A DNA stretch of 64,000 nt. It comes from Butyricimonas faecihominis (GTDB lineage: Bacteria > Bacteroidota > Bacteroidia > Bacteroidales > Marinifilaceae). Both the position numbers and the translations under genes were made by a program. The stretch is taken from assembly GCF_033096445.1 (NCBI RefSeq), contig NZ_AP028155.1, forward strand, positions 2,175,880-2,239,879, in the 5' to 3' direction. Of this stretch, positions 1-64,000 are shown one piece after another. Below the pieces are notes generated by a model. It made no database searches and was not told the DNA's origin. It saw only the letters and a list, made by a program, of their open reading frames with translations. Within the stretch, counting starts at the first letter, position 1; each line of letters opens with the position of its first letter.

Positions 1-1592
<1,592 letters not shown>

Positions 1593-3569
1593 CTATTTAT
1601 ACTCAAACATCATTAATAACAAATGTGCTGAAGACCAACCAAAATGCGGAGCATTCAAGGTCTCTCCGGTCAAGGGGTTATAATTTTCATGAACAGGCTG
1701 ATCCCCCAACAACCCCTGGCAATTATTTAATATTTTTAATGTCAATTCATTGGCCTCTTTATCATACCCGTAATTTCTCAACCCCCGAATACCGAAATAC
1801 GCCTGATCCAACCAAACCGGTCCCCTCCAATAGCCTCGTTCCGGTTCTAAACGGGGATGACTTAGATCCAAGGTTCCCAAAGGCACAAAAGAATTGAACC
1901 GATTCACATCCATCATAACATTCCTCACCCGATCCGCTTGTTTTTGATTGGCCACTCCGGCCCAAAGCGGTAACCAGCCCTCCGGTCCGTAAACTGGAAT
2001 AAAAGCGTGTGATTTTAATCGAACATCAAAGAAATATCCATTCTCATCATCGTACATGATTTGTCGAATCCTGTCAGCCAGAATACCCGCATCTTTTTCC
2101 AACCGGTTGGCAAGCTCCTCCCGTTTTAGCAAGCGGGCAAAGCGGGCAAGCGTCCTCTTTTCATCATACAAATAAGTATTCAAATCCACACTTTCCTGAC
2201 TCATTGACCAAGCTTTCGGCAACTCCCCCTTCAACATCTCCGTACTATCGAAACGCACGGCATTATCCATCCCACTTTCCCAAGCCGCAGCCTGCAAAGT
2301 CCCGTCCGTTGCCCCGTACTCACACAGTCCGTTCTGATCAACATCCCGATAAGCATACCACCAATTATGATATCTCAACAACCGATCAAACATCTCCTCG
2401 ACAAAGGCCAAATCCCCGTCCGCATCATAAATTTCCTCCACGGCCCATGAAGCCAAAGGGGGTTTCGTGTCCCGCAAATTATTAATATACTTTATCCGGC
2501 TGACAAAATCCGGAATCATACCTTCTTCCGTTTGGTAATCAAACAAAGCCCGAATATGATCTTTAGCCAACTCCGGTTCCCAACGTCCGATCGCCGCGGC
2601 AATTTTCCAAGAATCCCATGACCAGAATCCCGTGCTGAATCCCCAATAGGAAGGATAGCCTCCATCATGCAATAAATCATGTGCCGCACTCCGCCAATTC
2701 GCCATCAGCGTCATCAAACACTTGACTGCTACTCTTCTGTATTTCAAATCAGTAAATAATTCCGACTTATTCTCAAACAGCTTTTCAATATAGCGCTCCC
2801 ATCGTTGTGCTGCCATTTCAAAGAATGGTTCACTCTCCTCGAAAGGATTTCCCTCCAGTACCGGATGCTTCACATGTTCTGGTTCGTCATTAAAATAGGC
2901 AGAATAAACAAACATATCCTCCCGTTCCTCACCTCGCCCGAATTTTCGTACCTCCGTTTCAAAACGGTACTTTCCATCCAAAACTACCGCATGACAGCCT
3001 TCACCCGCCTCTATTTCAAAACAACATTTCGTTGCGGGAAACTCCAAATACACCGTCCGTCCGTCAATAACCTGACCTTGGAAATATTGAGTAAAAAAGC
3101 TCCCCTCATAAATAATCTTAACCTCTTTAGGACCTCCCGTGTTGCGGACCCGAGTCCGCAACAAAGAAATCCGATTGTTTACAAAAACAATCTCCTGTGT
3201 CAAGGTTAGAGTCTCCCAGGTAAAGGACTGAATCATCCGACCCGGGAAATAACTTTTTTCAACAATAGCATTCGTAACTTCCTGTAATACTCCGTCAACA
3301 ACCACTGATGCAACCGCAGTATAAGAGCCCACGGCATAATTGGATGCCATAGACATGGGACCGGAAAAACCTCCTGCCATTCCGACACTATCCGGAATAA
3401 AGGCAAATCCATGCCATGCCCCCAAATCGGAGAAAAGAGAAACTCCTTCTCTGATGCCTTGAGGCCAGTTAGATATATTCAGTACATTACGATAGTCAGC
3501 CTGTACATTAAAAAACGATTGTCCCGCACACCCGCACAGAAGGATTACAAAAAGCCATATATATTTCAT
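1593..3569 (-). CDS. GH63/MGH1-like glycosidase lipoprotein
   Basis: This 658-residue lipoprotein has a lipobox (LLCGC, Cys at about 14), so it is probably anchored in the outer membrane or periplasm. Residues about 280-655 form an (alpha/alpha)6-barrel of the GH63 / mannosylglycerate-hydrolase-like type. It carries GFWSWDSWK near 315-322 with a likely catalytic Asp, GYWRGPVWLDQ near 580 and HENYNPLTGE near 627 with a likely catalytic Glu. Known members (YgjK, glucosylglycerate and mannosylglycerate hydrolases) cleave alpha-linked glucose or mannose. It sits between the PKD-like lipoprotein gene (1-base gap) and the beta-galactosidase gene (6-base gap). The two enzymes together suggest a mixed alpha/beta-linked heteroglycan, but the substrate is not known. 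Confidence 0.85.
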   Translation of the reverse strand: MKYIWLFVILLCGCAGQSFFNVQADYRNVLNISNWPQGIREGVSLFSDLGAWHGFAFIPDSVGMAGGFSGPMSMASNYAVGSYTAVASVVVDGVLQEVTNAIVEKSYFPGRMIQSFTWETLTLTQEIVFVNNRISLLRTRVRNTGGPKEVKIIYEGSFFTQYFQGQVIDGRTVYLEFPATKCCFEIEAGEGCHAVVLDGKYRFETEVRKFGRGEEREDMFVYSAYFNDEPEHVKHPVLEGNPFEESEPFFEMAAQRWERYIEKLFENKSELFTDLKYRRVAVKCLMTLMANWRSAAHDLLHDGGYPSYWGFSTGFWSWDSWKIAAAIGRWEPELAKDHIRALFDYQTEEGMIPDFVSRIKYINNLRDTKPPLASWAVEEIYDADGDLAFVEEMFDRLLRYHNWWYAYRDVDQNGLCEYGATDGTLQAAAWESGMDNAVRFDSTEMLKGELPKAWSMSQESVDLNTYLYDEKRTLARFARLLKREELANRLEKDAGILADRIRQIMYDDENGYFFDVRLKSHAFIPVYGPEGWLPLWAGVANQKQADRVRNVMMDVNRFNSFVPLGTLDLSHPRLEPERGYWRGPVWLDQAYFGIRGLRNYGYDKEANELTLKILNNCQGLLGDQPVHENYNPLTGETLNAPHFGWSSAHLLLMMFEYK

Positions 3570-3570
3570 A

Positions 3571-5103
3571 CTATTCCGCTGCTTTATGAATAATCTGTTT
3601 TACCGTACCAACATTTTGATCCATCTTCATAACCAAACGTCCCGCCTCATCCGACGCAAATCCCTCTGAATTAATCTTCAAGAGGTAAACTTCACCATTA
3701 GCCAATCCAACACACAAATATTCATTAGCATAGAACTCATCCTCCATCGCCTTAATTTCTGCCGGAAAACTATAATACCGTTCCGGCACAATCTCACCCT
3801 CCGCATCTTTTCCAAAATAATACAAAACATTACCGGAAGCAATGAAAGCATACGGACAACCAAATCCCCGGCCCCTACCATTATCCGGAATCAACAATAA
3901 AATATTATCATTCATCATATCCCCCTTAAATTCCCGTTGAGACTCTGCCACAATATCTTCAGGGTCATCTGTTAATAACATTTGTCCCACGTAAGTTCCA
4001 TCCGCACGTTTGATGATATTATACAACCCGCCAGCCGGAATATAATAGTCATTCCACCAATACCCGCTTGTTGCTATTAACTCATTATTACCCAAGTTAT
4101 CCATGGGAATAAATCCATTCGGATAACCAGCACATTTCGGCTCACCAATAGTTCCATAGCTGGAAGCCCCCCGGATATACAAGAATCGTTTTCTCTCTTT
4201 TTCATACACGAAAACGTACCCATTTTCTGTATTCATATCATACACGAAACGATCTGCATTCAATTGATGAGCAACCTCTTCACCCACAACATCAGGTTCC
4301 ATATACACCATCGGATATTGCGAAAAATATCCCGTATGGAAAGCTTCTGAACTAAAATTCTTACGCCCGAATACCCGTCCGTCCTCGGCCAGCAAAAAAC
4401 TATACCAATCATCAAAGAATACTTGCTTAGGTCTCACGTTCTCCGGGATCACCTGAAATTCTTTCGACAATTCCAAAGATTTTTCCAAATTCGCACCATC
4501 TAAGTCAAGACATTTATAAAAATCATCCTGCAGTAGCATAATATGTTCGTCTGTCTGATTTCCTAAATCATGCAGATGAATCTGTACAGGTTTCCCATCC
4601 AAAGAAACGCCTTCAATACCTTCATAAATATCATAGATACACCGATCCCACTCCCCTTTCACTCTTTTTAAAAAACTTAATGATGACACTCCATTTTTTT
4701 CTGATAAAATCAAAAAACCATCGGAATAAAGTGAACTAACCCTTACCATCGTCTGGGTCATAAAAGTTAATCCACTCAATGTATCAGTTACCTGCAACAC
4801 CCATTTCATCTGCTCCGGAGCATCCAGGGGAATAATATATTCTATATTTTTCTCCCGGGAAAACACAGAATCAAGCTCCACGGACCATTCGTACTTTAAC
4901 CCAACTTTCGTTTCCAAATCGAACACGATCTCCGGCTCAATAATCAACGTATCTCCAACAGACACATGATATGATCCATTTACATTTCCGATTGTACCCT
5001 CTGCCAAATTGCGATAATCATAATCGCCTTTATCTTCGTAACATCCTGTTATGCTCCAAGCCATCACAAGACACAATATCAATATCTTTTTCATAACATT
5101 CAT
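3571..5103 (-). CDS. PKD-like family surface lipoprotein
   Basis: This 510-residue protein starts with a lipoprotein signal (Cys near residue 21, in SITGCYEDKG), followed by the YDYR segment typical of the Bacteroidota PKD-like family found with SusC/SusD/DUF4843 sets. A beta-sandwich PKD-like domain covers about residues 35-125. The rest looks like a beta-propeller-like body with repeated hydrophobic strands. No catalytic motif is visible, so the likely role is glycan capture at the cell surface. The gene starts 2 bases after the DUF4843 gene ends, within the same operon. The family call rests on the N-terminal pattern and gene order; the ligand is unknown. Confidence 0.78.
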   Translation of the reverse strand: MNVMKKILILCLVMAWSITGCYEDKGDYDYRNLAEGTIGNVNGSYHVSVGDTLIIEPEIVFDLETKVGLKYEWSVELDSVFSREKNIEYIIPLDAPEQMKWVLQVTDTLSGLTFMTQTMVRVSSLYSDGFLILSEKNGVSSLSFLKRVKGEWDRCIYDIYEGIEGVSLDGKPVQIHLHDLGNQTDEHIMLLQDDFYKCLDLDGANLEKSLELSKEFQVIPENVRPKQVFFDDWYSFLLAEDGRVFGRKNFSSEAFHTGYFSQYPMVYMEPDVVGEEVAHQLNADRFVYDMNTENGYVFVYEKERKRFLYIRGASSYGTIGEPKCAGYPNGFIPMDNLGNNELIATSGYWWNDYYIPAGGLYNIIKRADGTYVGQMLLTDDPEDIVAESQREFKGDMMNDNILLLIPDNGRGRGFGCPYAFIASGNVLYYFGKDAEGEIVPERYYSFPAEIKAMEDEFYANEYLCVGLANGEVYLLKINSEGFASDEAGRLVMKMDQNVGTVKQIIHKAAE

Positions 5104-5105
5104 TA

Positions 5106-5837
5106 TTAACCGATTACCGTCACTGTTATTCTAGTTCCATCATCCTCGTATTCCGGATGAGCCTCCAAATAACGCTTAAACTTCAAGGCATACTCCCGTA
5201 TATATTTTTCCTCAACACCCGTCAGATCAGTCACACCCACTTCCCGACAAAAAATCTCGTATTTCTTAGGAGTAAATCCACCTAAATAATATTTATTAAC
5301 TGTCTCGTCCCACCATCCTGGAATTGAAATCGCTGAAGTAAAGTATATCTTTGCTTGGCTATAAATAGTTTCACCTATTTCAAAAAATTCATTCGGCTCA
5401 ATTTGTAATACAACCCGACAATAAGCATCTTCCAATTGAGCCGTTTTCTTCAATACTACAAACACCGAATCGACATTCACACCTTTATGAAAAACCATCT
5501 CATCCGGAAATGCAAAATCCGCATCTGAAAGCGGAGATACCACCTTCCCATCTTTCAACAATCCCGACAAAGAATCCACTACACACAACTTGATCGGGCA
5601 ATCCTCAGTCAATAACTGGCCTCCCAAATTAAATTTCACGGAAACTTCAATCGCATCCTTCCCCTGATGAAAGAAGAAGGTTTCCACGATGCTATCCGTA
5701 GCCGGATTATTATAAAAACTCAAATAATTAACACTACTATATGTATCGAACTCATCTTCCTTACATCCGAAAACGGCCAAAAGAAGGAATAAAAAGATAA
5801 ACTGTCCTTTCATAATCTTTATATTTTTGGTGACCAT
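5106..5837 (-). CDS. DUF4843 domain lipoprotein
   Basis: This 243-residue protein has a lipoprotein signal ending at LLAVFGC (Cys near residue 25). It carries the DUF4843-like pattern, with SSVNYLSFYNN near the mature N terminus and a C-terminal region rich in aromatic residues and charged helices. DUF4843 proteins are almost always encoded between SusD and a PKD-like protein, as here, and are presumed to be surface glycan-binding accessory proteins. Translation may start at the Met of MKGQFIF, 8 codons downstream, which gives a more usual signal peptide. It lies 7 bases after susD. No enzymatic motif is seen. Confidence 0.8.
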   Translation of the reverse strand: MVTKNIKIMKGQFIFLFLLLAVFGCKEDEFDTYSSVNYLSFYNNPATDSIVETFFFHQGKDAIEVSVKFNLGGQLLTEDCPIKLCVVDSLSGLLKDGKVVSPLSDADFAFPDEMVFHKGVNVDSVFVVLKKTAQLEDAYCRVVLQIEPNEFFEIGETIYSQAKIYFTSAISIPGWWDETVNKYYLGGFTPKKYEIFCREVGVTDLTGVEEKYIREYALKFKRYLEAHPEYEDDGTRITVTVIG

Positions 5838-5844
5838 TATTTCC

Positions 5845-7308
5845 CTATTGATTTAAAGTTACATCTTCACTATCCGGAATTGCGAAAACAAACGCCTCAT
5901 CCTTCATTCCCGAATAAAATTCTGTCCCCAACTTCTTATACAAGAAAAACAACTGTCCTTCACCGATAAACGTACGGTAAGCATCATTTATCCATGCCTT
6001 ATGGTAATCCTCAAGACTTTGTACCGTTACCGGGGTATAGGCACCCGATGCCTGCTTTACCACCGTAATACGAGAAGCTGCCGTCGCATAATCTTTAATA
6101 GAGGCATAATACTCTCCCGCAATATACTGCATCTCACTTGTACGAATAATCGGGATGATTTCATTAGGGATCGTTCCTTGATCAGAACTTACAGGAAGAT
6201 ACTTTTTACTCACTTTATTCGCTCCATCCAAATTTTGCATATGATAATACCCACGATAATCATAAGTATCAGATCCCAATATCTTATTTAGTGCCGTGTT
6301 CGACACGCATAACACCTTATTGGTTCCGGTATAGTAAGCCTCAAAAAGTTCTGTCAATTTCCGATTACTCAATGCAAATATAACATCCTCATATTGCTTG
6401 GGCTTAGCATAATCTCCCTTAACCGGAAAAGACCCGTTATCTATCACTTCCTGAGCTTGTTCTGCCGCTAATTGTAACTCGCCTTTATAATTATATACAC
6501 GAGCCAACATAGCGGTTGCCGCATAGTAATTCATCCTGAATCCCCGGAAACAATAGAATAAATCCTCTACCGCTCCTGCAGTTCCTAATAAACGATTAGT
6601 TGTTCTCAATTGATCTTTTCTCACAGAAGAAACGGTATCAAACGTGGCCAATAAAGTTTTGGCATCTTTTAAATCCCGAATAACTTTGTCCAAATAACCT
6701 TGTACATTCTCCCGTTTCTGGAACATCGCAGGATGAGTTTCACAATAAGGAAGATACTCGTTATTATCATTAACAGGCACATATCCCGTTTTATCCCCAT
6801 TTAATTCAACTGCCACGGGAGCAAACAAGCGTAATAAATCAAAGTGCAAAAAAGCCCGTAAAGCCAAAGCTTCCCCCTTCAACATATTCTTTTCTCCCTC
6901 ACGCCCCAAAAATTTTGTAACATCCGCCTTATCTATATTCTGAATCAAATTATTACAATTTGCTATTGACTTGTAAGCCCCCTGCCAAATACTCTCTAAA
7001 ATCCCTTTGACCTCACTATTATCGTAATCACCTTTGTAAGCTTTAGGATAAGCCCCGTATTGATTCATCTTGTCAAAATTATAATATTGAGCCAGCACAT
7101 CCATAAATCCCCAAGTCAATTGTTGAGCATACATATCCGATTCCGAAATCCGGGAATAAACGCCGTTCAACGAATTACGATACCCTTCCCCGTCTGCAAA
7201 AAGGTCTTCTTCATCAACTTCCGATTGCGGAGTGACATTCAACCAGCCATTGCATCCAAACAATAGCGGTAAAAACAATAGTAACAATATTTTGTTTTTC
7301 ATACTCAT
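5845..7308 (-). CDS. SusD/RagB family nutrient-binding outer-membrane lipoprotein
   Basis: This surface lipoprotein of about 487 residues caps the SusC channel and binds oligosaccharides. The mature protein begins at Cys in LLFGCNGWLNVTPQSE, the hallmark SusD N terminus. The TPR-like helices then follow (GEALALRAFLHFDLLRLF, AAEQAQEVIDNG). I chose the ATG at 7308 (or 7302) rather than the longer frame to 7416. The extra 36 residues overlap the end of susC and would precede a perfect lipoprotein signal. The gene starts 4 bases after the susC stop, so the two are translationally coupled. Glycan specificity cannot be read from the sequence. Confidence 0.93.
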   Translation of the reverse strand: MSMKNKILLLLFLPLLFGCNGWLNVTPQSEVDEEDLFADGEGYRNSLNGVYSRISESDMYAQQLTWGFMDVLAQYYNFDKMNQYGAYPKAYKGDYDNSEVKGILESIWQGAYKSIANCNNLIQNIDKADVTKFLGREGEKNMLKGEALALRAFLHFDLLRLFAPVAVELNGDKTGYVPVNDNNEYLPYCETHPAMFQKRENVQGYLDKVIRDLKDAKTLLATFDTVSSVRKDQLRTTNRLLGTAGAVEDLFYCFRGFRMNYYAATAMLARVYNYKGELQLAAEQAQEVIDNGSFPVKGDYAKPKQYEDVIFALSNRKLTELFEAYYTGTNKVLCVSNTALNKILGSDTYDYRGYYHMQNLDGANKVSKKYLPVSSDQGTIPNEIIPIIRTSEMQYIAGEYYASIKDYATAASRITVVKQASGAYTPVTVQSLEDYHKAWINDAYRTFIGEGQLFFLYKKLGTEFYSGMKDEAFVFAIPDSEDVTLNQ

Positions 7309-7312
7309 CGCA

Positions 7313-10300
7313 TTAATTAAAATTAACTTTAATAGAGAAATTATACGAATGAGCATAAGGAAACTCCGTTCCCCGCTCTTGCTTGATCGTTGAGATTCGG
7401 AACAATTCATTTGCACCTAATTCAAAACGAACCAAACCAAATTTATATTTTCGTAAGAATTTAGAATCCAAATCATAACCTAATGTAATAGAATTCAAAC
7501 TAAGCTCGTTATCCTTCTGCATAAAACGAGATGTCGGTTTTGTGTACCCATCTTGATTTCTAATATCCTTATATTTAGCGTTGTCTCCTGGTTTCTGCCA
7601 TCTTTGTTTCAAAACACGTTTATCCACATTTTCCTCGTAAATCTTAGCATTCTCAACCTTCGTCACCAAAGTAGAATTATAGGCATCGCCACCAAACTTA
7701 TACATAAACGAAGCGAACAATGACAAATTCTTATAACGCACATTAAATCCGAAAGACCCCTGAGCATCCGGTTCCGTATCACCGATAATCACCATCTCGT
7801 CTCCAGACCAAGTATAAGTAATCGTCCCATCTTTCTTTAAAAACATCTCTTTACCATTTGCCGGATCAATTCCTAAAGATTTCATTCCATATTTGGCCGT
7901 ATTAGAACCTCCTTCTTCATATTTTGTTAAAATTTCCGAAGACGATTTCAAATTCGAATTTCGTTGGTAATACTGATTTACCCGGTCATTATACCGTTTT
8001 AATGCCTCCGAAATCGCTAATATCTCGTTTTTATTATGAGACATATTTCCATAGACAGAGAAATTCCAATCCTGACATCTTACAATCTCGTACTTCACAT
8101 CCAACTCAATACCTTTATTCAAAACATTACCCATATTATCATAATAATCATTGAAACCAGAGGATGTCGGAATAGCTACCGTGGTAATCAAACCTGTCGT
8201 TTTCTTGTGATACCAACTTCCCGTGATAAACAAACGGTCATGCATAAAACCTAATTGGAATCCGGCATCAAAAGTTTTCGTTTTCTCCCAAGATAAAGCC
8301 GGATTACCCAATGCTTTCAGTAATGCACCAAATCCGGTACGATACCATTCCTCTGTCAACACCTTGTAAGTTGTTTTTGCCACATAAGGGGGAAAATTCA
8401 CCTTACCCGTAGCTCCGTATGAAGCTCGTAGCTTCAATGTTGACAACACACCTTGTTGTTTCATAAATTCATAATTATGAATATTAATACCGAGTCCGGC
8501 TGACCAGAAAGGTGCAAATTTTTTATCCTTACCAAAATCTGAAGAACCGTCAAAACGACAAGAAGCATCCAATAAATAAATATTATTATACGTGTAATTC
8601 AATCCGGCCAAAAAACCAACCATACGACTCAAACGTTCATTAGCAGTCGGCTTTTCATATATTTCCTCGGCATAATTAATAGAGTTCAACGAACCCGATG
8701 GGAAACCTTTGTATTGACTGGAACTCCCCTCACTTTTATTTGCCTTAATATTCATCCCGGCAGTCAAATTTATATTATGCCCATTCACCATTTGATTATA
8801 TGCAAACAAAATATTGGTATTCCAACTAAGTTCTTCACTCTTACTTAAATTATACGAGCCAGAAGACATATTATTTACAGACAATGATTCATTCTTATTT
8901 TGTAAAGACTTTGGATCAACGAAACGTTCTGTCGTAGAAAAACGGCGGGTCACACTAAAATCACCCTTTAACTGAAAATGCTCAGCAAACATCCAATTCA
9001 CACCAAAGTTATCAATTAGCTCTTCATACTTTGATCCACTGAAATTATTCAACGTTGACTCGTACAATGGATTTACCCGTCCCAAATCCTCAGTCGTCAT
9101 CCCGGATCTATTATGCCATTGAGGCAAATTTTGGGCAATTACCCCATTTTCATCTTTATAACGATCATAAGGCAACGCAGATGTATAACTAGAAAAAGAG
9201 CCATATGGAGAATCCTCTGAATTCATCACGCTATAAGAGATATAATTTCGTACTGACAATCCTTTAATCTGGTAATTAATAGAAAAGCCTCCTCCTACTC
9301 TCTTTCGGAAAGATTCTTTCATCACTCCTTTATCATTCCGATAACTAAAATCGATTCCATATCGAAGTCCTTGAGCTCCCCCCTCGATATACAAACTATG
9401 CTGTGTGTTGAATTCAGTACGTAAAGGTTGCGACAGCCAATAAGTATTCACTCCCCGCACTATATTCGCCTCCTTAGCTAACAATTCCTCCCGCTTAGAA
9501 TACAATTCGGGAAAAGTCTCTGCCTCATAAAAACCTGCCGCAATTTCCGTATCCAATAATTCTCTGGCATTCATCAAATTATAATCACTCAAATCAGGAG
9601 TAGAAACTTTTCCGGTCAAACCATATGTTACAGACAACTGTCCGGCTTTCGGAGCCACGGTTGTAATGACCACCACCCCATTGGCAGCACGAGAACCGTA
9701 AATCGCAGTTGCAGCAGCATCCTTCAAAATTGTAATGTTTTGAATTCTATTAGGATCAAAATCGTATAACTTCTCCACACTAATTTCGAAGCCATCCATA
9801 ATAAATGTTGGTAGATTTGAATTATTTTTCAAATTCGATTTATCCAACGGATCGGCATCCAACGCCTTCACTCCCGTACTGGAAGTACCCCGGATATTCA
9901 CCTCTGGTAATGCATTCGGGTCTGATCCCCATTTATTATTCTCCCTAATTCTAAAGGAAGGGTCAAAAACCTGTAATGCTTGAATCACGTTTGACTTGGA
10001 AACTTTCAGTAATTCCTCTTTGCTCACGCTAACAGCATTTCCGGTAAAGCTCTTTTTATCAATATTGGCATATCCAGTCACGACCACATCCTCCAAAGCA
10101 CTCGTCTCGATCTTCATCCGTATATTCAGCTTCTTGTCTCCTTGTACTTTTATCTCCTGTGTTTCATAACCGATAAAGGAAACAAGTAATATCAACGAGT
10201 CTTTAGCAGGCAGAAGCAATGTAAAATCTCCCGTCTCATTAGAGGTTATACCGATCGTCGTACCTTTCAATATAATCGTGGCACCCGGCATGGGCTCACC

Positions 10301-10696
10301 CCTCTCATCCTTTACATTTCCTTTCACCACAATCTCCTTCTTTTCTTGAACAACCACCTCTTCTTTCTCGGAAATAACATATACCCCATCTACTTCCTTG
10401 TACATATACTTTGTCCCTTGCAAACATTTATTCAGAATCTCAGGAAGAGCTTTGTTCGTCAATACGACATTAATCCTCACGGATTTATCTATCCGCTCAT
10501 GATTGTATAATATCTTTCCACCCGTTTGTTTGCTTAAATGTCCCAAGGCATCCAAAAGAGACATATTTTCAAACTTAACACTCATTTGTTGCGTTTGGGC
10601 TGAAACCTCTTCCCTTAGCATGGTCCCGTAAGCCAGCAACAGAGTCACGAAAATAAACAAGAATTTCCGCAATTGAATCACAACTTTTTTCATCAT
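7313..10696 (-). CDS. SusC/RagA TonB-dependent receptor with STN signalling domain
   Basis: This 1127-residue outer-membrane transporter uses TonB energy to import glycan fragments captured by SusD. Order of domains: signal peptide (1-33), STN domain (about 38-105, MSVKFENMSLLDAL), CarboxypepD-regulatory-like beta-sandwich (about 122-200), TonB-box-like segment (LEDVVVTGYA), plug (with TAIYGSRAANGVVVI) and a 22-strand barrel ending in an aromatic-poor IKVNFN terminus. The STN domain is the part that contacts a FecR-type anti-sigma factor, and the next two genes upstream encode exactly that pair. This implies ligand-dependent transcription of its own locus. A small hairpin lies in the 105-base gap to fecR. 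Confidence 0.95.
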   Translation of the reverse strand: MMKKVVIQLRKFLFIFVTLLLAYGTMLREEVSAQTQQMSVKFENMSLLDALGHLSKQTGGKILYNHERIDKSVRINVVLTNKALPEILNKCLQGTKYMYKEVDGVYVISEKEEVVVQEKKEIVVKGNVKDERGEPMPGATIILKGTTIGITSNETGDFTLLLPAKDSLILLVSFIGYETQEIKVQGDKKLNIRMKIETSALEDVVVTGYANIDKKSFTGNAVSVSKEELLKVSKSNVIQALQVFDPSFRIRENNKWGSDPNALPEVNIRGTSSTGVKALDADPLDKSNLKNNSNLPTFIMDGFEISVEKLYDFDPNRIQNITILKDAAATAIYGSRAANGVVVITTVAPKAGQLSVTYGLTGKVSTPDLSDYNLMNARELLDTEIAAGFYEAETFPELYSKREELLAKEANIVRGVNTYWLSQPLRTEFNTQHSLYIEGGAQGLRYGIDFSYRNDKGVMKESFRKRVGGGFSINYQIKGLSVRNYISYSVMNSEDSPYGSFSSYTSALPYDRYKDENGVIAQNLPQWHNRSGMTTEDLGRVNPLYESTLNNFSGSKYEELIDNFGVNWMFAEHFQLKGDFSVTRRFSTTERFVDPKSLQNKNESLSVNNMSSGSYNLSKSEELSWNTNILFAYNQMVNGHNINLTAGMNIKANKSEGSSSQYKGFPSGSLNSINYAEEIYEKPTANERLSRMVGFLAGLNYTYNNIYLLDASCRFDGSSDFGKDKKFAPFWSAGLGINIHNYEFMKQQGVLSTLKLRASYGATGKVNFPPYVAKTTYKVLTEEWYRTGFGALLKALGNPALSWEKTKTFDAGFQLGFMHDRLFITGSWYHKKTTGLITTVAIPTSSGFNDYYDNMGNVLNKGIELDVKYEIVRCQDWNFSVYGNMSHNKNEILAISEALKRYNDRVNQYYQRNSNLKSSSEILTKYEEGGSNTAKYGMKSLGIDPANGKEMFLKKDGTITYTWSGDEMVIIGDTEPDAQGSFGFNVRYKNLSLFASFMYKFGGDAYNSTLVTKVENAKIYEENVDKRVLKQRWQKPGDNAKYKDIRNQDGYTKPTSRFMQKDNELSLNSITLGYDLDSKFLRKYKFGLVRFELGANELFRISTIKQERGTEFPYAHSYNFSIKVNFN

Positions 10697-10752
10697 AAGT
10701 TATTGGTTTTAATTTATATGATTAAAAAACATTAGTATATAGTATTCCCCTT

Positions 10753-10774
10753 ATTGAACATTTTCACGTTCAAT
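10753..10774 (-). promoter_or_regulatory. Small hairpin between fecR and susC
   Basis: A 7-bp inverted repeat (ATTGAAC / GTTCAAT, 8-base loop) lies in the 105-base gap upstream of susC. It could mark the 3' end of the sigma/anti-sigma transcript or the leader of the sus transcript. There is no T-tract, so it is not a classical terminator. The role is inferred only from position. Confidence 0.3.
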
Positions 10775-10801
10775 ATCACACATTATTTACTCAAAAATTC
10801 C

Positions 10802-11968
10802 TTATTTCTTCGATCGGGAAATGAGTACTTTACCTTTTTCTAAAGAAAAATCCAAATGGGTAGCAAACTCCAGTATATCAAATACTTTTTCAATATCGGT
10901 ATACTTGGGCACATTCCCTGTAAAGTGTAATTCCCGAATGCCCGGGTCCGCATAACACACCTCAATTCCATACCAACGAGCCATCCGTTTCATAATCGAC
11001 TCGAGTTTTTCATTAAAAAAGTAAAGCCGATCTTCCATCCAAGACGTATAAGGCAAAATATTCACCTCTTTCACCGATAAGGATTGTTCTTTGATCAAGG
11101 CTTGCTCCCCGGGGCTCAATACTTTTTTCTGATCCCCAAGAGCTACCTCAATCTTTCCCGAGGCAAGAGTTGCCAAGCCAAATTCATCATCATTATAGCA
11201 ACTCACATCAAAAGATGTCCCCAAAGCCTTCACCGAAAAAGTGGCACAATTCACAATAAAAGGTTTTGACGTATCCCTCGCCACGTCAAAAAACGCTTCA
11301 CCCTCCAAATATACTTCCCGGGAAGTTCCCACAAAATTAACCGGATACTTTAACCGGGAGGTTGCTGCCAACCACACCTTTGTACCATCTTCTAGAGTCA
11401 GACAATATTCTGCACGGGCGGGGACACTCAATGTATTATAAATTAATTCCTTGGAAATGTCATCATGATTCTCGTACACGATTTGATCCCTTTTCTCCGT
11501 CATCCTAATTTTCATCCCGTTCTTTTCCAGTACTCCAGTCGAATCGAACTGACTAATGTTCACCCGCTCCCCGTTAGAAAGAAACAACATAATACCATCC
11601 TCATTAGCAGTAACCTCCACACTTGACTCCACGTCTCCCGTCTTCAGTAACCACCAAGCAAACAAAATCACAAACGGCAACAATACGGCCGCATAACGCA
11701 CAAAATAACGTCGCAACATCCGTACCCGTTCCTTCTTCCGGGTTTCATCCAACACCCGATTCCACACCAATTGTCGATTAAACGATTTTTTAATCCTCAA
11801 ATCGCTCGCTGCTTGTAGTAAAGCCTCCTCGTAGCACTTCTGATGCTCCTCAGACTCCTTTAACCACACCACGAACTCCACGTCATCATGAGGACGTTTC
11901 CCTCGTAAAACCTCTTTCAGAATATTCATATTTGATCTATATTCTTCCATATTCAAATAGCCTTTCAT
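10802..11968 (-). CDS. FecR family anti-sigma factor
   Basis: This inner-membrane anti-sigma factor holds the adjacent ECF sigma factor until the STN domain of SusC signals ligand. The N-terminal cytoplasmic region (about 1-80) is followed by one membrane helix (FVRYAAVLLPFVILFAWWLL). The periplasmic FecR domain (about 165-265) has LEDGTKVWLAATSRLKYP and YLEGEAFFDVARD, and the C-terminal DUF4974-like domain contains RMARWYGIEV and FTGNVPKY. I chose the ATG at 11968 because the same ATG, at the same distance, is preserved in two relic copies of this fecI-fecR junction at 13547 and 17123. A later Met at 11950 is also possible. It starts 29 bases after the sigma stop. Confidence 0.92.
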   Translation of the reverse strand: MKGYLNMEEYRSNMNILKEVLRGKRPHDDVEFVVWLKESEEHQKCYEEALLQAASDLRIKKSFNRQLVWNRVLDETRKKERVRMLRRYFVRYAAVLLPFVILFAWWLLKTGDVESSVEVTANEDGIMLFLSNGERVNISQFDSTGVLEKNGMKIRMTEKRDQIVYENHDDISKELIYNTLSVPARAEYCLTLEDGTKVWLAATSRLKYPVNFVGTSREVYLEGEAFFDVARDTSKPFIVNCATFSVKALGTSFDVSCYNDDEFGLATLASGKIEVALGDQKKVLSPGEQALIKEQSLSVKEVNILPYTSWMEDRLYFFNEKLESIMKRMARWYGIEVCYADPGIRELHFTGNVPKYTDIEKVFDILEFATHLDFSLEKGKVLISRSKK

Positions 11969-12012
11969 TAACAAGTCACATCAACTTGAAAAAAGTATTA
12001 CTCGGATTTCAG
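11966..12012 (-). repeat. fecI-fecR junction element, copy A
   Basis: This is the intact reference copy of a roughly 45-bp element seen three times. On the plus strand it reads cat, 4 bases, AAGTCACATCAA, 6 bases, AAAAGTATTA. It includes the sigma-factor stop codon and the fecR start codon. Copies B (13547) and C (17123) keep exactly the same internal spacings (7 and 18 bases between landmarks). Confidence 0.75.
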
Positions 12013-12558
12013 AAAAATCAACAAAAAAAAAGGAAATTGTTCTTTAGTCAATTTTTCCCGTAAAATCCGATACGCTTTACTTACTTGTACTTTTACTGTA
12101 TTTACCGATATATCATACTTTTCCGCCACTTCAACATAGCTACATTCCTCGATGCAGGCATCCACAAAAATTGCTTTACATTTTTCCGGCAAAGAATTAA
12201 TTGCCAAATGAATTTTTTCGCTTAACTCTGCCCGTTCCATTTCATACTCCACACAAGAAGGATCCTCCAATTCCTCTGACAATTCCGTATCCCTATATTT
12301 CGTCCTTGTCGCATTTAATGACGCATAATGTATTGCAGAGAAACAATAATAACGGAAGGATTTATAAATAGACAACTTCTCCCTATTCACCCACAATTTC
12401 ACGAAAAAATCCTGAACTATATCTTCTGCCGTACTTTTATTACCGGTAATCCGGTACGCCACAACATACAAGTCAGGAGAATATTCATTAAAAATATTCT
12501 CAAAACAAGAACGATCTCCCTGCTTTAACCCCTTAACATCATTCATTTCCAACTCCAT
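11998..12558 (-). CDS. ECF RNA polymerase sigma factor (FecI-like)
   Basis: This 186-residue sigma-70 factor of the Bacteroidota ECF group directs RNA polymerase to its partner sus locus. Region 2 is visible at about 15-85 (FENIFNEYSPDLYVVAYRITG, shown as overlapping helices, then AEDIVQDFFVKLW). Region 4 is at about 120-175 (LPEKCKAIFVDACIEECSYVEVA followed by the helix-turn-helix VAEKYDISVNTVKVQVSKA). It is followed by fecR, susC and susD in the same direction, a typical trans-envelope signalling array. Its upstream region carries two palindromes, one of which immediately follows a -7 box. Confidence 0.93.
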   Translation of the reverse strand: MELEMNDVKGLKQGDRSCFENIFNEYSPDLYVVAYRITGNKSTAEDIVQDFFVKLWVNREKLSIYKSFRYYCFSAIHYASLNATRTKYRDTELSEELEDPSCVEYEMERAELSEKIHLAINSLPEKCKAIFVDACIEECSYVEVAEKYDISVNTVKVQVSKAYRILREKLTKEQFPFFLLIFLKSE

Positions 12559-12645
12559 AACGGATTGTATTTACACATTTACATCTTGCACCCAAAAAGA
12601 ACCGTTTTTATAGGCCTACCATACATACAAGCTCATAAAAATCTC

Positions 12646-12663
12646 ACTAAACGATCGTTTAAT
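12646..12663. promoter_or_regulatory. Palindrome, ACTAAACGATCGTTTAAT
   Basis: An exact 14-bp palindrome (TAAACGATCGTTTA, 12648-12661) lies about 90 bases upstream of the sigma-factor start. It belongs to the same motif class as the sites at 12752, 56619 and 56766. It is probably an operator in the leader of the sigma gene; the binding protein is unknown. Confidence 0.45.
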
Positions 12664-12751
12664 AATTACTAGTTATTACCACTCCTTCAATTTTTTCTTT
12701 CCTAATTATCAAACAATTATTCTTTTATCAATTTTCCAATTCGTCCTGATC

Positions 12752-12782
12752 ATTAAACGATCCTTTAATTAACACAAAAATA
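12752..12782 (-). promoter_or_regulatory. -7 box plus overlapping palindromic operator upstream of sigma factor gene
   Basis: On the minus strand, TATTTTTG (12782-12775) matches the Bacteroidota -7 consensus TAnnTTTG. Five bases further along is ATTAAACGATCCTTTAAT (12769-12752), a palindrome with one mismatched pair. No TTG is found at the -33 position, so the promoter is only a candidate. The layout of -7 box and palindrome matches that at 56752-56783. Confidence 0.45.
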
Positions 12783-13041
12783 AGAATAATTTATTACATC
12801 GAGAGATTTATAACCATTTTAGTATCATTCTATATGTCCGACAATATATAAAATTCGGTCCCACGACTTGCTCCTACCCGTGAATTTTCAATCCGAATAA
12901 AATTAAGAAATCTCAGGAGAGATAAGTTTCGTCATCTTCCCCAAGATTTCTCAATTTCAACAAACCCTGACATCATATAAACATGATTTATTCCTCTTAA
13001 TTATAATCTATTTTATAACATTCATTAGTCACAACTCATTA

Positions 13042-13467
13042 TTAATATAAAATTATATTCAATTTAAATCTAACAGAAACACTTCCTTTCCTATTAAATA
13101 TTTCTAAATCATACTCACCCTCATCTGCCTCCCGAACCTCATCCAGTGTAATGATCATGTCATTTCCTATTATATGAAGAGTATAATCTCTTTGAAGACG
13201 TTCTTTTGCTCCATATTTATTTATTTTTGTCAACACACCATCAACTTGCAAATCTGAAATAAAAGTAACCTTAAAACTCACGTTACTTCCTCTAAAAACA
13301 GTAATAGTTGAAGGCGGCGGTGCAATAATTATAGGAGCCCCCACAATATCACTTAGCATACCAACTTTTTGAGTTTGTTCTTTAGGCTTTTGACCATAAT
13401 CTACAGTAAAAGACATTAAGCTAATCAAAGAGATTAATGCAAAAATCAATAATAAATGTTTTTTCAT
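13042..13467 (-). CDS. Small secreted Ig-like domain protein
   Basis: This 141-residue protein has a signal peptide (about 1-25). After a low-complexity linker with IIIAPPPSTI it has one Ig-like beta-sandwich (about 55-141). The Ig signature is the late-strand pattern EADEGEYDLEIFN, equivalent to the DxGxYxC of I-set Ig domains but without the Cys. It has no recognised enzyme motif and no membrane anchor. It could be a periplasmic or secreted adhesin fragment or binding partner. It is a monocistronic minus-strand gene preceded by relic junction element B, so its promoter may have come from a former fecR-type locus. Function unknown. Confidence 0.7.
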   Translation of the reverse strand: MKKHLLLIFALISLISLMSFTVDYGQKPKEQTQKVGMLSDIVGAPIIIAPPPSTITVFRGSNVSFKVTFISDLQVDGVLTKINKYGAKERLQRDYTLHIIGNDMIITLDEVREADEGEYDLEIFNRKGSVSVRFKLNIILY

Positions 13468-13546
13468 AATTCATTGTTTTGTAGGTTAATAATATGGTTA
13501 TAACAAATATAAGTTGCTACATTTTTTATTTATTCTAATAGGATTT

Positions 13547-13595
13547 CATATATAAGTCACATCAACTAAAAAAAAGTATTACCCTAATTTCAAAA
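13547..13595 (-). repeat. fecI-fecR junction element, copy B (relic)
   Basis: It keeps AAGTCACATCAA at 13554-13565, AAAAGTATTA at 13572-13581 and the ATG complement at 13547-13549, with spacings identical to copy A. On the minus strand it still reads as a sigma-factor-like tail (FIIFLKLG then stop). The following ATG frame stops after four codons. It looks like a scar of a lost sigma/anti-sigma pair upstream of the Ig-like gene. Confidence 0.65.
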
Positions 13596-13718
13596 AAATA
13601 ATAAAATTATGATACAAAAACTTACAGCTTTACCCACAGGAATAAATATTTCTCTGTAACATTCTCTGTCAAACCGGTCAACTGGTTAGCAGCCTAACCA
13701 AAAACAAGATTATTCCTC

Positions 13719-16277
13719 CTATTGTTTAACCCATTTTACTGCATCTGCCACAATCTCTTGAGGCAGACAACCGTATTTTGTCTCAAACTTATCCTTTCGA
13801 TCTTTATCACTCAATGTGACTTTTGCCTCTTTTAAGAAATTAAATACCCCCAACGAGATCCATCCCGCCTCTTTGCTATCTACTGTTGCAATCACATTAT
13901 ATTCTTCTTCTCCATTACAAATCGTGTAATGAAGTTCTTGTTTAGGATCTACCGCTGTATTAACAGGCTTCGTATGATAAAAAAACACCTCATATTCACC
14001 CGGCTGTGACAATACTGTATTCCATTCTACACGTGATCCACCCGAACCGGCTCGTTTATAAAAAGCACTTCGCACAGGCATACCGTAAAAATTATTATCA
14101 ATAACAGGCTTCCAAGTATCCGGTTCCCCCGCTCTTGTTTGATATTCTTGCGGTCCTTCCTCGCCTCGAAACAAAGACACGATATCAAAACCTTTCGCCT
14201 TTATTATCCTAAAACAGGGATCTTCGTTATCAACGATAATTTCATTCGTATTTTGGAAAAATGTCATCGAATCCAAATTAAAAATCCCAGTCACGGTATC
14301 ACCAAGAACTCTTTCCGGTTTTTCCAATCTAACAGACATTGCACATGGAAAATTTTCAGCTAAAGGCATATTCAAAGAATAATTATTAGTAATAAGTCCC
14401 ATGTTTTTCCGGTTACGAACCTTAATTTCCCTCCCTTCATGAGGTGGAATAATCCACCCCTGCATATCCATTGTCATGATAAGTCCCGGCACATCACTCC
14501 GATTAAATACTTTAAAACGACAAAATATATCAGACGAAGAAAAAACATCCTTTCCTCCAAGATGAAACGCCTGAAATTCACGTATATCCAATTGTGGTAA
14601 ACCTTTCGCATGATACCATTTTTCTACGAGAGAATCCAACCTAAAACCAAACGCCTGTTGAAACTTTTGACAATACACAGCCCAAGAGACTTCTGCAAAA
14701 TGCGTACTAGCAATGGAATCCATATGAAATTTACAAAATTCACCACTCTCAATCTTCAACATCAGATACGTGAACAATTCTTCGCTTTTCTTAAGAACTA
14801 TACCACGAACCACTTCTGGCGACAAAGCACGATCCTGCAAAGCATCCTTTAAACTATTGTTTTTCAAATAATGTACAGCTTGCCAATGATCAGTCACGGT
14901 TATACCACCCCCACGATCCTTATGTGTCATATTTAGTAATACATCATGCAGAATCGGATATTCCTCGGAATCAATAAACAACGTTTGACCAAACAACGTA
15001 GGTATTATGCTACAACTTCCTCTTCCCAAAATCGTGGCAATATCTACATTCAATTTGGTCACCATTTTTTCCGAATCATCTTCTTTATCAGTCACCTTGT
15101 TCTGATATTTCTCGATCGAATATAATTTTTCCGGAAGGAACACCATTCCTGCCTGTTCTCGCTCTCCCGTCAAGCGAGACAAATTAGAAAAACAATAAAA
15201 ATTACATGGAGTTTCCAAAAGCGTTAACCGACGATAAGGGTAATGCTGGGTCGGGTCGAACTTTCTTTTAGCAAGCACTTCCCTAATCAATTCCCCCATG
15301 TTCCGTGTTCCATCATCCAACGCATTTACCTCCTCCCATTCTTTATCTGTCAGACTCTGTCTTTTCTTTATACACCCCTGCATCTCAAAATTAACCTTGC
15401 TATCTGTCAACACTTTTACCAACTGATCTTCAGGCATAGTATATTGTTCCAACAAGTATTCATGGCGAGGCAAATAATACAATTCCAAACGAGTCGTATC
15501 AGCTGCCCCCATTGAGGCCACGGTCACTTCCCGTTTCCGATATTCACCGACACACAAACTTATGCCCGGCATATCATGTGTAAAAACAAATGAAGTCTTC
15601 CCCTCTTTCTCATCCACCGTATCTCCTTGTGAAATTACTACCAGACGAGGTTCATGCTCAACGGTCAACGAATAACGGGTAAAATTCACTTTTCTATACT
15701 CCAACGGGCTATAAGGAGGTACAGACACGGGATACCATATACATTCCGGGGTCAATAAAGTATAATCCTCACTACAAAAAGCAGGTGTATACCCGTAACA
15801 AAATATTCCGAGACGATTCACATTAGAGAAATCATATTCCTTATTCTCTTGTTCCAAGAAACATATATCCGTTTCAATATTCCCTTCATACAGAACCACA
15901 ACACGACATCTCTCACTGGCAGCTAATTCTTTATCCAAAATAATCGCTTGACATTCTCTCCTGAATAATACGTTTTCCCCATTTACTTCAACCCGACTTA
16001 CCTTCAAGCCCGGGTTCAAATACATGACAAGAGGTATCCTTTCCGAATTTCCATTCGTAATCTCCATTTGGCTTTTTATTGTAAGACCTCCCCCTTCCAA
16101 CATTTTCACGTATAAATCATTGCACACAATTCTCGTTCCTGAATATGTACTATTTTCATTATATACTTGCCGATAAAGCTTTCTATTATTATCTATTACC
16201 CTATAATGATTATAATACATAAAAGCCAAACAACCGGAAAGAACAAACAAGACAGAAGCCCCCCATAAGCTTTTCCG
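13719..16277 (-). CDS. M1-peptidase-like membrane protein, C-terminal half of a split permease/M1 fusion
   Basis: This protein has about 852 residues from the ATG at 16277; the same frame stays open to about 16345. It begins with a membrane helix (SLWGASVLFVLSGCLAF) and continues as a periplasmic body resembling the M1-aminopeptidase-like part of ABC-permease/M1 fusions. Telltale segments are PECIWYPVSVPP, HDMPGISLCVGEYRKREV, and YPYRRLTLLETP followed by GMVFLPEKLYS. No HExxH zinc motif occurs, so peptidase activity is unlikely. The frame overlaps the permease gene by over 60 bases. A seven-T run at 16330-16336 (minus strand) joins the two frames if one T is removed. See the permease entry. 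Confidence 0.75.
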   Translation of the reverse strand, partial: RKSLWGASVLFVLSGCLAFMYYNHYRVIDNNRKLYRQVYNENSTYSGTRIVCNDLYVKMLEGGGLTIKSQMEITNGNSERIPLVMYLNPGLKVSRVEVNGENVLFRRECQAIILDKELAASERCRVVVLYEGNIETDICFLEQENKEYDFSNVNRLGIFCYGYTPAFCSEDYTLLTPECIWYPVSVPPYSPLEYRKVNFTRYSLTVEHEPRLVVISQGDTVDEKEGKTSFVFTHDMPGISLCVGEYRKREVTVASMGAADTTRLELYYLPRHEYLLEQYTMPEDQLVKVLTDSKVNFEMQGCIKKRQSLTDKEWEEVNALDDGTRNMGELIREVLAKRKFDPTQHYPYRRLTLLETPCNFYCFSNLSRLTGEREQAGMVFLPEKLYSIEKYQNKVTDKEDDSEKMVTKLNVDIATILGRGSCSIIPTLFGQTLFIDSEEYPILHDVLLNMTHKDRGGGITVTDHWQAVHYLKNNSLKDALQDRALSPEVVRGIVLKKSEELFTYLMLKIESGEFCKFHMDSIASTHFAEVSWAVYCQKFQQAFGFRLDSLVEKWYHAKGLPQLDIREFQAFHLGGKDVFSSSDIFCRFKVFNRSDVPGLIMTMDMQGWIIPPHEGREIKVRNRKNMGLITNNYSLNMPLAENFPCAMSVRLEKPERVLGDTVTGIFNLDSMTFFQNTNEIIVDNEDPCFRIIKAKGFDIVSLFRGEEGPQEYQTRAGEPDTWKPVIDNNFYGMPVRSAFYKRAGSGGSRVEWNTVLSQPGEYEVFFYHTKPVNTAVDPKQELHYTICNGEEEYNVIATVDSKEAGWISLGVFNFLKEAKVTLSDKDRKDKFETKYGCLPQEIVADAVKWVKQ

Positions 16278-17073
16278 CATCACGAAAAGACCATTCGGAA
16301 TTCTTGGATAAGAAATAACAGACAATATGAAAAAAACCGATCCCAGCTAACAAAACACTCCCTCTTTGTAAAAGATAACTCTCTAGATTTACGTGTCCCG
16401 TAAAATCAGAAAACATATTGGGTACATAACGAGCACAAGGATCTAACAATCCATGTAACAAATGAGCCGTACCAAAAGTCAACCCACTAAATATCAACAC
16501 TAACAAAATAAGACTCATTCCCGAATTACGCACCCAACGAATCATGAAACCGGAAAAGCCTAGGAAGTAAACTAATGTCGGAAACGTGAGTGTAATCCAA
16601 TAAAACAAGTAATATGACAAATCAAAAGAATGAGAATACAAAACAAGATTAATAACTATCGAAACGGCAAATGCAAGCCCATTTAATAAGGTCACGACCA
16701 ACAATTTCCCTAGAAAATTACCAGTCACGATTTCCCGGTTACTCTGAGGATGAGAATATAAAGCCTCTTTCGTACCTATTTTATATTTTCTCAAATCGTT
16801 CACCACGAGAGAAACAACAAGTAACAGTTGAATCAAATTAAAATAATAGGCACTTTTAAACGGGATAGATGAAGCCAAAGCCTGAGAGGACCAATCCATG
16901 TGGAATTGTAACAAATCATTTATCGAACCGCTACCATCTCCCCTTGACAGGAACGAATACTGATATACGACAGCCCCTAAAAGAGCCAAAATCGCAAAAA
17001 TTCGAAACAAGATACTCCTACGCACCCGCTTGAATTCGTATTCCGCCTCTATAAAAATATTGTTCTTACCCAT
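16210..17073 (-). CDS. ABC-2 type permease domain protein, N-terminal half of a split fusion
   Basis: This 287-residue integral membrane protein has about six hydrophobic helices. The first follows a charged N terminus (FKRVRRSILFRIFAILALL). The loop LYSHPQSNREIVTGNFLGKLLV is typical of ABC-2 permeases. Its last 29 residues (after YFLSKN) look non-native. With one T fewer at 16330-16336, translation would pass through GFFILSVISYPRIPNG into the M1-like protein, as in intact family members. No ABC ATPase gene is adjacent, so the energising partner must be elsewhere or lost. Junction element C lies just upstream and may overlap the promoter. Confidence 0.75.
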   Translation of the reverse strand: MGKNNIFIEAEYEFKRVRRSILFRIFAILALLGAVVYQYSFLSRGDGSGSINDLLQFHMDWSSQALASSIPFKSAYYFNLIQLLLVVSLVVNDLRKYKIGTKEALYSHPQSNREIVTGNFLGKLLVVTLLNGLAFAVSIVINLVLYSHSFDLSYYLFYWITLTFPTLVYFLGFSGFMIRWVRNSGMSLILLVLIFSGLTFGTAHLLHGLLDPCARYVPNMFSDFTGHVNLESYLLQRGSVLLAGIGFFHIVCYFLSKNSEWSFRDAEKLMGGFCLVCSFRLFGFYVL

Positions 17074-17122
17074 AATACAACATTTTAATTTTTACACACA
17101 CATCATATCCCTAAGCCGCCTC

Positions 17123-17168
17123 CATATATAAGTCACATCAATGAAGAAAAAGTATTATCCCGATTCTC
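17123..17168 (-). repeat. fecI-fecR junction element, copy C (relic)
   Basis: AAGTCACATCAA at 17130-17141, AAAAGTATTA at 17148-17157 and the ATG complement at 17123-17125 keep the spacings of copies A and B. The ATG is followed by ATGGAGGCGGCTTAG, so the frame dies at once. It sits about 50 bases upstream of the permease start. Confidence 0.65.
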
Positions 17169-17232
17169 AAAAATTATAAAAAACCGACCATATTAATTTC
17201 ACCTGTTCTCCCTTTCCCCCTCACACTTACTC

Positions 17233-17336
17233 TTACATCTGTCCCTTCATCGTTTCGTTATATCATCGTTAAGTCTCCGTTACTATAGAACCTAGATTTA
17301 ACGATGATATAACGAATAGATAACGAACAGATGTAA
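17233..17336. repeat. Inverted repeat made of 11-bp TAACGA-type units
   Basis: There is a perfect 18-bp inverted pair at 17255-17272 and 17298-17315, with a 25-base spacer. A second inverted pair (TTACATCTGT at 17233, ACAGATGTAA at 17327) encloses it. The right arm contains three direct 11-bp units: TAACGATGATA, TAACGAATAGA, TAACGAACAGA (17299-17331). The period is about one helical turn, as in protein-binding iterons. It lies at the 3' end of the phosphorothioation operon; it could be a terminator, a binding array or an island boundary. Confidence 0.7.
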
Positions 17337-17775
17337 AGCAAAGTATTGAGTAACAAACAATAAACTCCGATACTATACAAATCCAACTGAAAAGAAAAAG
17401 AGATCGGCTTTTATTGTTGATCATAGATTGTTATTTAAAATAGCCAATATCCGTACGGATAGTAATTTCTCCCTCCTCACTTATAGCTGTAGAGAAATTC
17501 ACAAATATCTATACTTTTGCTACCCAACCATGTATCAGCACCTCTTTACAAAATTTGAATATACCACTGATCAAGAAAGAATTTCTATCTAAAGCAGTAT
17601 CAGAGAACATATATAAATTCAAATTTGATGAAAATTTATATAAGTCTTTACCCCCAATAGATACATTCATCAAAATAAACATATTCATCAAACGGTCTAT
17701 TCCGGTAAGTATTCTACAGGAAAAATCATTTTCCAGTATCCTTACTAGCAATCCGCAAAATTTTGATAAAGAGAA

Positions 17776-18789
17776 CTATACGGCAATCCTCTCTCGAATA
17801 CTTTTTTCAACAGCAAGAAACGACTGTAATTCCGAAATAAACTCAAACTCTTCAAGTTGCTCAATGATTCTTTTCCTATCAAAAAGAAGCTGATCATACA
17901 AAATTTCATCATGTTGATGAAATTTTTTTTTCATTGGAATACTTATTGCATATGGAATGAACATAGCGTGAATTGCTAATTTAGAAAAACAGAGAAATTC
18001 TTTAAATCTCTGGGTATCATATTGCTTATAATTCCACTCTTTTCCACAAGCACATTGAGCAAGTATTATAATCATATTGGGAATTCTATCAATAAAAGGT
18101 AACCAAGCTATTATATCTAAGCCTCTTTCTTGAGTATTCGTGTTAGGAATTGAATTCAATTTGTCCAAGTTTATTCTCATATTCAATTCTTCTGCCAATT
18201 TTGAAATCTTAGTTTTAGCATTACCTTTATATAATGACTTTTTCCCAAATACTTTTATTATAGCTTTTGGCGGGAGAAAGGATTTCAGACTATAAAAAGA
18301 TAATGTCTCAAAATCGACAGCCAACTCTGAAGCAATATCCTTAAAACAATTCAAATTAGAACACAAAAGTAGTAATATATATAATTTATGCTTACTCGAT
18401 AAATGCTCTTTCAATTTAATTTGATTCTTCTTAATAATAAAAGGATACTCATCAGAACTATATAAACTTTCTCGTTCACGACAGACATTAAAAATTGAAT
18501 AAAATCTTTCTTCAATTATATCATTTTTTTCTGCTTCGAGCGAAGCTATTTCCTCCAATTTATTCTCAACATCGTCAAGTGCATCCACCTCTAATATATT
18601 AGAATCTTTTATATCTTGTAATTTATCTGAAATATCAGCAACAGTTACTTCTTCTTTTAGAAATAAAGCATTCAACTCTACAAAATCAGCATACACATGT
18701 TCTATATATTTTTGTACATTGGGAGTTTCAAGAGTAAAATCTTGAAATTGCTTTTTCAATTTTTCATTAAAATTCATCACCATCTCCAA
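17776..18789 (-). CDS. Uncharacterised terminal protein of the Dnd-like operon, possible PD-(D/E)XK-type nuclease
   Basis: This 337-residue protein has no family I can name with certainty. The first 140 residues are helical and charged, with a likely coiled coil (ILEVDALDDVENKLEEIA). Around residues 235-262 it reads GLDIIAWLPFID then IIILAQCACGKEW. The pattern of Asp, hydrophobic strand, Gln-Cys-x-x-Gly-Lys resembles the D...(E/Q)xK core of restriction-like nucleases. The remainder is helical. It overlaps the ParB-like gene by 23 bases, or 11 if translation starts at MNFNEK. This implies coupled translation and a shared task. Candidate effector; activity is inferred from weak motif similarity only. 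Confidence 0.6.
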   Translation of the reverse strand: MEMVMNFNEKLKKQFQDFTLETPNVQKYIEHVYADFVELNALFLKEEVTVADISDKLQDIKDSNILEVDALDDVENKLEEIASLEAEKNDIIEERFYSIFNVCRERESLYSSDEYPFIIKKNQIKLKEHLSSKHKLYILLLLCSNLNCFKDIASELAVDFETLSFYSLKSFLPPKAIIKVFGKKSLYKGNAKTKISKLAEELNMRINLDKLNSIPNTNTQERGLDIIAWLPFIDRIPNMIIILAQCACGKEWNYKQYDTQRFKEFLCFSKLAIHAMFIPYAISIPMKKKFHQHDEILYDQLLFDRKRIIEQLEEFEFISELQSFLAVEKSIRERIAV

Positions 18790-19873
18790 ATACTCCTTTT
18801 TTTAGTAGTTCATCTTTAGTCTGCTTTATTTTAGAAGTAAGTTTTCTAATTTCCACCAAATCAGACTCAAGATTTATATAGAAATCTGTAATTTTATGAA
18901 CTAATGCATCTGCTTGCTCCAAAGATTTTAAAGAATTTTGTATATTTGTAAAAAATACAGATTCAACATTTTCTGTAAGTTCAAATGCCCGTTCCAAGTC
19001 TTTTCCCTCTCTAAAAGCAGAACAAGCTACAGGACTCCCTAATACAGCGTTTAAACTATTTAAATCGCTACTTTTACCCTTAATCCTAGTTTTATTTTGA
19101 TCATTCTTTTCAAAAAACCAAAATATTAATTCCTTCAAATTTGCTTTATTCAGACTTTTCAAAGGTCTATCTGATGACATATCAACTTCTAGAAATGCAG
19201 CAATATGACTTCGATTCAATGAATCCACTAAATATCCTACATAAAATGTCGTATCATCTAAATCCTTTATTTTATAAAAACCTTCATCTTCTACAATTCG
19301 ATATATCTCGTAGGCAATAATGACTCTTTTCACATACTCTTTCCGACTACCTATTTTTTTAGCTAATTCACTAACAGCATTATCTATATTTTCACCTTTA
19401 AATTCATCGAAATATAACTTGTACAAATACCGCGATTTTTCAGTCAGCCCCCAAGGTTTTATTCCAGTTATGTGTCTATAGCCTAAATATCTTCGAATTT
19501 CATCCTCTGTATTAAAAATTAAACATGGAATATGAGTTGGACGATGTTGGGCAGCCTCATAAATCTCTCGAACAGAAGCCTTCTTCACTGATGCTAATTC
19601 AGGTTCATTTAAAAGCTTTATTGCGGTTAAACGTCTATTCCCCTCTAATACTTTATATTTATTCCCTTCATGAACAACTAACAATTGCTCTCCTTTAAAA
19701 AAATCATTCTCCCCTATCGCTTGCATTAATTCTAATGTCGCAGCTTCCAAAAGCATATAATCAATAATTCCTCTTTCATCCAAATTATGCTTTGATCGAG
19801 GCAGACGAGGATTTTGCGGATATAAAATTAAATCTTTGTAATATATAGTCTGATAATCAGAAGTTGTTTCCAT
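18767..19873 (-). CDS. ParB/Srx-like protein of the Dnd-like operon
   Basis: This 368-residue protein has an N-terminal ParB/sulfiredoxin-like domain. The segment YKDLILYPQNPRLPRS is the usual first strand, and VLEGNRRLTAIKLLNEP near residues 75-91 is the ParB nucleotide-binding box (EGNRR, the counterpart of DGxxR). A helical middle (about 130-220) includes an HTH-like stretch (SELAKKIGSRKEYVKRVIIA). The C-terminal 70 residues are a likely coiled coil. Related DGQxR-type folds occur in DndB and SspE, so it may regulate or execute phosphorothioate-dependent restriction. The gene lies 6 bases after the DndE-HerA gene. Confidence 0.75.
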   Translation of the reverse strand: METTSDYQTIYYKDLILYPQNPRLPRSKHNLDERGIIDYMLLEAATLELMQAIGENDFFKGEQLLVVHEGNKYKVLEGNRRLTAIKLLNEPELASVKKASVREIYEAAQHRPTHIPCLIFNTEDEIRRYLGYRHITGIKPWGLTEKSRYLYKLYFDEFKGENIDNAVSELAKKIGSRKEYVKRVIIAYEIYRIVEDEGFYKIKDLDDTTFYVGYLVDSLNRSHIAAFLEVDMSSDRPLKSLNKANLKELIFWFFEKNDQNKTRIKGKSSDLNSLNAVLGSPVACSAFREGKDLERAFELTENVESVFFTNIQNSLKSLEQADALVHKITDFYINLESDLVEIRKLTSKIKQTKDELLKKGVFGDGDEF

Positions 19874-19879
19874 AGCTAG

Positions 19880-21466
19880 TTATTTATTACGTTTCCAATA
19901 CTGTTTTATCCAAAACTTTCGAGCAACTTCAAATTCTTTTATGTTCGAAATAGCTTGCCCTTTCTCGATTTGCTCCATATTACGAGCTAAAGTTACAACA
20001 TTCTTACCAGAAAGTCCTAAAAACTTTTCCATTACTTTGGGATTCTTATCTTTTATATCAAGCAAAAAAGCGATCTCACACATGGTAGAAAAATCAAAAT
20101 CAGGTTGATTATATTCTTCTATACCTTGAGATAATAAAACAACGGCAACCCCCTTCGAACGTATTTCCCTTAAAATTTTCTCTAAAATATATTGATATTT
20201 TTTCTCTTTAAATAAAACATGAGCTTCATCAATAAGAATAACATACCTCATTGCTTTCAATGCATTGTCAACAGAAGTGTTATCCATATTCATAAATACA
20301 TTATAAATATAATTTATAATTAGAAAAAGAGAAGTAAATCTAACAGAATTAGATAAATCTCCTGATAACGAGAGATACAAATTTTTATTCAAAAAGTTAG
20401 ATTCATTTTTGGGATCATCAATAAAAATTTTATACCGACTTAATTCATCCATTATTTCTGTTAATGAATCCCTTTTATCTCCGACCAATCCATGTAGATG
20501 CTCATTAACCATACTCAAACTTGGATATGTCCCACCCTTTTGGCTAATAAAAGCTTCCTGAACAGCTTCTCTCAATTTACCTTTTTGCTTAATACCAATA
20601 TTTGAATATTTACAAATAATATCAACAAATTTATCTATACCCATATTCTTATTAACCTCATTAACATTATCTATAAATGTTAAAGGATTTACGGGAAATT
20701 GCATTTGTGGTACATCAACAAAATCTGTCTTAGTTGCTTTAAAAAAAGGTTCTCTATTTTTTATATCATCTTGCTTCAAACCTTTAAAATCAAGATAAAT
20801 AAAATTTACATGCCCATTTGACTGTTCATAAATTTGAGATAGAAATTCTAATGCAAATTCCGTTTTACCCGTTCCTGAATTTCCTGCAATTGCAATGTGA
20901 CAATTATTATATCTACTAGTATCATTTAAAGATAAATAAATGGTCTGAGGATTTTCTTCTACCGTACTTCCAACATTGATTTTAATACTTCCAGTGTAAT
21001 AAGACTTATCTATATGTTGTTGATTATTACGTACTGCATCTAAAGGAACATTCAAATCTGTCAAATAAAGCGTACCCTTTTCTATATATTCGATAAGAAA
21101 ATCAAAGAATGTATAATTGTAATTATCTTGAAATATATTATCAAGTAATTCTAAACCATGATCAATATGTAATTTAATATACCGAGGGATATTTACTTCA
21201 TCTGTTTTGTACAACCCATAATATTGAGAAATCAACGCTATATAAAAATCTCTATATTTCTCATCAAATAAAATATGATCTTTATATTCTTTACCCTTTG
21301 AATCATATAAATTAAAATCACTTGTTTGAAATTTTTTCCCTGTTTGCAAAGAATAGCCTAACGCAATTCGAGCAATCACATTTTCTTTTGTACCATACGG
21401 AAGCTTTGTTGTTAACTTTCGTACAATTTCTTGATTTTTTTCAGAAGTTTTTATATTAATCTGCAT
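19880..21466 (-). CDS. DndE-like protein fused to a HerA/FtsK-type ATPase
   Basis: This 528-residue protein looks like two domains. Residues about 1-125 resemble DndE, the small DNA-binding subunit of phosphorothioation: RIALGYSLQTG, FDEKYRDFYIALISQYYG and IPRYIKLHIDHGLELL follow the DndE pattern. Residues about 180-520 are a HerA/FtsK-like ATPase with Walker A AGNSGTGKTEFA (near 193-204), Walker B YVILIDEAHVLF (near 406) and a following VVLLSQGIEEY. DndE is normally about 110 residues and free-standing, while HerA-like proteins (DndH/DptH) belong to the restriction arm, so this fusion joins both roles. It overlaps dndD by 11 bases. Confidence 0.8.
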   Translation of the reverse strand: MQINIKTSEKNQEIVRKLTTKLPYGTKENVIARIALGYSLQTGKKFQTSDFNLYDSKGKEYKDHILFDEKYRDFYIALISQYYGLYKTDEVNIPRYIKLHIDHGLELLDNIFQDNYNYTFFDFLIEYIEKGTLYLTDLNVPLDAVRNNQQHIDKSYYTGSIKINVGSTVEENPQTIYLSLNDTSRYNNCHIAIAGNSGTGKTEFALEFLSQIYEQSNGHVNFIYLDFKGLKQDDIKNREPFFKATKTDFVDVPQMQFPVNPLTFIDNVNEVNKNMGIDKFVDIICKYSNIGIKQKGKLREAVQEAFISQKGGTYPSLSMVNEHLHGLVGDKRDSLTEIMDELSRYKIFIDDPKNESNFLNKNLYLSLSGDLSNSVRFTSLFLIINYIYNVFMNMDNTSVDNALKAMRYVILIDEAHVLFKEKKYQYILEKILREIRSKGVAVVLLSQGIEEYNQPDFDFSTMCEIAFLLDIKDKNPKVMEKFLGLSGKNVVTLARNMEQIEKGQAISNIKEFEVARKFWIKQYWKRNK

Positions 21467-23582
21467 TATATATCAAATTATACGTTGATAAAAAATCTTC
21501 AGGAGATGTTTCTACAAACTCAGAATTATCAGTACTAACATTATTTATTAAATACGCCCGACTAACATTGGGTTTCAACAAACAATATTCCCTTTCCGTT
21601 AATTCCTTGTTTATTAATGGGAAAATTACAACTTGTTTTGACACACTAGGATAAAAATATTTAATAATATTCTCCGCATGTTGTTCATCAAATTTTTGCA
21701 TCGGGCTATCAATAAACACAGGAAACTCTATTTCAGATTCATCTACTAATGAACTTAACAAAGCCGAAGCATACATTTGCCTTTCTCCCATCGACAGGGA
21801 TGCTTTATCTATAACCTTATCACGTTTATCATATAGAACAATATCAATATCATCTCCGGTGAAGTTAATATCGACCTCCACACGAGTCACAAAATTTTTC
21901 TTATGCAACAGGATATTTAAGGAATTCAACATTTTTACTTCTAAAGATTTCTTTTTTTCTTCTTTAAACAAAACTATAAAATTTTGCAATTTAGTTATCA
22001 ATTGTCTTGTTTTCTGCTCTTTTAAAGAATATGAGCTAGATTCATCTATTTTTTTTCTCAAAATCTCCTGCCGTTGACGACAAGCTTTTAATTGGTTTTG
22101 CGTCTCTCCAATCTTTAAAACAGTAGTTTCTATCTCATTCGAATATTGATTTATTCGTGAAATAAGAGCATTTTTTTTATCTCTCAAAGCCAACGTATAT
22201 TCATCTCCTGCATTTTTTTGAGCATCACGAATTTTTCTATTTATAGAATCTAATTGATTTTTATAAAATGAATATTCCGTATTTAATTGAGTAAATTTAT
22301 CTTTAAAACTATGTTTTATAGTATTAACTAACTGAACAAATTCATTAAATTGAGAACTAGAAAAATCATGTAAAACTTTAAAATTTTCAGGGATCGGAGA
22401 TTCTTCTACAAAAAAATATTTTTTTACCAATCTCTTGATCTGTTCTTCATAAAACTCTCGAATTTTAATACCATTCTTATCAAATACAATATTTGTATAT
22501 AATCGAGCATTTTCTATATCAGCTCTTATTTTATCAATTTTATCTAAAATATCTTCCTGTTTATACTTTTGTTCTAAAGCTAACTTTTCATTATTTAATT
22601 GTTCTGATACATTAGCAACAGTTTCTCCTGCTAAAGCAAAAGGTATTATATCAAGAAGCTCTTTCAACTCACTTTGTTTGTCAACAATCTTTTGTTCTAG
22701 AGACAATTGCTCTGCTTTCAAGGCATTTAGTTCTTCTAACGACATTCGATCTCCTTCTCTTATGAGTTTTCTTTGAATTTCTTCTACTTCTTTCTCGGTT
22801 ATATTTTTCTCCTCTTTTAGATCTTCTATTTGCTTATTCAAATCAGCAACATCTTCGCTATAATTTTTTATATCCGCATGAAGTTGCGTCAATTCTTTCC
22901 TTTCTTCAGGCTTTGCAGAACGACGTCTATATTCATCCTGCTTTTCTTCTAAAGTAGTTTTTAAATCCTCATATTTTTGTATGCCTAAAACCTGAGAATA
23001 TGCTCGACTCAATTGCTGCCGCTGCAAATTAGAACTAACTTCCGCTAATGATACAATCTTTTCAGCATCAAAAAAGAAAAACTTTGCAATCTCAATAGGT
23101 AAGATAAAATCACGAATAAAAATTTCCTCTCCTTTTTGATTTTCTTTCGTTAGATCTTCAATTAACTCATTAGGATACCCATCAATAAGCACCTCTACTT
23201 TATCCGATGAACTTGTTATTATATTATAAGATCTCCTAATTGTCACCTCATTACAAGTTATATCAGGAATTTTTACATCAGAAAAAGTAATCATAACAGA
23301 AAATTCAGTCTCTCCCTCTTCACGAGCTCTCCGATTTAAACTTTCCACTATATATTTAGTGTAATTACCTTTATCTCTAATTTCTTTTTCGTATAGCTCA
23401 TCCACTTTCTCCATCTGTTTACCATACAAACACCACACTAACGACATCAAAAAAGTAGTCTTACCAAATCCATTCTTACCACTGATAACAACAACATTAG
23501 CGTCATTGGACGGTAATAAAGAAATAGTATTACACCCTTTATATATTCTAAAATTATTTAATTGTATTTCTTTGATAAACAT
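21456..23582 (-). CDS. dndD: DNA phosphorothioation protein DndD (SMC-like ATPase)
   Basis: This 708-residue ATPase of the RecF/SMC type works with DndC and DndE to put sulfur into the DNA backbone, probably by opening or nicking DNA. Walker A is VISGKNGFGKTTFL (about 33-46). Two long coiled-coil arms occupy about 210-310 and 450-570. The ABC signature LSMGERQMYASALL and Walker B FPVFIDSPMQKFD lie near 600-640. IREFILPIEIAKFFFFDAEKI-like text near 160 (FFFDAEKIVSLA) is characteristic of DndD. It shares one base with the end of dndC and overlaps the next gene by 11 bases. Confidence 0.9.
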   Translation of the reverse strand: MFIKEIQLNNFRIYKGCNTISLLPSNDANVVVISGKNGFGKTTFLMSLVWCLYGKQMEKVDELYEKEIRDKGNYTKYIVESLNRRAREEGETEFSVMITFSDVKIPDITCNEVTIRRSYNIITSSSDKVEVLIDGYPNELIEDLTKENQKGEEIFIRDFILPIEIAKFFFFDAEKIVSLAEVSSNLQRQQLSRAYSQVLGIQKYEDLKTTLEEKQDEYRRRSAKPEERKELTQLHADIKNYSEDVADLNKQIEDLKEEKNITEKEVEEIQRKLIREGDRMSLEELNALKAEQLSLEQKIVDKQSELKELLDIIPFALAGETVANVSEQLNNEKLALEQKYKQEDILDKIDKIRADIENARLYTNIVFDKNGIKIREFYEEQIKRLVKKYFFVEESPIPENFKVLHDFSSSQFNEFVQLVNTIKHSFKDKFTQLNTEYSFYKNQLDSINRKIRDAQKNAGDEYTLALRDKKNALISRINQYSNEIETTVLKIGETQNQLKACRQRQEILRKKIDESSSYSLKEQKTRQLITKLQNFIVLFKEEKKKSLEVKMLNSLNILLHKKNFVTRVEVDINFTGDDIDIVLYDKRDKVIDKASLSMGERQMYASALLSSLVDESEIEFPVFIDSPMQKFDEQHAENIIKYFYPSVSKQVVIFPLINKELTEREYCLLKPNVSRAYLINNVSTDNSEFVETSPEDFLSTYNLIYNAD

Positions 23583-24937
23583 TACCCTACTTTTTTATTA
23601 ATATACTTTTCAATGACCCTTTCCATATCGTCTTTTAAACCTCTTTTCCGATTCAATAAAGCTTTATTTCTCTGTAGCCCTAAAAGTTCTCGAATCAATT
23701 CGTAATCAGACTTGTCATCAGAGCAAACTTTAGCTAATAAGTCTAATTCTCTTTGCATTTTCTGGGTATGCTTTTCCATTTCTATTTTTTTATCATAGAT
23801 ATTATTATATATTTCGGAGACAGTCCGCAAAAATTTAACATCCTCTTTATAAAGTTCATCCCTATTCCATACAATTTGAATTGCAACTAATTCTTGATTA
23901 TTTATTAATTCGATATCAGATCGCTCAAATTGAACCTCTCGTTGAGCCATAAGCAATTTTTCAAGCAACTTAATACGATATTCTGGCGTATATGTTCCTT
24001 GATTATGACCATCATTAGAAACAGCAATTTGTCCATTCCTTCGTGTCGACAATCGATTCTTGGAGAGATTACGACCATTAAATAACTCTTCTCTAAATCG
24101 CAAAAGAGGCCTTAACCACTCCTCTCCATTCGCAACCAATGCTGTTAAAGATTTATCTTCTTTAACAACAGTACAAGTCCAACAGCCAAAACGACTTTGC
24201 CCGCATGCCCCATGACTGTTATCCGTTACAATTGTAGGACATTCATAATCGTCTGCACTTGCATTCATGTAAATTTGAAATAACTTTGAATTATCTGCCC
24301 CCCAAGGGGAAGTCATCGCATTAATTATGTACCAAACCTCCTCCAACATCAAGTCCTTTATAGGAGAATAAACATACGTATTCGGATTATACGGATGTTT
24401 AGCCAACCTTTTGCCACGTAACGAATGTTTCTTTATTGATTTTGCACGATTAACACTTTCTGCACTACGAGTTCCAATAAGAATTATAGCCTCTCCATAT
24501 TCTGCTACTTGTTCTATCAAAAAACGAGACGTAGGTTTTATCTTCATCTTATCAGTACACCAACGAAAAGTATTATTAGGTACAGGATATCCCCGTCCTA
24601 TAACATTTACCCAAAAAGAATCTTCTAATCGCGGAATTGTCCTTTTCACATATATAGGCATATCTTGGCAAACCGCAGCAGTCTGTATTTTTCCTAAAAC
24701 ATTATCAACATATTTTGCTATAATTGGATTTTCAACCAAAGTGTCATTACAAACAACATACACACAACGCTGTCTCTTCTCTTCTGGAATTTTGCTTATT
24801 GCATACCACACTAACTGAAGTAAAACCGTAGAATCTTTTCCTCCACTAAAACCTATTATCCAAGGACGTAAATTATCCTCTATCAAATATTGATCAATTA
24901 ATTCTGATATTATATAATTAATTCTTTGAGAACTCAT
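23582..24937 (-). CDS. dndC: DNA phosphorothioation sulfurtransferase DndC
   Basis: This 451-residue enzyme of the PAPS-reductase/ATP-pyrophosphatase fold activates DNA and transfers sulfur. The PP-loop FSGGKDSTVLLQL is at about 30-42. The cysteines likely to hold the 4Fe-4S cluster are in HGACGQSRFGCWTC (about 243-256). The middle segment NTFRWCTDKMKIKP is typical of DndC/SspD. It is the first gene of the operon. No DndA-type cysteine desulfurase is adjacent, so sulfur must come from a housekeeping IscS-like enzyme elsewhere. The operon is visibly more AT-rich than its flanks, a sign of horizontal acquisition. Confidence 0.93.
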   Translation of the reverse strand: MSSQRINYIISELIDQYLIEDNLRPWIIGFSGGKDSTVLLQLVWYAISKIPEEKRQRCVYVVCNDTLVENPIIAKYVDNVLGKIQTAAVCQDMPIYVKRTIPRLEDSFWVNVIGRGYPVPNNTFRWCTDKMKIKPTSRFLIEQVAEYGEAIILIGTRSAESVNRAKSIKKHSLRGKRLAKHPYNPNTYVYSPIKDLMLEEVWYIINAMTSPWGADNSKLFQIYMNASADDYECPTIVTDNSHGACGQSRFGCWTCTVVKEDKSLTALVANGEEWLRPLLRFREELFNGRNLSKNRLSTRRNGQIAVSNDGHNQGTYTPEYRIKLLEKLLMAQREVQFERSDIELINNQELVAIQIVWNRDELYKEDVKFLRTVSEIYNNIYDKKIEMEKHTQKMQRELDLLAKVCSDDKSDYELIRELLGLQRNKALLNRKRGLKDDMERVIEKYINKKVG

Positions 24938-25425
24938 TTTATTCTATTATTTAAATCTCCATAAACACGAGATATATTAGCTTTTTTAATATGGCAATTC
25001 GAAAATTTATTAGATTACAAAACTACAAAAAATACAAGAACAAGCAATTAAATACCCTAAGGTATTAGTAAATTTCCATCATTGAAAAAGATTTAATCTA
25101 TATCTTCTTTATCCGATATAATTAAGTACCAAAAACAAAATATTTCCTAACATACAAATTTATAGCACAACAACAACTACCCCGTAACCAACTACAAAAC
25201 CCAACAAATCTAACCGAGAACAAGAAGAGATCTAACCGAAAAGCTACCCCTCTTTCGAAAACTCCCCAGAGCTTAAACAGAACTCAGATAACAGCGACAG
25301 GCGAATCAACGGTTTATCTCTGAATGATCAACGAAAAAGGGTACTGTTCTCTATTAGATTACAACTGCATTACACCTAATTCTGGTTTAATCAAACCGAT
25401 ATTTCATTCTCTTCGGGAAGACATT
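24938..25425. other. Upstream region of the Dnd-like operon
   Basis: This 488-base gene-free region must carry the dndC promoter. A 6-bp-arm dyad (AATACC CTAA GGTATT) lies at 25051-25066, about 115 bases upstream of dndC, and could be an operator. A minus-strand TAAATTTG (25162-25155) resembles a -7 box but has no TTG at the right distance. The part near 25140-25300 has fewer T residues and no convincing frame. Confidence 0.5.
25051..25066. promoter_or_regulatory. Small dyad upstream of dndC
   Basis: AATACC-CTAA-GGTATT is a perfect inverted repeat with a four-base centre, in the only sizeable gap upstream of the operon. It may be an operator. No DndB-type regulator is encoded in the operon, so the ParB-like protein or an outside factor would have to bind it. 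Evidence is positional only. Confidence 0.3.
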
Positions 25426-25890
25426 TTAAGACATGACAAACGAGAAAGGTAATAACTGGCTGGCCTTGATCAAAAGGGTTCTTTTTTTGCCTATCATGAT
25501 AACATCAAAATCCGCTTTATAACGTTGAACAATTTCTGCCATCACTTGCCGACAGGCCCCGCACGGAGTAACATTTTCATCCACTTCCACACCATGATCA
25601 CGGGCTGCAATAGCGATTGCCTTAATCCCCATCTCCGGATAAGCGGAACAAGCATAAAACAATGCGGTCCGCTCAGCGCACAACCCGGAAGGATAAGCAA
25701 CATTCTCCTGATTAGTACCACAAACGACCTCTCCGTTATTCATCAGCACGGCGGCTCCCACGGCAAAACCGGAATACACGCAATACGCATTTTTCGTGAC
25801 ATCCAAGGCAGCACGACACAATTCCTCGTACCCTTCCGGGTAAGATTCCCGGTACACCGTGTAATCAATCTTCAATTCCGCTTTCTCCAT
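25426..25890 (-). CDS. cdd: Cytidine deaminase
   Basis: This cytosolic zinc enzyme deaminates cytidine and deoxycytidine to uridine forms in pyrimidine salvage. From the ATG at 25890 it has 154 residues, the normal length for a tetrameric CDA plus a short tail. The zinc/catalytic motifs CAERTALF (Cys-Ala-Glu) and PCGACRQVMAE are intact, and NQENVAYPSG forms the substrate loop. I rejected a 13-residue longer start because it would overlap the short divergent promoter region shared with the glucosaminidase gene and adds a non-conserved leader. Confidence 0.94.
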   Translation of the reverse strand: MEKAELKIDYTVYRESYPEGYEELCRAALDVTKNAYCVYSGFAVGAAVLMNNGEVVCGTNQENVAYPSGLCAERTALFYACSAYPEMGIKAIAIAARDHGVEVDENVTPCGACRQVMAEIVQRYKADFDVIMIGKKRTLLIKASQLLPFSFVMS

Positions 25891-25940
25891 TCTATTTTTT
25901 TTCGTAATTTTACCGCCAATATAAAACATTATCGGAAACT

Positions 25941-26858
25941 ATGAGCAAGATTTACGTTATTTTATTTTTGAGTTTTATATGTGTTAACATATGTGGAGCC
26001 TCTACGGACAGTCGCAAAGCGTTCATCAAAAAATATAAAAGTATCGCCATCGAAGAGATGGATCGTACGGGAATCCCCGCCAGCATCAAGCTGGCACAAG
26101 GAATGTTGGAATCCGGATGCGGAACATCCAAACTGGCGGTCAATGCCAACAACCATTTCGGTATCAAATGCCACAACTGGAACGGGGCCAGTTTCACCAT
26201 GGACGATGATAAACGAAACGAATGTTTCCGAAAATACAGGAATCCGGAAGAATCATGGGTAGATCACAGTGAATTCTTGCTCACCCGTCCCCGCTATGCC
26301 TTTCTGTTCGACCTGCCAAAAACAGATTACAAAAGCTGGGCTAAAGGATTGAAAAAAGCAGGATATGCAACCGCCTCCGATTACGCACAAAAACTCATTA
26401 AGATTATCGAGGAAGAAGAGTTATATCAATTCGATCGTCCGGCAAAAAAAGTCCGTCCGATACCCAATGAATTAAACTACAAACTCAGCGAAAGCAAAAA
26501 CTACCAGAGCCGGGTGGTATATATCAATCGGATTCCTTCTGTAAAAGTGAAAGAAGGGGACACGTTTGAAAGTATCGCCCAGTATTTCAATATTCCGTTG
26601 AAGAAATTATTAAAATACAACGATAAAAACGAACTTTCGATCCGTACAGGAATGCACGTGTTCTTGGCAAAGAAAAAGAATAAAGCTCCCAAAGGTTACA
26701 CGTTCCATAAAACGAAAGCCGGAGACACCATGTACATGATCTCCCAGATATATGGAATCAAGCTCGCCAAATTGTTGCAATATAACTACATGGAAAACGG
26801 CGAAAAACCTCAGGTTGGAGAAATGATCTCGTTAAGAGGTCCCGCCCAATTATACTAA
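25941..26858 (+). CDS. Glucosaminidase with LysM repeats (peptidoglycan hydrolase)
   Basis: This 305-residue exported cell-wall enzyme cleaves the glycan backbone next to N-acetylglucosamine. It has a signal peptide (about 1-20), then a FlgJ/LytG-type glucosaminidase domain (about 25-160) with ASIKLAQGMLESGCGTS, whose Glu is catalytic, and NNHFGIKC. Two C-terminal LysM modules follow (about 193-240, VKVKEGDTFESIAQYF, and 253-300, TKAGDTMYMISQIYG), which hold it to peptidoglycan. It heads a run of plus-strand genes and is divergent from cdd with only 50 bases between starts. Confidence 0.93.
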   Translation: MSKIYVILFLSFICVNICGASTDSRKAFIKKYKSIAIEEMDRTGIPASIKLAQGMLESGCGTSKLAVNANNHFGIKCHNWNGASFTMDDDKRNECFRKYRNPEESWVDHSEFLLTRPRYAFLFDLPKTDYKSWAKGLKKAGYATASDYAQKLIKIIEEEELYQFDRPAKKVRPIPNELNYKLSESKNYQSRVVYINRIPSVKVKEGDTFESIAQYFNIPLKKLLKYNDKNELSIRTGMHVFLAKKKNKAPKGYTFHKTKAGDTMYMISQIYGIKLAKLLQYNYMENGEKPQVGEMISLRGPAQLY

Positions 26859-26872
26859 AGGAGAAAAATTAA

Positions 26873-27409
26873 ATGGAAAAAAATAACGAGCTATTCTTAA
26901 AGCAGAATTCAATATTCGGGTGCCTGATCGGGGGTACCTTCATTTTCGCATCTTTGTTATTTATCCTGGCAGGAAAAGGAATCGTGGTAAACGCACAATT
27001 CCACAACATCATCATGATGCTAACCATTTTCGGGATATTCATCGGTGTTCGGAAATACAGGGATGAACAGTTGGCTGGTGTCATTTCCTACGGGAAAGCA
27101 CTGAAAACAGGCATATTCATCCTTTGCATCGCCTCGTTATGCTATGCCGTGTACGTGTTCTTTTTATACACGTTCAACGCAGACTTACTGACCGAATTCA
27201 AAAACGTGACAATAAACACACTGAAAATTACCGGCCAGAATTCCCCACTCTTCAAAATGCTCGAAGAAAACGTTGATGTATATTTTGTTCCCGCCAGTAT
27301 CGCTTTCGGGGAATTATTCAATAGAATCATCGTGGGAACGGCCTTCTCGCTATTTATAGCCGGGTTGGTCAGAAGAAGTAAATTACCGTTTAACCCGCAA
27401 GAATTTTAA
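26873..27409 (+). CDS. DUF4199 family membrane protein
   Basis: This 178-residue integral membrane protein has four hydrophobic helices (about 13-35, 43-60, 80-100, 143-165) and the conserved-looking segment VRKYRDEQLAGVISYGKALKTG between helices 2 and 3, typical of DUF4199. It lies 14 bases downstream of the glucosaminidase gene with an AGGAG site in between, and 2 bases before the glycosyltransferase gene. The DUF4199-GT2 pairing is common in Bacteroidota and suggests a role in envelope glycan or lipid synthesis. No catalytic motif. Confidence 0.85.
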   Translation: MEKNNELFLKQNSIFGCLIGGTFIFASLLFILAGKGIVVNAQFHNIIMMLTIFGIFIGVRKYRDEQLAGVISYGKALKTGIFILCIASLCYAVYVFFLYTFNADLLTEFKNVTINTLKITGQNSPLFKMLEENVDVYFVPASIAFGELFNRIIVGTAFSLFIAGLVRRSKLPFNPQEF

Positions 27410-27411
27410 AC

Positions 27412-28359
27412 ATGGATATTTCAGTAGTCGTACCGTTATATAACGAAGAGGAATCGTTACCGGAACTTTCCGCATGGATTGAAAAAGTCATGACAACGAA
27501 CAATTTTACCTACGAAATTATCATGGTAGATGACGGGAGTAACGACAAGTCATGGAAAGTGATCGAACAACTGTCTGCTAAAGACAATCATGTACGCGGC
27601 ATTAAATTCCGCCGTAATTACGGGAAATCAGCCGCATTACATTGTGGTTTCGAGGATGCACAAGGAGACGTGGTAATCACCATGGATGCAGACTTGCAGG
27701 ATAGCCCGGATGAGATTCCTGAACTCTACCGCATGATCACGGAAGAAGATTATGACTTGATTTCCGGCTGGAAAAAGAAAAGATATGACCCGATAACCAA
27801 AACACTCCCGACAAAGCTCTTCAACGCTACTGCCCGGAAGTTCTCCGGCATCAAGTTACATGATTTTAATTGCGGGTTAAAGGCTTATAAAAACACGGTA
27901 GTGAAGAATATCGAAGTGTACGGGGAGATGCACCGTTACATTCCGATTTTGGCCAAACAGGCCGGATTCACCCGGATCGGGGAAAAGGTGGTTCATCATC
28001 AAGCCCGAAAATACGGGGTAACGAAATTCGGGTTGAACCGATTTATTAACGGTTTCCTCGACCTACTTTCCGTAACTTTTATTACCCGGTTCGCTAAAAA
28101 ACCCATGCACTTATTCGGTGCGCTGGGAACGCTGTTATTTATTATCGGATTTTGTGCCGCCGCTTGGATTGGTATTGAAAAACTGATCGCCGTGGCCCAT
28201 AACCTGAGAGTCCCTCTGGTAACAAACAATCCTTACTTCTATATCGCTCTGACCTGCATGATCATCGGTTCTCAACTTTTCTTGTCCGGTTTTCTGGCAG
28301 AATTAGTTTCCCGAAGTGCCAGCGATCGGAACGTGTACAGGATCGAGAAAAAAATATAA
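27412..28359 (+). CDS. Family 2 glycosyltransferase (DPM1/GtrB-like)
   Basis: This 315-residue membrane-bound enzyme transfers a sugar from a nucleotide sugar to a lipid carrier, most likely undecaprenyl phosphate. The GT-A domain (about 1-220) shows the start ISVVVPLYNEEESL, MVDDGSNDKSW and the metal-binding MDADLQDSPDEIP, typical of dolichol-phosphate-mannose synthase relatives. Two C-terminal membrane helices (about 229-255 and 268-290) match the GtrB/ArnC layout. It ends the 25941-28359 operon, which closes with a strong hairpin. Confidence 0.92.
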   Translation: MDISVVVPLYNEEESLPELSAWIEKVMTTNNFTYEIIMVDDGSNDKSWKVIEQLSAKDNHVRGIKFRRNYGKSAALHCGFEDAQGDVVITMDADLQDSPDEIPELYRMITEEDYDLISGWKKKRYDPITKTLPTKLFNATARKFSGIKLHDFNCGLKAYKNTVVKNIEVYGEMHRYIPILAKQAGFTRIGEKVVHHQARKYGVTKFGLNRFINGFLDLLSVTFITRFAKKPMHLFGALGTLLFIIGFCAAAWIGIEKLIAVAHNLRVPLVTNNPYFYIALTCMIIGSQLFLSGFLAELVSRSASDRNVYRIEKKI

Positions 28360-28380
28360 ATCACAAAATATTCTAAATTA

Positions 28381-28412
28381 AAAATGTCCACCTCATTTGA
28401 AGTGGACATTTT
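28381..28412. terminator. Bidirectional terminator hairpin
   Basis: AAAATGTCCAC and GTGGACATTTT form an 11-bp stem with a 10-base loop. A/T runs on both sides serve both the upstream plus-strand operon and the convergent MFS gene. Confidence 0.85.
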
Positions 28413-28438
28413 CAATATAAATATAATCAATTTTCCTC

Positions 28439-30091
28439 TTATTGTTGAACATTCGGCAATTCCAAACCAAGGCCTTTCACCTTATCAACACGTTTCAGGA
28501 TTACACCGATAACCAAAGCGGCTCCCCCCAAACAAGCCAACATGACAAGAGGCCAAGTATAGTCATAGGAAACAGCTGCTTGTTCCGGGGTGATCACGTG
28601 ATTCTTCAAGTCATTTACAACTTGAGGATTCGTGTTATCCAACACTTTACCGATCAATAACGGGAAAAGCCACAAACCGATATTTTGAATCCAGAAGATC
28701 AATGCATAAGCAGAACCTATCACTCTCTGATCAACCAACTTCGGAACACTCGGCCACAATGAAGCCGGAACCAACGAGAACGATGCTCCCAGAATTAAAA
28801 TGGTCACGTACGCAATCAAAACACCTCCGATCGCACTACCTTTAAACAGAGGTAAGATAAATGCAAATGTCAAGTGACACACGATCAACAAGATTGAACC
28901 GAACATCAACATGGTAGCAGCCTTACCTTTATTGTCAACCACTTTACCAAGAATCGGCGTGATACCCACTGCCAACAACGGGAATACGGCAAAAATAGTC
29001 TCTGCCGACTGACGCATATAACCCATGTAGCAGAAAATAATCAAACCTATTACAGAGATAGCTAGCAACAAAGTTTTCAATGCCTTCTTGCTTGTAAAGT
29101 TAAATGCAAATGCAGTGGCTGCAACAACCAGCATGATACAATATTGAATAATTGTCACAGCATTCCCAGCCCAGAAAGAACCTTCGGCAGGAGGAGTAAA
29201 TGTCAAATTACATTGTAGCATGTTAACCGCATATTTCTGGAACGGGAAAATAGCCGAGTAATACAATACACAAAGTAATGCAACCAACCAGAAACCTCCA
29301 CTGGACAGGATTTTCCCAATATCTTTAATTTTAAAGGGCTCATCTTTTTCTTCAGCCTCTCCGGTCTGTGCATCCAATTTTTTATCCATGAAGAAATAAA
29401 CAATGAACATGATCAATGCAATCATCAATAGAACCACACCAAAAGCAACAGAACGAGAAACATCAACTTGCCCACCAAGTTTCGCGAAGAACGGAGAGAA
29501 AATCATACAAGTAGCAACTCCCAAACGAGCCAATGCCATTTCGGACCCCATTGCCAAAGCGATTTCACGTCCCTTGAACCATTTCACGATACCGCGAGAA
29601 ACCGTGATACCTGCCATTTCCACACCGCAGCCAAAGATCATGAAACCAACCGCAGCCAGTTTAGCAGATGCAGGCATCCCCTGATAGAATGGGGAGATTC
29701 CCAACTCGTCAAAACCCGGAATATAATTCAAATTGTTCGTAAACCATGCTTCCAACCCGCTTCCCTTAAAGCCTTCTGCAACAGCATACCATTTAATAAC
29801 CGCACCGATTAACATTACACCACCTGATAAAAGAGCCGTAAAACGAACACCCATTTTATCCAGAATGATACCGGCAAAAATTAAAAAGAATACAAATACA
29901 TTCAAGAATGTTTCAGAACCTTGCATTGTTCCAAATGCCAACGAATCCCAACCACGTTCCGACTGCATCAAATCTTTAATCGGTGATAAAATGTCCATAA
30001 ATATGTATGAACAAAACATGGCTAATGCCAGCAACAATAAAGCGGCCCACCGAACGGCTGCATTGTCTCTAAGAGTAAGCTTTTCTGTCAT
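28439..30091 (-). CDS. Major facilitator superfamily transporter
   Basis: This 550-residue inner-membrane secondary transporter has about 12 membrane helices and a central cytoplasmic loop (near residues 235-250, MDKKLDAQTGEAEEKDEP). Motif-A-like IILDKMGVRFTALLSGG follows helix 2. A second copy, PILGKVVDNKGKAATMLMFG, begins the C-terminal half. The C-terminal stretch SAYALIFWIQNIGLWLFP resembles the MFSD1/OFA-like branch. The substrate is unknown and no metabolic gene is co-transcribed. A minus-strand TATTTTTG at 30198-30191 could be its -7 box, though without a clear -33 TTG. Confidence 0.88.
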   Translation of the reverse strand: MTEKLTLRDNAAVRWAALLLLALAMFCSYIFMDILSPIKDLMQSERGWDSLAFGTMQGSETFLNVFVFFLIFAGIILDKMGVRFTALLSGGVMLIGAVIKWYAVAEGFKGSGLEAWFTNNLNYIPGFDELGISPFYQGMPASAKLAAVGFMIFGCGVEMAGITVSRGIVKWFKGREIALAMGSEMALARLGVATCMIFSPFFAKLGGQVDVSRSVAFGVVLLMIALIMFIVYFFMDKKLDAQTGEAEEKDEPFKIKDIGKILSSGGFWLVALLCVLYYSAIFPFQKYAVNMLQCNLTFTPPAEGSFWAGNAVTIIQYCIMLVVAATAFAFNFTSKKALKTLLLAISVIGLIIFCYMGYMRQSAETIFAVFPLLAVGITPILGKVVDNKGKAATMLMFGSILLIVCHLTFAFILPLFKGSAIGGVLIAYVTILILGASFSLVPASLWPSVPKLVDQRVIGSAYALIFWIQNIGLWLFPLLIGKVLDNTNPQVVNDLKNHVITPEQAAVSYDYTWPLVMLACLGGAALVIGVILKRVDKVKGLGLELPNVQQ

Positions 30092-30318
30092 TTGAATTTA
30101 TTTTTTATAGAAATGAAGAAAATAAACAATGTTTTCCTATAACCACGCACCTTTACCTCTTCACATCTAAGTAAATAATTTATTTTGCAACAAAAATAGT
30201 ATTTATTTTTAATAGAGAATCATTGTTATTCTTTAAAAATACGGGAAATCCAAAATAAAAGGGAACTGCCGGATTTCAGTCCAGAATTACTGAATATCAA
30301 GGGACTTTCCCCCGTACA

Positions 30319-30374
30319 AACATTTTCCCGCAAAAAGTGCTTTCTGAAGAAAGCACTTTTTGCGGGAAAATGTT
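30319..30374. repeat. Perfect 27-bp inverted repeat with 2-base loop
   Basis: Arms 30319-30345 and 30348-30374 are exact complements around a GA centre; each contains GTGCTTT / AAAGCAC and TTTTCCCGC / GCGGGAAAA. Its position between divergent promoters argues against a terminator. Its right edge supplies the first two bases of the -33 TTG of the downstream promoter. It could be a small mobile repeat or a cruciform regulator. Confidence 0.85.
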
Positions 30375-30404
30375 GTCTACAGAAAGCATTTTTCTTTATC
30401 TTTG
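30373..30404 (+). promoter_or_regulatory. Promoter of the FabK-like gene
   Basis: TTG (30373-30375), 21 bases, TATCTTTG (30397-30404) matches the Bacteroidota vegetative promoter consensus. It predicts a leader of about 90 bases before the start at 30507. Confidence 0.7.
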
Positions 30405-30506
30405 TTTTACGGCACGCCTTCCAAGAAGAGTGATTTTATAGCTAGAAGCGGTTCCTATAGCTAATTTTTTACTAAAGATTATTACAAATGACTTTATTCA
30501 TACATC

Positions 30507-31454
30507 ATGGAAAATAGAATAACAAAACTTTTCAATATAAAATACCCGATCATTCAAGGAGGTATGGTATGGTGTAGCGGCTGGCGCCTAGCCTCCGCAG
30601 TAAGTAACAACGGGGGATTAGGATTACTAGGAGCTGGCTCCATGCACCCGGAAGTACTGGTGGAACATATCCGGAAGATGAAAGAGGCCACGGATAAACC
30701 GTGGGGGATCAATGTCCCGTTACTTTACCCGGAAATTGACCGGCTTATGAATATCATCATCCAAGAAGGTGTTAAAATTGTGTTCACCTCTGCCGGAAGC
30801 CCGAAAAAATGGACTCCCCTGTTAAAGTCGCATGGTATCACTGTGGTACACGTGATCAGTAGTACCCTGTTCGCAAAGAAATGCGAAGAGGCAGGAGTAG
30901 ATGCGGTTGTCGCAGAAGGTTTTGAAGCCGGGGGACATAACGGACGGGAAGAAACAACCACGCTCACCTTGATTCCCAATGTAGTGGAATCCTGTTCCCT
31001 CCCTGTTATTGCCGCAGGAGGAATATCCTCAGGAAAATCCGTGGCAGCCGCCATGACTCTCGGAGCGGAAGGAGTACAAATCGGAACCCGTTTTGCCGTT
31101 GCCGCGGAATCTTCCGCCCATCCGACATTCAAACAACGGGTATTTGACACGGAAGAAGGTGGCACCATGTTGGCATTAAAAAAACTCGCCCCCACTCGTC
31201 TGATTAAAAACGACTTCTTCAATCAGGTAAAAGCACTGGAAGACGCCGGAGCTGAGGCCGCCCAATTAACCGAACTTCTAGGTAAAGGACGGGCTAAGAA
31301 AGGAATCTTCGAAGGTGACATGACGGAAGGCGAGTTAGAAATCGGACAAATCGCATCCATGTTGCACAAAGAAGAAACCGTGGCTGAAATTATGGAAGAT
31401 ATTATCGCTGATTTCAACAAAACAACAAGCAAATTGGGCGATCTGAAACTGTGA
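30507..31454 (+). CDS. FabK/nitronate monooxygenase family flavoprotein
   Basis: This 315-residue FMN-dependent TIM-barrel enzyme belongs to the family that includes enoyl-ACP reductase II (FabK) and nitronate monooxygenase. Markers are the opening PIIQGGMVWCSGWRLASAVS, GGLGLLGAGS, AEGFEAGGHNG (phosphate/substrate loop), PVIAAGGISSGKS and GAEGVQIGTRFA. The length and the EAGGHNG-R segment favour a FabK-type enoyl reductase for fatty-acid synthesis, but the two activities cannot be separated by reading alone. It is followed after 16 bases by the M16 peptidase pair. Confidence 0.85.
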   Translation: MENRITKLFNIKYPIIQGGMVWCSGWRLASAVSNNGGLGLLGAGSMHPEVLVEHIRKMKEATDKPWGINVPLLYPEIDRLMNIIIQEGVKIVFTSAGSPKKWTPLLKSHGITVVHVISSTLFAKKCEEAGVDAVVAEGFEAGGHNGREETTTLTLIPNVVESCSLPVIAAGGISSGKSVAAAMTLGAEGVQIGTRFAVAAESSAHPTFKQRVFDTEEGGTMLALKKLAPTRLIKNDFFNQVKALEDAGAEAAQLTELLGKGRAKKGIFEGDMTEGELEIGQIASMLHKEETVAEIMEDIIADFNKTTSKLGDLKL

Positions 31455-31470
31455 AAATGAATTTACATTT

Positions 31471-32712
31471 ATGATAAAATTTACACGCCACACCCTAGAC
31501 AATGGCTTAACAATGATTTGTAACACGGATACCAGTACTCCATTTGTATCCGTGAACATCCTTTATAAAGTAGGTGCCCGGGACGAAGATCCCAATCGCA
31601 CGGGCTTTGCCCATCTTTTTGAACATTTAATGTTCGGGGGATCCAAACACATCGCAGATTACGATTATCACGTTCAGAAAGCGGGCGGGGATAGTAATGC
31701 TTTCACGAATAACGACTACACGAATTATTACATCACGATTCCGGCTCCCAATATCGAAACGGCCTTGTGGCTAGAATCAGACCGGATGCTAGCACTCGAT
31801 TTTTCCCAAAAATCACTTGACGTTCAACGCAACGTGGTCATTGAAGAATTCAAACAGCGCTACTTCAATAATCCTTACGGGGACATTTGGTTGAAATTAC
31901 GTCCATTAGCCTATAAGGTACATCCGTATCAGTGGCCTACTATCGGGAAAAACATTGACCATATCGCAGGGGCATCCTTAGAAGAGGTGGAAGACTTCTT
32001 TCATCGTTTCTATGCCCCGGATAATGCCATACTAAGTATCAGTGGTAATATTACCGACGAGAAAGCCCTTGAACTCGTGAAAAAATGGTTCGGGGACATT
32101 CCTCCCGCCCGTTATAAGAGAAAAGCATTACCCATGGAACCGCAACAAACCGAAGAGCGTCGCCTCGTATGCGAGCATAACAAAGTTCCGGCAGATGCAA
32201 TCTATAAAGTATACCACATGGGCGACCGCCGATCGGATAATTTCTACACGTGCGACACGATCTCGGACATATTATCCAACGGTCAATCCTCCCGCTTGTA
32301 CATCAACCTCATTAAAAACGGGAAATTATTCTCGGAAGTAGACGCTTATATCACCGGGGACATGGATCCGGGATTATTCATTTTCTCCGGGAAACTCTCG
32401 GAAGGAGTAGCGATAGAAGAGGCTGAAGCCGCCATCCAAAACGAAATTGATCGTTTTATCGAAGACCCGATTTCTGAACGGGAACTCCAAAAGGTAATCA
32501 ACAAAACTGAAGCCCGAATCTCTTACAGCGAGATCAATTATCAAGGAAAATCAGCCAACTTGGCGTTTTTTGACTATCTGGGAGATATTAACTTGATTAA
32601 TTCGGAGTGTACCCGATACGCAGAAGTATCTCTTGATTCGATAAAACAGACCGCCCGAGAATTATTCTCCGCACAGAATTGCTCTACCTTGTGGTATCTT
32701 AAAGACAAATAA
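31471..32712 (+). CDS. M16 family zinc metallopeptidase, catalytic subunit
   Basis: This 413-residue insulinase/mitochondrial-processing-peptidase-like protein has the inverted zinc motif HLFEHLMFGG (HxxEH, near residue 48) and the downstream Glu region RNVVIEEFKQRY. The second M16_C domain covers about 165-345. It has no signal peptide, so it is probably cytosolic. The partner gene starts 11 bases downstream and lacks the zinc motif, giving the usual active/inactive heterodimer. It may degrade imported or signal-derived peptides. Confidence 0.93.
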   Translation: MIKFTRHTLDNGLTMICNTDTSTPFVSVNILYKVGARDEDPNRTGFAHLFEHLMFGGSKHIADYDYHVQKAGGDSNAFTNNDYTNYYITIPAPNIETALWLESDRMLALDFSQKSLDVQRNVVIEEFKQRYFNNPYGDIWLKLRPLAYKVHPYQWPTIGKNIDHIAGASLEEVEDFFHRFYAPDNAILSISGNITDEKALELVKKWFGDIPPARYKRKALPMEPQQTEERRLVCEHNKVPADAIYKVYHMGDRRSDNFYTCDTISDILSNGQSSRLYINLIKNGKLFSEVDAYITGDMDPGLFIFSGKLSEGVAIEEAEAAIQNEIDRFIEDPISERELQKVINKTEARISYSEINYQGKSANLAFFDYLGDINLINSECTRYAEVSLDSIKQTARELFSAQNCSTLWYLKDK

Positions 32713-32723
32713 TTGTTATTTTT

Positions 32724-33995
32724 ATGAATAGGAATATAGAACCGTCCATCACTGAAATCTCCCGTCCATCGCTGTGGGGGCATCAACAAATCACGCTTCC
32801 CAATGGAATCGAAATCGTGTACCTTCACGATCCCAATCAAGAGGTTTTCAAGATGGACGTGGTACTCTCAGCCGGGATTTACAACCAATCCCGTCCGGTT
32901 GTCGCATCAAGCATGATTAACATGCTCAACGAGGGAACCCGTCAACATACCTCTGCTGAAATTGCAGAGCTGTTTGATTATCATGGAGCATACGTGGATT
33001 TCAATTGCGGTATGCACAAAGCTGAATTAAGCCTGATTTCGCTTAATAAATACGCCTCGCAAACCATTCGTATGCTGGCAGAAATGACACTTGAAAGTAC
33101 ATTCCCGCAAAAAGAGCTGGAAACGTATATCCGTAATCGAAAACAGCAACATCTGGTAAACATAGAAAAGACCTCTTACCTTGCCCGGATGGAATTCATC
33201 TACCGTATGTATGGGAAGGAACATCCTTATGCAAACTGTTTCGCACTGGAAGATTTCGACCAAGTGACACCGGAATTATTACATGATTTCTACTGGGAAA
33301 GAGTGCAGGCATCACAATGCAGAATCATGATTTGCGGGAATGTCAGTGATACCGTTTTACAAGAAGTAAGCCAAGCCTTTTCGCCCATGAGCAGTAACCC
33401 ACTACCACCGGATAAAGTTTATACCATGCGACCAAGCAGCCCCGGTAAATATCATGTCTCGAAACCCGATGCCGTGCAAACCAGCATTCGCATCGGAAAA
33501 AGTGGGGTAACCTTATTGGATGAAGACTACACGTATTTCCAGCTTTTAAACATGGTACTCGGTGGCTATTTCGGTTCCCGCCTGATGTCGAACATCCGGG
33601 AAGAAAAAGGGTACACCTATGGCATCGGCTCATACAACGTTACCATGCCGCAAGCAGCCCACTGGATGATCGCAACAGATGTCAATGCCGAGGCAACCGA
33701 GGCCACGATAACAGAATGTATAAAAGAGATTCGTCGTCTACAGGAAGAACTCGTTCCCGAAGAAGAATTAAGTCTCGTGAAGAGTTATTTTAACGGGGAA
33801 TTATTACGAGAACTAGACGGTGTTTTCTCCCAGTCCGATGCCTTGAAACACAAACTCAATTACGGGCAAGATAACACGTTCTATCTCCGGGCTATCGACA
33901 AGATCCGTTCCTGTACCCCCGAAGACATTACGCGTCTGGCACAAAAATACTTGACCGTGGACGATATGTATATCGTGACAGCTGGGAAAAATTGA
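32724..33995 (+). CDS. M16 family peptidase-like, non-catalytic partner
   Basis: This 423-residue protein has the two-domain M16 layout but no HxxEH; the equivalent position reads MINMLNEGTRQHTS. The C-terminal R/Y-type motif (GGYFGSRLMSNIREEKGYTYGIGSY) is kept in parts: GSRLMSNIREEKGYTYGIG is the substrate-binding pair segment. This is the pattern of the non-catalytic subunit of two-gene M16 proteases. It ends 1 base before a strong hairpin. Confidence 0.92.
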   Translation: MNRNIEPSITEISRPSLWGHQQITLPNGIEIVYLHDPNQEVFKMDVVLSAGIYNQSRPVVASSMINMLNEGTRQHTSAEIAELFDYHGAYVDFNCGMHKAELSLISLNKYASQTIRMLAEMTLESTFPQKELETYIRNRKQQHLVNIEKTSYLARMEFIYRMYGKEHPYANCFALEDFDQVTPELLHDFYWERVQASQCRIMICGNVSDTVLQEVSQAFSPMSSNPLPPDKVYTMRPSSPGKYHVSKPDAVQTSIRIGKSGVTLLDEDYTYFQLLNMVLGGYFGSRLMSNIREEKGYTYGIGSYNVTMPQAAHWMIATDVNAEATEATITECIKEIRRLQEELVPEEELSLVKSYFNGELLRELDGVFSQSDALKHKLNYGQDNTFYLRAIDKIRSCTPEDITRLAQKYLTVDDMYIVTAGKN

Positions 33996-33996
33996 A

Positions 33997-34046
33997 ACCT
34001 CCCCTATCCACTCCATGAAGTCATTTTAGGTGTGGATAGGGGAGGT
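33997..34046. terminator. Terminator-like hairpin between convergent genes
   Basis: A 15-bp perfect stem (ACCTCCCCTATCCAC / GTGGATAGGGGAGGT) with a 20-base loop separates the M16 pair from the TonB-like gene. No T-run follows, so it may work by stem strength or with Rho. Confidence 0.75.
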
Positions 34047-34073
34047 CGCCCTTGAACGCCTCTCGGGAGTATT

Positions 34074-34691
34074 TTATTGCAACATGAAATTTATCGGGAT
34101 CGTGTAGGAAACCCTCACGGGCTTACCTTTCTGAATTCCAGGTCGCCATCGAGGCATTTCCTGTATTATCCGACACGCCTCATAATCCAAAGAAGGATAA
34201 ACGGGACGAAGAATTTTTATTTCCGACACGCTCCCGTCTTTCTCTATAATAAATTGCACGTAGACTTTCCCTTGAATCTTCATTTCCAAGGCATCTTTCG
34301 GATATTTTATATTCCGCACGATATACATTTCCACCCCCTCGCCTACAAATTGCGGCATTCTCTCCTCGATATATTCCTCGTCAGTCAACACCACTTGCAT
34401 CTCCTTGTCAATCTTTGCACGGACCTCTTTATCCATCTTGCCCAAAAGAGAAACCACGAGTTTCGTCCCTTTCTTAACCGCCAGCGAGAATTTCCCGTCC
34501 ACCCCGGTATATATTCTCTCGTTCGAGTTTTTCACCATGACACAAGCCCCGCATAAGGGCTGTTTATTCTTATTTACCACCATCCCTTTCGCCACGAACT
34601 TCACCGAATCCTTTTCTGCCGCTTGCAGACAAGTAGTTAAAAACAAAATTCCCAACATGGAAAAAAACGGGATACACCAATCCCATTTCAT
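34074..34691 (-). CDS. TonB family energy-transducer-like protein
   Basis: From the Met at 34691 this has about 205 residues. It starts with a hydrophobic signal/anchor (CIPFFSMLGILFLTTC), followed by a CarboxypepD-regulatory-like beta-sandwich (about 35-105, with GMVVNKNKQPLCGACVMVK) and a TonB C-terminal domain (about 120-205). The TonB domain is marked by KYPKDALEMKIQGKVYVQF, IIEKDGSVSEIKIL and MPRWRPGIQKGKPVRVSY. It resembles the C-terminal half of the neighbouring BlaR1-TonB protein. A longer reading from 34721 adds 10 basic residues and is also possible. It probably assists outer-membrane receptors or acts as a sensor accessory. Confidence 0.85.
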   Translation of the reverse strand: MKWDWCIPFFSMLGILFLTTCLQAAEKDSVKFVAKGMVVNKNKQPLCGACVMVKNSNERIYTGVDGKFSLAVKKGTKLVVSLLGKMDKEVRAKIDKEMQVVLTDEEYIEERMPQFVGEGVEMYIVRNIKYPKDALEMKIQGKVYVQFIIEKDGSVSEIKILRPVYPSLDYEACRIIQEMPRWRPGIQKGKPVRVSYTIPINFMLQ

Positions 34692-34909
34692 CTTTAAACC
34701 TCTTTTCCCCTTTGTAGTCATAACGAACCTTTTTAATAATTAATAAATCCGCCAAAAACAAGCTCAAGCCACACACCTACTTCAACCTGTTCCTATACCT
34801 TCACACTATTTTTCAAAGATATTAAAATAATTTACAAATCTCCTATTTTACATTATATATAATGCAAAATAGGAGATTTATATACAACAAGAGGTTTGTA
34901 TCTTTACAA

Positions 34910-35488
34910 CTACTGCAATTGGAAATTAATCGGGACAGTATATTCAACACTAACAGGCTTTCCTCTCTGTGTACCCGGCTTCCAGTTTGGCATCAACTGC
35001 AGGACACGTATGGCCTCTCGATCCAACAAAGGATCCACTCTCCTTGCAATCTTAAAATCTACAGGCTCCCCGTCTTTATTGATGACAAAAGTCACGAAAA
35101 CTTTTCCTGTAATATTCTTTTTCATCGCTTCAAAAGGGTAACGGATTCTTTTTGCCAAAAATTTCATCACGTTACCATCTTCACCCACGAATTTAGGCAT
35201 ATCCTCTACAATTTGGAAAACCTCTTCATCCTTATCACCTTTTTCTTTATATCCTACAACCACTAGCTCATCCAACACAACCGGTTCTGTTGTCATTTTT
35301 ATCCGCATTTTTTTGGCATTCTTCACGGGAAGAAATTGATTTGCCTTTCCAACGTAAGAGAAAATAAGCACGGTTTCCGGTTTTACAGTAATCGAAAATT
35401 CTCCCTTATCATCCGTCATCGTCCCAATACCTGTCCCCTTTATTATGACACTTGCTCCAACAAGAGGCTGGTCATTAGTGTCAACAAA
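34910..35488 (-). CDS. CarboxypepD-like/TonB C-terminal fragment of a frameshifted BlaR1-TonB protein
   Basis: The frame is open from 35488 and encodes FVDTNDQPLVGASVIIKG, then GEFSITVKPETVLIF, then a TonB domain (IRYPFEAMKKNITGKVFV, MPNWKPGTQRGKPVSVEY). Its upstream end coincides with the position where the BlaR1 frame goes wrong, at the four-A run 35486-35489 on the plus strand. One extra T on the coding strand would join the two into BlaR1-CarboxypepD-TonB, a common Bacteroidota design. The first internal ATG is at 35419, which would give a 169-residue protein without the start of the beta-sandwich. It is therefore more likely part of a broken or mis-sequenced gene. Confidence 0.75.
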   Translation of the reverse strand, partial: FVDTNDQPLVGASVIIKGTGIGTMTDDKGEFSITVKPETVLIFSYVGKANQFLPVKNAKKMRIKMTTEPVVLDELVVVGYKEKGDKDEEVFQIVEDMPKFVGEDGNVMKFLAKRIRYPFEAMKKNITGKVFVTFVINKDGEPVDFKIARRVDPLLDREAIRVLQLMPNWKPGTQRGKPVSVEYTVPINFQLQ

Positions 35489-36423
35489 ATTCCTTTGGCA
35501 ACTATAGAATCCTGCCCCGTAACGCCCATTACATTTTCATTCACTTGCACGATTGCTTGCACATTACTGGATAAAATCAACAGTCCTGCAATCGGAACAA
35601 GCAAGGCATATTTGATTAACCCCATTCTGGAGGTTCTTTTTTTATTCATCATCATAATACGTTTTTTTAATGGTGACACATTAAATTTATTTACTATTTG
35701 AGCTGCAGCCGAAGGATGGGATAAACGGAGAAGGTGATATTGGTAAGCCTTACGGTCAAAACCGGAGTGAACAACACACTTATCCGCCAAAAATTCAAGA
35801 TTACGACGAATCTCGCGTTTCAGTAACCACATGGCGGGATTCATCCAAAAGAAAGCACATAAAATTTCGGAAACCATCACGTCCAACGAATGATACTGTT
35901 CCGCATGAATCCGCTCGTGAGTGATAATCTCTTGCATATCATCAGAATTGTATAACGATGGACTTACAAATATCCATTTAAAAAAAGAAAACGGTGTAAT
36001 CTTCCCCGATAACGTAATCACCGAAGTCGAACAACAGCACGCCCTTTTCCCTTTATAGACTAGCTGAACGATTGAAACCAATTGAATAACAATCCGACCG
36101 AGTAAAAGTGTTACGATACCCCAATAGCAAAACCTTAGAATATCCCAGACGCCCACTGATACTTGATGTCCTTCCGGGAACACGCTTACTTCTGGAAGTA
36201 AATTGGGTGCGTATTGAACAACCGCTTGTTGAATAGCCATCTTTTGTTCTTCTTCGAATGAAAATGCAACCAAAGGATAAACAAATGATACACCCAATAT
36301 TGTCCATAAACAAAATCTCCGGATGACAAAGAAGGTATCCTGACTAAATAATAGCCGATAAAAAAGATAAAAAACGACCAGCGCAATATTTACCTTTATC
36401 AAATAAATGAACGCCTCATCCAT
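35443..36423 (-). CDS. BlaR1-type M56 membrane metallopeptidase sensor (N-terminal part)
   Basis: This 326-residue protein has four membrane helices (about 6-26, 35-55, 89-110, 268-290) and a cytosolic M56 zinc protease domain with ITHERIHAEQYHSLD (HExxH near residue 165) and the downstream EILCAFFWMNPAMW. In BlaR1/MecR1 systems this protease cleaves the BlaI-type repressor on signal. The last 18 residues (ILLTLMTSLLLEQVS and stop) are out of frame with the expected CarboxypepD domain, which continues in the adjacent frame. It lies 14 bases downstream of the repressor gene. Confidence 0.9.
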   Translation of the reverse strand: MDEAFIYLIKVNIALVVFYLFYRLLFSQDTFFVIRRFCLWTILGVSFVYPLVAFSFEEEQKMAIQQAVVQYAPNLLPEVSVFPEGHQVSVGVWDILRFCYWGIVTLLLGRIVIQLVSIVQLVYKGKRACCCSTSVITLSGKITPFSFFKWIFVSPSLYNSDDMQEIITHERIHAEQYHSLDVMVSEILCAFFWMNPAMWLLKREIRRNLEFLADKCVVHSGFDRKAYQYHLLRLSHPSAAAQIVNKFNVSPLKKRIMMMNKKRTSRMGLIKYALLVPIAGLLILSSNVQAIVQVNENVMGVTGQDSIVAKGILLTLMTSLLLEQVS

Positions 36424-36437
36424 AATTGTATATTTTA

Positions 36438-36791
36438 TTATTTCTCTATTAACTTGATGATCTCTTCGAGATCTTTTGCCGAGATCTTTTGCTCTTTAGC
36501 AAAGAACGTCACCATCTCTTTGTAAGAATTTTCAAAATAATTACGTACCACCCCGGACATGAATTTCGTTTTATATTCACTTTCATCCATGACGGGAATA
36601 TACTCGTAAATATTTCCATGCTTCTTACTGGTCAGGAATCCTTTTTTCTCCAAGTTCTTCACGATAGAAGCGACCGTCGTGTAAGGCGGCCTCGGTTCTT
36701 CCATCCGGTTCAAAAAATCTTTTATCACGCCACTTTTCACCTGCCAGATGATCAACATTACCTCTTCTTCCTGATGTGTCAATTTTTCCAT
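36438..36791 (-). CDS. BlaI/MecI/CopY family transcriptional repressor
   Basis: This 117-residue winged-helix repressor has the family opening LTHQEEEVMLIIWQVKSG, the recognition region PPYTTVASIVKNLEKKGFLTS and the C-terminal dimerisation helix region YKTKFMSGVVRNYFENS where BlaR1-type proteases cut. It pairs with the M56 sensor downstream. It should control its own operon through the palindrome that overlaps its promoter. The genes it controls beyond this operon are unknown; no beta-lactamase is in the window. Confidence 0.94.
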   Translation of the reverse strand: MEKLTHQEEEVMLIIWQVKSGVIKDFLNRMEEPRPPYTTVASIVKNLEKKGFLTSKKHGNIYEYIPVMDESEYKTKFMSGVVRNYFENSYKEMVTFFAKEQKISAKDLEEIIKLIEK

Positions 36792-36818
36792 ACGAACTAT
36801 TTATTTACGATTCTTTCG

Positions 36819-36860
36819 CAAATCTACGAAATTTTCGTAATAATACAAGCTTTTCGTAGA
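36819..36860 (-). promoter_or_regulatory. blaI promoter with embedded operator
   Basis: On the minus strand TTG (36848-36846), 19 bases, TAGATTTG (36826-36819) is a consensus promoter. TACGAAA-T-TTTCGTA (36825-36839) is a perfect odd palindrome between the two boxes. A further copy of one half, TTTTCGTAGA (36851-36860), faces TCTACGAAA across the -33 box. This is where a BlaI dimer would block polymerase. Confidence 0.7.
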
Positions 36861-36916
36861 AGATATATTTATAACATTTTCGATCTACCCACGTATAGTA
36901 CTCGAAAAAGGGAAAT

Positions 36917-37483
36917 ATGAAAAGAATTACGTTTATCTTTTTGATTGGAATACTATTCTTTACAACAGGTCAGGCTCAGAATAAAAAAGAAATTCGTTTC
37001 GAAAAAGAGTTTCAGAAAACACTGGCACTGGTGAATAGTGATCAATTCACTGTTAAGTTCTATATTGCGACCCCCACCGTACAAACACTTTTCACATCGC
37101 CGGGGGCGGGTGCCAACATTGACATTAACCCACAAAATTGTTATCTAAGCATAAATGACTCCTTGGTAACGACACAACTTCCTTATTTCGGCAGAGCTAC
37201 ATGGGCATCAAATTCACACTTAGATTCAGTTTCCTTCAACACGGTATTATTCAGTCGCACGGTAAAAATTTACCAAGATGGAAAAAAGAAAGCGATTGCC
37301 TATCAAATAACCGTTCGCTCCAACCAAGATATTTGTTATCTGAACATGGATATTCAATATGACGGAACTTGCTATTTATATTTTAGTGACCGTAAGCGGG
37401 CTCCTATCAGTTATGTCGGGCAAATAACACCCTTAAATTCTACTACGCAAAAAAGATATAGGCCATCACCAAAGCAGCAATAA
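36917..37483 (+). CDS. DUF4251 domain protein
   Basis: This 188-residue exported protein has a signal peptide (about 1-20, ending GQAQN). The single DUF4251-like beta-rich domain contains SDQFTVKFYIATP, NCYLSINDSLVTTQLPYFGRA and a C-terminal ISYVGQITPL. Members of the family are periplasmic, of unknown function. It is divergent from blaI, so the BlaI operator region could influence it. Its end overlaps the convergent SpmAB-like gene by 41 bases. Confidence 0.87.
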   Translation: MKRITFIFLIGILFFTTGQAQNKKEIRFEKEFQKTLALVNSDQFTVKFYIATPTVQTLFTSPGAGANIDINPQNCYLSINDSLVTTQLPYFGRATWASNSHLDSVSFNTVLFSRTVKIYQDGKKKAIAYQITVRSNQDICYLNMDIQYDGTCYLYFSDRKRAPISYVGQITPLNSTTQKRYRPSPKQQ

Positions 37484-38675
37484 TACCCGCAAAATCGGCA
37501 ATCAATCCACAAGGTATCGCGTAACGTGTATTTTTAATCCCCACCGCACCAAAATACACGGCGATAATATAAAATGTCGTATCCGTAGCCCCTTGAAAAG
37601 TTGATGCTAATCGCCCGGCGAAAGAGTCTGCCCCGAACGTATTCATGGTATCAATCATCAGCCCCCGCGCCCCACTTCCACTAAGCGGTTTCATCAAGGC
37701 CGTAGGCAAGGCCGGTATAAAATCAGCATCTAATCCACAAGCCAGACACAAACGTTCCAATCCATTCATCAACATGTCCATCGCTCCCGCTGCCCGAAAC
37801 ACTCCAACCGCTACAAGAATAGCCACTAAATAAGGAATAATCTTTATCGCGACAGAAAAACCCTCTTTTGCACCATCAATAAAAGCGTCGTACACATTTA
37901 TCTTACGCCAAGCTCCCATCGCAATAAAAGCCGTGATGATCGAAAAAAGAATAACATTGCTCGCCACCGTGGAAATCGTCGTGATCGTTTCCTTGTCCAA
38001 CCCGGAAAAATACCAGATTAAACCACCCACGGCCAAAGTGCCCCCTATCAAATAAGCCATGACAACCCGGTTAAACAGGTTCAACCGTTGATATACCGCC
38101 ACGGCAATCAGCCCGGCTAACGTGGACACGTAAGTTGCCAACAAGATCGGAATAAATATATCAGCCGGATTCGCGGCCCCCATCTGCGCTCGATACACCA
38201 TGATCGAGACCGGGATAATCGTCAAACCGGAAGTATTCAGCACCAGAAACATGATTTGTGCATTGGAAGCCCGATCTTTATGAGGATTCACCTCCTGCAT
38301 TTGCTGCATCGCTTTCAATCCCACGGGAGTGGCTGCATTATCCAACCCGAGCATATTTGCCGCAATATTCATCATGATCGAACCGTATGCCGGACTATCC
38401 GGTGGCAATTCCGGGAACAACTTCCGGAAAAAAGGACTGATCAACCATGACATCACTTTCACGGCCCCTCCCCGTTCTCCAATTTTCATGATCCCCATCC
38501 ACAAGGTCAATACTCCCGTTAAACCTAGCGAGATCTCAAACCCCGTTTTGGACATATCAAAGGTGGCCTTCACGATGGCAGAAAAAACTTCTGTATCACC
38601 CATGAAGATCAATTTACAAAACGCCACGATAAATGCCGCACCAAAAAAGAAAATCCAGATATAATTGAGAACCAT
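37443..38675 (-). CDS. SpmA/SpmB-like nucleoside-recognition (Gate) membrane protein
   Basis: This 410-residue inner-membrane protein fuses two Gate-domain halves that correspond to spore maturation proteins SpmA and SpmB. It shows FEISLGLTGVLTLWMGIMKIGE, MNIAANMLGLDNAATPVGLKAM in the first half (shown in parts), and GSGARGLMIDTM and TFQGATDTTFYIIAVYFGAVG in the second. About ten membrane helices are visible. In non-spore-formers the role is unclear, perhaps solute export. The overlapping convergent arrangement with the DUF4251 gene is tight, with no terminator between. Confidence 0.88.
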   Translation of the reverse strand: MVLNYIWIFFFGAAFIVAFCKLIFMGDTEVFSAIVKATFDMSKTGFEISLGLTGVLTLWMGIMKIGERGGAVKVMSWLISPFFRKLFPELPPDSPAYGSIMMNIAANMLGLDNAATPVGLKAMQQMQEVNPHKDRASNAQIMFLVLNTSGLTIIPVSIMVYRAQMGAANPADIFIPILLATYVSTLAGLIAVAVYQRLNLFNRVVMAYLIGGTLAVGGLIWYFSGLDKETITTISTVASNVILFSIITAFIAMGAWRKINVYDAFIDGAKEGFSVAIKIIPYLVAILVAVGVFRAAGAMDMLMNGLERLCLACGLDADFIPALPTALMKPLSGSGARGLMIDTMNTFGADSFAGRLASTFQGATDTTFYIIAVYFGAVGIKNTRYAIPCGLIADFAGIIAALVMAYIFFA

Positions 38676-38683
38676 AAAATCAA

Positions 38684-38759
38684 TTGAAAATGCAAAATTG
38701 AAAATTGAAAATTAAAAAAAGAAATCATCTTTCATTTTCAATTCTCAACTTTCAATTAT
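38684..38759. repeat. Word-repeat cluster (ATTGAAAATTGAAAATT) as inverted arms
   Basis: Reiterated TTGAAAA/TGAAAAT words on the left and their complement (ATTTTCAATT, CTTTCAATT) on the right flank a short spacer. The cluster fills the gap between the SpmAB-like gene and folD. Confidence 0.65.
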
Positions 38760-39635
38760 TTAATGTTTTGCTTTACAAGCTTTTATCGTGTTTTGCAACA
38801 ACGTCACGATGGTCATCGGTCCCACACCACCGGGAACCGGAGTAATATATGAACATTTAGGAGCCACGTGGTCATAATCCACGTCACCGACCAATTTCCA
38901 GCCATTCTTTGCAGTTTCCGAAGGAATACGATGAATCCCGACATCCACCACAACAGCTCCCTCTTTCACCATATCTTCTTTCAGGAAATGCGGAACACCA
39001 ATCGCCACGATCAAAATATCCGCCTGCCGAGTAATATCTTTCAAATTCGCCGTTCTACTATGACATAATGTAACGGTACAATTAGCATTTTTGGCTTTCC
39101 GGGACATCAATACCGCCATGGGTGTTCCCACGATATTACTTCTTCCGACAACAACACAATGCTTGCCTTCTGTCGGGATGTTATAACGGGTCAGCAATTC
39201 CACAATACCCGCCGGGGTTGCTGGCAAATAGGTTGGTAATCCTAACACCATGCGACCCACGTTACAAGGATGGAAACCATCCACATCCTTATCCGGATGA
39301 ATACGGTTCAAAACTTTCTCTTCGGAAATATGTTTCGGGAGAGGTAACTGCACAATAAACCCATCCACATCGGGGTCCTCGTTCAACTTATCAATGACTG
39401 CCAACAACTGCTCTTCAGTGATGTCATCACCATAACGCAATTCTGAACTTTTCATCCCTACCGCCTGACAGGCCTTCACTTTACTAGCAACGTACGTTTC
39501 GCTAGCCCCGTCATTTCCTACAAGTACAGCAACCAAATGCGGAACCTTTTTCCCTTCTGCCACGAAAGCAGCGATTTCATCTGCAAGCTCTTGCTTTACC
39601 TGTGCTGAAATTTTTTTACCGTCAATAATTTCCAT
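38760..39635 (-). CDS. folD: Bifunctional methylenetetrahydrofolate dehydrogenase/cyclohydrolase
   Basis: This 291-residue cytosolic enzyme interconverts 5,10-methylene-, methenyl- and 10-formyl-tetrahydrofolate for purine and formyl-Met supply. The catalytic region [19 protein letters not shown] contains the active-site Tyr and Lys. [12 protein letters not shown], the NADP loop [12 protein letters not shown] and the C-terminal [19 protein letters not shown] are all present. Length is normal. It is flanked on both sides by word-repeat clusters and is probably its own transcription unit. Confidence 0.96.
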
Positions 39636-39639
39636 CTAA

Positions 39640-39791
39640 TCAATTTTAAATTTTAGATTTTAAATTTCACATGAACATTCACGTAAAATCTAAAATTACA
39701 ATTTTATCTATTTGATTTTAAATCTTAAACCTCAAATTCAAACCTGATAAAAGGATTAAATCTAAAATCTAAAATTTAAAATCTAAAATCT
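39640..39791. repeat. Word-repeat cluster (AAATCTAAAATTT / AAATTTTAGATTT)
   Basis: Forward words (AAATTTTAGATTTTAAATTT) at 39646 are followed by reiterated complements (AAATCTAAAATCTAAAATTT) to 39791. The cluster fills the entire folD-ffh gap. Confidence 0.65.
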
Positions 39792-41117
39792 TTAGCGTCT
39801 CTTCATCGGGGCATTCCCCATCATCTTACCGCCCTTGGATAACATTCGCATCATCTTTTTGGATTCATCGAACTGTTTCAACAAGCGATTTACATCTTGA
39901 ATAGTGGTACCGCTACCGGATGCAATACGTTTACGACGAGAACCGTTGATTAGTTCCGGATTCTCCCGCTCTTCCGGGGTCATCGAGTAAATGATAGCCT
40001 CAACTCCTTTAAACGCATCATCATCAATATCCACATCTTTCAATGCTTTACCCACACCCGGGATCATGGATGCCAGATCTTTTATGTTACCCATCTTTTT
40101 GATCTGCTGAATCTGGCTCAAGAAGTCATTAAAATTAAACTGATTCTTGGCGATCTTTTTCTGTAACTTCTTCGCCTCCTCCGCGTCAAATTGCTCCTGA
40201 GCTTTTTCAACCAAAGAAACAATATCACCCATACCCAAGATACGGTCAGCCATACGTTCGGGATGGAACACATCAAGAGCCTCCAGTTTTTCACCCGTAC
40301 CGACAAATTTAATTGGCTTACTCACCACGGTACGAATAGACAATGCCGCACCACCACGGGTATCACCATCCAGCTTGGTCAGGATCACACCATCAAAGTT
40401 CAGACGATCGTTAAATTCCTTCGCCGTGTTCACGGCATCCTGTCCGGTCATGGCATCCACCACGAAAAGGGTCTCTTCCGGATCGATTGCTTTCTTGATG
40501 GCAGCAATTTCATTCATCATCTGCTCGTCAATAGCCAAACGTCCCGCAGTATCGACAATCACGACATCTTTACCCGTAGCCCGGGCCTCTTTCACGGCAT
40601 TCAAGGCAATTTTCACAGGATCATTGTTTCCTTCCTCGCTATACACGGGTACCCCGATCTGCTCCCCAAGCACTTTTAACTGCTCGATAGCTGCAGGACG
40701 GTAAACGTCACAAGCTACTAACAAAGGATGTTTTCCCCGCTTTGTCTTCAGTAAATTAGCCAGTTTACCAGAAAATGTTGTTTTACCGGAACCTTGCAGA
40801 CCCGACATCAAGATAACAGCCGGATTACCTTTTATATTAATATCGACATGGGTCCCTCCCATCAACTGGATCAATTCATCGTGAACAATCTTCACCATCA
40901 TCTGACCCGGTTTCACGGCCGTCAGCACGTTCATTCCCAATGCCTTTTCTTTTACCGTGTTGGTAAACTCTTTCGCGATCTTATAGTTTACGTCGGCATC
41001 CAACAATGAACGTCTCACCTCTTTAAGCGTTTCGGCCACGTTAATCTCGGTGATCTTTCCCTGTCCTTTTAAAATCTTAAACGATTTTTCTAACCTCTCC
41101 GATAGATTCTCAAACAT
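39792..41117 (-). CDS. ffh: Signal recognition particle GTPase Ffh
   Basis: This 441-residue protein targets nascent inner-membrane proteins together with 4.5S RNA and FtsY. It has an N domain (about 1-90), a G domain with [15 protein letters not shown] (near 108), VDTAGR and [14 protein letters not shown], and a Met-rich M domain (about 320-441) with [18 protein letters not shown] and a C-terminal [13 protein letters not shown]. All parts and the length are normal. No 4.5S RNA gene is recognised next to it. Confidence 0.97.
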
Positions 41118-41118
41118 A

Positions 41119-41160
41119 ATTTATCAATTGAAATTCGAAAATTGAAAATTACAATGCACT
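41119..41160. repeat. Word-repeat cluster (ATTGAAAATT type) upstream of ffh
   Basis: TTGAAATTCGAAAATTGAAAATTAC-type words occur here, the same vocabulary as at 38684 and 41943. Confidence 0.5.
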
Positions 41161-41280
41161 CACATCTAATCTTCAAAATTCGCTATTATAACTCTTAATT
41201 AATTCATTCCCCGCAAAATTAATAATTTTACCCGAAAACATACATTTTCACTTTTCAATTTTGCGACACTCTTCTTTTTA

Positions 41281-41940
41281 CTATTTCCGACTGATGTTCT
41301 TCAACACCACAAACGTTTTGTCTATTAACGAATTATCTACCACAACGGTAAACTCGTTGGTGGAAGAAATAACCTCCGTCAAGTTGATCCCCTCCCAAGA
41401 TAACTCCTTCATTATGCAATAATAGAAACCGGGTTGCAATATATTTCCTTTAGGGAGCTTCAACGTAACGGACGACAAACCATTCTTTTTGAAAATACAC
41501 TGTTCCTCCTTGAAATGTTCATCCACCATCCCTTCCATGATTTCACTCACGACAAGGTTGGTCTCGAAAACCCCCTGCACCATCGTGTAGAAGACCTCGT
41601 CTCTTCGTGCAATGGATTTCAGCACCCGGATATGGCAATCCATCAGAGTATTCGAATTTTTAAACGTGTAATCACACAAGTTACTCCTCAAGATAATATC
41701 CCCCATGTTATTCAGCAACTTGTTTAATTGTACCTGTTCCCGCACTTGTAAATAAGGAGCCAACCGATTCAACGCCATCACGATTGCACCTGCATTTACC
41801 GGCTTTCCCAATAATTTCTCCACTTCTTCCTGTATCTGTCGGGCCAAAGCCGAGATATTGATAATCCCTGCCGCCAAAGATTCCGACAAATAAGGTTTAT
41901 GCTTTACGATTCCTTCCACTGCTTGGGCTACACTGATCAT
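41281..41940 (-). CDS. ACT-like domain protein of unknown function
   Basis: This 219-residue soluble protein has a helical N-terminal half (VAQAVEGIVKHKPYLSESLA, then ALARQIQEEVEKLLGKPVNAG) resembling the linker region before ACT domains in aspartokinase-related proteins. The C-terminal beta-alpha half includes SWEGINLTEVISSTNEFTVV, which looks like an ACT-type regulatory fold. No kinase or HTH motif is present. Such stand-alone proteins are found across Bacteroidota, function unknown. It may bind an amino acid and regulate a neighbour, but none is obvious. Confidence 0.65.
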   Translation of the reverse strand: MISVAQAVEGIVKHKPYLSESLAAGIINISALARQIQEEVEKLLGKPVNAGAIVMALNRLAPYLQVREQVQLNKLLNNMGDIILRSNLCDYTFKNSNTLMDCHIRVLKSIARRDEVFYTMVQGVFETNLVVSEIMEGMVDEHFKEEQCIFKKNGLSSVTLKLPKGNILQPGFYYCIMKELSWEGINLTEVISSTNEFTVVVDNSLIDKTFVVLKNISRK

Positions 41941-41942
41941 GT

Positions 41943-41976
41943 TAATTGAAAATTGAAAGTTGAAAATTGAAAATTA
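41943..41976. repeat. Word-repeat cluster (AATTGAAAATTGAAAG)
   Basis: Four tandem imperfect 8-base words of the TTGAAAAT type occur between the PrdX-like and ACT-like genes. Confidence 0.6.
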
Positions 41977-41988
41977 TTTCTCTCATTA

Positions 41989-42480
41989 TTAATATAGTTC
42001 TATCCACTCGTAAGCATTTCCCACGTAATCCATATAACGAATGAAATCTTCCGTTTTTATGGCTAACGAGGCGTGATTGTCATTCGGGTGGAATGATAAT
42101 CTTTTGGCTTCCTGTAAATGCTTATCCAGAAATACATACACGTGGTGTTCCGCATCATTCAGCAAACCAAAAGGACTGACAGAACCGGGACGTAATCCCA
42201 AATATTTTTCCATTCGAGTTTCAGAGGCAAAACTTAACTTACCCTGCTTCAACATTTTTTCCATATCATGGATAGCCATATCATGATCACATTGAAGAAT
42301 TACCAAATAATGACGATTCCCCTTGTGATTTCTGAAAAACAAGTTCTTGCAATGTGTACTATCCAGATTTTTCCAATATTGTCTGGCAATCTCAATCGTC
42401 GGTGCAGCCGGATGTTCCGTATATTCAAACTCTATCCCCAGAGCTGCCAACGTTTCATATACTTTCTCCTGTCCTACCAT
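41989..42480 (-). CDS. YbaK/PrdX-like aminoacyl-tRNA deacylase
   Basis: This 163-residue cytosolic editing-domain protein resembles ProXp-ala/PrdX, which hydrolyses mischarged Ala-tRNA(Pro). It shows FEYTEHPAAPTIEIARQYW, KNLFFRNHKGNRHYLVILQ (with the conserved Lys), RPGSVSPFGLLND and FHPNDNHASLAIKTEDF. These match the trans-editing INS-like fold with the usual length. It stands alone between word-repeat clusters. Confidence 0.9.
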   Translation of the reverse strand: MVGQEKVYETLAALGIEFEYTEHPAAPTIEIARQYWKNLDSTHCKNLFFRNHKGNRHYLVILQCDHDMAIHDMEKMLKQGKLSFASETRMEKYLGLRPGSVSPFGLLNDAEHHVYVFLDKHLQEAKRLSFHPNDNHASLAIKTEDFIRYMDYVGNAYEWIELY

Positions 42481-42485
42481 GTATT

Positions 42486-42740
42486 AATTAATTTTTGATT
42501 TTATGATTTTAGATTTTAGATTCCAGCCACACGGAGCCAACGCTTCTTGATTTCCAACTTTTATCTTTTAGTTTTTATCTTTTACCTTTCCAATCTACCC
42601 CCTCTAACTCCCCCTTACACAGGGGGAGCCGGTGGGGGTAGTCCTTTCATTCTAAATTTTAAATTCTACATTACCCAAAACCATAAACTTCATTCAAACT
42701 TTTAGTTTTTAACCTTTAACTTTTATCTTTTAACCTTCCC
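42486..42740. repeat. Compound word-repeat region with GC-rich hairpin
   Basis: Three vocabularies follow each other: TTTTAGATTTTAGATT near 42500, CTTTTATCTTTTAGTTTTTA near 42560 and again at 42700-42735, and a GC-rich hairpin CTCCCCCT/AGGGGGAG (42609-42629) within a C-run/G-run context. The last bases overlap the end of the radical SAM gene. Confidence 0.6.
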
Positions 42741-43654
42741 TGCCACGTATCCAATTCTTCCAAACGTTTATCCAATTTTGCCGTGAACTCGAAATTTTTA
42801 ATTCCCCATTGTGGAGCGATTAAATATTCGGGAGGTGATTGATTCACGAAACGCTCCAAATAAACATCGGACCGGATACGTTCGATAACTTCCACGACAA
42901 AATCCAAATATTCATCCAACGTGTAAAGACGAAAGAGTGCCGGATTTTCCAAATATTGTTCCGCCAATCGAGTCCCTTTCACAATTTGCAACTGGTGAAG
43001 TTTCAATACTTGAATCGGCAATTCACACAAACGAATAGCCCCCTCCAACATGGATTCACGACTTTCCCCCGGTAACCCGAAAATCAAATGCGCACCAATC
43101 GTTATTCCACGTCCCGCTGTAGCTCGGATAGCCTGTTCTGCAACGGCAAAATCATGTCCCCGGTTTACCTGACGTAAAACAGTATCATTCACGGACTCCA
43201 CCCCGTATTCCACGCAGACATAATACCGCCTTGCCAATTCCTCCAGATAATCCAAAACCTCCTCGCTCACCACATCCGGTCGCGTCCCGATTACCAATCC
43301 CGAGATCATCGGATGAGCCAAAGCCTCTTCATAACGTAACTTCAACACGTCTAACGGCGCATACGTGTTCGAATACGCCTGAAAATAAGCCAAATATCTT
43401 TGTCCCTTATACTTCCGGGCAAAAAAACGGATACCTTCATCGATCTGTTCCGTAATTCCCCGCACCGCTCGACAATAATCGGGGTTAAAACTCTCGTTAT
43501 TACAGAACGAACATCCCCCCACTCCCTTACTCCCATCCCGGTTAGGACAAGTGAATCCTCCATCTATCGACAACTTTTGTACCCTTTCCTCGAAAAGAGT
43601 TTTAAAAAAAGTCGGATAATCATTATATCGTTTTTTACCGAGTTCAAATTTCAT
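42716..43654 (-). CDS. TIGR01212-type radical SAM protein (YhcC-like)
   Basis: This is about 312 residues from the ATG at 43654; an upstream start at 43681 adds nine residues of no clear value. The 4Fe-4S/SAM motif is in FTCPNRDGSKGVGGCSFCN (near residues 30-48), with the first Cys widely spaced from the CxxC, as is usual in this family. It also has LAYFQAYSNTYAPLDVLK, YYVCVEYGVESVNDTVL and HLIFGLPGESRESML. Members are thought to act in RNA modification or metabolism; the substrate is unproven. Confidence 0.9.
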   Translation of the reverse strand: MKFELGKKRYNDYPTFFKTLFEERVQKLSIDGGFTCPNRDGSKGVGGCSFCNNESFNPDYCRAVRGITEQIDEGIRFFARKYKGQRYLAYFQAYSNTYAPLDVLKLRYEEALAHPMISGLVIGTRPDVVSEEVLDYLEELARRYYVCVEYGVESVNDTVLRQVNRGHDFAVAEQAIRATAGRGITIGAHLIFGLPGESRESMLEGAIRLCELPIQVLKLHQLQIVKGTRLAEQYLENPALFRLYTLDEYLDFVVEVIERIRSDVYLERFVNQSPPEYLIAPQWGIKNFEFTAKLDKRLEELDTWQGRLKDKS

Positions 43655-43824
43655 CTGGAACAAAATATTAACAGCTCGCAAAAATAAATATTTATCTGTT
43701 TAGAATTTAACAAAACCCACTAATTTTTTATCAACACCTCTATTTTTACCGAAAAGTTACCAATTTCATACGTTTGCGTAGATTTTAACTATTTTTTCCT
43801 ATTTATATATTCAAGAAAAAAAAT

Positions 43825-43832
43825 TATCTTTG
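43825..43832 (+). promoter_or_regulatory. -7 box of ppdK
   Basis: TATCTTTG fits TAnnTTTG. A clear TTG at -33 is absent. It predicts an 80-base leader. Confidence 0.5.
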
Positions 43833-43879
43833 CATCCCTAAGATGAAATTTTGAGAAAAGAATGATCTATAAACAATCA

Positions 43880-43896
43880 CTCCTGAATGTCAGGAG
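43880..43896 (+). promoter_or_regulatory. Leader hairpin of ppdK mRNA
   Basis: CTCCTGA-ATG-TCAGGAG is a 7-bp stem that hides an AGGAGG-like sequence 25 bases before the start codon. That is too far for normal ribosome binding, so it may stabilise or regulate the transcript. Confidence 0.4.
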
Positions 43897-43921
43897 GTAA
43901 ACGCAAAAATCTAACAGAATT

Positions 43922-46654
43922 ATGAGTACGAAGTACGTTTACACCTTTGGTGACGGAAAAGCAGAAGGAAAAGCAGACATGAGAAACCTGCTAGGAGGCA
44001 AAGGCGCCAATCTTGCCGAAATGAATCTCATCGGAGTTCCTGTACCTGCAGGTTTTACTATCACAACAGAAGTTTGTACCCTTTATAATCAAGAAGGAAA
44101 AGACGCTGTCATAAAACTAATCGAGAATGATGTTAAAGCCGGTATCGCAGCTACAGAAAAGTTAATGAATGCCAAATTCGGATCAAAAGGAGAGGCTTTC
44201 CCTCTTTTAGTTTCCGTGCGTTCCGGAGCCAGGGTGTCCATGCCGGGTATGATGGATACCGTGTTGAACTTGGGAATGAATGATGATGCCGTTAAAATCG
44301 TGGCTGAAAAATCAGGTAACGCCAGATTTGCATGGGATTCATACCGTCGTTTCGTACAAATGTATGGAGATGTCGTGATGGGCGTTGCAGCCGGAAAAGG
44401 CGAACACAACCCGTTCGAAGTTGAAATCGACAAATTAAAAGCAGAAAAAAATATTTCTAACGACACCGAATTCTCGGCTGAAGACCTGCAAGAACTTGTT
44501 CGTCGTTTCAAAATTGTCGTTAAAACCAAAACCGGTAAAGATTTCCCGACCTGCCCGTGGGAGCAATTATGGGGAGCCATCTGCGCCGTGTTCGATTCAT
44601 GGATGACGGAGCGTGCCGTTCTGTACCGCCAGTTGAATCAAATCCCTGAAGAATGGGGAACAGCGGTAAATGTTCAAGCCATGGTTTACGGAAACATGGG
44701 TAACAATTCTGCGACCGGAGTTGCTTTCACGCGTGATGCCGCTACCGGTGAAGATATTTTCAACGGAGAATACCTGATCAACGCGCAAGGAGAGGACGTT
44801 GTTGCCGGAATCCGCACCCCGCAGGAGATTACCATCGAGGGATCGCGCCGTTGGGCTAAAATGCAAAATATCTCAGAAGAAGAGCGTGCCGCTAAATATC
44901 CTTCACTGGAAGAATCCATGCCAGCCGCCTACGCTGAATTAAATGCCGTTCAACAAAAACTGGAAGACTATTTCCACGATATGCAAGACCTTGAATTTAC
45001 CATCCAAGACGGTAAATTATGGATGTTGCAAACCCGTAACGGAAAACGTACCGGTACGGCTATGGTAAAAATGGCGGTTGACATGCTCGAACAAGGCATG
45101 ATCAATGAAGAAACCGCTATACTTCGCTTGGAAGCGGCTAAACTGGATGAATTACTTCACCCGGTATTCGACAAAGAATCACAATCCAAAGCAAAAGTAT
45201 TAACCAAAGGTTTACCGGCATCCCCGGGAGCCGCTTGCGGACGTGTCGTATTCTTTGCTGACGAGGCGGAAGAATGGAAAAACAGAGGCGAGCAAGTAGT
45301 ATTAGTCCGTTTGGAAACTTCTCCCGAAGATTTACGCGGAATGAACGTTTCCGAAGGTATCCTTACCGCACGGGGGGGTATGACCTCTCATGCGGCTGTT
45401 GTTGCCCGCGGTATGGGTAAATGCTGTGTTTCCGGAGCCGGAGAAATCGTTGTTGATTACCACAAACGTTCCTTCACAGTGAAAGGTGTTACCATCAATG
45501 AAGGCGACTGGATTTCTTTGAACGGTTCTACCGGAGAAGTTTACTTGGGTAAAGTAGCCACCACCGAGGCGTCACTGGACCATGACTTCAGAACTATCAT
45601 GGATTTGGCCGAGAAACATACTCGCATGTACGTGAGAACCAATGCAGACACACCTCGTGATGCCAAAGTAGCACGTGATTTCGGTGCCAAGGGTGTTGGT
45701 CTTTGCCGCACGGAACACATGTTCTTCGAAGGCGACCGTATCGACGCCATGCGTGAAATGATCCTGTCTGATACCGTTGAACAACGCCGTATCGCTTTGT
45801 CAAAAATCCTTCCGATGCAAAGAAGTGACTTCGAGGGAATCCTTGAGGCTATGGACGGATTCGGAGTTACCATCCGTTTATTAGACCCGCCATTACATGA
45901 ATTTACCCCGAACGAGCCGGAATCTCAAAAATATATGGCTGAAAAAATGGGTATTTCAGTAGAAGTTGTCAAAGAAAAAGTGGATGCGTTACACGAATTC
46001 AACCCGATGTTAGGTCACCGCGGTTGCCGTTTAGGAATCACTTACCCGGAAATCACCGAAATGCAAGCCCGTGCAATCATTGAAGCTGCTTGTAACTTGA
46101 AGCTGAAAGGCTTTAACCCGAAGCCGGAAATCATGGTTCCGTTGGTAGGTACTGTGAAAGAATTAAGACAACAAGCGAACATCATCCGTTGCACTGCTGA
46201 CGTGGTATTTGCAGAAAAGGGCGTGAAAGTAGATTACATGGTAGGAACCATGATTGAAATTCCTCGTGCCGCATTAACCGCAGACCAAATTGCAGAAGTT
46301 GCAGAATTCTTCTCTTTCGGTACGAACGACTTAACCCAGATGACTTTCGGATATTCTCGCGATGACGCTGGTAAATTCTTACCGGAATATATCAAGAAAG
46401 GTATCTTGAAGACCGATCCGTTCGCCGTATTGGATCAAGAAGGCGTGGGACAATTAGTTCAAATGGGAGCTCAAAAAGGACGTTCAACTAACAGCAAGTT
46501 GAAACTCGGAATCTGTGGAGAACATGGTGGAGAACCCTCTTCCGTGATCTTCTGCGACAAAGTGGGTATGGACTACGTTTCATGTTCACCGTTCCGTGTA
46601 CCCATCGCACGTTTGGCTGCGGCTCAGGCTGCTATCATGCACACCAACAAATAA
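43922..46654 (+). CDS. ppdK: Pyruvate, phosphate dikinase
   Basis: This 910-residue cytosolic enzyme interconverts pyruvate, ATP and phosphate with PEP, AMP and pyrophosphate, a key step of PPi-dependent glycolysis and gluconeogenesis. The N-terminal ATP-grasp domain has LLGGKGANLAEM near 20. The phosphohistidine loop GGMTSHAAVVARGMGKCC (near 483) and the C-terminal PEP-binding TIM barrel with FGTNDLTQMTFGYSRDD and GICGEHGGEPSSV complete it. Full length. It is followed by an intrinsic terminator, so it is monocistronic. Confidence 0.98.
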   Translation: MSTKYVYTFGDGKAEGKADMRNLLGGKGANLAEMNLIGVPVPAGFTITTEVCTLYNQEGKDAVIKLIENDVKAGIAATEKLMNAKFGSKGEAFPLLVSVRSGARVSMPGMMDTVLNLGMNDDAVKIVAEKSGNARFAWDSYRRFVQMYGDVVMGVAAGKGEHNPFEVEIDKLKAEKNISNDTEFSAEDLQELVRRFKIVVKTKTGKDFPTCPWEQLWGAICAVFDSWMTERAVLYRQLNQIPEEWGTAVNVQAMVYGNMGNNSATGVAFTRDAATGEDIFNGEYLINAQGEDVVAGIRTPQEITIEGSRRWAKMQNISEEERAAKYPSLEESMPAAYAELNAVQQKLEDYFHDMQDLEFTIQDGKLWMLQTRNGKRTGTAMVKMAVDMLEQGMINEETAILRLEAAKLDELLHPVFDKESQSKAKVLTKGLPASPGAACGRVVFFADEAEEWKNRGEQVVLVRLETSPEDLRGMNVSEGILTARGGMTSHAAVVARGMGKCCVSGAGEIVVDYHKRSFTVKGVTINEGDWISLNGSTGEVYLGKVATTEASLDHDFRTIMDLAEKHTRMYVRTNADTPRDAKVARDFGAKGVGLCRTEHMFFEGDRIDAMREMILSDTVEQRRIALSKILPMQRSDFEGILEAMDGFGVTIRLLDPPLHEFTPNEPESQKYMAEKMGISVEVVKEKVDALHEFNPMLGHRGCRLGITYPEITEMQARAIIEAACNLKLKGFNPKPEIMVPLVGTVKELRQQANIIRCTADVVFAEKGVKVDYMVGTMIEIPRAALTADQIAEVAEFFSFGTNDLTQMTFGYSRDDAGKFLPEYIKKGILKTDPFAVLDQEGVGQLVQMGAQKGRSTNSKLKLGICGEHGGEPSSVIFCDKVGMDYVSCSPFRVPIARLAAAQAAIMHTNK

Positions 46655-46676
46655 GACAATTTTTAATAAATAAACG

Positions 46677-46710
46677 AGGAGCTGTTTTTTAAGGAGACAG
46701 CTCCTTTTTT
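46677..46710 (+). terminator. Intrinsic terminator of ppdK
   Basis: AGGAGCTGT and ACAGCTCCT form a 9-bp stem followed by six T residues. Confidence 0.92.
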
Positions 46711-47254
46711 CATGTTTGATTCTACACATTCTTCTCCTAAATTTTTCGTGCGATCTCCCCCGAAAGCTATTTCTCTTTCCAGTAAATGGTAAAAATATGT
46801 TATTCATTCACGACACAAATTCATCACCCACTAACGCATAGAGCCATTTTTTAGATTAAAAATACAATAAATATATTGATACATATATTTACATCTCAAT
46901 TCTACTTGTTAAATTCATTCTAAATAACAATATTAACATTTTACATATTATTTACATATAAAATAAATAATATCGGGTGAGAACAGTAGGCAAATTATCG
47001 ACATAAAGAAGCTAGTTAAACAACATAAAAACAGCATAATAGCAATATTTTTGAAAATATCAAAAAACGATCATTTATTCCGACAACAAAAATACAATAT
47101 TTAATCATATAACGTTTTTTTTGAAATTACTTTTTTTGTAGCTGATAATTATATAGTTATATGGTTTTTGTATTATATAAAAATTGTTAAACAAATTAAC
47201 ATCATTAAATGATCATTTTTTGATATTGACAATAAATCAGAAATATTACAAATC
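46711..47254. other. Upstream region of the fimbrial operon
   Basis: This strongly AT-rich gap has no credible frame. It includes a -7-like box TATTTTTG (47046-47053, plus), the inverted-repeat pair 47056-47077/47206-47227, and a minus-strand -7-like box (47094-47087) between the repeats. The operon promoter must lie here; its exact position depends on whether the segment inverts. Confidence 0.6.
47056..47227. repeat. 22-bp near-perfect inverted repeat flanking 128 bp
   Basis: The left arm 47056-47077 and right arm 47206-47227 match at 21 of 22 positions when inverted. The mismatch is C at 47068 against T. Each arm contains an AAA(C/T)GATCATTT dyad. The position, just before the first fimbrial gene at 47255, suits either an invertible promoter cassette or a paired operator. 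Confidence 0.75.
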
Positions 47255-48508
47255 ATGAAGGTGTATGCAATCATTCTTATTTTAATAATGCTTTTAACTG
47301 GAAGCATAATGCGTGTTCGGGCTCAGGAACATCAACACAAGACAGACTCGACAAACAACATTGTCCTCTATTTTAAAATTGACGGGGCTATTTTAGATAG
47401 CACGTACATGGGAAACAATGAATCTTTGAAGAAACTGGATGAGTTAATCAAAAATGAATTAATCATACCTAATCTCGACTCCATTACCATCGTGGCCTCC
47501 TCTTCTCCTGATGGCAAGGAAGCATACAACCTGGAGTTATCGAGGAAAAGAGCCGAAAGTGTCAAAGCTTATATCACGGGGAAATATCCCGAGATCAAAA
47601 AAGAGCTTGTCTATGCACGATACACCGGTGAGAACTGGGTTGATTTCAAACGTATGATCGAAACGGATAAAAACATCCCGCACCGGGAAAGATTAATTAA
47701 CATCATAAATTCCGATCGTGAGAACGGAGCCAAGGAATGGTTGATCAAGACTCTAGCGAACGGGGAATCATGGCGTTATATCAGGAAAAACTTCTTACCA
47801 CAATTACGCACGGGTGCTGTCTGCGTGATCTACTATAAGCGGGAGCCTGTCAAGGAAGAAAAGAAGGAGGAACCGAAGAAAGAAGAGAAGATTATCCCTC
47901 CACAAAAATCGGAACCGGAGACTCCGGTCATCCCGCTAATCATCTCGAAACCGTTATTCGCCATGAAAACGAACCTTCTCTACGACGTGCTTTCGGCCGT
48001 GAACCTAGAAATAGAAATTCCCATCGGTAAACAATGGTCCGTGGCTGCAGAAGGAATATTCCCGTGGTGGAAAGCATCACGTGCCGACTGGACCATGCAA
48101 TTACTATCGGGACACGCCAGCGTGAAATACTGGCTCGGGGATCGTGACGCAAAAGAAGTTCTCACGGGATGGAACATTGGCCTTTACGGCGGAGTGGGGA
48201 AATACGATCTACAACTTTTCGATAAAGACGGGGAACAAGGCGACTTCTTTGATGCAGGTCTTCAAGCCGCTTACGCTCACAAGATCGGCAAGCATTTCCA
48301 CATGGAGTATAGCCTCGGCGTGGGTTATTTACAAAGGGACACGAAAGAGTATGATAAAGTGAACGACACGATGTACGGGGACATAAAAGTTTTCAGGTTC
48401 CCGTGGAAAGTAGAGAGGAAACAATGGTTTGGTCCAACGTTCGCAAAAGTTTCCCTCGTTTGGTTATTAAATAAAAAAACAGTAAAAAAAGAAGGAGGTG
48501 TGAAATGA
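47255..48508 (+). CDS. OmpA-like/DUF3575 fimbrial accessory protein
   Basis: This 417-residue outer-membrane protein has a signal peptide (about 1-23). An OmpA-C-like peptidoglycan-associated region (about 30-190) carries VASSSPDGKEAYNLELSRKR, and the linker (about 205-230) is rich in Lys, Glu and Pro. A DUF3575 beta-barrel domain (about 237-417) shows FAMKTNLLYDVLSAVNLEIE and GVGKYDLQLFDKDGEQGDFF. DUF3575 proteins commonly lead fimbrillin operons and may help anchor or assemble them. It overlaps the next gene by 4 bases (ATGA). Confidence 0.88.
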   Translation: MKVYAIILILIMLLTGSIMRVRAQEHQHKTDSTNNIVLYFKIDGAILDSTYMGNNESLKKLDELIKNELIIPNLDSITIVASSSPDGKEAYNLELSRKRAESVKAYITGKYPEIKKELVYARYTGENWVDFKRMIETDKNIPHRERLINIINSDRENGAKEWLIKTLANGESWRYIRKNFLPQLRTGAVCVIYYKREPVKEEKKEEPKKEEKIIPPQKSEPETPVIPLIISKPLFAMKTNLLYDVLSAVNLEIEIPIGKQWSVAAEGIFPWWKASRADWTMQLLSGHASVKYWLGDRDAKEVLTGWNIGLYGGVGKYDLQLFDKDGEQGDFFDAGLQAAYAHKIGKHFHMEYSLGVGYLQRDTKEYDKVNDTMYGDIKVFRFPWKVERKQWFGPTFAKVSLVWLLNKKTVKKEGGVK

Positions 48509-49515
48509 AAAACATAATTTATATCGCAACTCTTTGTTTCACACTTGCCTGCTCTTCATGCGACAGGGACAATCTGTTTTACGCCACGGAAGAACAAGGA
48601 TTTGTACGCCTGAATATCAATTGGGAACCCTCACAATTAGAACCGAACGGTACCTCAGCCTACGTGTTCGACAACGAAAGCGGAAAAGCTGTCTGTGAAT
48701 GTTTGATCAGCAGCGACCCTAACACGATTGATATTCCCCTTTACCCGGGTAAATATGACATCATGGTGATAAACAACACGGAAGAGGAATTAGCAAGCAT
48801 TGACTTTACCGGTATCGAAAACCTACACACGTTCAACGCTGTCATTTCGGCCAATAAAGAGCCGAAGTACGCGAATCTATTATCAAAAGCAGAAGATAAT
48901 AATTCCTACTTGACAGCATGCGACATCCTAGCCAGAGCACTCGTCAAGGCGATCGAGATTACCCCGAAAGATATTCACTATTACAAGGAAAAGCCGGCTA
49001 CCGGAGAACACGAGGTCAGCCAAACGATCGAAGTCACCCCGGAACGACAAACAGAATTAATCGACATTGAGGTAAAAGTGATGAACATCACGTCAGCTGC
49101 CGGGGCCCCACGTTCCCACCTGACGGCCATGTGTGAAAGCGAAAACATGGAAAAAGCGATAAAGTTCGGGCATGGTATCACACACGAGTTCGTGCTGAAC
49201 AACAAACGGGTAGACCCGGACAACTATAAACTCGCCACGATCACGAAGCAACTCATCTCGTTTGGTCCGGAAAAAGCAAACGGGAAATGCCTCAATGATC
49301 ACCAACTCGTCATGAATTTCATCCTCGTGAACGGAGAAACCCACACGGTTTCCCTTAACGTGAAAGATTTAATTGAAACTTCACATGACGGGGTACAAAC
49401 CGTCCACAAAATCCGGGCCGAGGTGACTCTCCCGGAAGCCATCGGTAACGGTGACGGGGTTTTCCACCCGGAGGTTGAAGAATGGGAAGAAATTGAAACG
49501 GAATTACCAATTTAA
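48505..49515 (+). CDS. DUF5119 lipoprotein, fimbrial minor subunit/anchor-like
   Basis: This 336-residue protein has a lipoprotein signal ending at LACSSCDRD. Its first beta-domain has VRLNINWEPSQ, AYVFDNESG and LYPGKYDIMVINNTEEE, which matches DUF5119 in the FimB/Mfa2-like family. Its second beta-domain continues to about 320. By analogy with Mfa2/FimB it may terminate or anchor the fibre and set its length; that role is inferred. It is coupled to the DUF3575 gene by a 4-base overlap. Confidence 0.82.
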   Translation: MKNIIYIATLCFTLACSSCDRDNLFYATEEQGFVRLNINWEPSQLEPNGTSAYVFDNESGKAVCECLISSDPNTIDIPLYPGKYDIMVINNTEEELASIDFTGIENLHTFNAVISANKEPKYANLLSKAEDNNSYLTACDILARALVKAIEITPKDIHYYKEKPATGEHEVSQTIEVTPERQTELIDIEVKVMNITSAAGAPRSHLTAMCESENMEKAIKFGHGITHEFVLNNKRVDPDNYKLATITKQLISFGPEKANGKCLNDHQLVMNFILVNGETHTVSLNVKDLIETSHDGVQTVHKIRAEVTLPEAIGNGDGVFHPEVEEWEEIETELPI

Positions 49516-49571
49516 AAATAATGAATTATTCACTTTTAATTTACTGATCATGAAAAAGAATCTATTGTACA

Positions 49572-50630
49572 ATGCTAACTGCGGCAGCCATGCTTGCCGG
49601 TTGCGCAAAAAACGACGTGGTTGATTCGGAAATCAATAAGGAGGGTAACCTGATCGGGTTCTCCACTTACAAGAACATCTCCAGGGGAAACCCGGTAGAT
49701 GACAATAACGAATTTTTAACAAAAGACAACGCCTTTGGAGTAACTGCATTTATCAAGATAAATGCAGTCCTAAATGAAAGTCCTTACATGGGAACGACTG
49801 CCGAGGGCATTCAAATCGTATCTGACGGGGCGAAATGGACTTACGCCCAAGCAAGCGATCAAGCTTACTGGCCTGTGAATGGCGAATTGCTTGATTTTTA
49901 CGCCTATTCCCCGCACGAGAATGCAGCTATCACGGCGAAAACTTTCGCCACGACCGGTTTAACGTTGAACTATACCGTTCCAGCCGAAGAAGCCAATCAA
50001 GTGGACTTAATGTACGCTGTTGCCACAAACCAAACAAAACCTGATAACGGAAACAGCGTAACCATGCCATTCAAACACGCCTTGACTCAGGTGCATTTTG
50101 CAATCGGGACAAGTGCCACAAACCTGTTCGTGGATGTTGAGGAGAACGGGATTCAAATTCACAATCTGAAAAACACGGGAACTTTTGCATCTTCGACAGA
50201 AGCATGGACTTTAAACACTGAGGCTACTCCAGCCAGCTACACGGTTACCTCCGATGCCATTAATGAAGCAGGTTATCAAGTAACGAATGGCGCTCAAGCA
50301 TTCACCACGATCGGAAGCGCAGACAAGGCATTGATGCTATTGCCACAAACCTTGGAGGCAAATACAGAAAATGTAGGAACTGGTAATTACCTGACGATCA
50401 ATTGCAAGATATACCAAAAACTTGCAGATGGTATAAAAATTTATCTAAAAGGTAGCGAAAGTAAATATGCTCCTGTAACAGTCGGTATTTCCGGAGAGTG
50501 GAAAAGAAATCAAAAGATCACTTACAACTTAAACATCGGCGCAACAGCAGGCATTTTGAATCCGATCGAATTCGAAACGACAGTAGAAGAGTGGCAACCT
50601 GTTGATGGTGGTACCATCGAGGTAAAATAG
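49572..50630 (+). CDS. Fimbrillin family major subunit-like lipoprotein
   Basis: This 352-residue protein of the Mfa-like/FimA superfamily forms shaft subunits after lipidation and gingipain-type processing in relatives. It shows LAGCAKND (lipobox), WTYAQASDQAYWPVNGE, LDFYAYSPHENA, NSVTMPFKHALTQVHFAIG and LMLLPQTLE, which define the two transthyretin-like domains. The continuous frame begins at MLTAAAMLAGC without a basic N-region. The missing start MKKNLLY is at 49550-49570, out of frame by one extra A at 49571. Removing it restores a perfect signal. It is either phase-variable, a broken gene or a sequencing indel. Confidence 0.87.
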   Translation: MLTAAAMLAGCAKNDVVDSEINKEGNLIGFSTYKNISRGNPVDDNNEFLTKDNAFGVTAFIKINAVLNESPYMGTTAEGIQIVSDGAKWTYAQASDQAYWPVNGELLDFYAYSPHENAAITAKTFATTGLTLNYTVPAEEANQVDLMYAVATNQTKPDNGNSVTMPFKHALTQVHFAIGTSATNLFVDVEENGIQIHNLKNTGTFASSTEAWTLNTEATPASYTVTSDAINEAGYQVTNGAQAFTTIGSADKALMLLPQTLEANTENVGTGNYLTINCKIYQKLADGIKIYLKGSESKYAPVTVGISGEWKRNQKITYNLNIGATAGILNPIEFETTVEEWQPVDGGTIEVK

Positions 50631-50671
50631 CCCTCGCGTTTCATGCAACCCTAAACATGGCCTAACGGCTC

Positions 50672-50703
50672 ACTCGCGGGCGGTTGAACGTCTGCCCGCG
50701 GGT
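50672..50703 (+). promoter_or_regulatory. GC-rich stem-loop between the two fimbrillin genes
   Basis: ACTCGCGGGC and GCCCGCGGGT can form a 10-bp RNA stem with one G-U pair and a 12-base loop, in an otherwise AT-rich gap. It may act as an attenuator or processing barrier that lowers expression of the downstream genes or stabilises the upstream mRNA. Confidence 0.5.
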
Positions 50704-50731
50704 ACTAATAAAACCTCAAAAAAGTCAAACG

Positions 50732-51784
50732 ATGAAAAGAAAAGAATACATTTTACTGTCGGCAGCCCTATTGATCGCGTTCACATCGTGCGACAAAAAC
50801 GCCCCGGAACCTGCCAACGACGGTGATAAAATAGATTTTATTGCCACGCCATTTCACGAATCCTTCATCCAGGCTGATCAAGCCCGGGGAAGCGAAACGG
50901 GAAACGACGACATGCAAGATTTCGGTGTATACGCCTACTACACGGCCGACGCTTTTATCCCGGGGACTAGCACCCCGAATTTCATGTGTAACACCCACGT
51001 GAAAAAGACAAGTGGCACATGGACTTACGAGCCTCTCATGTTCTGGCCTAATAATGGGAAACTGTCATTTTTCGCCTATTCCCCTTACGCAAGCCAAGGA
51101 GATTCGTACACCTCTTTAAGTTCCTCCTCCTCCACGGCGGGGTATCCCCAACTAACCTACACGGTACCGGATGACGTGATTATCCAACGAGATTTACTCG
51201 TATCCGTTCCCCTACTCAACCAAACGAAAACATCGAGGAACGCCGACGGTAAGTTACCATTAACATTCCGACACGCTCTCTCGTGCATCGTGTTCAAAGC
51301 CAAGATGACAGACGCTTGCGATTTCCCGGTGAAAGTAACCTCCATCACCCTCGGGAATTTCAAGAACAAAGCGACACTCTCTTACGACGTCGGCAATACC
51401 CCGGGGACATTTTCTTGGACACCGACCGAGGACGCCTCGGACAAATCCTATATGCTAACCATCAATAACGGACTACTAAAGGACGTGAACTTGAAAACCA
51501 TCACGACCACCTACCAGCCAATCAGCACCGACAACGCATCCCTGATGCTATTGCCACAAGGGATTGATGATTCGGACGAGATTAAAGTCACCGTGGAATA
51601 CCAAGTGACAGGAAATATTCAGACCCAAACGATAACAGTCCCACTAAACCGGATAATAAGTACTTTGATCGCCGGGCAACGCTACTCGATAAATATACTA
51701 GTTTCCACTTTGGCAGACTTAACATTGACCTGCACGGTAGAGTCATGGCAACAACAAACAATTAACGTACCCGAATTTAAATAA
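50732..51784 (+). CDS. Fimbrillin family protein
   Basis: This is 350 residues from the ATG at 50732; the frame is open further up, but only through a TTG and non-conserved residues. It has a lipoprotein signal (LLIAFTSCDKN), then MFWPNNGKLSFFAYSPYASQ, LPLTFRHALSCIVFKAKM and SLMLLPQGIDDSDEIKV, the same landmarks as the preceding subunit. It is probably a second subunit or minor pilin. It comes 10 bases before the tip-like gene. Confidence 0.88.
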   Translation: MKRKEYILLSAALLIAFTSCDKNAPEPANDGDKIDFIATPFHESFIQADQARGSETGNDDMQDFGVYAYYTADAFIPGTSTPNFMCNTHVKKTSGTWTYEPLMFWPNNGKLSFFAYSPYASQGDSYTSLSSSSSTAGYPQLTYTVPDDVIIQRDLLVSVPLLNQTKTSRNADGKLPLTFRHALSCIVFKAKMTDACDFPVKVTSITLGNFKNKATLSYDVGNTPGTFSWTPTEDASDKSYMLTINNGLLKDVNLKTITTTYQPISTDNASLMLLPQGIDDSDEIKVTVEYQVTGNIQTQTITVPLNRIISTLIAGQRYSINILVSTLADLTLTCTVESWQQQTINVPEFK

Positions 51785-51793
51785 CAGAAAACT

Positions 51794-54616
51794 ATGAAAA
51801 GATATATATACATCGCATATGCCTTGATGCTTGTCCTAGCCGCCTGTCAAGATGATAAACTCGGGGACCATGAAAATAGCGGGAATGCAACATTAACATT
51901 GAATTTCAACTCTTCAGACAACACGCTGTCACGCGCCGTGTCAAGTGACGAGGATGAACAAATAATAAGCAACGCTTACGTGTTCGTTTTCAATCAAGAC
52001 GGGAGCAAGGTGTTCGGACAATTTTACAATAACATACACCAATCAAAGACTTACACGACCAAGGTGGAGAACATTCCCGCCGGGAACGGCAAGACCATAG
52101 CTGTTATCGCGAACATCAACACGACGATTCACGACCTGAACGACACGAAGCTGGATGCCGTCACCTCGAAAGCCGATTTGCTGGCACTGACATCGCACAT
52201 GCAGGGAAAATACATCGAGAGAGGAATCCAGTTTCTGATGAGCGGGATGAAAGAAGGAGCCGAGTTAATAGCAAACCAAAATAACACGATCGACATCCCA
52301 TTGACACGAACCGACGCAAAAGTACGTTTCAACGTGCAAACGAAAGAAGGCGTAACATTCACCCCTCGCGAGTGGAAGATCGTGGCTATACCGCGAGAAG
52401 TAAGCGTGTTACCGAACACCACACAAGGACAATTTGAATTTGAGAATTACTTTAACAGCGAGTGGAATAACTTTGAAATCTCCACCACGAACGCCATCAC
52501 GTTCGCGTTCTACATACCCGAAAACAAAGTAAACCCCAAGGAAACAATACCCGCAGAGGGGGAATATCGCGATCAATATGCCCTACGGGAAAAACAAGAA
52601 AAAACACCTAACGCTGACGGAAGCGTGACAAACGGGGCTTACCGGTACGCGGATCAACGGGCGACCTACGTGAAATTGAAAGGAAATGTTTTTTATAGCA
52701 TCGGCGGGGGACAAGAAATTTCAGCAGACGTAACTTACACCATTCACCTCGGAGGAGTGAATGGCGTGAACGATTACAACAGCCTCAGAAATCATTTTTA
52801 TACTTACACGGTAACCATCAATAGCGTGGAAGACATCATCGTCGAGGTTGAATCAACAACAGGCGAAGAACCCTCACCCGGAAGCGAGGGAGATGTTGTT
52901 GTCGCCGAACGAATTAAAAGATTCGATGCCCACAATGAAATTTTCACGACAACTTTCGAGCAAAAGAATATCGACGAGAGCTTGACTTGGAACGTTTACA
53001 CCCCATTCTCCAATGGAGCAGAAAATGAAAATCCCAAAGACTATGACTGGATATATTTCAACATTAACACAAAAAGTAGAAATTTTTATACCGAAACTTT
53101 TGTAACCTACCAAGGAGATAATGGTGTTTACACGGATGCCGAATTCAAAGATAAGAAGTACCAACACCCCCTGGATCGTTACATGAACGATATAAACAAT
53201 GGAACACAGAAAATGCTAAACATCAAACAACTCGTCAGCATTTTGAAGGAATGTAAACGCAGGTATCTCGCATCACAAGGGAACCATTTATTTGATAGTG
53301 GAGATAAAATCATATTTACCACCTATCTTAAAGAGTATTACTATGACGTGAACCCGGAAAACACATCTGAAACCGTGGAAAACGGGCTTTGGAAAAAATT
53401 CGTCAATACACAGGAAAGAGTGCTCAATATTTTATCCAATCTTCAATACAGTCAAGACCAGATGAGTACCAAATCCATCGCATTGTACTCCATCAGGCAA
53501 TCATCCATACAAACCATGTATAACAAAAACTTGACTGAAAACTTCACCGCATGGGGCTCCGAGGCTATACAGGATGAAACTCTTCTCCCGTTTGAAACAG
53601 AAAGAACTAAAACGAATCGCACGTATAACGATCTCAATAACGGACGAAAAAACTCCATCAACATGTGGATTGGAAACGAAACCATGAATTGGAACACCTA
53701 CATAGATCCCACGACATGGGAAATGCAAGCTTCGTATGAAGCGGCCAAGTACAAATGCTTGCGCCTTAATCGCGACATGAATGGCAACGGGCGAATCGAC
53801 AAGGAGGAGGTTCAATGGTACTTGGCCAGTATCAATCAACTCTCGGACTTGTGGATCGGAGAAAACTCCTTTGACTCGCAATCCCGACTATACAAATTCA
53901 GCACGTGGGAAGAAAACAAACAATGGTACGCCAGCAGCACCGTACTAGATAAAGACCGCCAAGGATTGGGTACTAATTTGTTTCCTTATACTTACAGGGA
54001 CATTCCCCAGATATTGTGGTCTTCGGAAGGTTCAACCGTCGGTCCTTTAAATGGACCCGGATCCATTACCTCGACCAAGGTGTACTACAGGTGTGTCAGG
54101 AATCTAGGACTAGCCAAAAAGGCGAGCGAAAATGACCATCCAGAAGATTTCGTCACGTATGATGCCGCAAATAGAACCATCACTTTAACAAAACTAGATC
54201 CCAAATCGATACGAGGTTTCAGTACCGTAGAAGAGTTGCCCAATCACAACGAACGAGACGTTCGCGGGTACAACAAACCTTGGAACGCTTTTGAAATAAA
54301 TGCCAAGACATACGGAAACGGGTTAACCTGGGAGATGGTTAACGCCCGCTCTCAACCCGGAGGAACAAATCCGGTATGCCCCAAAGGATGGAGGGTTCCC
54401 AATCAAAGAGAACTGGCATTAATGTACTCCAGGATGCCAAGAAACGCGACCTCTTGGCCCCTGAGCGACCATTTTTCCAGAAGTAGTTTCAGCTTTAACA
54501 CAGCCGGTGGCGAACGCGTTGGTTTTTCCGTTGAAAATGAAGGATCGGTATATTACTTGATTAATCACAAAGACGAAGACCGTGGCGGAGTCCGCTGTGT
54601 AAGAGACATTAATTAG
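51794..54616 (+). CDS. Large fimbrial tip-like lipoprotein (DUF4906 type)
   Basis: This 940-residue lipoprotein (LVLAACQDDK) has a fimbrillin-like N-terminal domain (TLTLNFNSSDNTLSRAVS, AYVFVFNQDGSKVFG) and a DUF4906-type centre. The distal part has an EF-hand-like loop (DMNGNGRIDKEEVQW, near 657) and ends in a Fib_succ_major-like segment (CPKGWRVPNQRELAL, then GGVRCVRDIN). Size and position match FimD/Mfa4-5-type tip or accessory proteins, which carry adhesive domains. The EF-hand-like loop suggests calcium binding. It is the fifth gene of a six-gene set. Confidence 0.82.
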   Translation: MKRYIYIAYALMLVLAACQDDKLGDHENSGNATLTLNFNSSDNTLSRAVSSDEDEQIISNAYVFVFNQDGSKVFGQFYNNIHQSKTYTTKVENIPAGNGKTIAVIANINTTIHDLNDTKLDAVTSKADLLALTSHMQGKYIERGIQFLMSGMKEGAELIANQNNTIDIPLTRTDAKVRFNVQTKEGVTFTPREWKIVAIPREVSVLPNTTQGQFEFENYFNSEWNNFEISTTNAITFAFYIPENKVNPKETIPAEGEYRDQYALREKQEKTPNADGSVTNGAYRYADQRATYVKLKGNVFYSIGGGQEISADVTYTIHLGGVNGVNDYNSLRNHFYTYTVTINSVEDIIVEVESTTGEEPSPGSEGDVVVAERIKRFDAHNEIFTTTFEQKNIDESLTWNVYTPFSNGAENENPKDYDWIYFNINTKSRNFYTETFVTYQGDNGVYTDAEFKDKKYQHPLDRYMNDINNGTQKMLNIKQLVSILKECKRRYLASQGNHLFDSGDKIIFTTYLKEYYYDVNPENTSETVENGLWKKFVNTQERVLNILSNLQYSQDQMSTKSIALYSIRQSSIQTMYNKNLTENFTAWGSEAIQDETLLPFETERTKTNRTYNDLNNGRKNSINMWIGNETMNWNTYIDPTTWEMQASYEAAKYKCLRLNRDMNGNGRIDKEEVQWYLASINQLSDLWIGENSFDSQSRLYKFSTWEENKQWYASSTVLDKDRQGLGTNLFPYTYRDIPQILWSSEGSTVGPLNGPGSITSTKVYYRCVRNLGLAKKASENDHPEDFVTYDAANRTITLTKLDPKSIRGFSTVEELPNHNERDVRGYNKPWNAFEINAKTYGNGLTWEMVNARSQPGGTNPVCPKGWRVPNQRELALMYSRMPRNATSWPLSDHFSRSSFSFNTAGGERVGFSVENEGSVYYLINHKDEDRGGVRCVRDIN

Positions 54617-54630
54617 TAAAAAAAGTATAT

Positions 54631-54894
54631 ATGAATAAACGAGAACTTACAGCACTTATCGCAGAGCGCACCGGATTCAAGAAAAAGGACGTTCACACGA
54701 CGCTACAAGCTACGATCGACTGCATTTCCGAGGTTATACTCGCCGGGGGACGGGTGACGTTCATGGGATTCGGTTCCTTTTATACCCAAGAGCGAGGCCC
54801 GCGAATAAGTTACAACGTGTACTCGAAAGAACGACGACACCTTGATTCCCGGAAAGTGATAAAATTTAAACCAACGTTACAAAAAAGAAAATAA
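54631..54894 (+). CDS. HU family DNA-binding protein
   Basis: This 87-residue histone-like protein starts MNKRELTALIAERTGFKKKD, with the HU dimer core VTFMGFGSFYTQERGPR. The arm region that normally reads RNPQTG is replaced by ISYNVYSKERRHLDSRK, so it is a divergent HU. It lies 14 bases after the tip-like gene, an unusual place for HU. It may bend DNA at the operon's promoter region or be a regulator of the fimbriae. Confidence 0.9.
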   Translation: MNKRELTALIAERTGFKKKDVHTTLQATIDCISEVILAGGRVTFMGFGSFYTQERGPRISYNVYSKERRHLDSRKVIKFKPTLQKRK

Positions 54895-54942
54895 ATGCAA
54901 CCAGAAAGGGGACTCTTTTCATCAAGATTCCCTGAATACCGA

Positions 54943-54968
54943 GGCGAGATTCCGCGATGGATCTCGCC
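54943..54968 (+). terminator. Possible terminator after the fimbrial operon
   Basis: GGCGAGAT and ATCTCGCC form an 8-bp stem with a 10-base loop 49 bases after the HU stop. No T-run follows. Confidence 0.4.
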
Positions 54969-55043
54969 TTCCTCGTTATTCATCGCTCCTGCATACAATA
55001 AACTTTCCGGGATAAGACTCACCCTGAAACCACGATTTTTTAC

Positions 55044-55074
55044 TTGTAACTTCCCCACATTAACTCTATCTTTG
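55044..55074 (+). promoter_or_regulatory. Promoter of meaB
   Basis: TTG (55044-55046), 20 bases, TATCTTTG (55067-55074) is a consensus Bacteroidota promoter, giving a short leader of about 15 bases. Confidence 0.78.
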
Positions 55075-55096
55075 TCGAAGATTAATTTAAAACGCT

Positions 55097-56209
55097 ATGC
55101 AACAAAATATAGAACATCCTGAAAACGAAGCTTGTTATGAAGGACTGGCCGTCAACAAGGGTATCGAACAGCCGGATCCCGTGAACCCGGCCATCGCAGA
55201 AAGATTGAAGCATCTGAGGAAAAAGACGCTTACCGCGGACGAGTACGTGGCAGGTATTCTTCGCGGGGACATTAACATTTTAAGCCAAGCCATTACCCTC
55301 GTGGAAAGCGCCCGCGTTGACCACCAAGCCATGGCACAGGAAGTAATCAACCGTTGCCTCCCGAACACGGGTAAATCCGTCCGTATCGGGATCACGGGTG
55401 TACCCGGGGCCGGGAAAAGTACTTTCATCGAGGCGTTCGGGAAATTCCTTACCGGACAAGGACATAAAATTGCCGTGCTTGCCATCGACCCGAGTAGTGA
55501 ACGTTCAAAAGGGAGTATTCTTGGAGATAAAACCCGTATGGAAGAGTTAGCCTGTGATCCACACGCCTACATCCGCCCTTCCCCATCGGCCGGCTCGCTG
55601 GGCGGCGTTGCCCGCAAAACGAGAGAGGCCATGTTGCTCTGCGAGGCTGCCGGATTTGACATTACCTTGATTGAAACCGTCGGGGTCGGTCAAAGTGAAA
55701 CTGCCGTACATTCGATGGTCGATTTCTTCCTGCTGGTACAAATTGCCGGAGCCGGGGATGAATTGCAAGGCATCAAGCGAGGCATCATGGAAATGGCCGA
55801 CAGTATTATCATTAACAAGGCTGACGGTAACAACATCACCCGTGCCGAACTTGCTAAAGTTCAGTTGCAAAATGCTCTTCACCTCTTCCCCCCTCACGAA
55901 TCAGGCGTGGAACCGAAGGTCATGACCTGCTCCGCTTACGAGAAAACCGGGATCAAGGAAATATGGGAAAACATACTGCACTATTGCAGCGAAACCCAAC
56001 AAAGCAAATATTTCGACATCCGTCGCAGCGAACAAGCCAAGTACTGGATGTACGAAACCATTGACGAACAACTGAGGAATCGTTTCTACCAGAGCCAGAA
56101 AGAACAAATAAAAGAGGCAGAAGAAAAAGTGCAGCATAACGAGGAAAGTTCTTTTGCTGCGGCCTTCCGCTTGTTAGACAACTATTTCAAGGAAGATACG
56201 AAACTATAA
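55097..56209 (+). CDS. meaB: Methylmalonyl-CoA mutase-associated GTPase MeaB
   Basis: This 370-residue G3E GTPase loads and protects cobalamin on methylmalonyl-CoA mutase, needed for the succinate-propionate route. Walker A is GVPGAGKST (101-109). Other markers are AIDPSSERSKGSILGDKTRM, SAGSLGGVARKTREAM, IETVGVGQSE and the NKAD guanine motif. The C-terminal helical dimerisation arm is present. The mutase subunits themselves are not in the window. It is monocistronic, with its own promoter and a downstream hairpin. Confidence 0.96.
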   Translation: MQQNIEHPENEACYEGLAVNKGIEQPDPVNPAIAERLKHLRKKTLTADEYVAGILRGDINILSQAITLVESARVDHQAMAQEVINRCLPNTGKSVRIGITGVPGAGKSTFIEAFGKFLTGQGHKIAVLAIDPSSERSKGSILGDKTRMEELACDPHAYIRPSPSAGSLGGVARKTREAMLLCEAAGFDITLIETVGVGQSETAVHSMVDFFLLVQIAGAGDELQGIKRGIMEMADSIIINKADGNNITRAELAKVQLQNALHLFPPHESGVEPKVMTCSAYEKTGIKEIWENILHYCSETQQSKYFDIRRSEQAKYWMYETIDEQLRNRFYQSQKEQIKEAEEKVQHNEESSFAAAFRLLDNYFKEDTKL

Positions 56210-56235
56210 TCGTAAAAATACTTCCAACCTACTCG

Positions 56236-56279
56236 GAACGGGAGAATATCCGAAATCACCTTTGGATGATCTCCCGTTC
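56236..56279 (+). terminator. Terminator hairpin of meaB
   Basis: GAACGGGAG and CTCCCGTTC form the outer stem, and inner ATCC/GGAT extends it. A short T stretch follows. Confidence 0.65.
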
Positions 56280-56371
56280 TGGTTTTATATCACCTGAGAA
56301 CACCTTCTCACAGGGCTTTACATGAAAATTACCTGACTGTTGGGCGACTGTTGGCAGGTAATTAGGCGCCA

Positions 56372-56412
56372 TCGCCCGATTGTCGCCGCCTAGTCGCCCG
56401 ATTATCGCCGCC
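56372..56412. repeat. GC-rich 22-bp tandem duplication
   Basis: TCGCCCGATTGTCGCCGCC (56372-56390) and TCGCCCGATTATCGCCGCC (56394-56412) differ at one base. They stand out against the AT-rich neighbourhood. Confidence 0.7.
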
Positions 56413-56618
56413 ATTTTAACAGATGATTAGTAAAAATAACATAGGACACATCCGCACGAAACAAGACAACAATAGGTCAACATAGATCCAATTTCAAATT
56501 TTTATCTATTCTAAGCCCCGATAAAAGTATTGATTTATGTTAGGACATACCAACACATATTCCGAAAATACAGTTTTAAGATAAGTACAAGCGTCAAATA
56601 TTCCTTTGTAGAAGAATC

Positions 56619-56636
56619 ATTAAACGAACGTTTAAT
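56619..56636. promoter_or_regulatory. Palindrome ATTAAACGAACGTTTAAT
   Basis: It has perfect 8-bp arms around AA, about 130 bases upstream of the candidate sRNA promoter. It is the cleanest member of the motif class found also at 12646, 12752 and 56766. Confidence 0.5.
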
Positions 56637-56726
56637 AAAAATTCATTTCATCCATACCTAACAAATATAATAATTTTTTAATAACCTGTGAATTGTTGAT
56701 ACACAGATTCAAAAAAAAGAAATGAT

Positions 56727-56783
56727 TTGTGAGAATTTGGCGAAATTTGTTTATATTTGAGTGGCATTAAACGTTGGTTTAAT
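56727..56783 (+). promoter_or_regulatory. Promoter with start-site palindrome for candidate sRNA
   Basis: TTG (56727-56729), 22 bases, TATATTTG (56752-56759), then six bases, then ATTAAACGTTGGTTTAAT (56766-56783). The palindrome would overlap the transcription start, as in the sigma-factor promoter. Confidence 0.5.
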
Positions 56784-56915
56784 GATATAGAAGGATTAAT
56801 GTAGCCTTTAGAAATTCAGAGTCCGCCTCTATGGTTGCAAATTGTATGTGAAAGAACATGTTACATTCCCATCGGCATCGCTTAGGCGATGCCGGGGATA
56901 TGTTCAATTCTTTTA
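56766..56915 (+). ncRNA. Candidate small RNA
   Basis: A promoter-like sequence directs transcription into about 150 bases without a usable reading frame. They end in a strong hairpin (CGGCATCGC-TTAG-GCGATGCCG, 56873-56894) and a TTCTTTT stretch near 56906. I recognise no known RNA family. Support is only the arrangement of signals; a decayed gene is the alternative. Confidence 0.3.
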
Positions 56916-56929
56916 AACAAAAATCCTGT

Positions 56930-57373
56930 TTACCCGCAAAAATTCGGAATTTCGGCTAACATTTGAAATTTTCCATTCCCGGAGATCTCCCCGCAAAAAT
57001 GCAAGCACCCGTTCGTAATCGCGATAAAACGAGCTGCAATGGACAGATTATACTGGAATGCCTGATCGAAGACAGCCTGCGATAACGCCACGGAAGGCGC
57101 TTTACACTCCACGATCAAGTAAGGGTTCGCCTGCCTGTCATAACACACCAGATCAAAACGCCTTTTCATGCCGCACACTTGAATCTCTTTCTCGACGGCA
57201 ATCAACTGGGCGGGATAACCTTTACTCTCGATCAAAAAATGAATAAAATGCTGCCTCACCCACTCTTCCGGGGTCAAAACGACGTACCTTTTCCGAATCA
57301 TATCGAAAATCCAGATCTGCCCGTTCTGCTTTTTCACCTTGTACTCGAAAGGAGGTAAGTTCAAACTTTTCAC
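56930..57373 (-). CDS. HsdR N-terminal-type (PD-(D/E)XK) domain protein
   Basis: This 147-residue stand-alone protein of the HSDR_N_2 type has a nuclease core visible as RRFDLVCYDRQANPYLIVECKA (in two parts: RRFDLVCYD and LIVECKA), giving the D...ExK triad near 73 and 87-89. It also has the opening VRQHFIHFLIESKGYPAQLI. Such small proteins are widespread in Bacteroidota, often beside housekeeping genes, and are not proven restriction enzymes. It begins 4 bases after queA ends, so it is co-transcribed with it. Confidence 0.87.
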   Translation of the reverse strand: MKSLNLPPFEYKVKKQNGQIWIFDMIRKRYVVLTPEEWVRQHFIHFLIESKGYPAQLIAVEKEIQVCGMKRRFDLVCYDRQANPYLIVECKAPSVALSQAVFDQAFQYNLSIAARFIAITNGCLHFCGEISGNGKFQMLAEIPNFCG

Positions 57374-57377
57374 GCAA

Positions 57378-58637
57378 TCACTTTTTATCTTTTCTTACTT
57401 TCAAAAAACTACTATCACCATAACTCAAAAAACGGAAATCATGAGCCAAGGCGTAATCATACACTTTGTGCCAATCTTCCCCGATAGCCGCCGCAACCAA
57501 TAATAATAACGTACTCTGTGGCTGATGGAAATTAGTAAACATCGCCGTGATCACCCGGTACGAATAGCCGGGAACAATAATAATCGTGGTCTTAGCCTTC
57601 AACAATTCGACATCTCGTTCATCGAACCACCCCAGCAAGGCAGTCATAGACTCTTTCAACGAGTAACCGGAAGGCAAGTCGTAAGCCTCCCACTGTCCCA
57701 GAGAACTGAAATCCTCATCTCCCAAAATTCGTTTCACGCCCATCCAGTAAAGGCTTTCCAGCGTACGGACGGATGTCGTTCCCACGGCAATAATATTTTC
57801 CGGGTGAGTACACAGATGCTCCACGACTTCCCGCCGAACAGAAATATGTTCCGTGTGCATATCGTGGCCCCCGATCGTCTCGCTTTTCACGGGACGAAAC
57901 GTCCCGGCCCCCACGTGCAAGGTCAGCTCCTCGATCGTTATCCCTTTTTCCCGCAAGGCTTTCAACACGGGGACGCTGAAATGCAACCCGGCCGTCGGGG
58001 CTGCCACCGATCCTTCATTTTTGGAATACACCGTTTGATAGCGAATCTTGTCATCCTCTTCCGACTCCCGGTTCAAGTATGGTGGGATCGGGATACGTCC
58101 GCAACACTCTAGCACTTCACTGAAACTGGCCGGGGCATCCCAAGTAAATTCCACGATAACATCATTCTCTTCCCGAAGTTTCCGCGTCGCGGCCAACTGA
58201 TACTCTTTCCCCTCAAACCGGTAATGACAAAAAATCGTTCCCTCTTTCCATTTCTTCAAATTTCCGACCATACATTTCCACTCGCACTTCCCGTAAGCGG
58301 CAAAGCTCTGCACGTAGTCCGAGGGCCGGTAAGGTTCCAAACAGAAAACCTCGATCATGGCTCCCGTGACCTTCTGAAAAAGAATCCGGGCATAGATCAC
58401 CTTCGTGTTGTTAAACACCAACATCTTCCCGGCATCAAGAATTTCCGGCACCTCGTAAAAATGCCTCTCGTCAATCCTACCCTCGTCATAAATCAACAAC
58501 TTCGACGCCTCCCGGTTTTCCAGTGGAAACTTGGCAATCCGTTCGTCGGGTAAATCATACGTGTAATCCTCGATCCTAATTTCTTTTAGCTTTTCTACCA
58601 TTTCACGAGAATTTTCGATCGCTATTTTTTTTGTCAT
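57378..58637 (-). CDS. queA: QueA-type S-adenosylmethionine:tRNA ribosyltransferase-isomerase
   Basis: This 419-residue cytosolic enzyme transfers the ribosyl moiety of SAM to 7-aminomethyl-7-deazaguanine in tRNA to form epoxyqueuosine. It shows YDLPDERIAKFPLENREASKLL, MLVFNNTKVIYARI, SVAAPTAGLHFS, LTLHVGAGTFRPV and MFTNFHQPQSTLLLLVAA. It is longer than the 340-350 residues usual for QueA, because of an N-terminal extension and an insert typical of a Bacteroidota branch. A start at the Met of MVEKL is possible. Confidence 0.93.
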   Translation of the reverse strand: MTKKIAIENSREMVEKLKEIRIEDYTYDLPDERIAKFPLENREASKLLIYDEGRIDERHFYEVPEILDAGKMLVFNNTKVIYARILFQKVTGAMIEVFCLEPYRPSDYVQSFAAYGKCEWKCMVGNLKKWKEGTIFCHYRFEGKEYQLAATRKLREENDVIVEFTWDAPASFSEVLECCGRIPIPPYLNRESEEDDKIRYQTVYSKNEGSVAAPTAGLHFSVPVLKALREKGITIEELTLHVGAGTFRPVKSETIGGHDMHTEHISVRREVVEHLCTHPENIIAVGTTSVRTLESLYWMGVKRILGDEDFSSLGQWEAYDLPSGYSLKESMTALLGWFDERDVELLKAKTTIIIVPGYSYRVITAMFTNFHQPQSTLLLLVAAAIGEDWHKVYDYALAHDFRFLSYGDSSFLKVRKDKK

Positions 58638-58738
58638 TCGGCAATAATATCTTACTTTTAAGGCTGCAAAAGTAATGATAAATAACGAAAAAAAAGGAAA
58701 TGGGATACTCCATTCTCAAATTTCCCAACCGACATATT

Positions 58739-59515
58739 ATGAGCATGAAAACAAAAAAAGATATAGTGGAGGATTGGCTGCCCCGGTACACGGGACGGGC
58801 CTTGGAAGATTTTTCAAAACACATCATCCTGACTAACTTTGATTACTACCTAGATCTGTTCGCTGAAAAATACAATGCTCCTATCATTGGCGAGAATAAA
58901 AATATGCCCAACGTTTCGCACGACGGGATCACCATGATTAACTTCGGAATGGGTAGCGCCAACGCCGCCACCGTTCTAGACTTGCTTTCCGCCATAGAAC
59001 CAGAGGCCGTGCTATTTATCGGGAAATGCGGGGGACTAAAAGCCAAACACCACGAGGGGGACTACATCCTTCCTATTGCCGCCATTAAAGGCGAGGGTAC
59101 ATCCAACGACTACATGCCGAAAGAAGTCCCTTCCCTACCCTCTTTCAGCGTTCAGAAAGCCTGTTCAAAAATAATCACGAATCATGACAGGCAATATTAC
59201 ACGGGAGTGGTGTATACCACCAACCGACGAGTATGGGAATTCGACGAGAATTTCAAAGAATACTTGATAAAAACACGGGCGCTGGCCGTGGACATGGAAA
59301 CCGCCACGATTTTCACCGTCGGGTTCGCCAACCGTATTCCGACGGGAGCTTTATTGCTAATATCAGACAGGCCCATGATTTCCGACGGCATAAAAACGTC
59401 TGAATCAGACAAAATCGTCACGCAAAATTTCGTCCGGCAACATCTCGATATTGGCATTGAAACCATGCAATACATCAAGGATAAAAATTATTCCATGAGG
59501 CATCTCATTTTTTAA
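58739..59515 (+). CDS. amn: AMP nucleosidase
   Basis: This 258-residue enzyme of the nucleoside phosphorylase fold hydrolyses AMP to adenine and ribose 5-phosphate, adjusting adenylate pools. Markers are INFGMGSANAATVLDLL, AVLFIGKCGGLK, DYILPIAAIKGEGTS and LAVDMETATIF, with the catalytic Asp in LLISDRP. I chose the ATG at 58739, because the 13 extra upstream codons are not family-like. It is the short form common in Bacteroidota, which lacks the N-terminal regulatory domain of the E. coli enzyme. Confidence 0.92.
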   Translation: MSMKTKKDIVEDWLPRYTGRALEDFSKHIILTNFDYYLDLFAEKYNAPIIGENKNMPNVSHDGITMINFGMGSANAATVLDLLSAIEPEAVLFIGKCGGLKAKHHEGDYILPIAAIKGEGTSNDYMPKEVPSLPSFSVQKACSKIITNHDRQYYTGVVYTTNRRVWEFDENFKEYLIKTRALAVDMETATIFTVGFANRIPTGALLLISDRPMISDGIKTSESDKIVTQNFVRQHLDIGIETMQYIKDKNYSMRHLIF

Positions 59516-59552
59516 ATATTATGTCGTATTTTCGTTGTCAAATTAATTACAT

Positions 59553-59990
59553 ATGCTGAAGGGACTATTTTACATCTTCTTAGGGATCATTCTTGCCTGT
59601 TCATGTGACAGCAAAAGTAAAAAACAGGATGGGCAGGAAGTAAATACCCCAACGAGCGTGAATGATTCCAATGCCATTGCCAAAATTGAATTCCCTCAAA
59701 AATCATTCAACTTTGGTGACCTGCAAGAAGGAGAAATCGTCACGCACACGTTCCGTTTCAAAAACACGGGGACCAAAAGTCTTGTTATTCTCAACGTGGA
59801 GGCTAGTTGTGGCTGCACCACGCCCAAGTATGACAAAAAACCGATCCCGCCGGGAGGAGAAGGAAAAATCGAGGTTGAATTTAACTCTTCGGGCAGATAT
59901 GGTAAACAATACAAAGTAATTAATATCTTTGCAAACGTTCCGGAAAAAGTGATTGAACTAAAAATAATCGCAAATATCAAGAATAAATAA
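59553..59990 (+). CDS. DUF1573 lipoprotein
   Basis: This 145-residue lipoprotein (LACSCDSK, Cys at 17 or 19) has one MSP/ASPM-Hydin-like beta-sandwich (about 45-140). The signature is FNFGDLQEGEIVTHTFRFKN, EASCGCTTPKYDKKPIPPGG and EGKIEVEFNSSGRYG. The function is unknown. Its position in front of yajC, ybbR and coaE is conserved in Bacteroidota, which hints at an envelope or secretion-linked task. It has a 12-base gap to yajC. Confidence 0.92.
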   Translation: MLKGLFYIFLGIILACSCDSKSKKQDGQEVNTPTSVNDSNAIAKIEFPQKSFNFGDLQEGEIVTHTFRFKNTGTKSLVILNVEASCGCTTPKYDKKPIPPGGEGKIEVEFNSSGRYGKQYKVINIFANVPEKVIELKIIANIKNK

Positions 59991-60002
59991 AAAAGTAAAT
60001 TT

Positions 60003-60323
60003 ATGAACACAATTTTCATGTTAACATTACAACAAACTGCTACACAAGGTAACGCTTTCATGCAATTCTTACCCCTTATTCTTATTGTCGTTGTATTCTG
60101 GTTCTTCATGATCAGACCCCAGATGAAAAGACAAAAAGAATTGAAAAAATACCGGGATGAATTGAAAAAAGGCGACAAAATCATGACAACCGGGGGAATC
60201 TTCGGAAAAATTGTCGAGATCAACGACTTTACCGTTATCATTGAAGTAGAAAGTCAAGCCAGATTAAAAGTAAGCAAGGAAGCCATCGTGAAAGACATGA
60301 CGGACGTTCCGGCTAGCAAATAA
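60003..60323 (+). CDS. yajC: Preprotein translocase subunit YajC
   Basis: This 106-residue accessory of SecDF has one membrane helix (about 22-40, LILIVVVFWFFMIRPQMKR), with the hallmark FFMIRPQ. The following cytoplasmic beta-domain has GDKIMTTGGIFGKIVEINDF. The likely start is the Met at 60003 or the second Met six codons later. It is separated from the YbbR-like gene by a word-repeat cluster that could weaken or buffer downstream expression. Confidence 0.95.
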   Translation: MNTIFMLTLQQTATQGNAFMQFLPLILIVVVFWFFMIRPQMKRQKELKKYRDELKKGDKIMTTGGIFGKIVEINDFTVIIEVESQARLKVSKEAIVKDMTDVPASK

Positions 60324-60413
60324 TTTTAGTTACAGGTTACAAGTTCGCCAGTTACAAGTTTCATTCTTTGTAACCTGCAACTTGTAACCTGCAACTTGTA
60401 ACTCTTCCAGTAT
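60324..60413. repeat. Word-repeat cluster (GTTACAAGTT / AACTTGTAAC)
   Basis: Two forward words (GTTACAAGTT near 60336 and 60352) face three complements (GTAACCTGCAACTTGTAAC and repeats) to 60403. It is a hairpin-capable array within an operon. Confidence 0.7.
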
Positions 60414-61403
60414 ATGCGTGGTCTTATCGGTAAAATACTAGGCTATTTCGGTGCATCCCATGAATTACACATCAAACGTAATGTAGTCACGTACGGGGTA
60501 TGCGTTATCATCGCGACTGTGCTATGGTTTTTAAACGCATTGAATAAAGAATATACCACGGAAATCACCTACCCGATAAAATACATGGATCTCCCCAAAG
60601 GAAAGCTACTCGTTTCCGAACCACCCAAAGAGATGACGTTGGCTATAAAGGCCCACGGTTTCGCCTTGCTGCGTTACAGCATCAGCACCTCTTTTCTACC
60701 GATCGTGCTTAACGTGAACTCGTTACTGGACAAAAAAGACCAGTTGGAATACACGGTAAACACGTCAGAGATAAAAGAGCGGATCAGCGCCCAGTTGAAC
60801 ACGGACATCCAGCTAATCTCCATTAAACCGGAAAGTATCACATTTCAGTTCTCCCGGTTCGAAAGTAAAAGAGTTCCGGTAATTCCCCGGGTCGATTACA
60901 CGTTGAAACGGCAGTACATGTTGAAAAACGATATTTCCGTTACCCCCGATTACGTGGACATCAGTGGACCGGCCTCCATTCTTGACACGCTAAAAGCGGT
61001 GTACACGGAACCGATCTCTTTAAAAAACCTCTCGAAAGACGTGACCAAAACCGTATCGTTTGAGGAAATCTACGGAACCCAGATCAATGAAAATGACGCT
61101 AAAGTCAAGGTCGAAGTGGAACGATTCACGGAATCTAAAAAAACAGTACCCCTCGTCGTTAAAAATCTCCCGGACTCACTCTTGATCCGCCTGTTCCCTC
61201 ACGCCATTGACGTGACATTTGACGTGGGATTAAGCCGCTATGAAGTAGTTTCCGACACCAGTTTCTCTTTCTACGTGGATTACAACCAAATCAAGAACAA
61301 CCCGGCATCCTTGAAAATCCAAATCGAGCGCTCTCCCCGTCACATAAAAGACTTGGTATTCACCCCGGAAACCGTCGAGTATCTTATCGAAAAGAAAAAA
61401 TAA
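60414..61403 (+). CDS. YbbR/CdaR-like domain protein
   Basis: This 329-residue membrane-anchored protein has a short basic cytosolic tail, one helix (about 24-43, VVTYGVCVIIATVLWFLNAL) and a long exported part with YbbR-like beta-domains (DYVDISGPASILDTLKAVYT is the clearest repeat). In Firmicutes CdaR controls the c-di-AMP cyclase CdaA, but no cyclase gene is adjacent here, so the role is open. Its stop is 4 bases before coaE. Confidence 0.85.
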   Translation: MRGLIGKILGYFGASHELHIKRNVVTYGVCVIIATVLWFLNALNKEYTTEITYPIKYMDLPKGKLLVSEPPKEMTLAIKAHGFALLRYSISTSFLPIVLNVNSLLDKKDQLEYTVNTSEIKERISAQLNTDIQLISIKPESITFQFSRFESKRVPVIPRVDYTLKRQYMLKNDISVTPDYVDISGPASILDTLKAVYTEPISLKNLSKDVTKTVSFEEIYGTQINENDAKVKVEVERFTESKKTVPLVVKNLPDSLLIRLFPHAIDVTFDVGLSRYEVVSDTSFSFYVDYNQIKNNPASLKIQIERSPRHIKDLVFTPETVEYLIEKKK

Positions 61404-61407
61404 TCCC

Positions 61408-62007
61408 ATGCTAAAAATTGGTTTGACAGGAGGCATCGGAAGTGGAAAATCCACGATAGCTAAAATTATCGAGACATTGGGGTACCCCGTGTATATTAGT
61501 GACTCCAAGGCATCCGAGCTAATCAACCGGGATGAAGAAATCAAGAAACATTTAACCGAGCTATTCGGCAAAGACATTTACCAGCCCGACGGGTATCTGG
61601 ATAAAAAACGGCTGGCAACAATCATATTCAATGATAAAGAGGCGATCAAGCAAGTAAATGGCATTGTTCATCCTGCCGTAACACGGGATTTCATGACGTG
61701 GTGTTCGGCACAACGACGCCCGTTTCTATTCTTCGAATCGGCCATTCTGTTCGAAGCAAAACTCGAACACCTTTTTGATTACATTATTCTAATCTCGACA
61801 GACTTGGAAACCCGCGTGGAACGGGTGATCTCAAGAGACGCTACCACCCGGGAGAAAGTGATTGAACGTATCAACAATCAAATGCCCGATGAAATAAAAC
61901 AATCGAAATCGGATTTCGTAATTTACAACAATAATGATGACAAGGTGATAAAACAAATCCTTTCCATCATTCATCAATTAAACAATATTCATTCAAAACA
62001 AGCATAA
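61408..62007 (+). CDS. coaE: Dephospho-CoA kinase
   Basis: This 199-residue cytosolic kinase carries out the last step of coenzyme A synthesis. It has the P-loop GLTGGIGSGKSTIAK (5-19), followed by VYISDSKASELINRD, GYLDKKRLATIIF and FFESAILFEAKLEHLFDYII, with ATP-lid Arg residues in SRDATTREK. Length is normal. It is part of the yajC-ybbR-coaE set and is followed 1 base later by the TerB/DnaJ protein. Confidence 0.96.
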   Translation: MLKIGLTGGIGSGKSTIAKIIETLGYPVYISDSKASELINRDEEIKKHLTELFGKDIYQPDGYLDKKRLATIIFNDKEAIKQVNGIVHPAVTRDFMTWCSAQRRPFLFFESAILFEAKLEHLFDYIILISTDLETRVERVISRDATTREKVIERINNQMPDEIKQSKSDFVIYNNNDDKVIKQILSIIHQLNNIHSKQA

Positions 62008-62008
62008 T

Positions 62009-62743
62009 ATGGCAAAATACGGAAAATGGATCGGAGCTGGTTTAGGTTTTGTCATGGGAGGTCCCATCGGAGCCTTGTTCGGTTACTTCATCGGTTCCAC
62101 GTTCGACACGGCAACAGTTGTAACATCCGGCCCGGCGAACGATCCGGGTACCCGCCCCACGGGAAGAGGTGACTTTTTGCTGAGCCTTGTCGTCTTGGCA
62201 ACAGCCTTGATGAAAGCCGACGGGAAAGTGACCCGCAATGAACTGGACTACGTGAAAAAGTTCTTCCGGGATAATTTCGGGCTGGAAGGAGAACGAGAGG
62301 CCTTGACGATTATCAAGGACCTATTGAACAAAAACATCGAGGTGGATCAAGTTTGCACCCAGATCCGCATGAACATGAACGTCTATTCCCGTACACAATT
62401 ATTATATTTCCTGTTCGGACTGGCCAAGGCCGACGGAACGGTATGTAAACACGAAATTTCCCTGCTGGATAAAATAGCTAATTTACTGGGAATTGATTCA
62501 ACCACGTACCAGTCAATCAAAGCCATGTACTATGACGATTTGGATTCTGCTTACAGCATCCTAGGCATCACGTCCTCCGCTACCGACGAGGAAGTGAAAA
62601 AAGCTTACCGGAAAATGGCTATCGAAAACCACCCGGACAAAGTCGGGTACATGGGAGAAGATATTCGCAAGGCTGCCGAGAAGAAATTCATGGCCATCAA
62701 CGAGGCTTACGAGAAAATCAAAAAACAACGGGGCATCAATTAG
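62009..62743 (+). CDS. TerB-J-domain protein (DjlA-like)
   Basis: This 244-residue protein starts with a glycine-rich membrane-interacting segment (WIGAGLGFVMGGPIGALFG). A TerB-like helical domain (about 55-160, with VVLATALMKADGKVTRNELDYV) is followed by a C-terminal J domain (about 177-244) with YRKMAIENHPDKV, whose HPD loop stimulates DnaK. The arrangement matches DjlA, a co-chaperone at the inner membrane. It ends the 59553-62743 operon. Confidence 0.9.
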   Translation: MAKYGKWIGAGLGFVMGGPIGALFGYFIGSTFDTATVVTSGPANDPGTRPTGRGDFLLSLVVLATALMKADGKVTRNELDYVKKFFRDNFGLEGEREALTIIKDLLNKNIEVDQVCTQIRMNMNVYSRTQLLYFLFGLAKADGTVCKHEISLLDKIANLLGIDSTTYQSIKAMYYDDLDSAYSILGITSSATDEEVKKAYRKMAIENHPDKVGYMGEDIRKAAEKKFMAINEAYEKIKKQRGIN

Positions 62744-62783
62744 TCGGGTAGAGTGGATTGAAATTAAAAAAATAAATATTTCA

Positions 62784-62818
62784 TTGCTTTTACTTTTAAA
62801 CATTGATTCGTACTTTTG
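62784..62818 (+). promoter_or_regulatory. Promoter of the DUF5606 gene
   Basis: TACTTTTG (62811-62818) is a consensus -7 box. The nearest TTG (62784-62786) is 24 bases upstream, slightly far. Confidence 0.5.
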
Positions 62819-62851
62819 CCCACCAATAACAAAACACAAAAAGAAAGAAAT

Positions 62852-63262
62852 ATGTTGAAAGAAATTTTATCCATATCAGGAAAACCCGGGTTATTCAAAT
62901 TAATCAATAACACCGCAAATGCCTTGATTGTAGAATCATTACTTGACGGGAAACGCTTTCCTGCATATTCTAATGCTAAAATTATCGCCCTCGAAGATAT
63001 TTCAATTTACACGGAAGATGAAGACATGCCTCTGAAAACCGTGTTCAAACGTATGTACGAAAAAGAAGAGGGGAAACCGGCTATCAATCACAAAGAATCA
63101 TCCGCCGCGATCACGAATTATATAGAATCTGTCATCCCGGAATATGATGCAGATCGCGTTTACGTTTCAGACATGCGGAAAATGATCCAATGGTATAATT
63201 TATTACTAGACAAAAATCTTTTGAACTTCGACGAACCGGAAGAAGAAAAGAAAGAAGAATAA
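62852..63262 (+). CDS. DUF5606 domain protein
   Basis: This 136-residue soluble protein opens MLKEILSISGKPGLFKLIN, typical of DUF5606. It continues with ALIVESLLDGKRFPAYSNAK, ISIYTEDEDMPLKTVFKRMY and ends with an acidic/Lys tail. Function unknown; it is widespread and single-copy in Bacteroidota. The start at 62852 is supported by conservation of the opening residues; 12 upstream codons are excluded because they overlap the -7 box. Confidence 0.9.
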   Translation: MLKEILSISGKPGLFKLINNTANALIVESLLDGKRFPAYSNAKIIALEDISIYTEDEDMPLKTVFKRMYEKEEGKPAINHKESSAAITNYIESVIPEYDADRVYVSDMRKMIQWYNLLLDKNLLNFDEPEEEKKEE

Positions 63263-63360
63263 GTTTATAAAGTCCATAAAGTTTGTAAGGTTTATAAAGT
63301 TATATCTCTACTAACATAATGAGACTTTATAAACCTTATAAACTTTCAAACTTTACAAAC
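63263..63360. repeat. Word-repeat cluster (TTTATAAAGT / ACTTTATAAA)
   Basis: AAGTTTATAAAGTCC-type words at 63263-63300 face ACTTTATAAACC and CTTTCAAACTTTACAAAC at 63323-63358. It is hairpin-capable and similar in layout to the other clusters. Confidence 0.65.
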
Positions 63361-63373
63361 CCATTATCCCGTC

Positions 63374-64000
63374 ATGGCAAACGACTATTTCCAATTCAAA
63401 CAATTCACCATTCGGCAAGAAAGATGTGCCATGAAAGTCGGCACGGATGGTGTCCTTTTGGGAGCGTGGACTGCTGTAACTCATGCACGACGTTTGCTTG
63501 ATATCGGTACAGGAACCGGACTTATAGCCATCATGGCGGCACAACGCAATCCCGAATTAATTATTGATGCTATTGAAATTGACCCGGCAGCTTTTGAGCA
63601 GGCACGGGAGAATGCGAACAATACATCATGGCGGGAACGTATCCATCTTTTTCAAGGTGAAGTGCAAGCATTTGCACCCCCGCATAAATACGACATCATT
63701 GTTTGTAACCCGCCTTTCTTTATCAATTCTACTAAAAATCCGGAACTCAATCGCACGTTAGCCCGGCATTGCGAAACATTATCACACGAGGATCTTCTCC
63801 AAGTTAGCGACAATTTACTCTTACCGGAAGGCAAACTCTGTGTCATACTACCTGTTAACGAAGCCAAACATTTTATAGAATTAACCCAAGGCAAAAAATG
63901 GTTTGTTAACAAATTATCAACAGTTTACCCCACTCCCGACAAGGCTCCCAAACGTCAACTCATCGAACTCTCGAAAGTAAAAAAACACCTCATAAAAGAT
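63374..64000 (+). CDS. tRNA1(Val) adenine-N6 methyltransferase-like, C-terminus cut by window
   Basis: The 209 codons in the window encode a class I SAM methyltransferase like TrmN6/YfiC, which methylates A37 of tRNA1(Val). The opening FQFKQFTIRQERCAMKVGTDG and LLGAWT is family-typical. SAM motif I is LDIGTGTGLIAIMAAQ (about 43-58), the acidic motif II is IDAIEIDP, and catalytic NPPFF (about 117-121) marks N6-adenine methylation. The start is the ATG at 63374. It lies downstream of the DUF5606 gene, separated by a word-repeat cluster. Confidence 0.93.
   Translation, partial: MANDYFQFKQFTIRQERCAMKVGTDGVLLGAWTAVTHARRLLDIGTGTGLIAIMAAQRNPELIIDAIEIDPAAFEQARENANNTSWRERIHLFQGEVQAFAPPHKYDIIVCNPPFFINSTKNPELNRTLARHCETLSHEDLLQVSDNLLLPEGKLCVILPVNEAKHFIELTQGKKWFVNKLSTVYPTPDKAPKRQLIELSKVKKHLIKD

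What the first reader, a model, noticed from the sequence alone, without database searches (positions are those of the whole stretch)
17776..24937. Compact Dnd-type operon without DndA, DndB or DndFGH but with ParB-like and nuclease-like genes
DndC and DndD are clear. The third gene joins DndE to a HerA/FtsK ATPase, and the last two genes are not standard Dnd partners. All five overlap or are within 6 bases, so they work as a unit. Known systems modify DNA with DndACDE (or SspABCD) and restrict with DndFGH, SspE or PbeABCD. Here modification and restriction may be packed into five genes, with a ParB-like NTP switch and a small nuclease candidate replacing the usual restriction arm. The low GC and overlap structure suggest horizontal spread.
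Basis: partly seen in the sequence, partly recalled or inferred. Interest (0 to 1): 0.85.

Follow-up and report, generated by a model that had tools for sequence, protein, structure and literature searches.

The report
Sulfur-marking DNA defence with portable nuclease pair
A compact five-gene bacterial operon probably marks its own DNA with sulfur and cuts unmarked foreign DNA with a two-protein module (a ParB-like switch and a restriction-type nuclease) whose relatives sit beside DNA-methylating enzymes in other bacteria and phages, which suggests a portable restriction unit that can work with chemically different self-marks.

Summary
The five-gene operon is real (17776-24937, minus strand): dndC, dndD, a dndE-HerA fusion, a ParB-like gene and orf5. 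It lies in a ~7.9 kb low-GC insert absent at the same spot in two congeners. The DndE-HerA fusion is already published (PMC10853773). In what I could search and read, the last two genes are not described as Dnd partners. A pattern-based scan of one genome per species with orf5 gave 31 loci: a ParB-like gene directly precedes orf5 in 31 of 31; Dnd genes lie in the locus in 19 of 31 (11 with the fusion, 8 with plain DndE). Distant copies of the pair sit beside C5-cytosine methylases (Verrucomicrobiota, Thauera, P2-like phages) or D12 adenine methylases. The ParB-like model resembles ParB CTPases; orf5 weakly resembles FokI/MspJI and keeps a PD-(D/E)XK-like motif. In the pair's tree, copies linked to Dnd form one clade (100/100). 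Best reading: a phosphorothioation-based restriction-modification operon whose restriction arm is a portable ParB-nuclease pair. Against a simple version: nothing is tested biochemically, DndFGH coexists in 2 of 31 loci, several copies have no writer found, and the host carries other GmrSD-type genes.

The parts
23582..24937 (-). dndC: PP-loop sulfurtransferase of DNA phosphorothioation (SGGKDS motif seen in the translation)
   Evidence: TIGR03183 442 bits, cut-off 290.4; PADLOC DndC 484 bits
21456..23582 (-). dndD: coiled-coil ABC ATPase; no C-x-C pair in the translation, so DndD rather than CxC/PbeC type by that criterion
   Evidence: TIGR03185 278.8 bits, cut-off 245.85. Its best PADLOC model is named PbeC (PDLC02742, 1189 bits)
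19880..21466 (-). dndE-herA fusion: DndE (residues 5-110) joined to a HerA/FtsK-type ATPase close to that of DndH/DptH
   Evidence: PF08870 65.3 bits; PADLOC DndH 86.6 bits; PDB sequence hits DptH 7es4 E=1.7e-11 and DndE 7x4e E=6e-4
18767..19873 (-). ParB-like protein, proposed nucleotide-dependent sensor or clamp of the restriction arm (EGNRR motif at residues 77-81)
   Evidence: AF2 model pLDDT 88.0, pTM 0.72; Foldseek ParB-CDP 7bnk/6sdk prob 1.00, E about 1e-5; phrog_3694 278 bits
17776..18789 (-). orf5: proposed PD-(D/E)XK-like nuclease with a helical N-terminal part, proposed effector of the restriction arm
   Evidence: AF2 model pLDDT 86.5, pTM 0.87; Foldseek best hits FokI E=5e-3 and MspJI prob 0.99 E=7e-3, no hit below E=1e-3; D225, D234, Q245 kept in 31 of 31 rows of A3 and 20 of 20 of A5
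17364..25201 (.). inserted block that holds the operon and no other gene that I recognised
   Evidence: flanks adjoin in G007 (17321 | 25203, 43 bp between) and G009 (17363 | 25202, 11 bp between); GC 0.302
17377..17405 (+). left copy of an imperfect 29-bp direct repeat at the edge of the insert (24 of 29 identical to the right copy)
25204..25232 (+). right copy of the imperfect direct repeat

Best explanation
A phosphorothioation (PT) based restriction-modification operon. DndC, DndD and the DndE part write PT marks into host DNA, with sulfur from a genome-encoded cysteine desulfurase (inferred from established Dnd biochemistry and the gene content). The HerA part probably moves or holds DNA for the scanning complex (inferred). 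The ParB-like protein and orf5 form the restriction arm: the ParB-like protein binds DNA in a nucleotide-dependent way and reports whether the DNA carries the self mark, and orf5 cuts or nicks DNA that lacks it (inferred). Shown here: the gene content, the strict pairing of the two genes, their recurrence with three kinds of DNA-modification writer, the ParB fold of one and the weaker restriction-nuclease resemblance of the other. Not shown: PT in this host, NTP hydrolysis, DNA cleavage, phage protection.
For: Pairing: a ParB-like frame directly precedes orf5 on the same strand in 31 of 31 loci (only fragments of it in L048 and L050). Dnd genes in the locus in 19 of 31, 18 of them in one direction with dndCDE before ParB-orf5 and one (L044) convergent. 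Same pair beside C5 methylases (PF00145: L062, L063, L064, L127, L128, L131, L075) and D12 adenine methylases (PF02086: L129, L133, L134). In P2-like phages Wphi and vB_EcoM-12474II the order is ParB-like, orf5-like, convergent cytosine methylase; 103 of 5426 E. coli genomes hold at least 80% of the Wphi trio; in the one diverged copy opened (L126) the trio lies between replication endonuclease and portal gene, the place that PMC9519451 calls a P2 defence hotspot (passage). Folds. Motif. L039 (ParB-orf5 after dndE) and L070 (dndFGH after dndE) are sisters in the DndC tree (99/99), so the two arms occupy the same operon slot in close relatives.
Against: No experiment. Foldseek support for the nuclease is weak (no E below 1e-3, TMq at most 0.30) and the lysine of the motif is displaced. 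DndFGH also stands beside the pair in L054 and L055, and Pbe-like genes in L039, L044 and L058, so the pair may be an additional arm. Seven of 31 loci show no writer in the stretch held (several cut by contig ends), and in six of these genomes no DndC was found (unfinished genomes whose completeness the call does not give). In the phylum sample only 2 of 10 orf5 genomes have DndC above the cut-off, and in one of them, G270, it is on another contig. The host has three GmrSD_N genes that could also restrict.
Confidence: 0.65

Rival explanations
1. The pair is a modification-dependent (type IV-like) or SspE-like effector: it is silent without marks and is switched on by PT or methyl marks, or attacks DNA with foreign marks.
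For: GmrSD, SspE and DndI combine a ParB-superfamily domain with a nuclease (PMC11662687 passages); SspE is there described as activated by PT. GmrSD_N is the Pfam family matched by most members of the ParB alignment, at weak scores (12 of 29, best E=2.7e-4). Copies with no writer found (L037, L040 and others) would make sense for a type IV enzyme.
Against: Writer genes lie beside most copies; DndI, another ParB-superfamily partner of Dnd, cuts unmarked DNA. The C-terminal nuclease differs (HNH in GmrSD/SspE/DndI; PD-(D/E)XK-like here).
Confidence: 0.2
2. The ParB-like protein is a DndB-like regulator of the dnd genes and orf5 a DNA-binding co-factor, not a nuclease; restriction is done by other genes in the genome.
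For: DndB is a ParB-superfamily protein proposed as a regulator (PMC10853773 passages). The host has GmrSD_N genes, one of them with GmrSD_C. orf5 had a weak HTH_5 match.
Against: A DGQHR/DpdB-type protein (the kind of DndB) coexists with the pair in L039 (PADLOC DpdB 61.7 bits). The pair recurs with unrelated methylases and in phages at a defence hotspot, where a dnd regulator has no place.
Confidence: 0.1
3. The pair is a suicide (abortive) module riding along with modification systems: damage to the writer or entry of a phage releases a toxic nuclease.
For: PMC10853773 proposes suicide roles for stand-alone nucleases near Dnd (section 17). Pairs beside intact DndFGH (L054, L055) would be a backup.
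Against: The pair lies inside the operon, overlapping, not at its edge in 18 of 19 Dnd loci; recurrence with several writers fits ordinary self/non-self discrimination at least as well.
Confidence: 0.15

Closest known systems
Dnd systems with a DndE-HerA/FtsK fusion (clade 3 of PMC10853773, section 22)
   Same: DndE fused to a HerA/FtsK domain related to that of DndH, next to a DndD-type ATPase; the first three window genes fit this
   Different: The sections that I read (14, 16, 17, 22, first part of 23, and passages) name no ParB-like gene plus orf5-type nuclease as partners; figures and supplements were not read
IscS-DndBCDE-DndI (PMC11662687, passages) and SspABCD-SspE
   Same: PT writer plus a ParB-superfamily NTPase coupled to a nuclease as restriction arm
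   Different: There the ParB-type DUF262 and an HNH nuclease are one protein; here two genes, an EGNRR-type ParB protein and a PD-(D/E)XK-like protein
DndABCDE-DndFGH
   Same: DndCDE writer; L070 has dndFGH in the slot where L039 has ParB-orf5
   Different: No DndB, DndF or DndH found in the window's genome
P2-like phage gene trio gp98-gp96-mth of Wphi (phrog_3694, phrog_3984, C5 methylase)
   Same: Homologous ParB-like and orf5-like pair beside a DNA-modification enzyme
   Different: The writer is a cytosine methylase in a phage; both PHROG families are listed as of unknown function
PD-lambda-5 (PMC9519451, passages)
   Same: PADLOC models PD-Lambda-5_A match the N-terminal ~150 residues of the ParB-like protein (77.5 bits); described there as a compact prophage version of an RM+Abi system
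   Different: Match covers only the N-terminal part of a longer protein; no match of orf5
TdpABC (recalled from memory; not found in the paper library)
   Same: As recalled: PT writer with a HerA-like ATPase and a nuclease as restriction arm
   Different: Not compared by any search; recalled as lacking DndD and DndE

Membership tests
Dnd PT modification (DndCDE core) | DndC sulfurtransferase | tested here: met
   TIGR03183 442 bits over a cut-off of 290.4
Dnd PT modification (DndCDE core) | DndD ABC ATPase | tested here: met
   TIGR03185 278.8 bits over 245.85
Dnd PT modification (DndCDE core) | DndE | tested here: met
   PF08870 65.3 bits over 25; but TIGR03184 40.5 bits is under its cut-off of 71.85, as may be expected for a fusion
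Dnd PT modification (DndCDE core) | PT in host DNA | not testable with these tools
   needs iodine cleavage or LC-MS
DndFGH restriction | DndF, DndG and DndH present | tested here: not met
   DndH model rings only at DndE-HerA; DndF model silent; DndG not searched
PbeABCD | CxC-type ATPase with HKD nuclease-SF2 helicase (PbeA) | tested here: not met
   no C-x-C in the dndD translation and no PbeA-like gene among the five; the PADLOC PbeC label conflicts with TIGR03185. The rest of the genome was not searched for PbeA
SspE/DndI/GmrSD | DUF262 (GmrSD_N) fused to DUF1524 HNH | tested here: not met
   no such Pfam hit in window genes 4 and 5; weak sub-threshold GmrSD_N in 12 of 29 relatives of gene 4
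ParB/sulfiredoxin superfamily (gene 4) | ParB N-domain fold | tested here: met
   Foldseek prob 1.00 to ParB/Noc, 18 hits at E<=1e-3, sulfiredoxin 6ky4 prob 1.00; profile hit to ParB 4umk E=8e-4
ParB/sulfiredoxin superfamily (gene 4) | nucleotide binding and hydrolysis | not testable with these tools
   only the EGNRR motif is seen (alignment A4)
PD-(D/E)XK nuclease (orf5) | core fold | tested here: inconclusive
   FokI, MspJI and PspGI are the top restriction enzymes, but E>=5e-3, TMq<=0.30 and poor rmsd; BFVD gave nothing
PD-(D/E)XK nuclease (orf5) | catalytic D-(D/E/Q)XK signature | tested here: inconclusive
   D225 and Q245 invariant, but the position two after Q245 is not lysine; K255 in 19 of 20 rows of A5 and 27 of 31 of A3
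DndE-HerA Dnd subset | DndE and HerA in one polypeptide next to a DndD-related ATPase | tested here: met
   definition from PMC10853773 section 22

The most novel reading that the evidence does not exclude
The ParB-like protein plus orf5 is a writer-independent restriction cassette: one homologous two-gene arm serves R-M systems whose self-marks are chemically unrelated (backbone sulfur, 5-methylcytosine, N6-methyladenine). That would mean that it does not read the mark by a dedicated pocket but by a property that all marks share, for example blocked loading or sliding of a nucleotide-dependent ParB-type DNA clamp, with the nuclease fired by unblocked clamps.
Probability: 0.35. Interest if true: 0.8.

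Novelty: new variant of a known kind. Interest (0 to 1): 0.62.

Why it matters
PT systems are known with several restriction arms (DndFGH, SspE, DndI, SspFGH and others); how one writer can be paired with different readers is open. Here one arm can be followed across three writer chemistries, with P2-like phage copies in E. coli that are easy to test, so the question whether the arm reads the mark itself or its effect on DNA loading becomes directly testable. It also gives a function to two PHROG families of unknown function and to unannotated genes in P2 prophages.

Tried and rejected
Considered and rejected: (a) that the operon is DndFGH-dependent through copies elsewhere in the genome (DndG not searched). 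(b) That the DndE-HerA fusion is the new part: published. (c) That the pair depends on the fusion: 8 of 19 Dnd loci have a plain DndE. (d) Promoter and terminator scan: no more sites than in shuffles (47 against 45.1; 1 against 2.5), not used. (e) PADLOC label PbeC for dndD: not followed, because TIGR03185 passes its cut-off and the protein has no C-x-C. (f) Viral Foldseek search of orf5: nothing. (g) Sequence search of orf5 against the PDB: nothing convincing.

Limits: the scan used two peptide patterns taken from four sequences, so it favours close relatives; L064 and L065 are the same gene set in two Thauera genomes, and L003/L041, L004/L056, L005/L057 are pairs of the same locus. In the tree these repeats, pieces of the window (L006, L084), L048, L065, L126 and fragments were left out; the seven writer-less rows counted into the Dnd clade were chosen after seeing the tree; several outside rows are long branches. 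The DndC tree used LG+G4 and 24 rows, 18 with the pair and 6 without. Only 3 of the 10 phage records and 1 of the 139 E. coli matches were opened; 12 of 139 rows were listed, and the 3 listed rows with partial cover match only the methylase. No writer was recognised in L132, L077 and L078, but their neighbours were not scanned with Pfam. Supplements of papers could not be read.
Full report
OBSERVATION. The window holds five tightly packed minus-strand genes at 17776-24937: dndC, dndD, a dndE-herA fusion, a ParB-like gene and orf5. Neighbouring genes overlap or are 6 nt apart. DndC and DndD pass the cut-offs of their NCBIfam models, DndE passes Pfam's (but not the NCBIfam DndE model's), and the fused ATPase is nearest to the HerA part of DndH/DptH. 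orf5 has no significant hit in Pfam, NCBIfam or PADLOC; Pfam on the 31 members of its alignment gave only scattered weak hits, the most frequent CapR in 4.

SETTING. The genome is one contig of 4.85 Mb, of the phylum Bacteroidota; tree rows of same-family genomes at zero distance from Odoribacter, Marinifilum and Marinifilaceae records suggest the family Marinifilaceae (inference). The operon is an insert. In congener G007 the sequence left of window 17321 (3.6 kb at 83.5%) adjoins the sequence right of 25203 with 43 bp between; in G009 a short left match (64 bp, to 17363) adjoins 25202 with 11 bp between. Of five congeners I opened four; G006 and G008 matched only on the right side and are not informative. 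orf5 was not found in any of the five congeners. GC is 0.302 against 0.376 and 0.431 beside it. An imperfect 29-bp direct repeat (24 of 29) flanks the insert. I saw no integrase or tRNA gene there.

REST OF THE GENOME. DndB, DndF and a separate DndH were not found (the DndF model rang in no control genome but works on L070). Ten class-V aminotransferase matches, the family of cysteine desulfurases, are present, eight over the cut-off. Three GmrSD_N genes are present: one about 8 kb before the window start, and an adjacent pair elsewhere, one of which also has GmrSD_C. They are possible other restriction enzymes and weigh against any claim that the five genes are the only restriction arm.

THE LAST TWO GENES ARE A UNIT. 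A first search in the family found orf5 in 4 of 56 genomes, each after a ParB-like gene. A scan of genome contigs with four orf5 sequences gave 57 pattern matches and 31 confirmed loci. In 31 of 31 a ParB-like frame directly precedes orf5 on the same strand (fragments only in L048, at a contig edge, and L050). Of the 31 loci, 19 hold Dnd genes: 17 with dndC, and L047 and L053, cut by contig ends, with later dnd genes. In 11 of the 19 DndE is fused to HerA, in 8 it is not. In L044 dndCDE is convergent to the pair; in the other 18 it precedes it in the same direction (L055 has two extra frames between). Four loci (L062-L065; L064 and L065 are the same gene set) have a C5-cytosine methylase beside the pair; L036 has a PbeC-like ATPase and a cysteine desulfurase-like gene, and pieces of dndC elsewhere in its genome. 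In seven (L037, L038, L040, L041, L046, L048, L050) I saw no writer; L038, L046 and L048 are cut near the pair. DndC was found in the genome of L048 but not in those of the other six.

AN INDEPENDENT SAMPLE. In 395 genomes spread over the phylum, the orf5 profile matched 10 and DndC passed its cut-off in 10; only G000 and G270 are in both, and in G270 the two lie on different contigs. Neighbours of the ten: Dnd in G000; C5 methylase in G109, G356 and G330; D12 adenine methylase in G193, G222 and G262; none recognised in G270; G077 is cut at the contig edge; G313 is a broken fragment. So across the phylum the wider orf5 family is more often beside methylases than beside Dnd. In the same sample four other genomes with (near-)full-length DndE-HerA hits (G154, G305, G139, G338) had no orf5 match; in G154 the fusion is followed by a DpdB/DndB-like gene and an unknown gene.

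PHAGES. tblastn of orf5 found 10 of 50,697 phage records and 1 of 72,556 plasmid records. In the two annotated P2-like phages opened, Wphi and vB_EcoM-12474II, the order is ParB-like, orf5-like, convergent cytosine methylase. At least 80% of the Wphi trio is in 103 of 5426 E. coli genomes; 36 more match at 90-95% identity, of which the three listed match only the methylase. The one of these opened keeps a diverged ParB-like and orf5-like pair, between replication endonuclease and portal gene. PMC9519451 (passages) describes this place as a P2 defence hotspot. Both window proteins match PHROG families of unknown function over nearly their whole length (phrog_3694, 278 bits; phrog_3984, 119 bits).

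FOLDS. The ParB-like model (pLDDT 88.0, pTM 0.72) matches ParB and Noc CTPases (18 hits at E<=1e-3, prob 1.00) and sulfiredoxin (E=0.02, prob 1.00). The orf5 model (pLDDT 86.5, pTM 0.87) has no PDB match below E=1e-3; its best are FokI (E=5e-3, prob 0.60), MspJI (E=7e-3, prob 0.99) and, further down, PspGI (E=0.18, prob 0.11), with low TM-scores. D225, D234, Q245, R305 and R307 are invariant in 31 and in 20 aligned relatives, position 221 is E or D, E161 is kept in 31 of 31 and 19 of 20, K255 in 27 of 31 and 19 of 20. That MspJI has a D-Q-K catalytic set is recalled, not looked up. I read orf5 as a PD-(D/E)XK-like nuclease with a displaced lysine; this is likely but not proven.

HISTORY. In a tree of the joined ParB-like and orf5 alignments (42 rows) the 20 Dnd-linked rows and the 11 methylase-linked rows are separated by one change; with seven writer-less rows the Dnd clade (27 rows) has 100/100 support. 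C5-linked rows lie in several places outside it, so recruitment of the pair from methylase systems to Dnd is the simplest reading, but the tree is unrooted and has long branches. Fused and plain DndE change four times inside the clade. In the DndC tree (24 rows) systems with and without the pair are mixed (6 changes, no fewer than in shuffles). L039 (pair after dndE) is sister to L070, where dndF, dndG and dndH follow dndE: different arms in the same slot. But DndFGH and the pair occur together in L054 and L055, and Pbe-like genes near the pair in L039, L044 and L058, so arms are stacked as well as swapped.

MECHANISM. Shown: gene content, pairing, recurrence with three writer types, ParB fold. 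Inferred from known Dnd biochemistry: PT writing by DndCDE with a genome-encoded desulfurase. Inferred: the ParB-like protein is a nucleotide-dependent sensor or clamp and orf5 the cutter. The nearest worked-out parallel is DndI, a DUF262-HNH protein whose ATPase is stimulated by PT so that it leaves self-DNA (PMC11662687, passages). If one pair family works with sulfur, m5C and m6A marks, the marks may act by a common effect on loading or sliding; this is my boldest reading (0.35).

LITERATURE. PMC10853773: abstract, sections 14, 16, 17, 22, first part of 23, and passages; the DndE-HerA fusion is in section 22. PMC11662687, PMC9519451 and PMC12839542: passages only. Eight library searches listed no title or abstract that describes this pair with Dnd or with methylases; figures, supplements and subscription papers were out of reach, so I claim only that I did not find it.

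VERDICT. A new variant of a known kind: a PT-based restriction-modification operon with a so far undescribed (as far as searched) ParB plus nuclease arm. Interest 0.62.

Noticed in passing
L075 96-3266, L076 204-3240, L126 1869-4938: P2-like phages and prophages of E. coli carry a ParB-like gene, an orf5-like gene and a convergent C5-cytosine methylase at the P2 defence hotspot; both first families are of unknown function in PHROGs. Looks like an undescribed phage-borne R-M system.
   Followed up: partly
L129 5472-9907: D12 adenine methylase, ParB-like and orf5-like genes, facing a full-length PD-Lambda-5_A homologue (566 bits) and an HNH gene: two ParB-domain defence genes back to back.
   Followed up: no
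L054 4982-20440, L055 3123-19409: DndCDE, ParB-like, orf5 and a convergent complete DndFGH operon in one locus.
   Followed up: partly
L035 11018-11836, L039 10983-11864: A further gene right after orf5 with an Mrr_cat restriction domain (and a HARE-HTH in L035).
   Followed up: partly
L066 7975-9994: After DndC, DndD and DndE-HerA come a DpdB/DndB-like gene and an unknown 319-aa protein in place of the ParB-orf5 pair: perhaps another arm.
   Followed up: no
L137 5270-11944 (genome, just before the window): A GmrSD_N protein (581 aa) beside a 1603-aa protein about 8 kb before the window start; not examined further.
   Followed up: no
window 17377-17405 and 25204-25232: Imperfect 29-bp direct repeat at the edges of the inserted block, without an integrase.
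   Followed up: partly
L077 3818-8657: A faecal phage contig with two divergent ParB-orf5 pairs facing each other.
   Followed up: no
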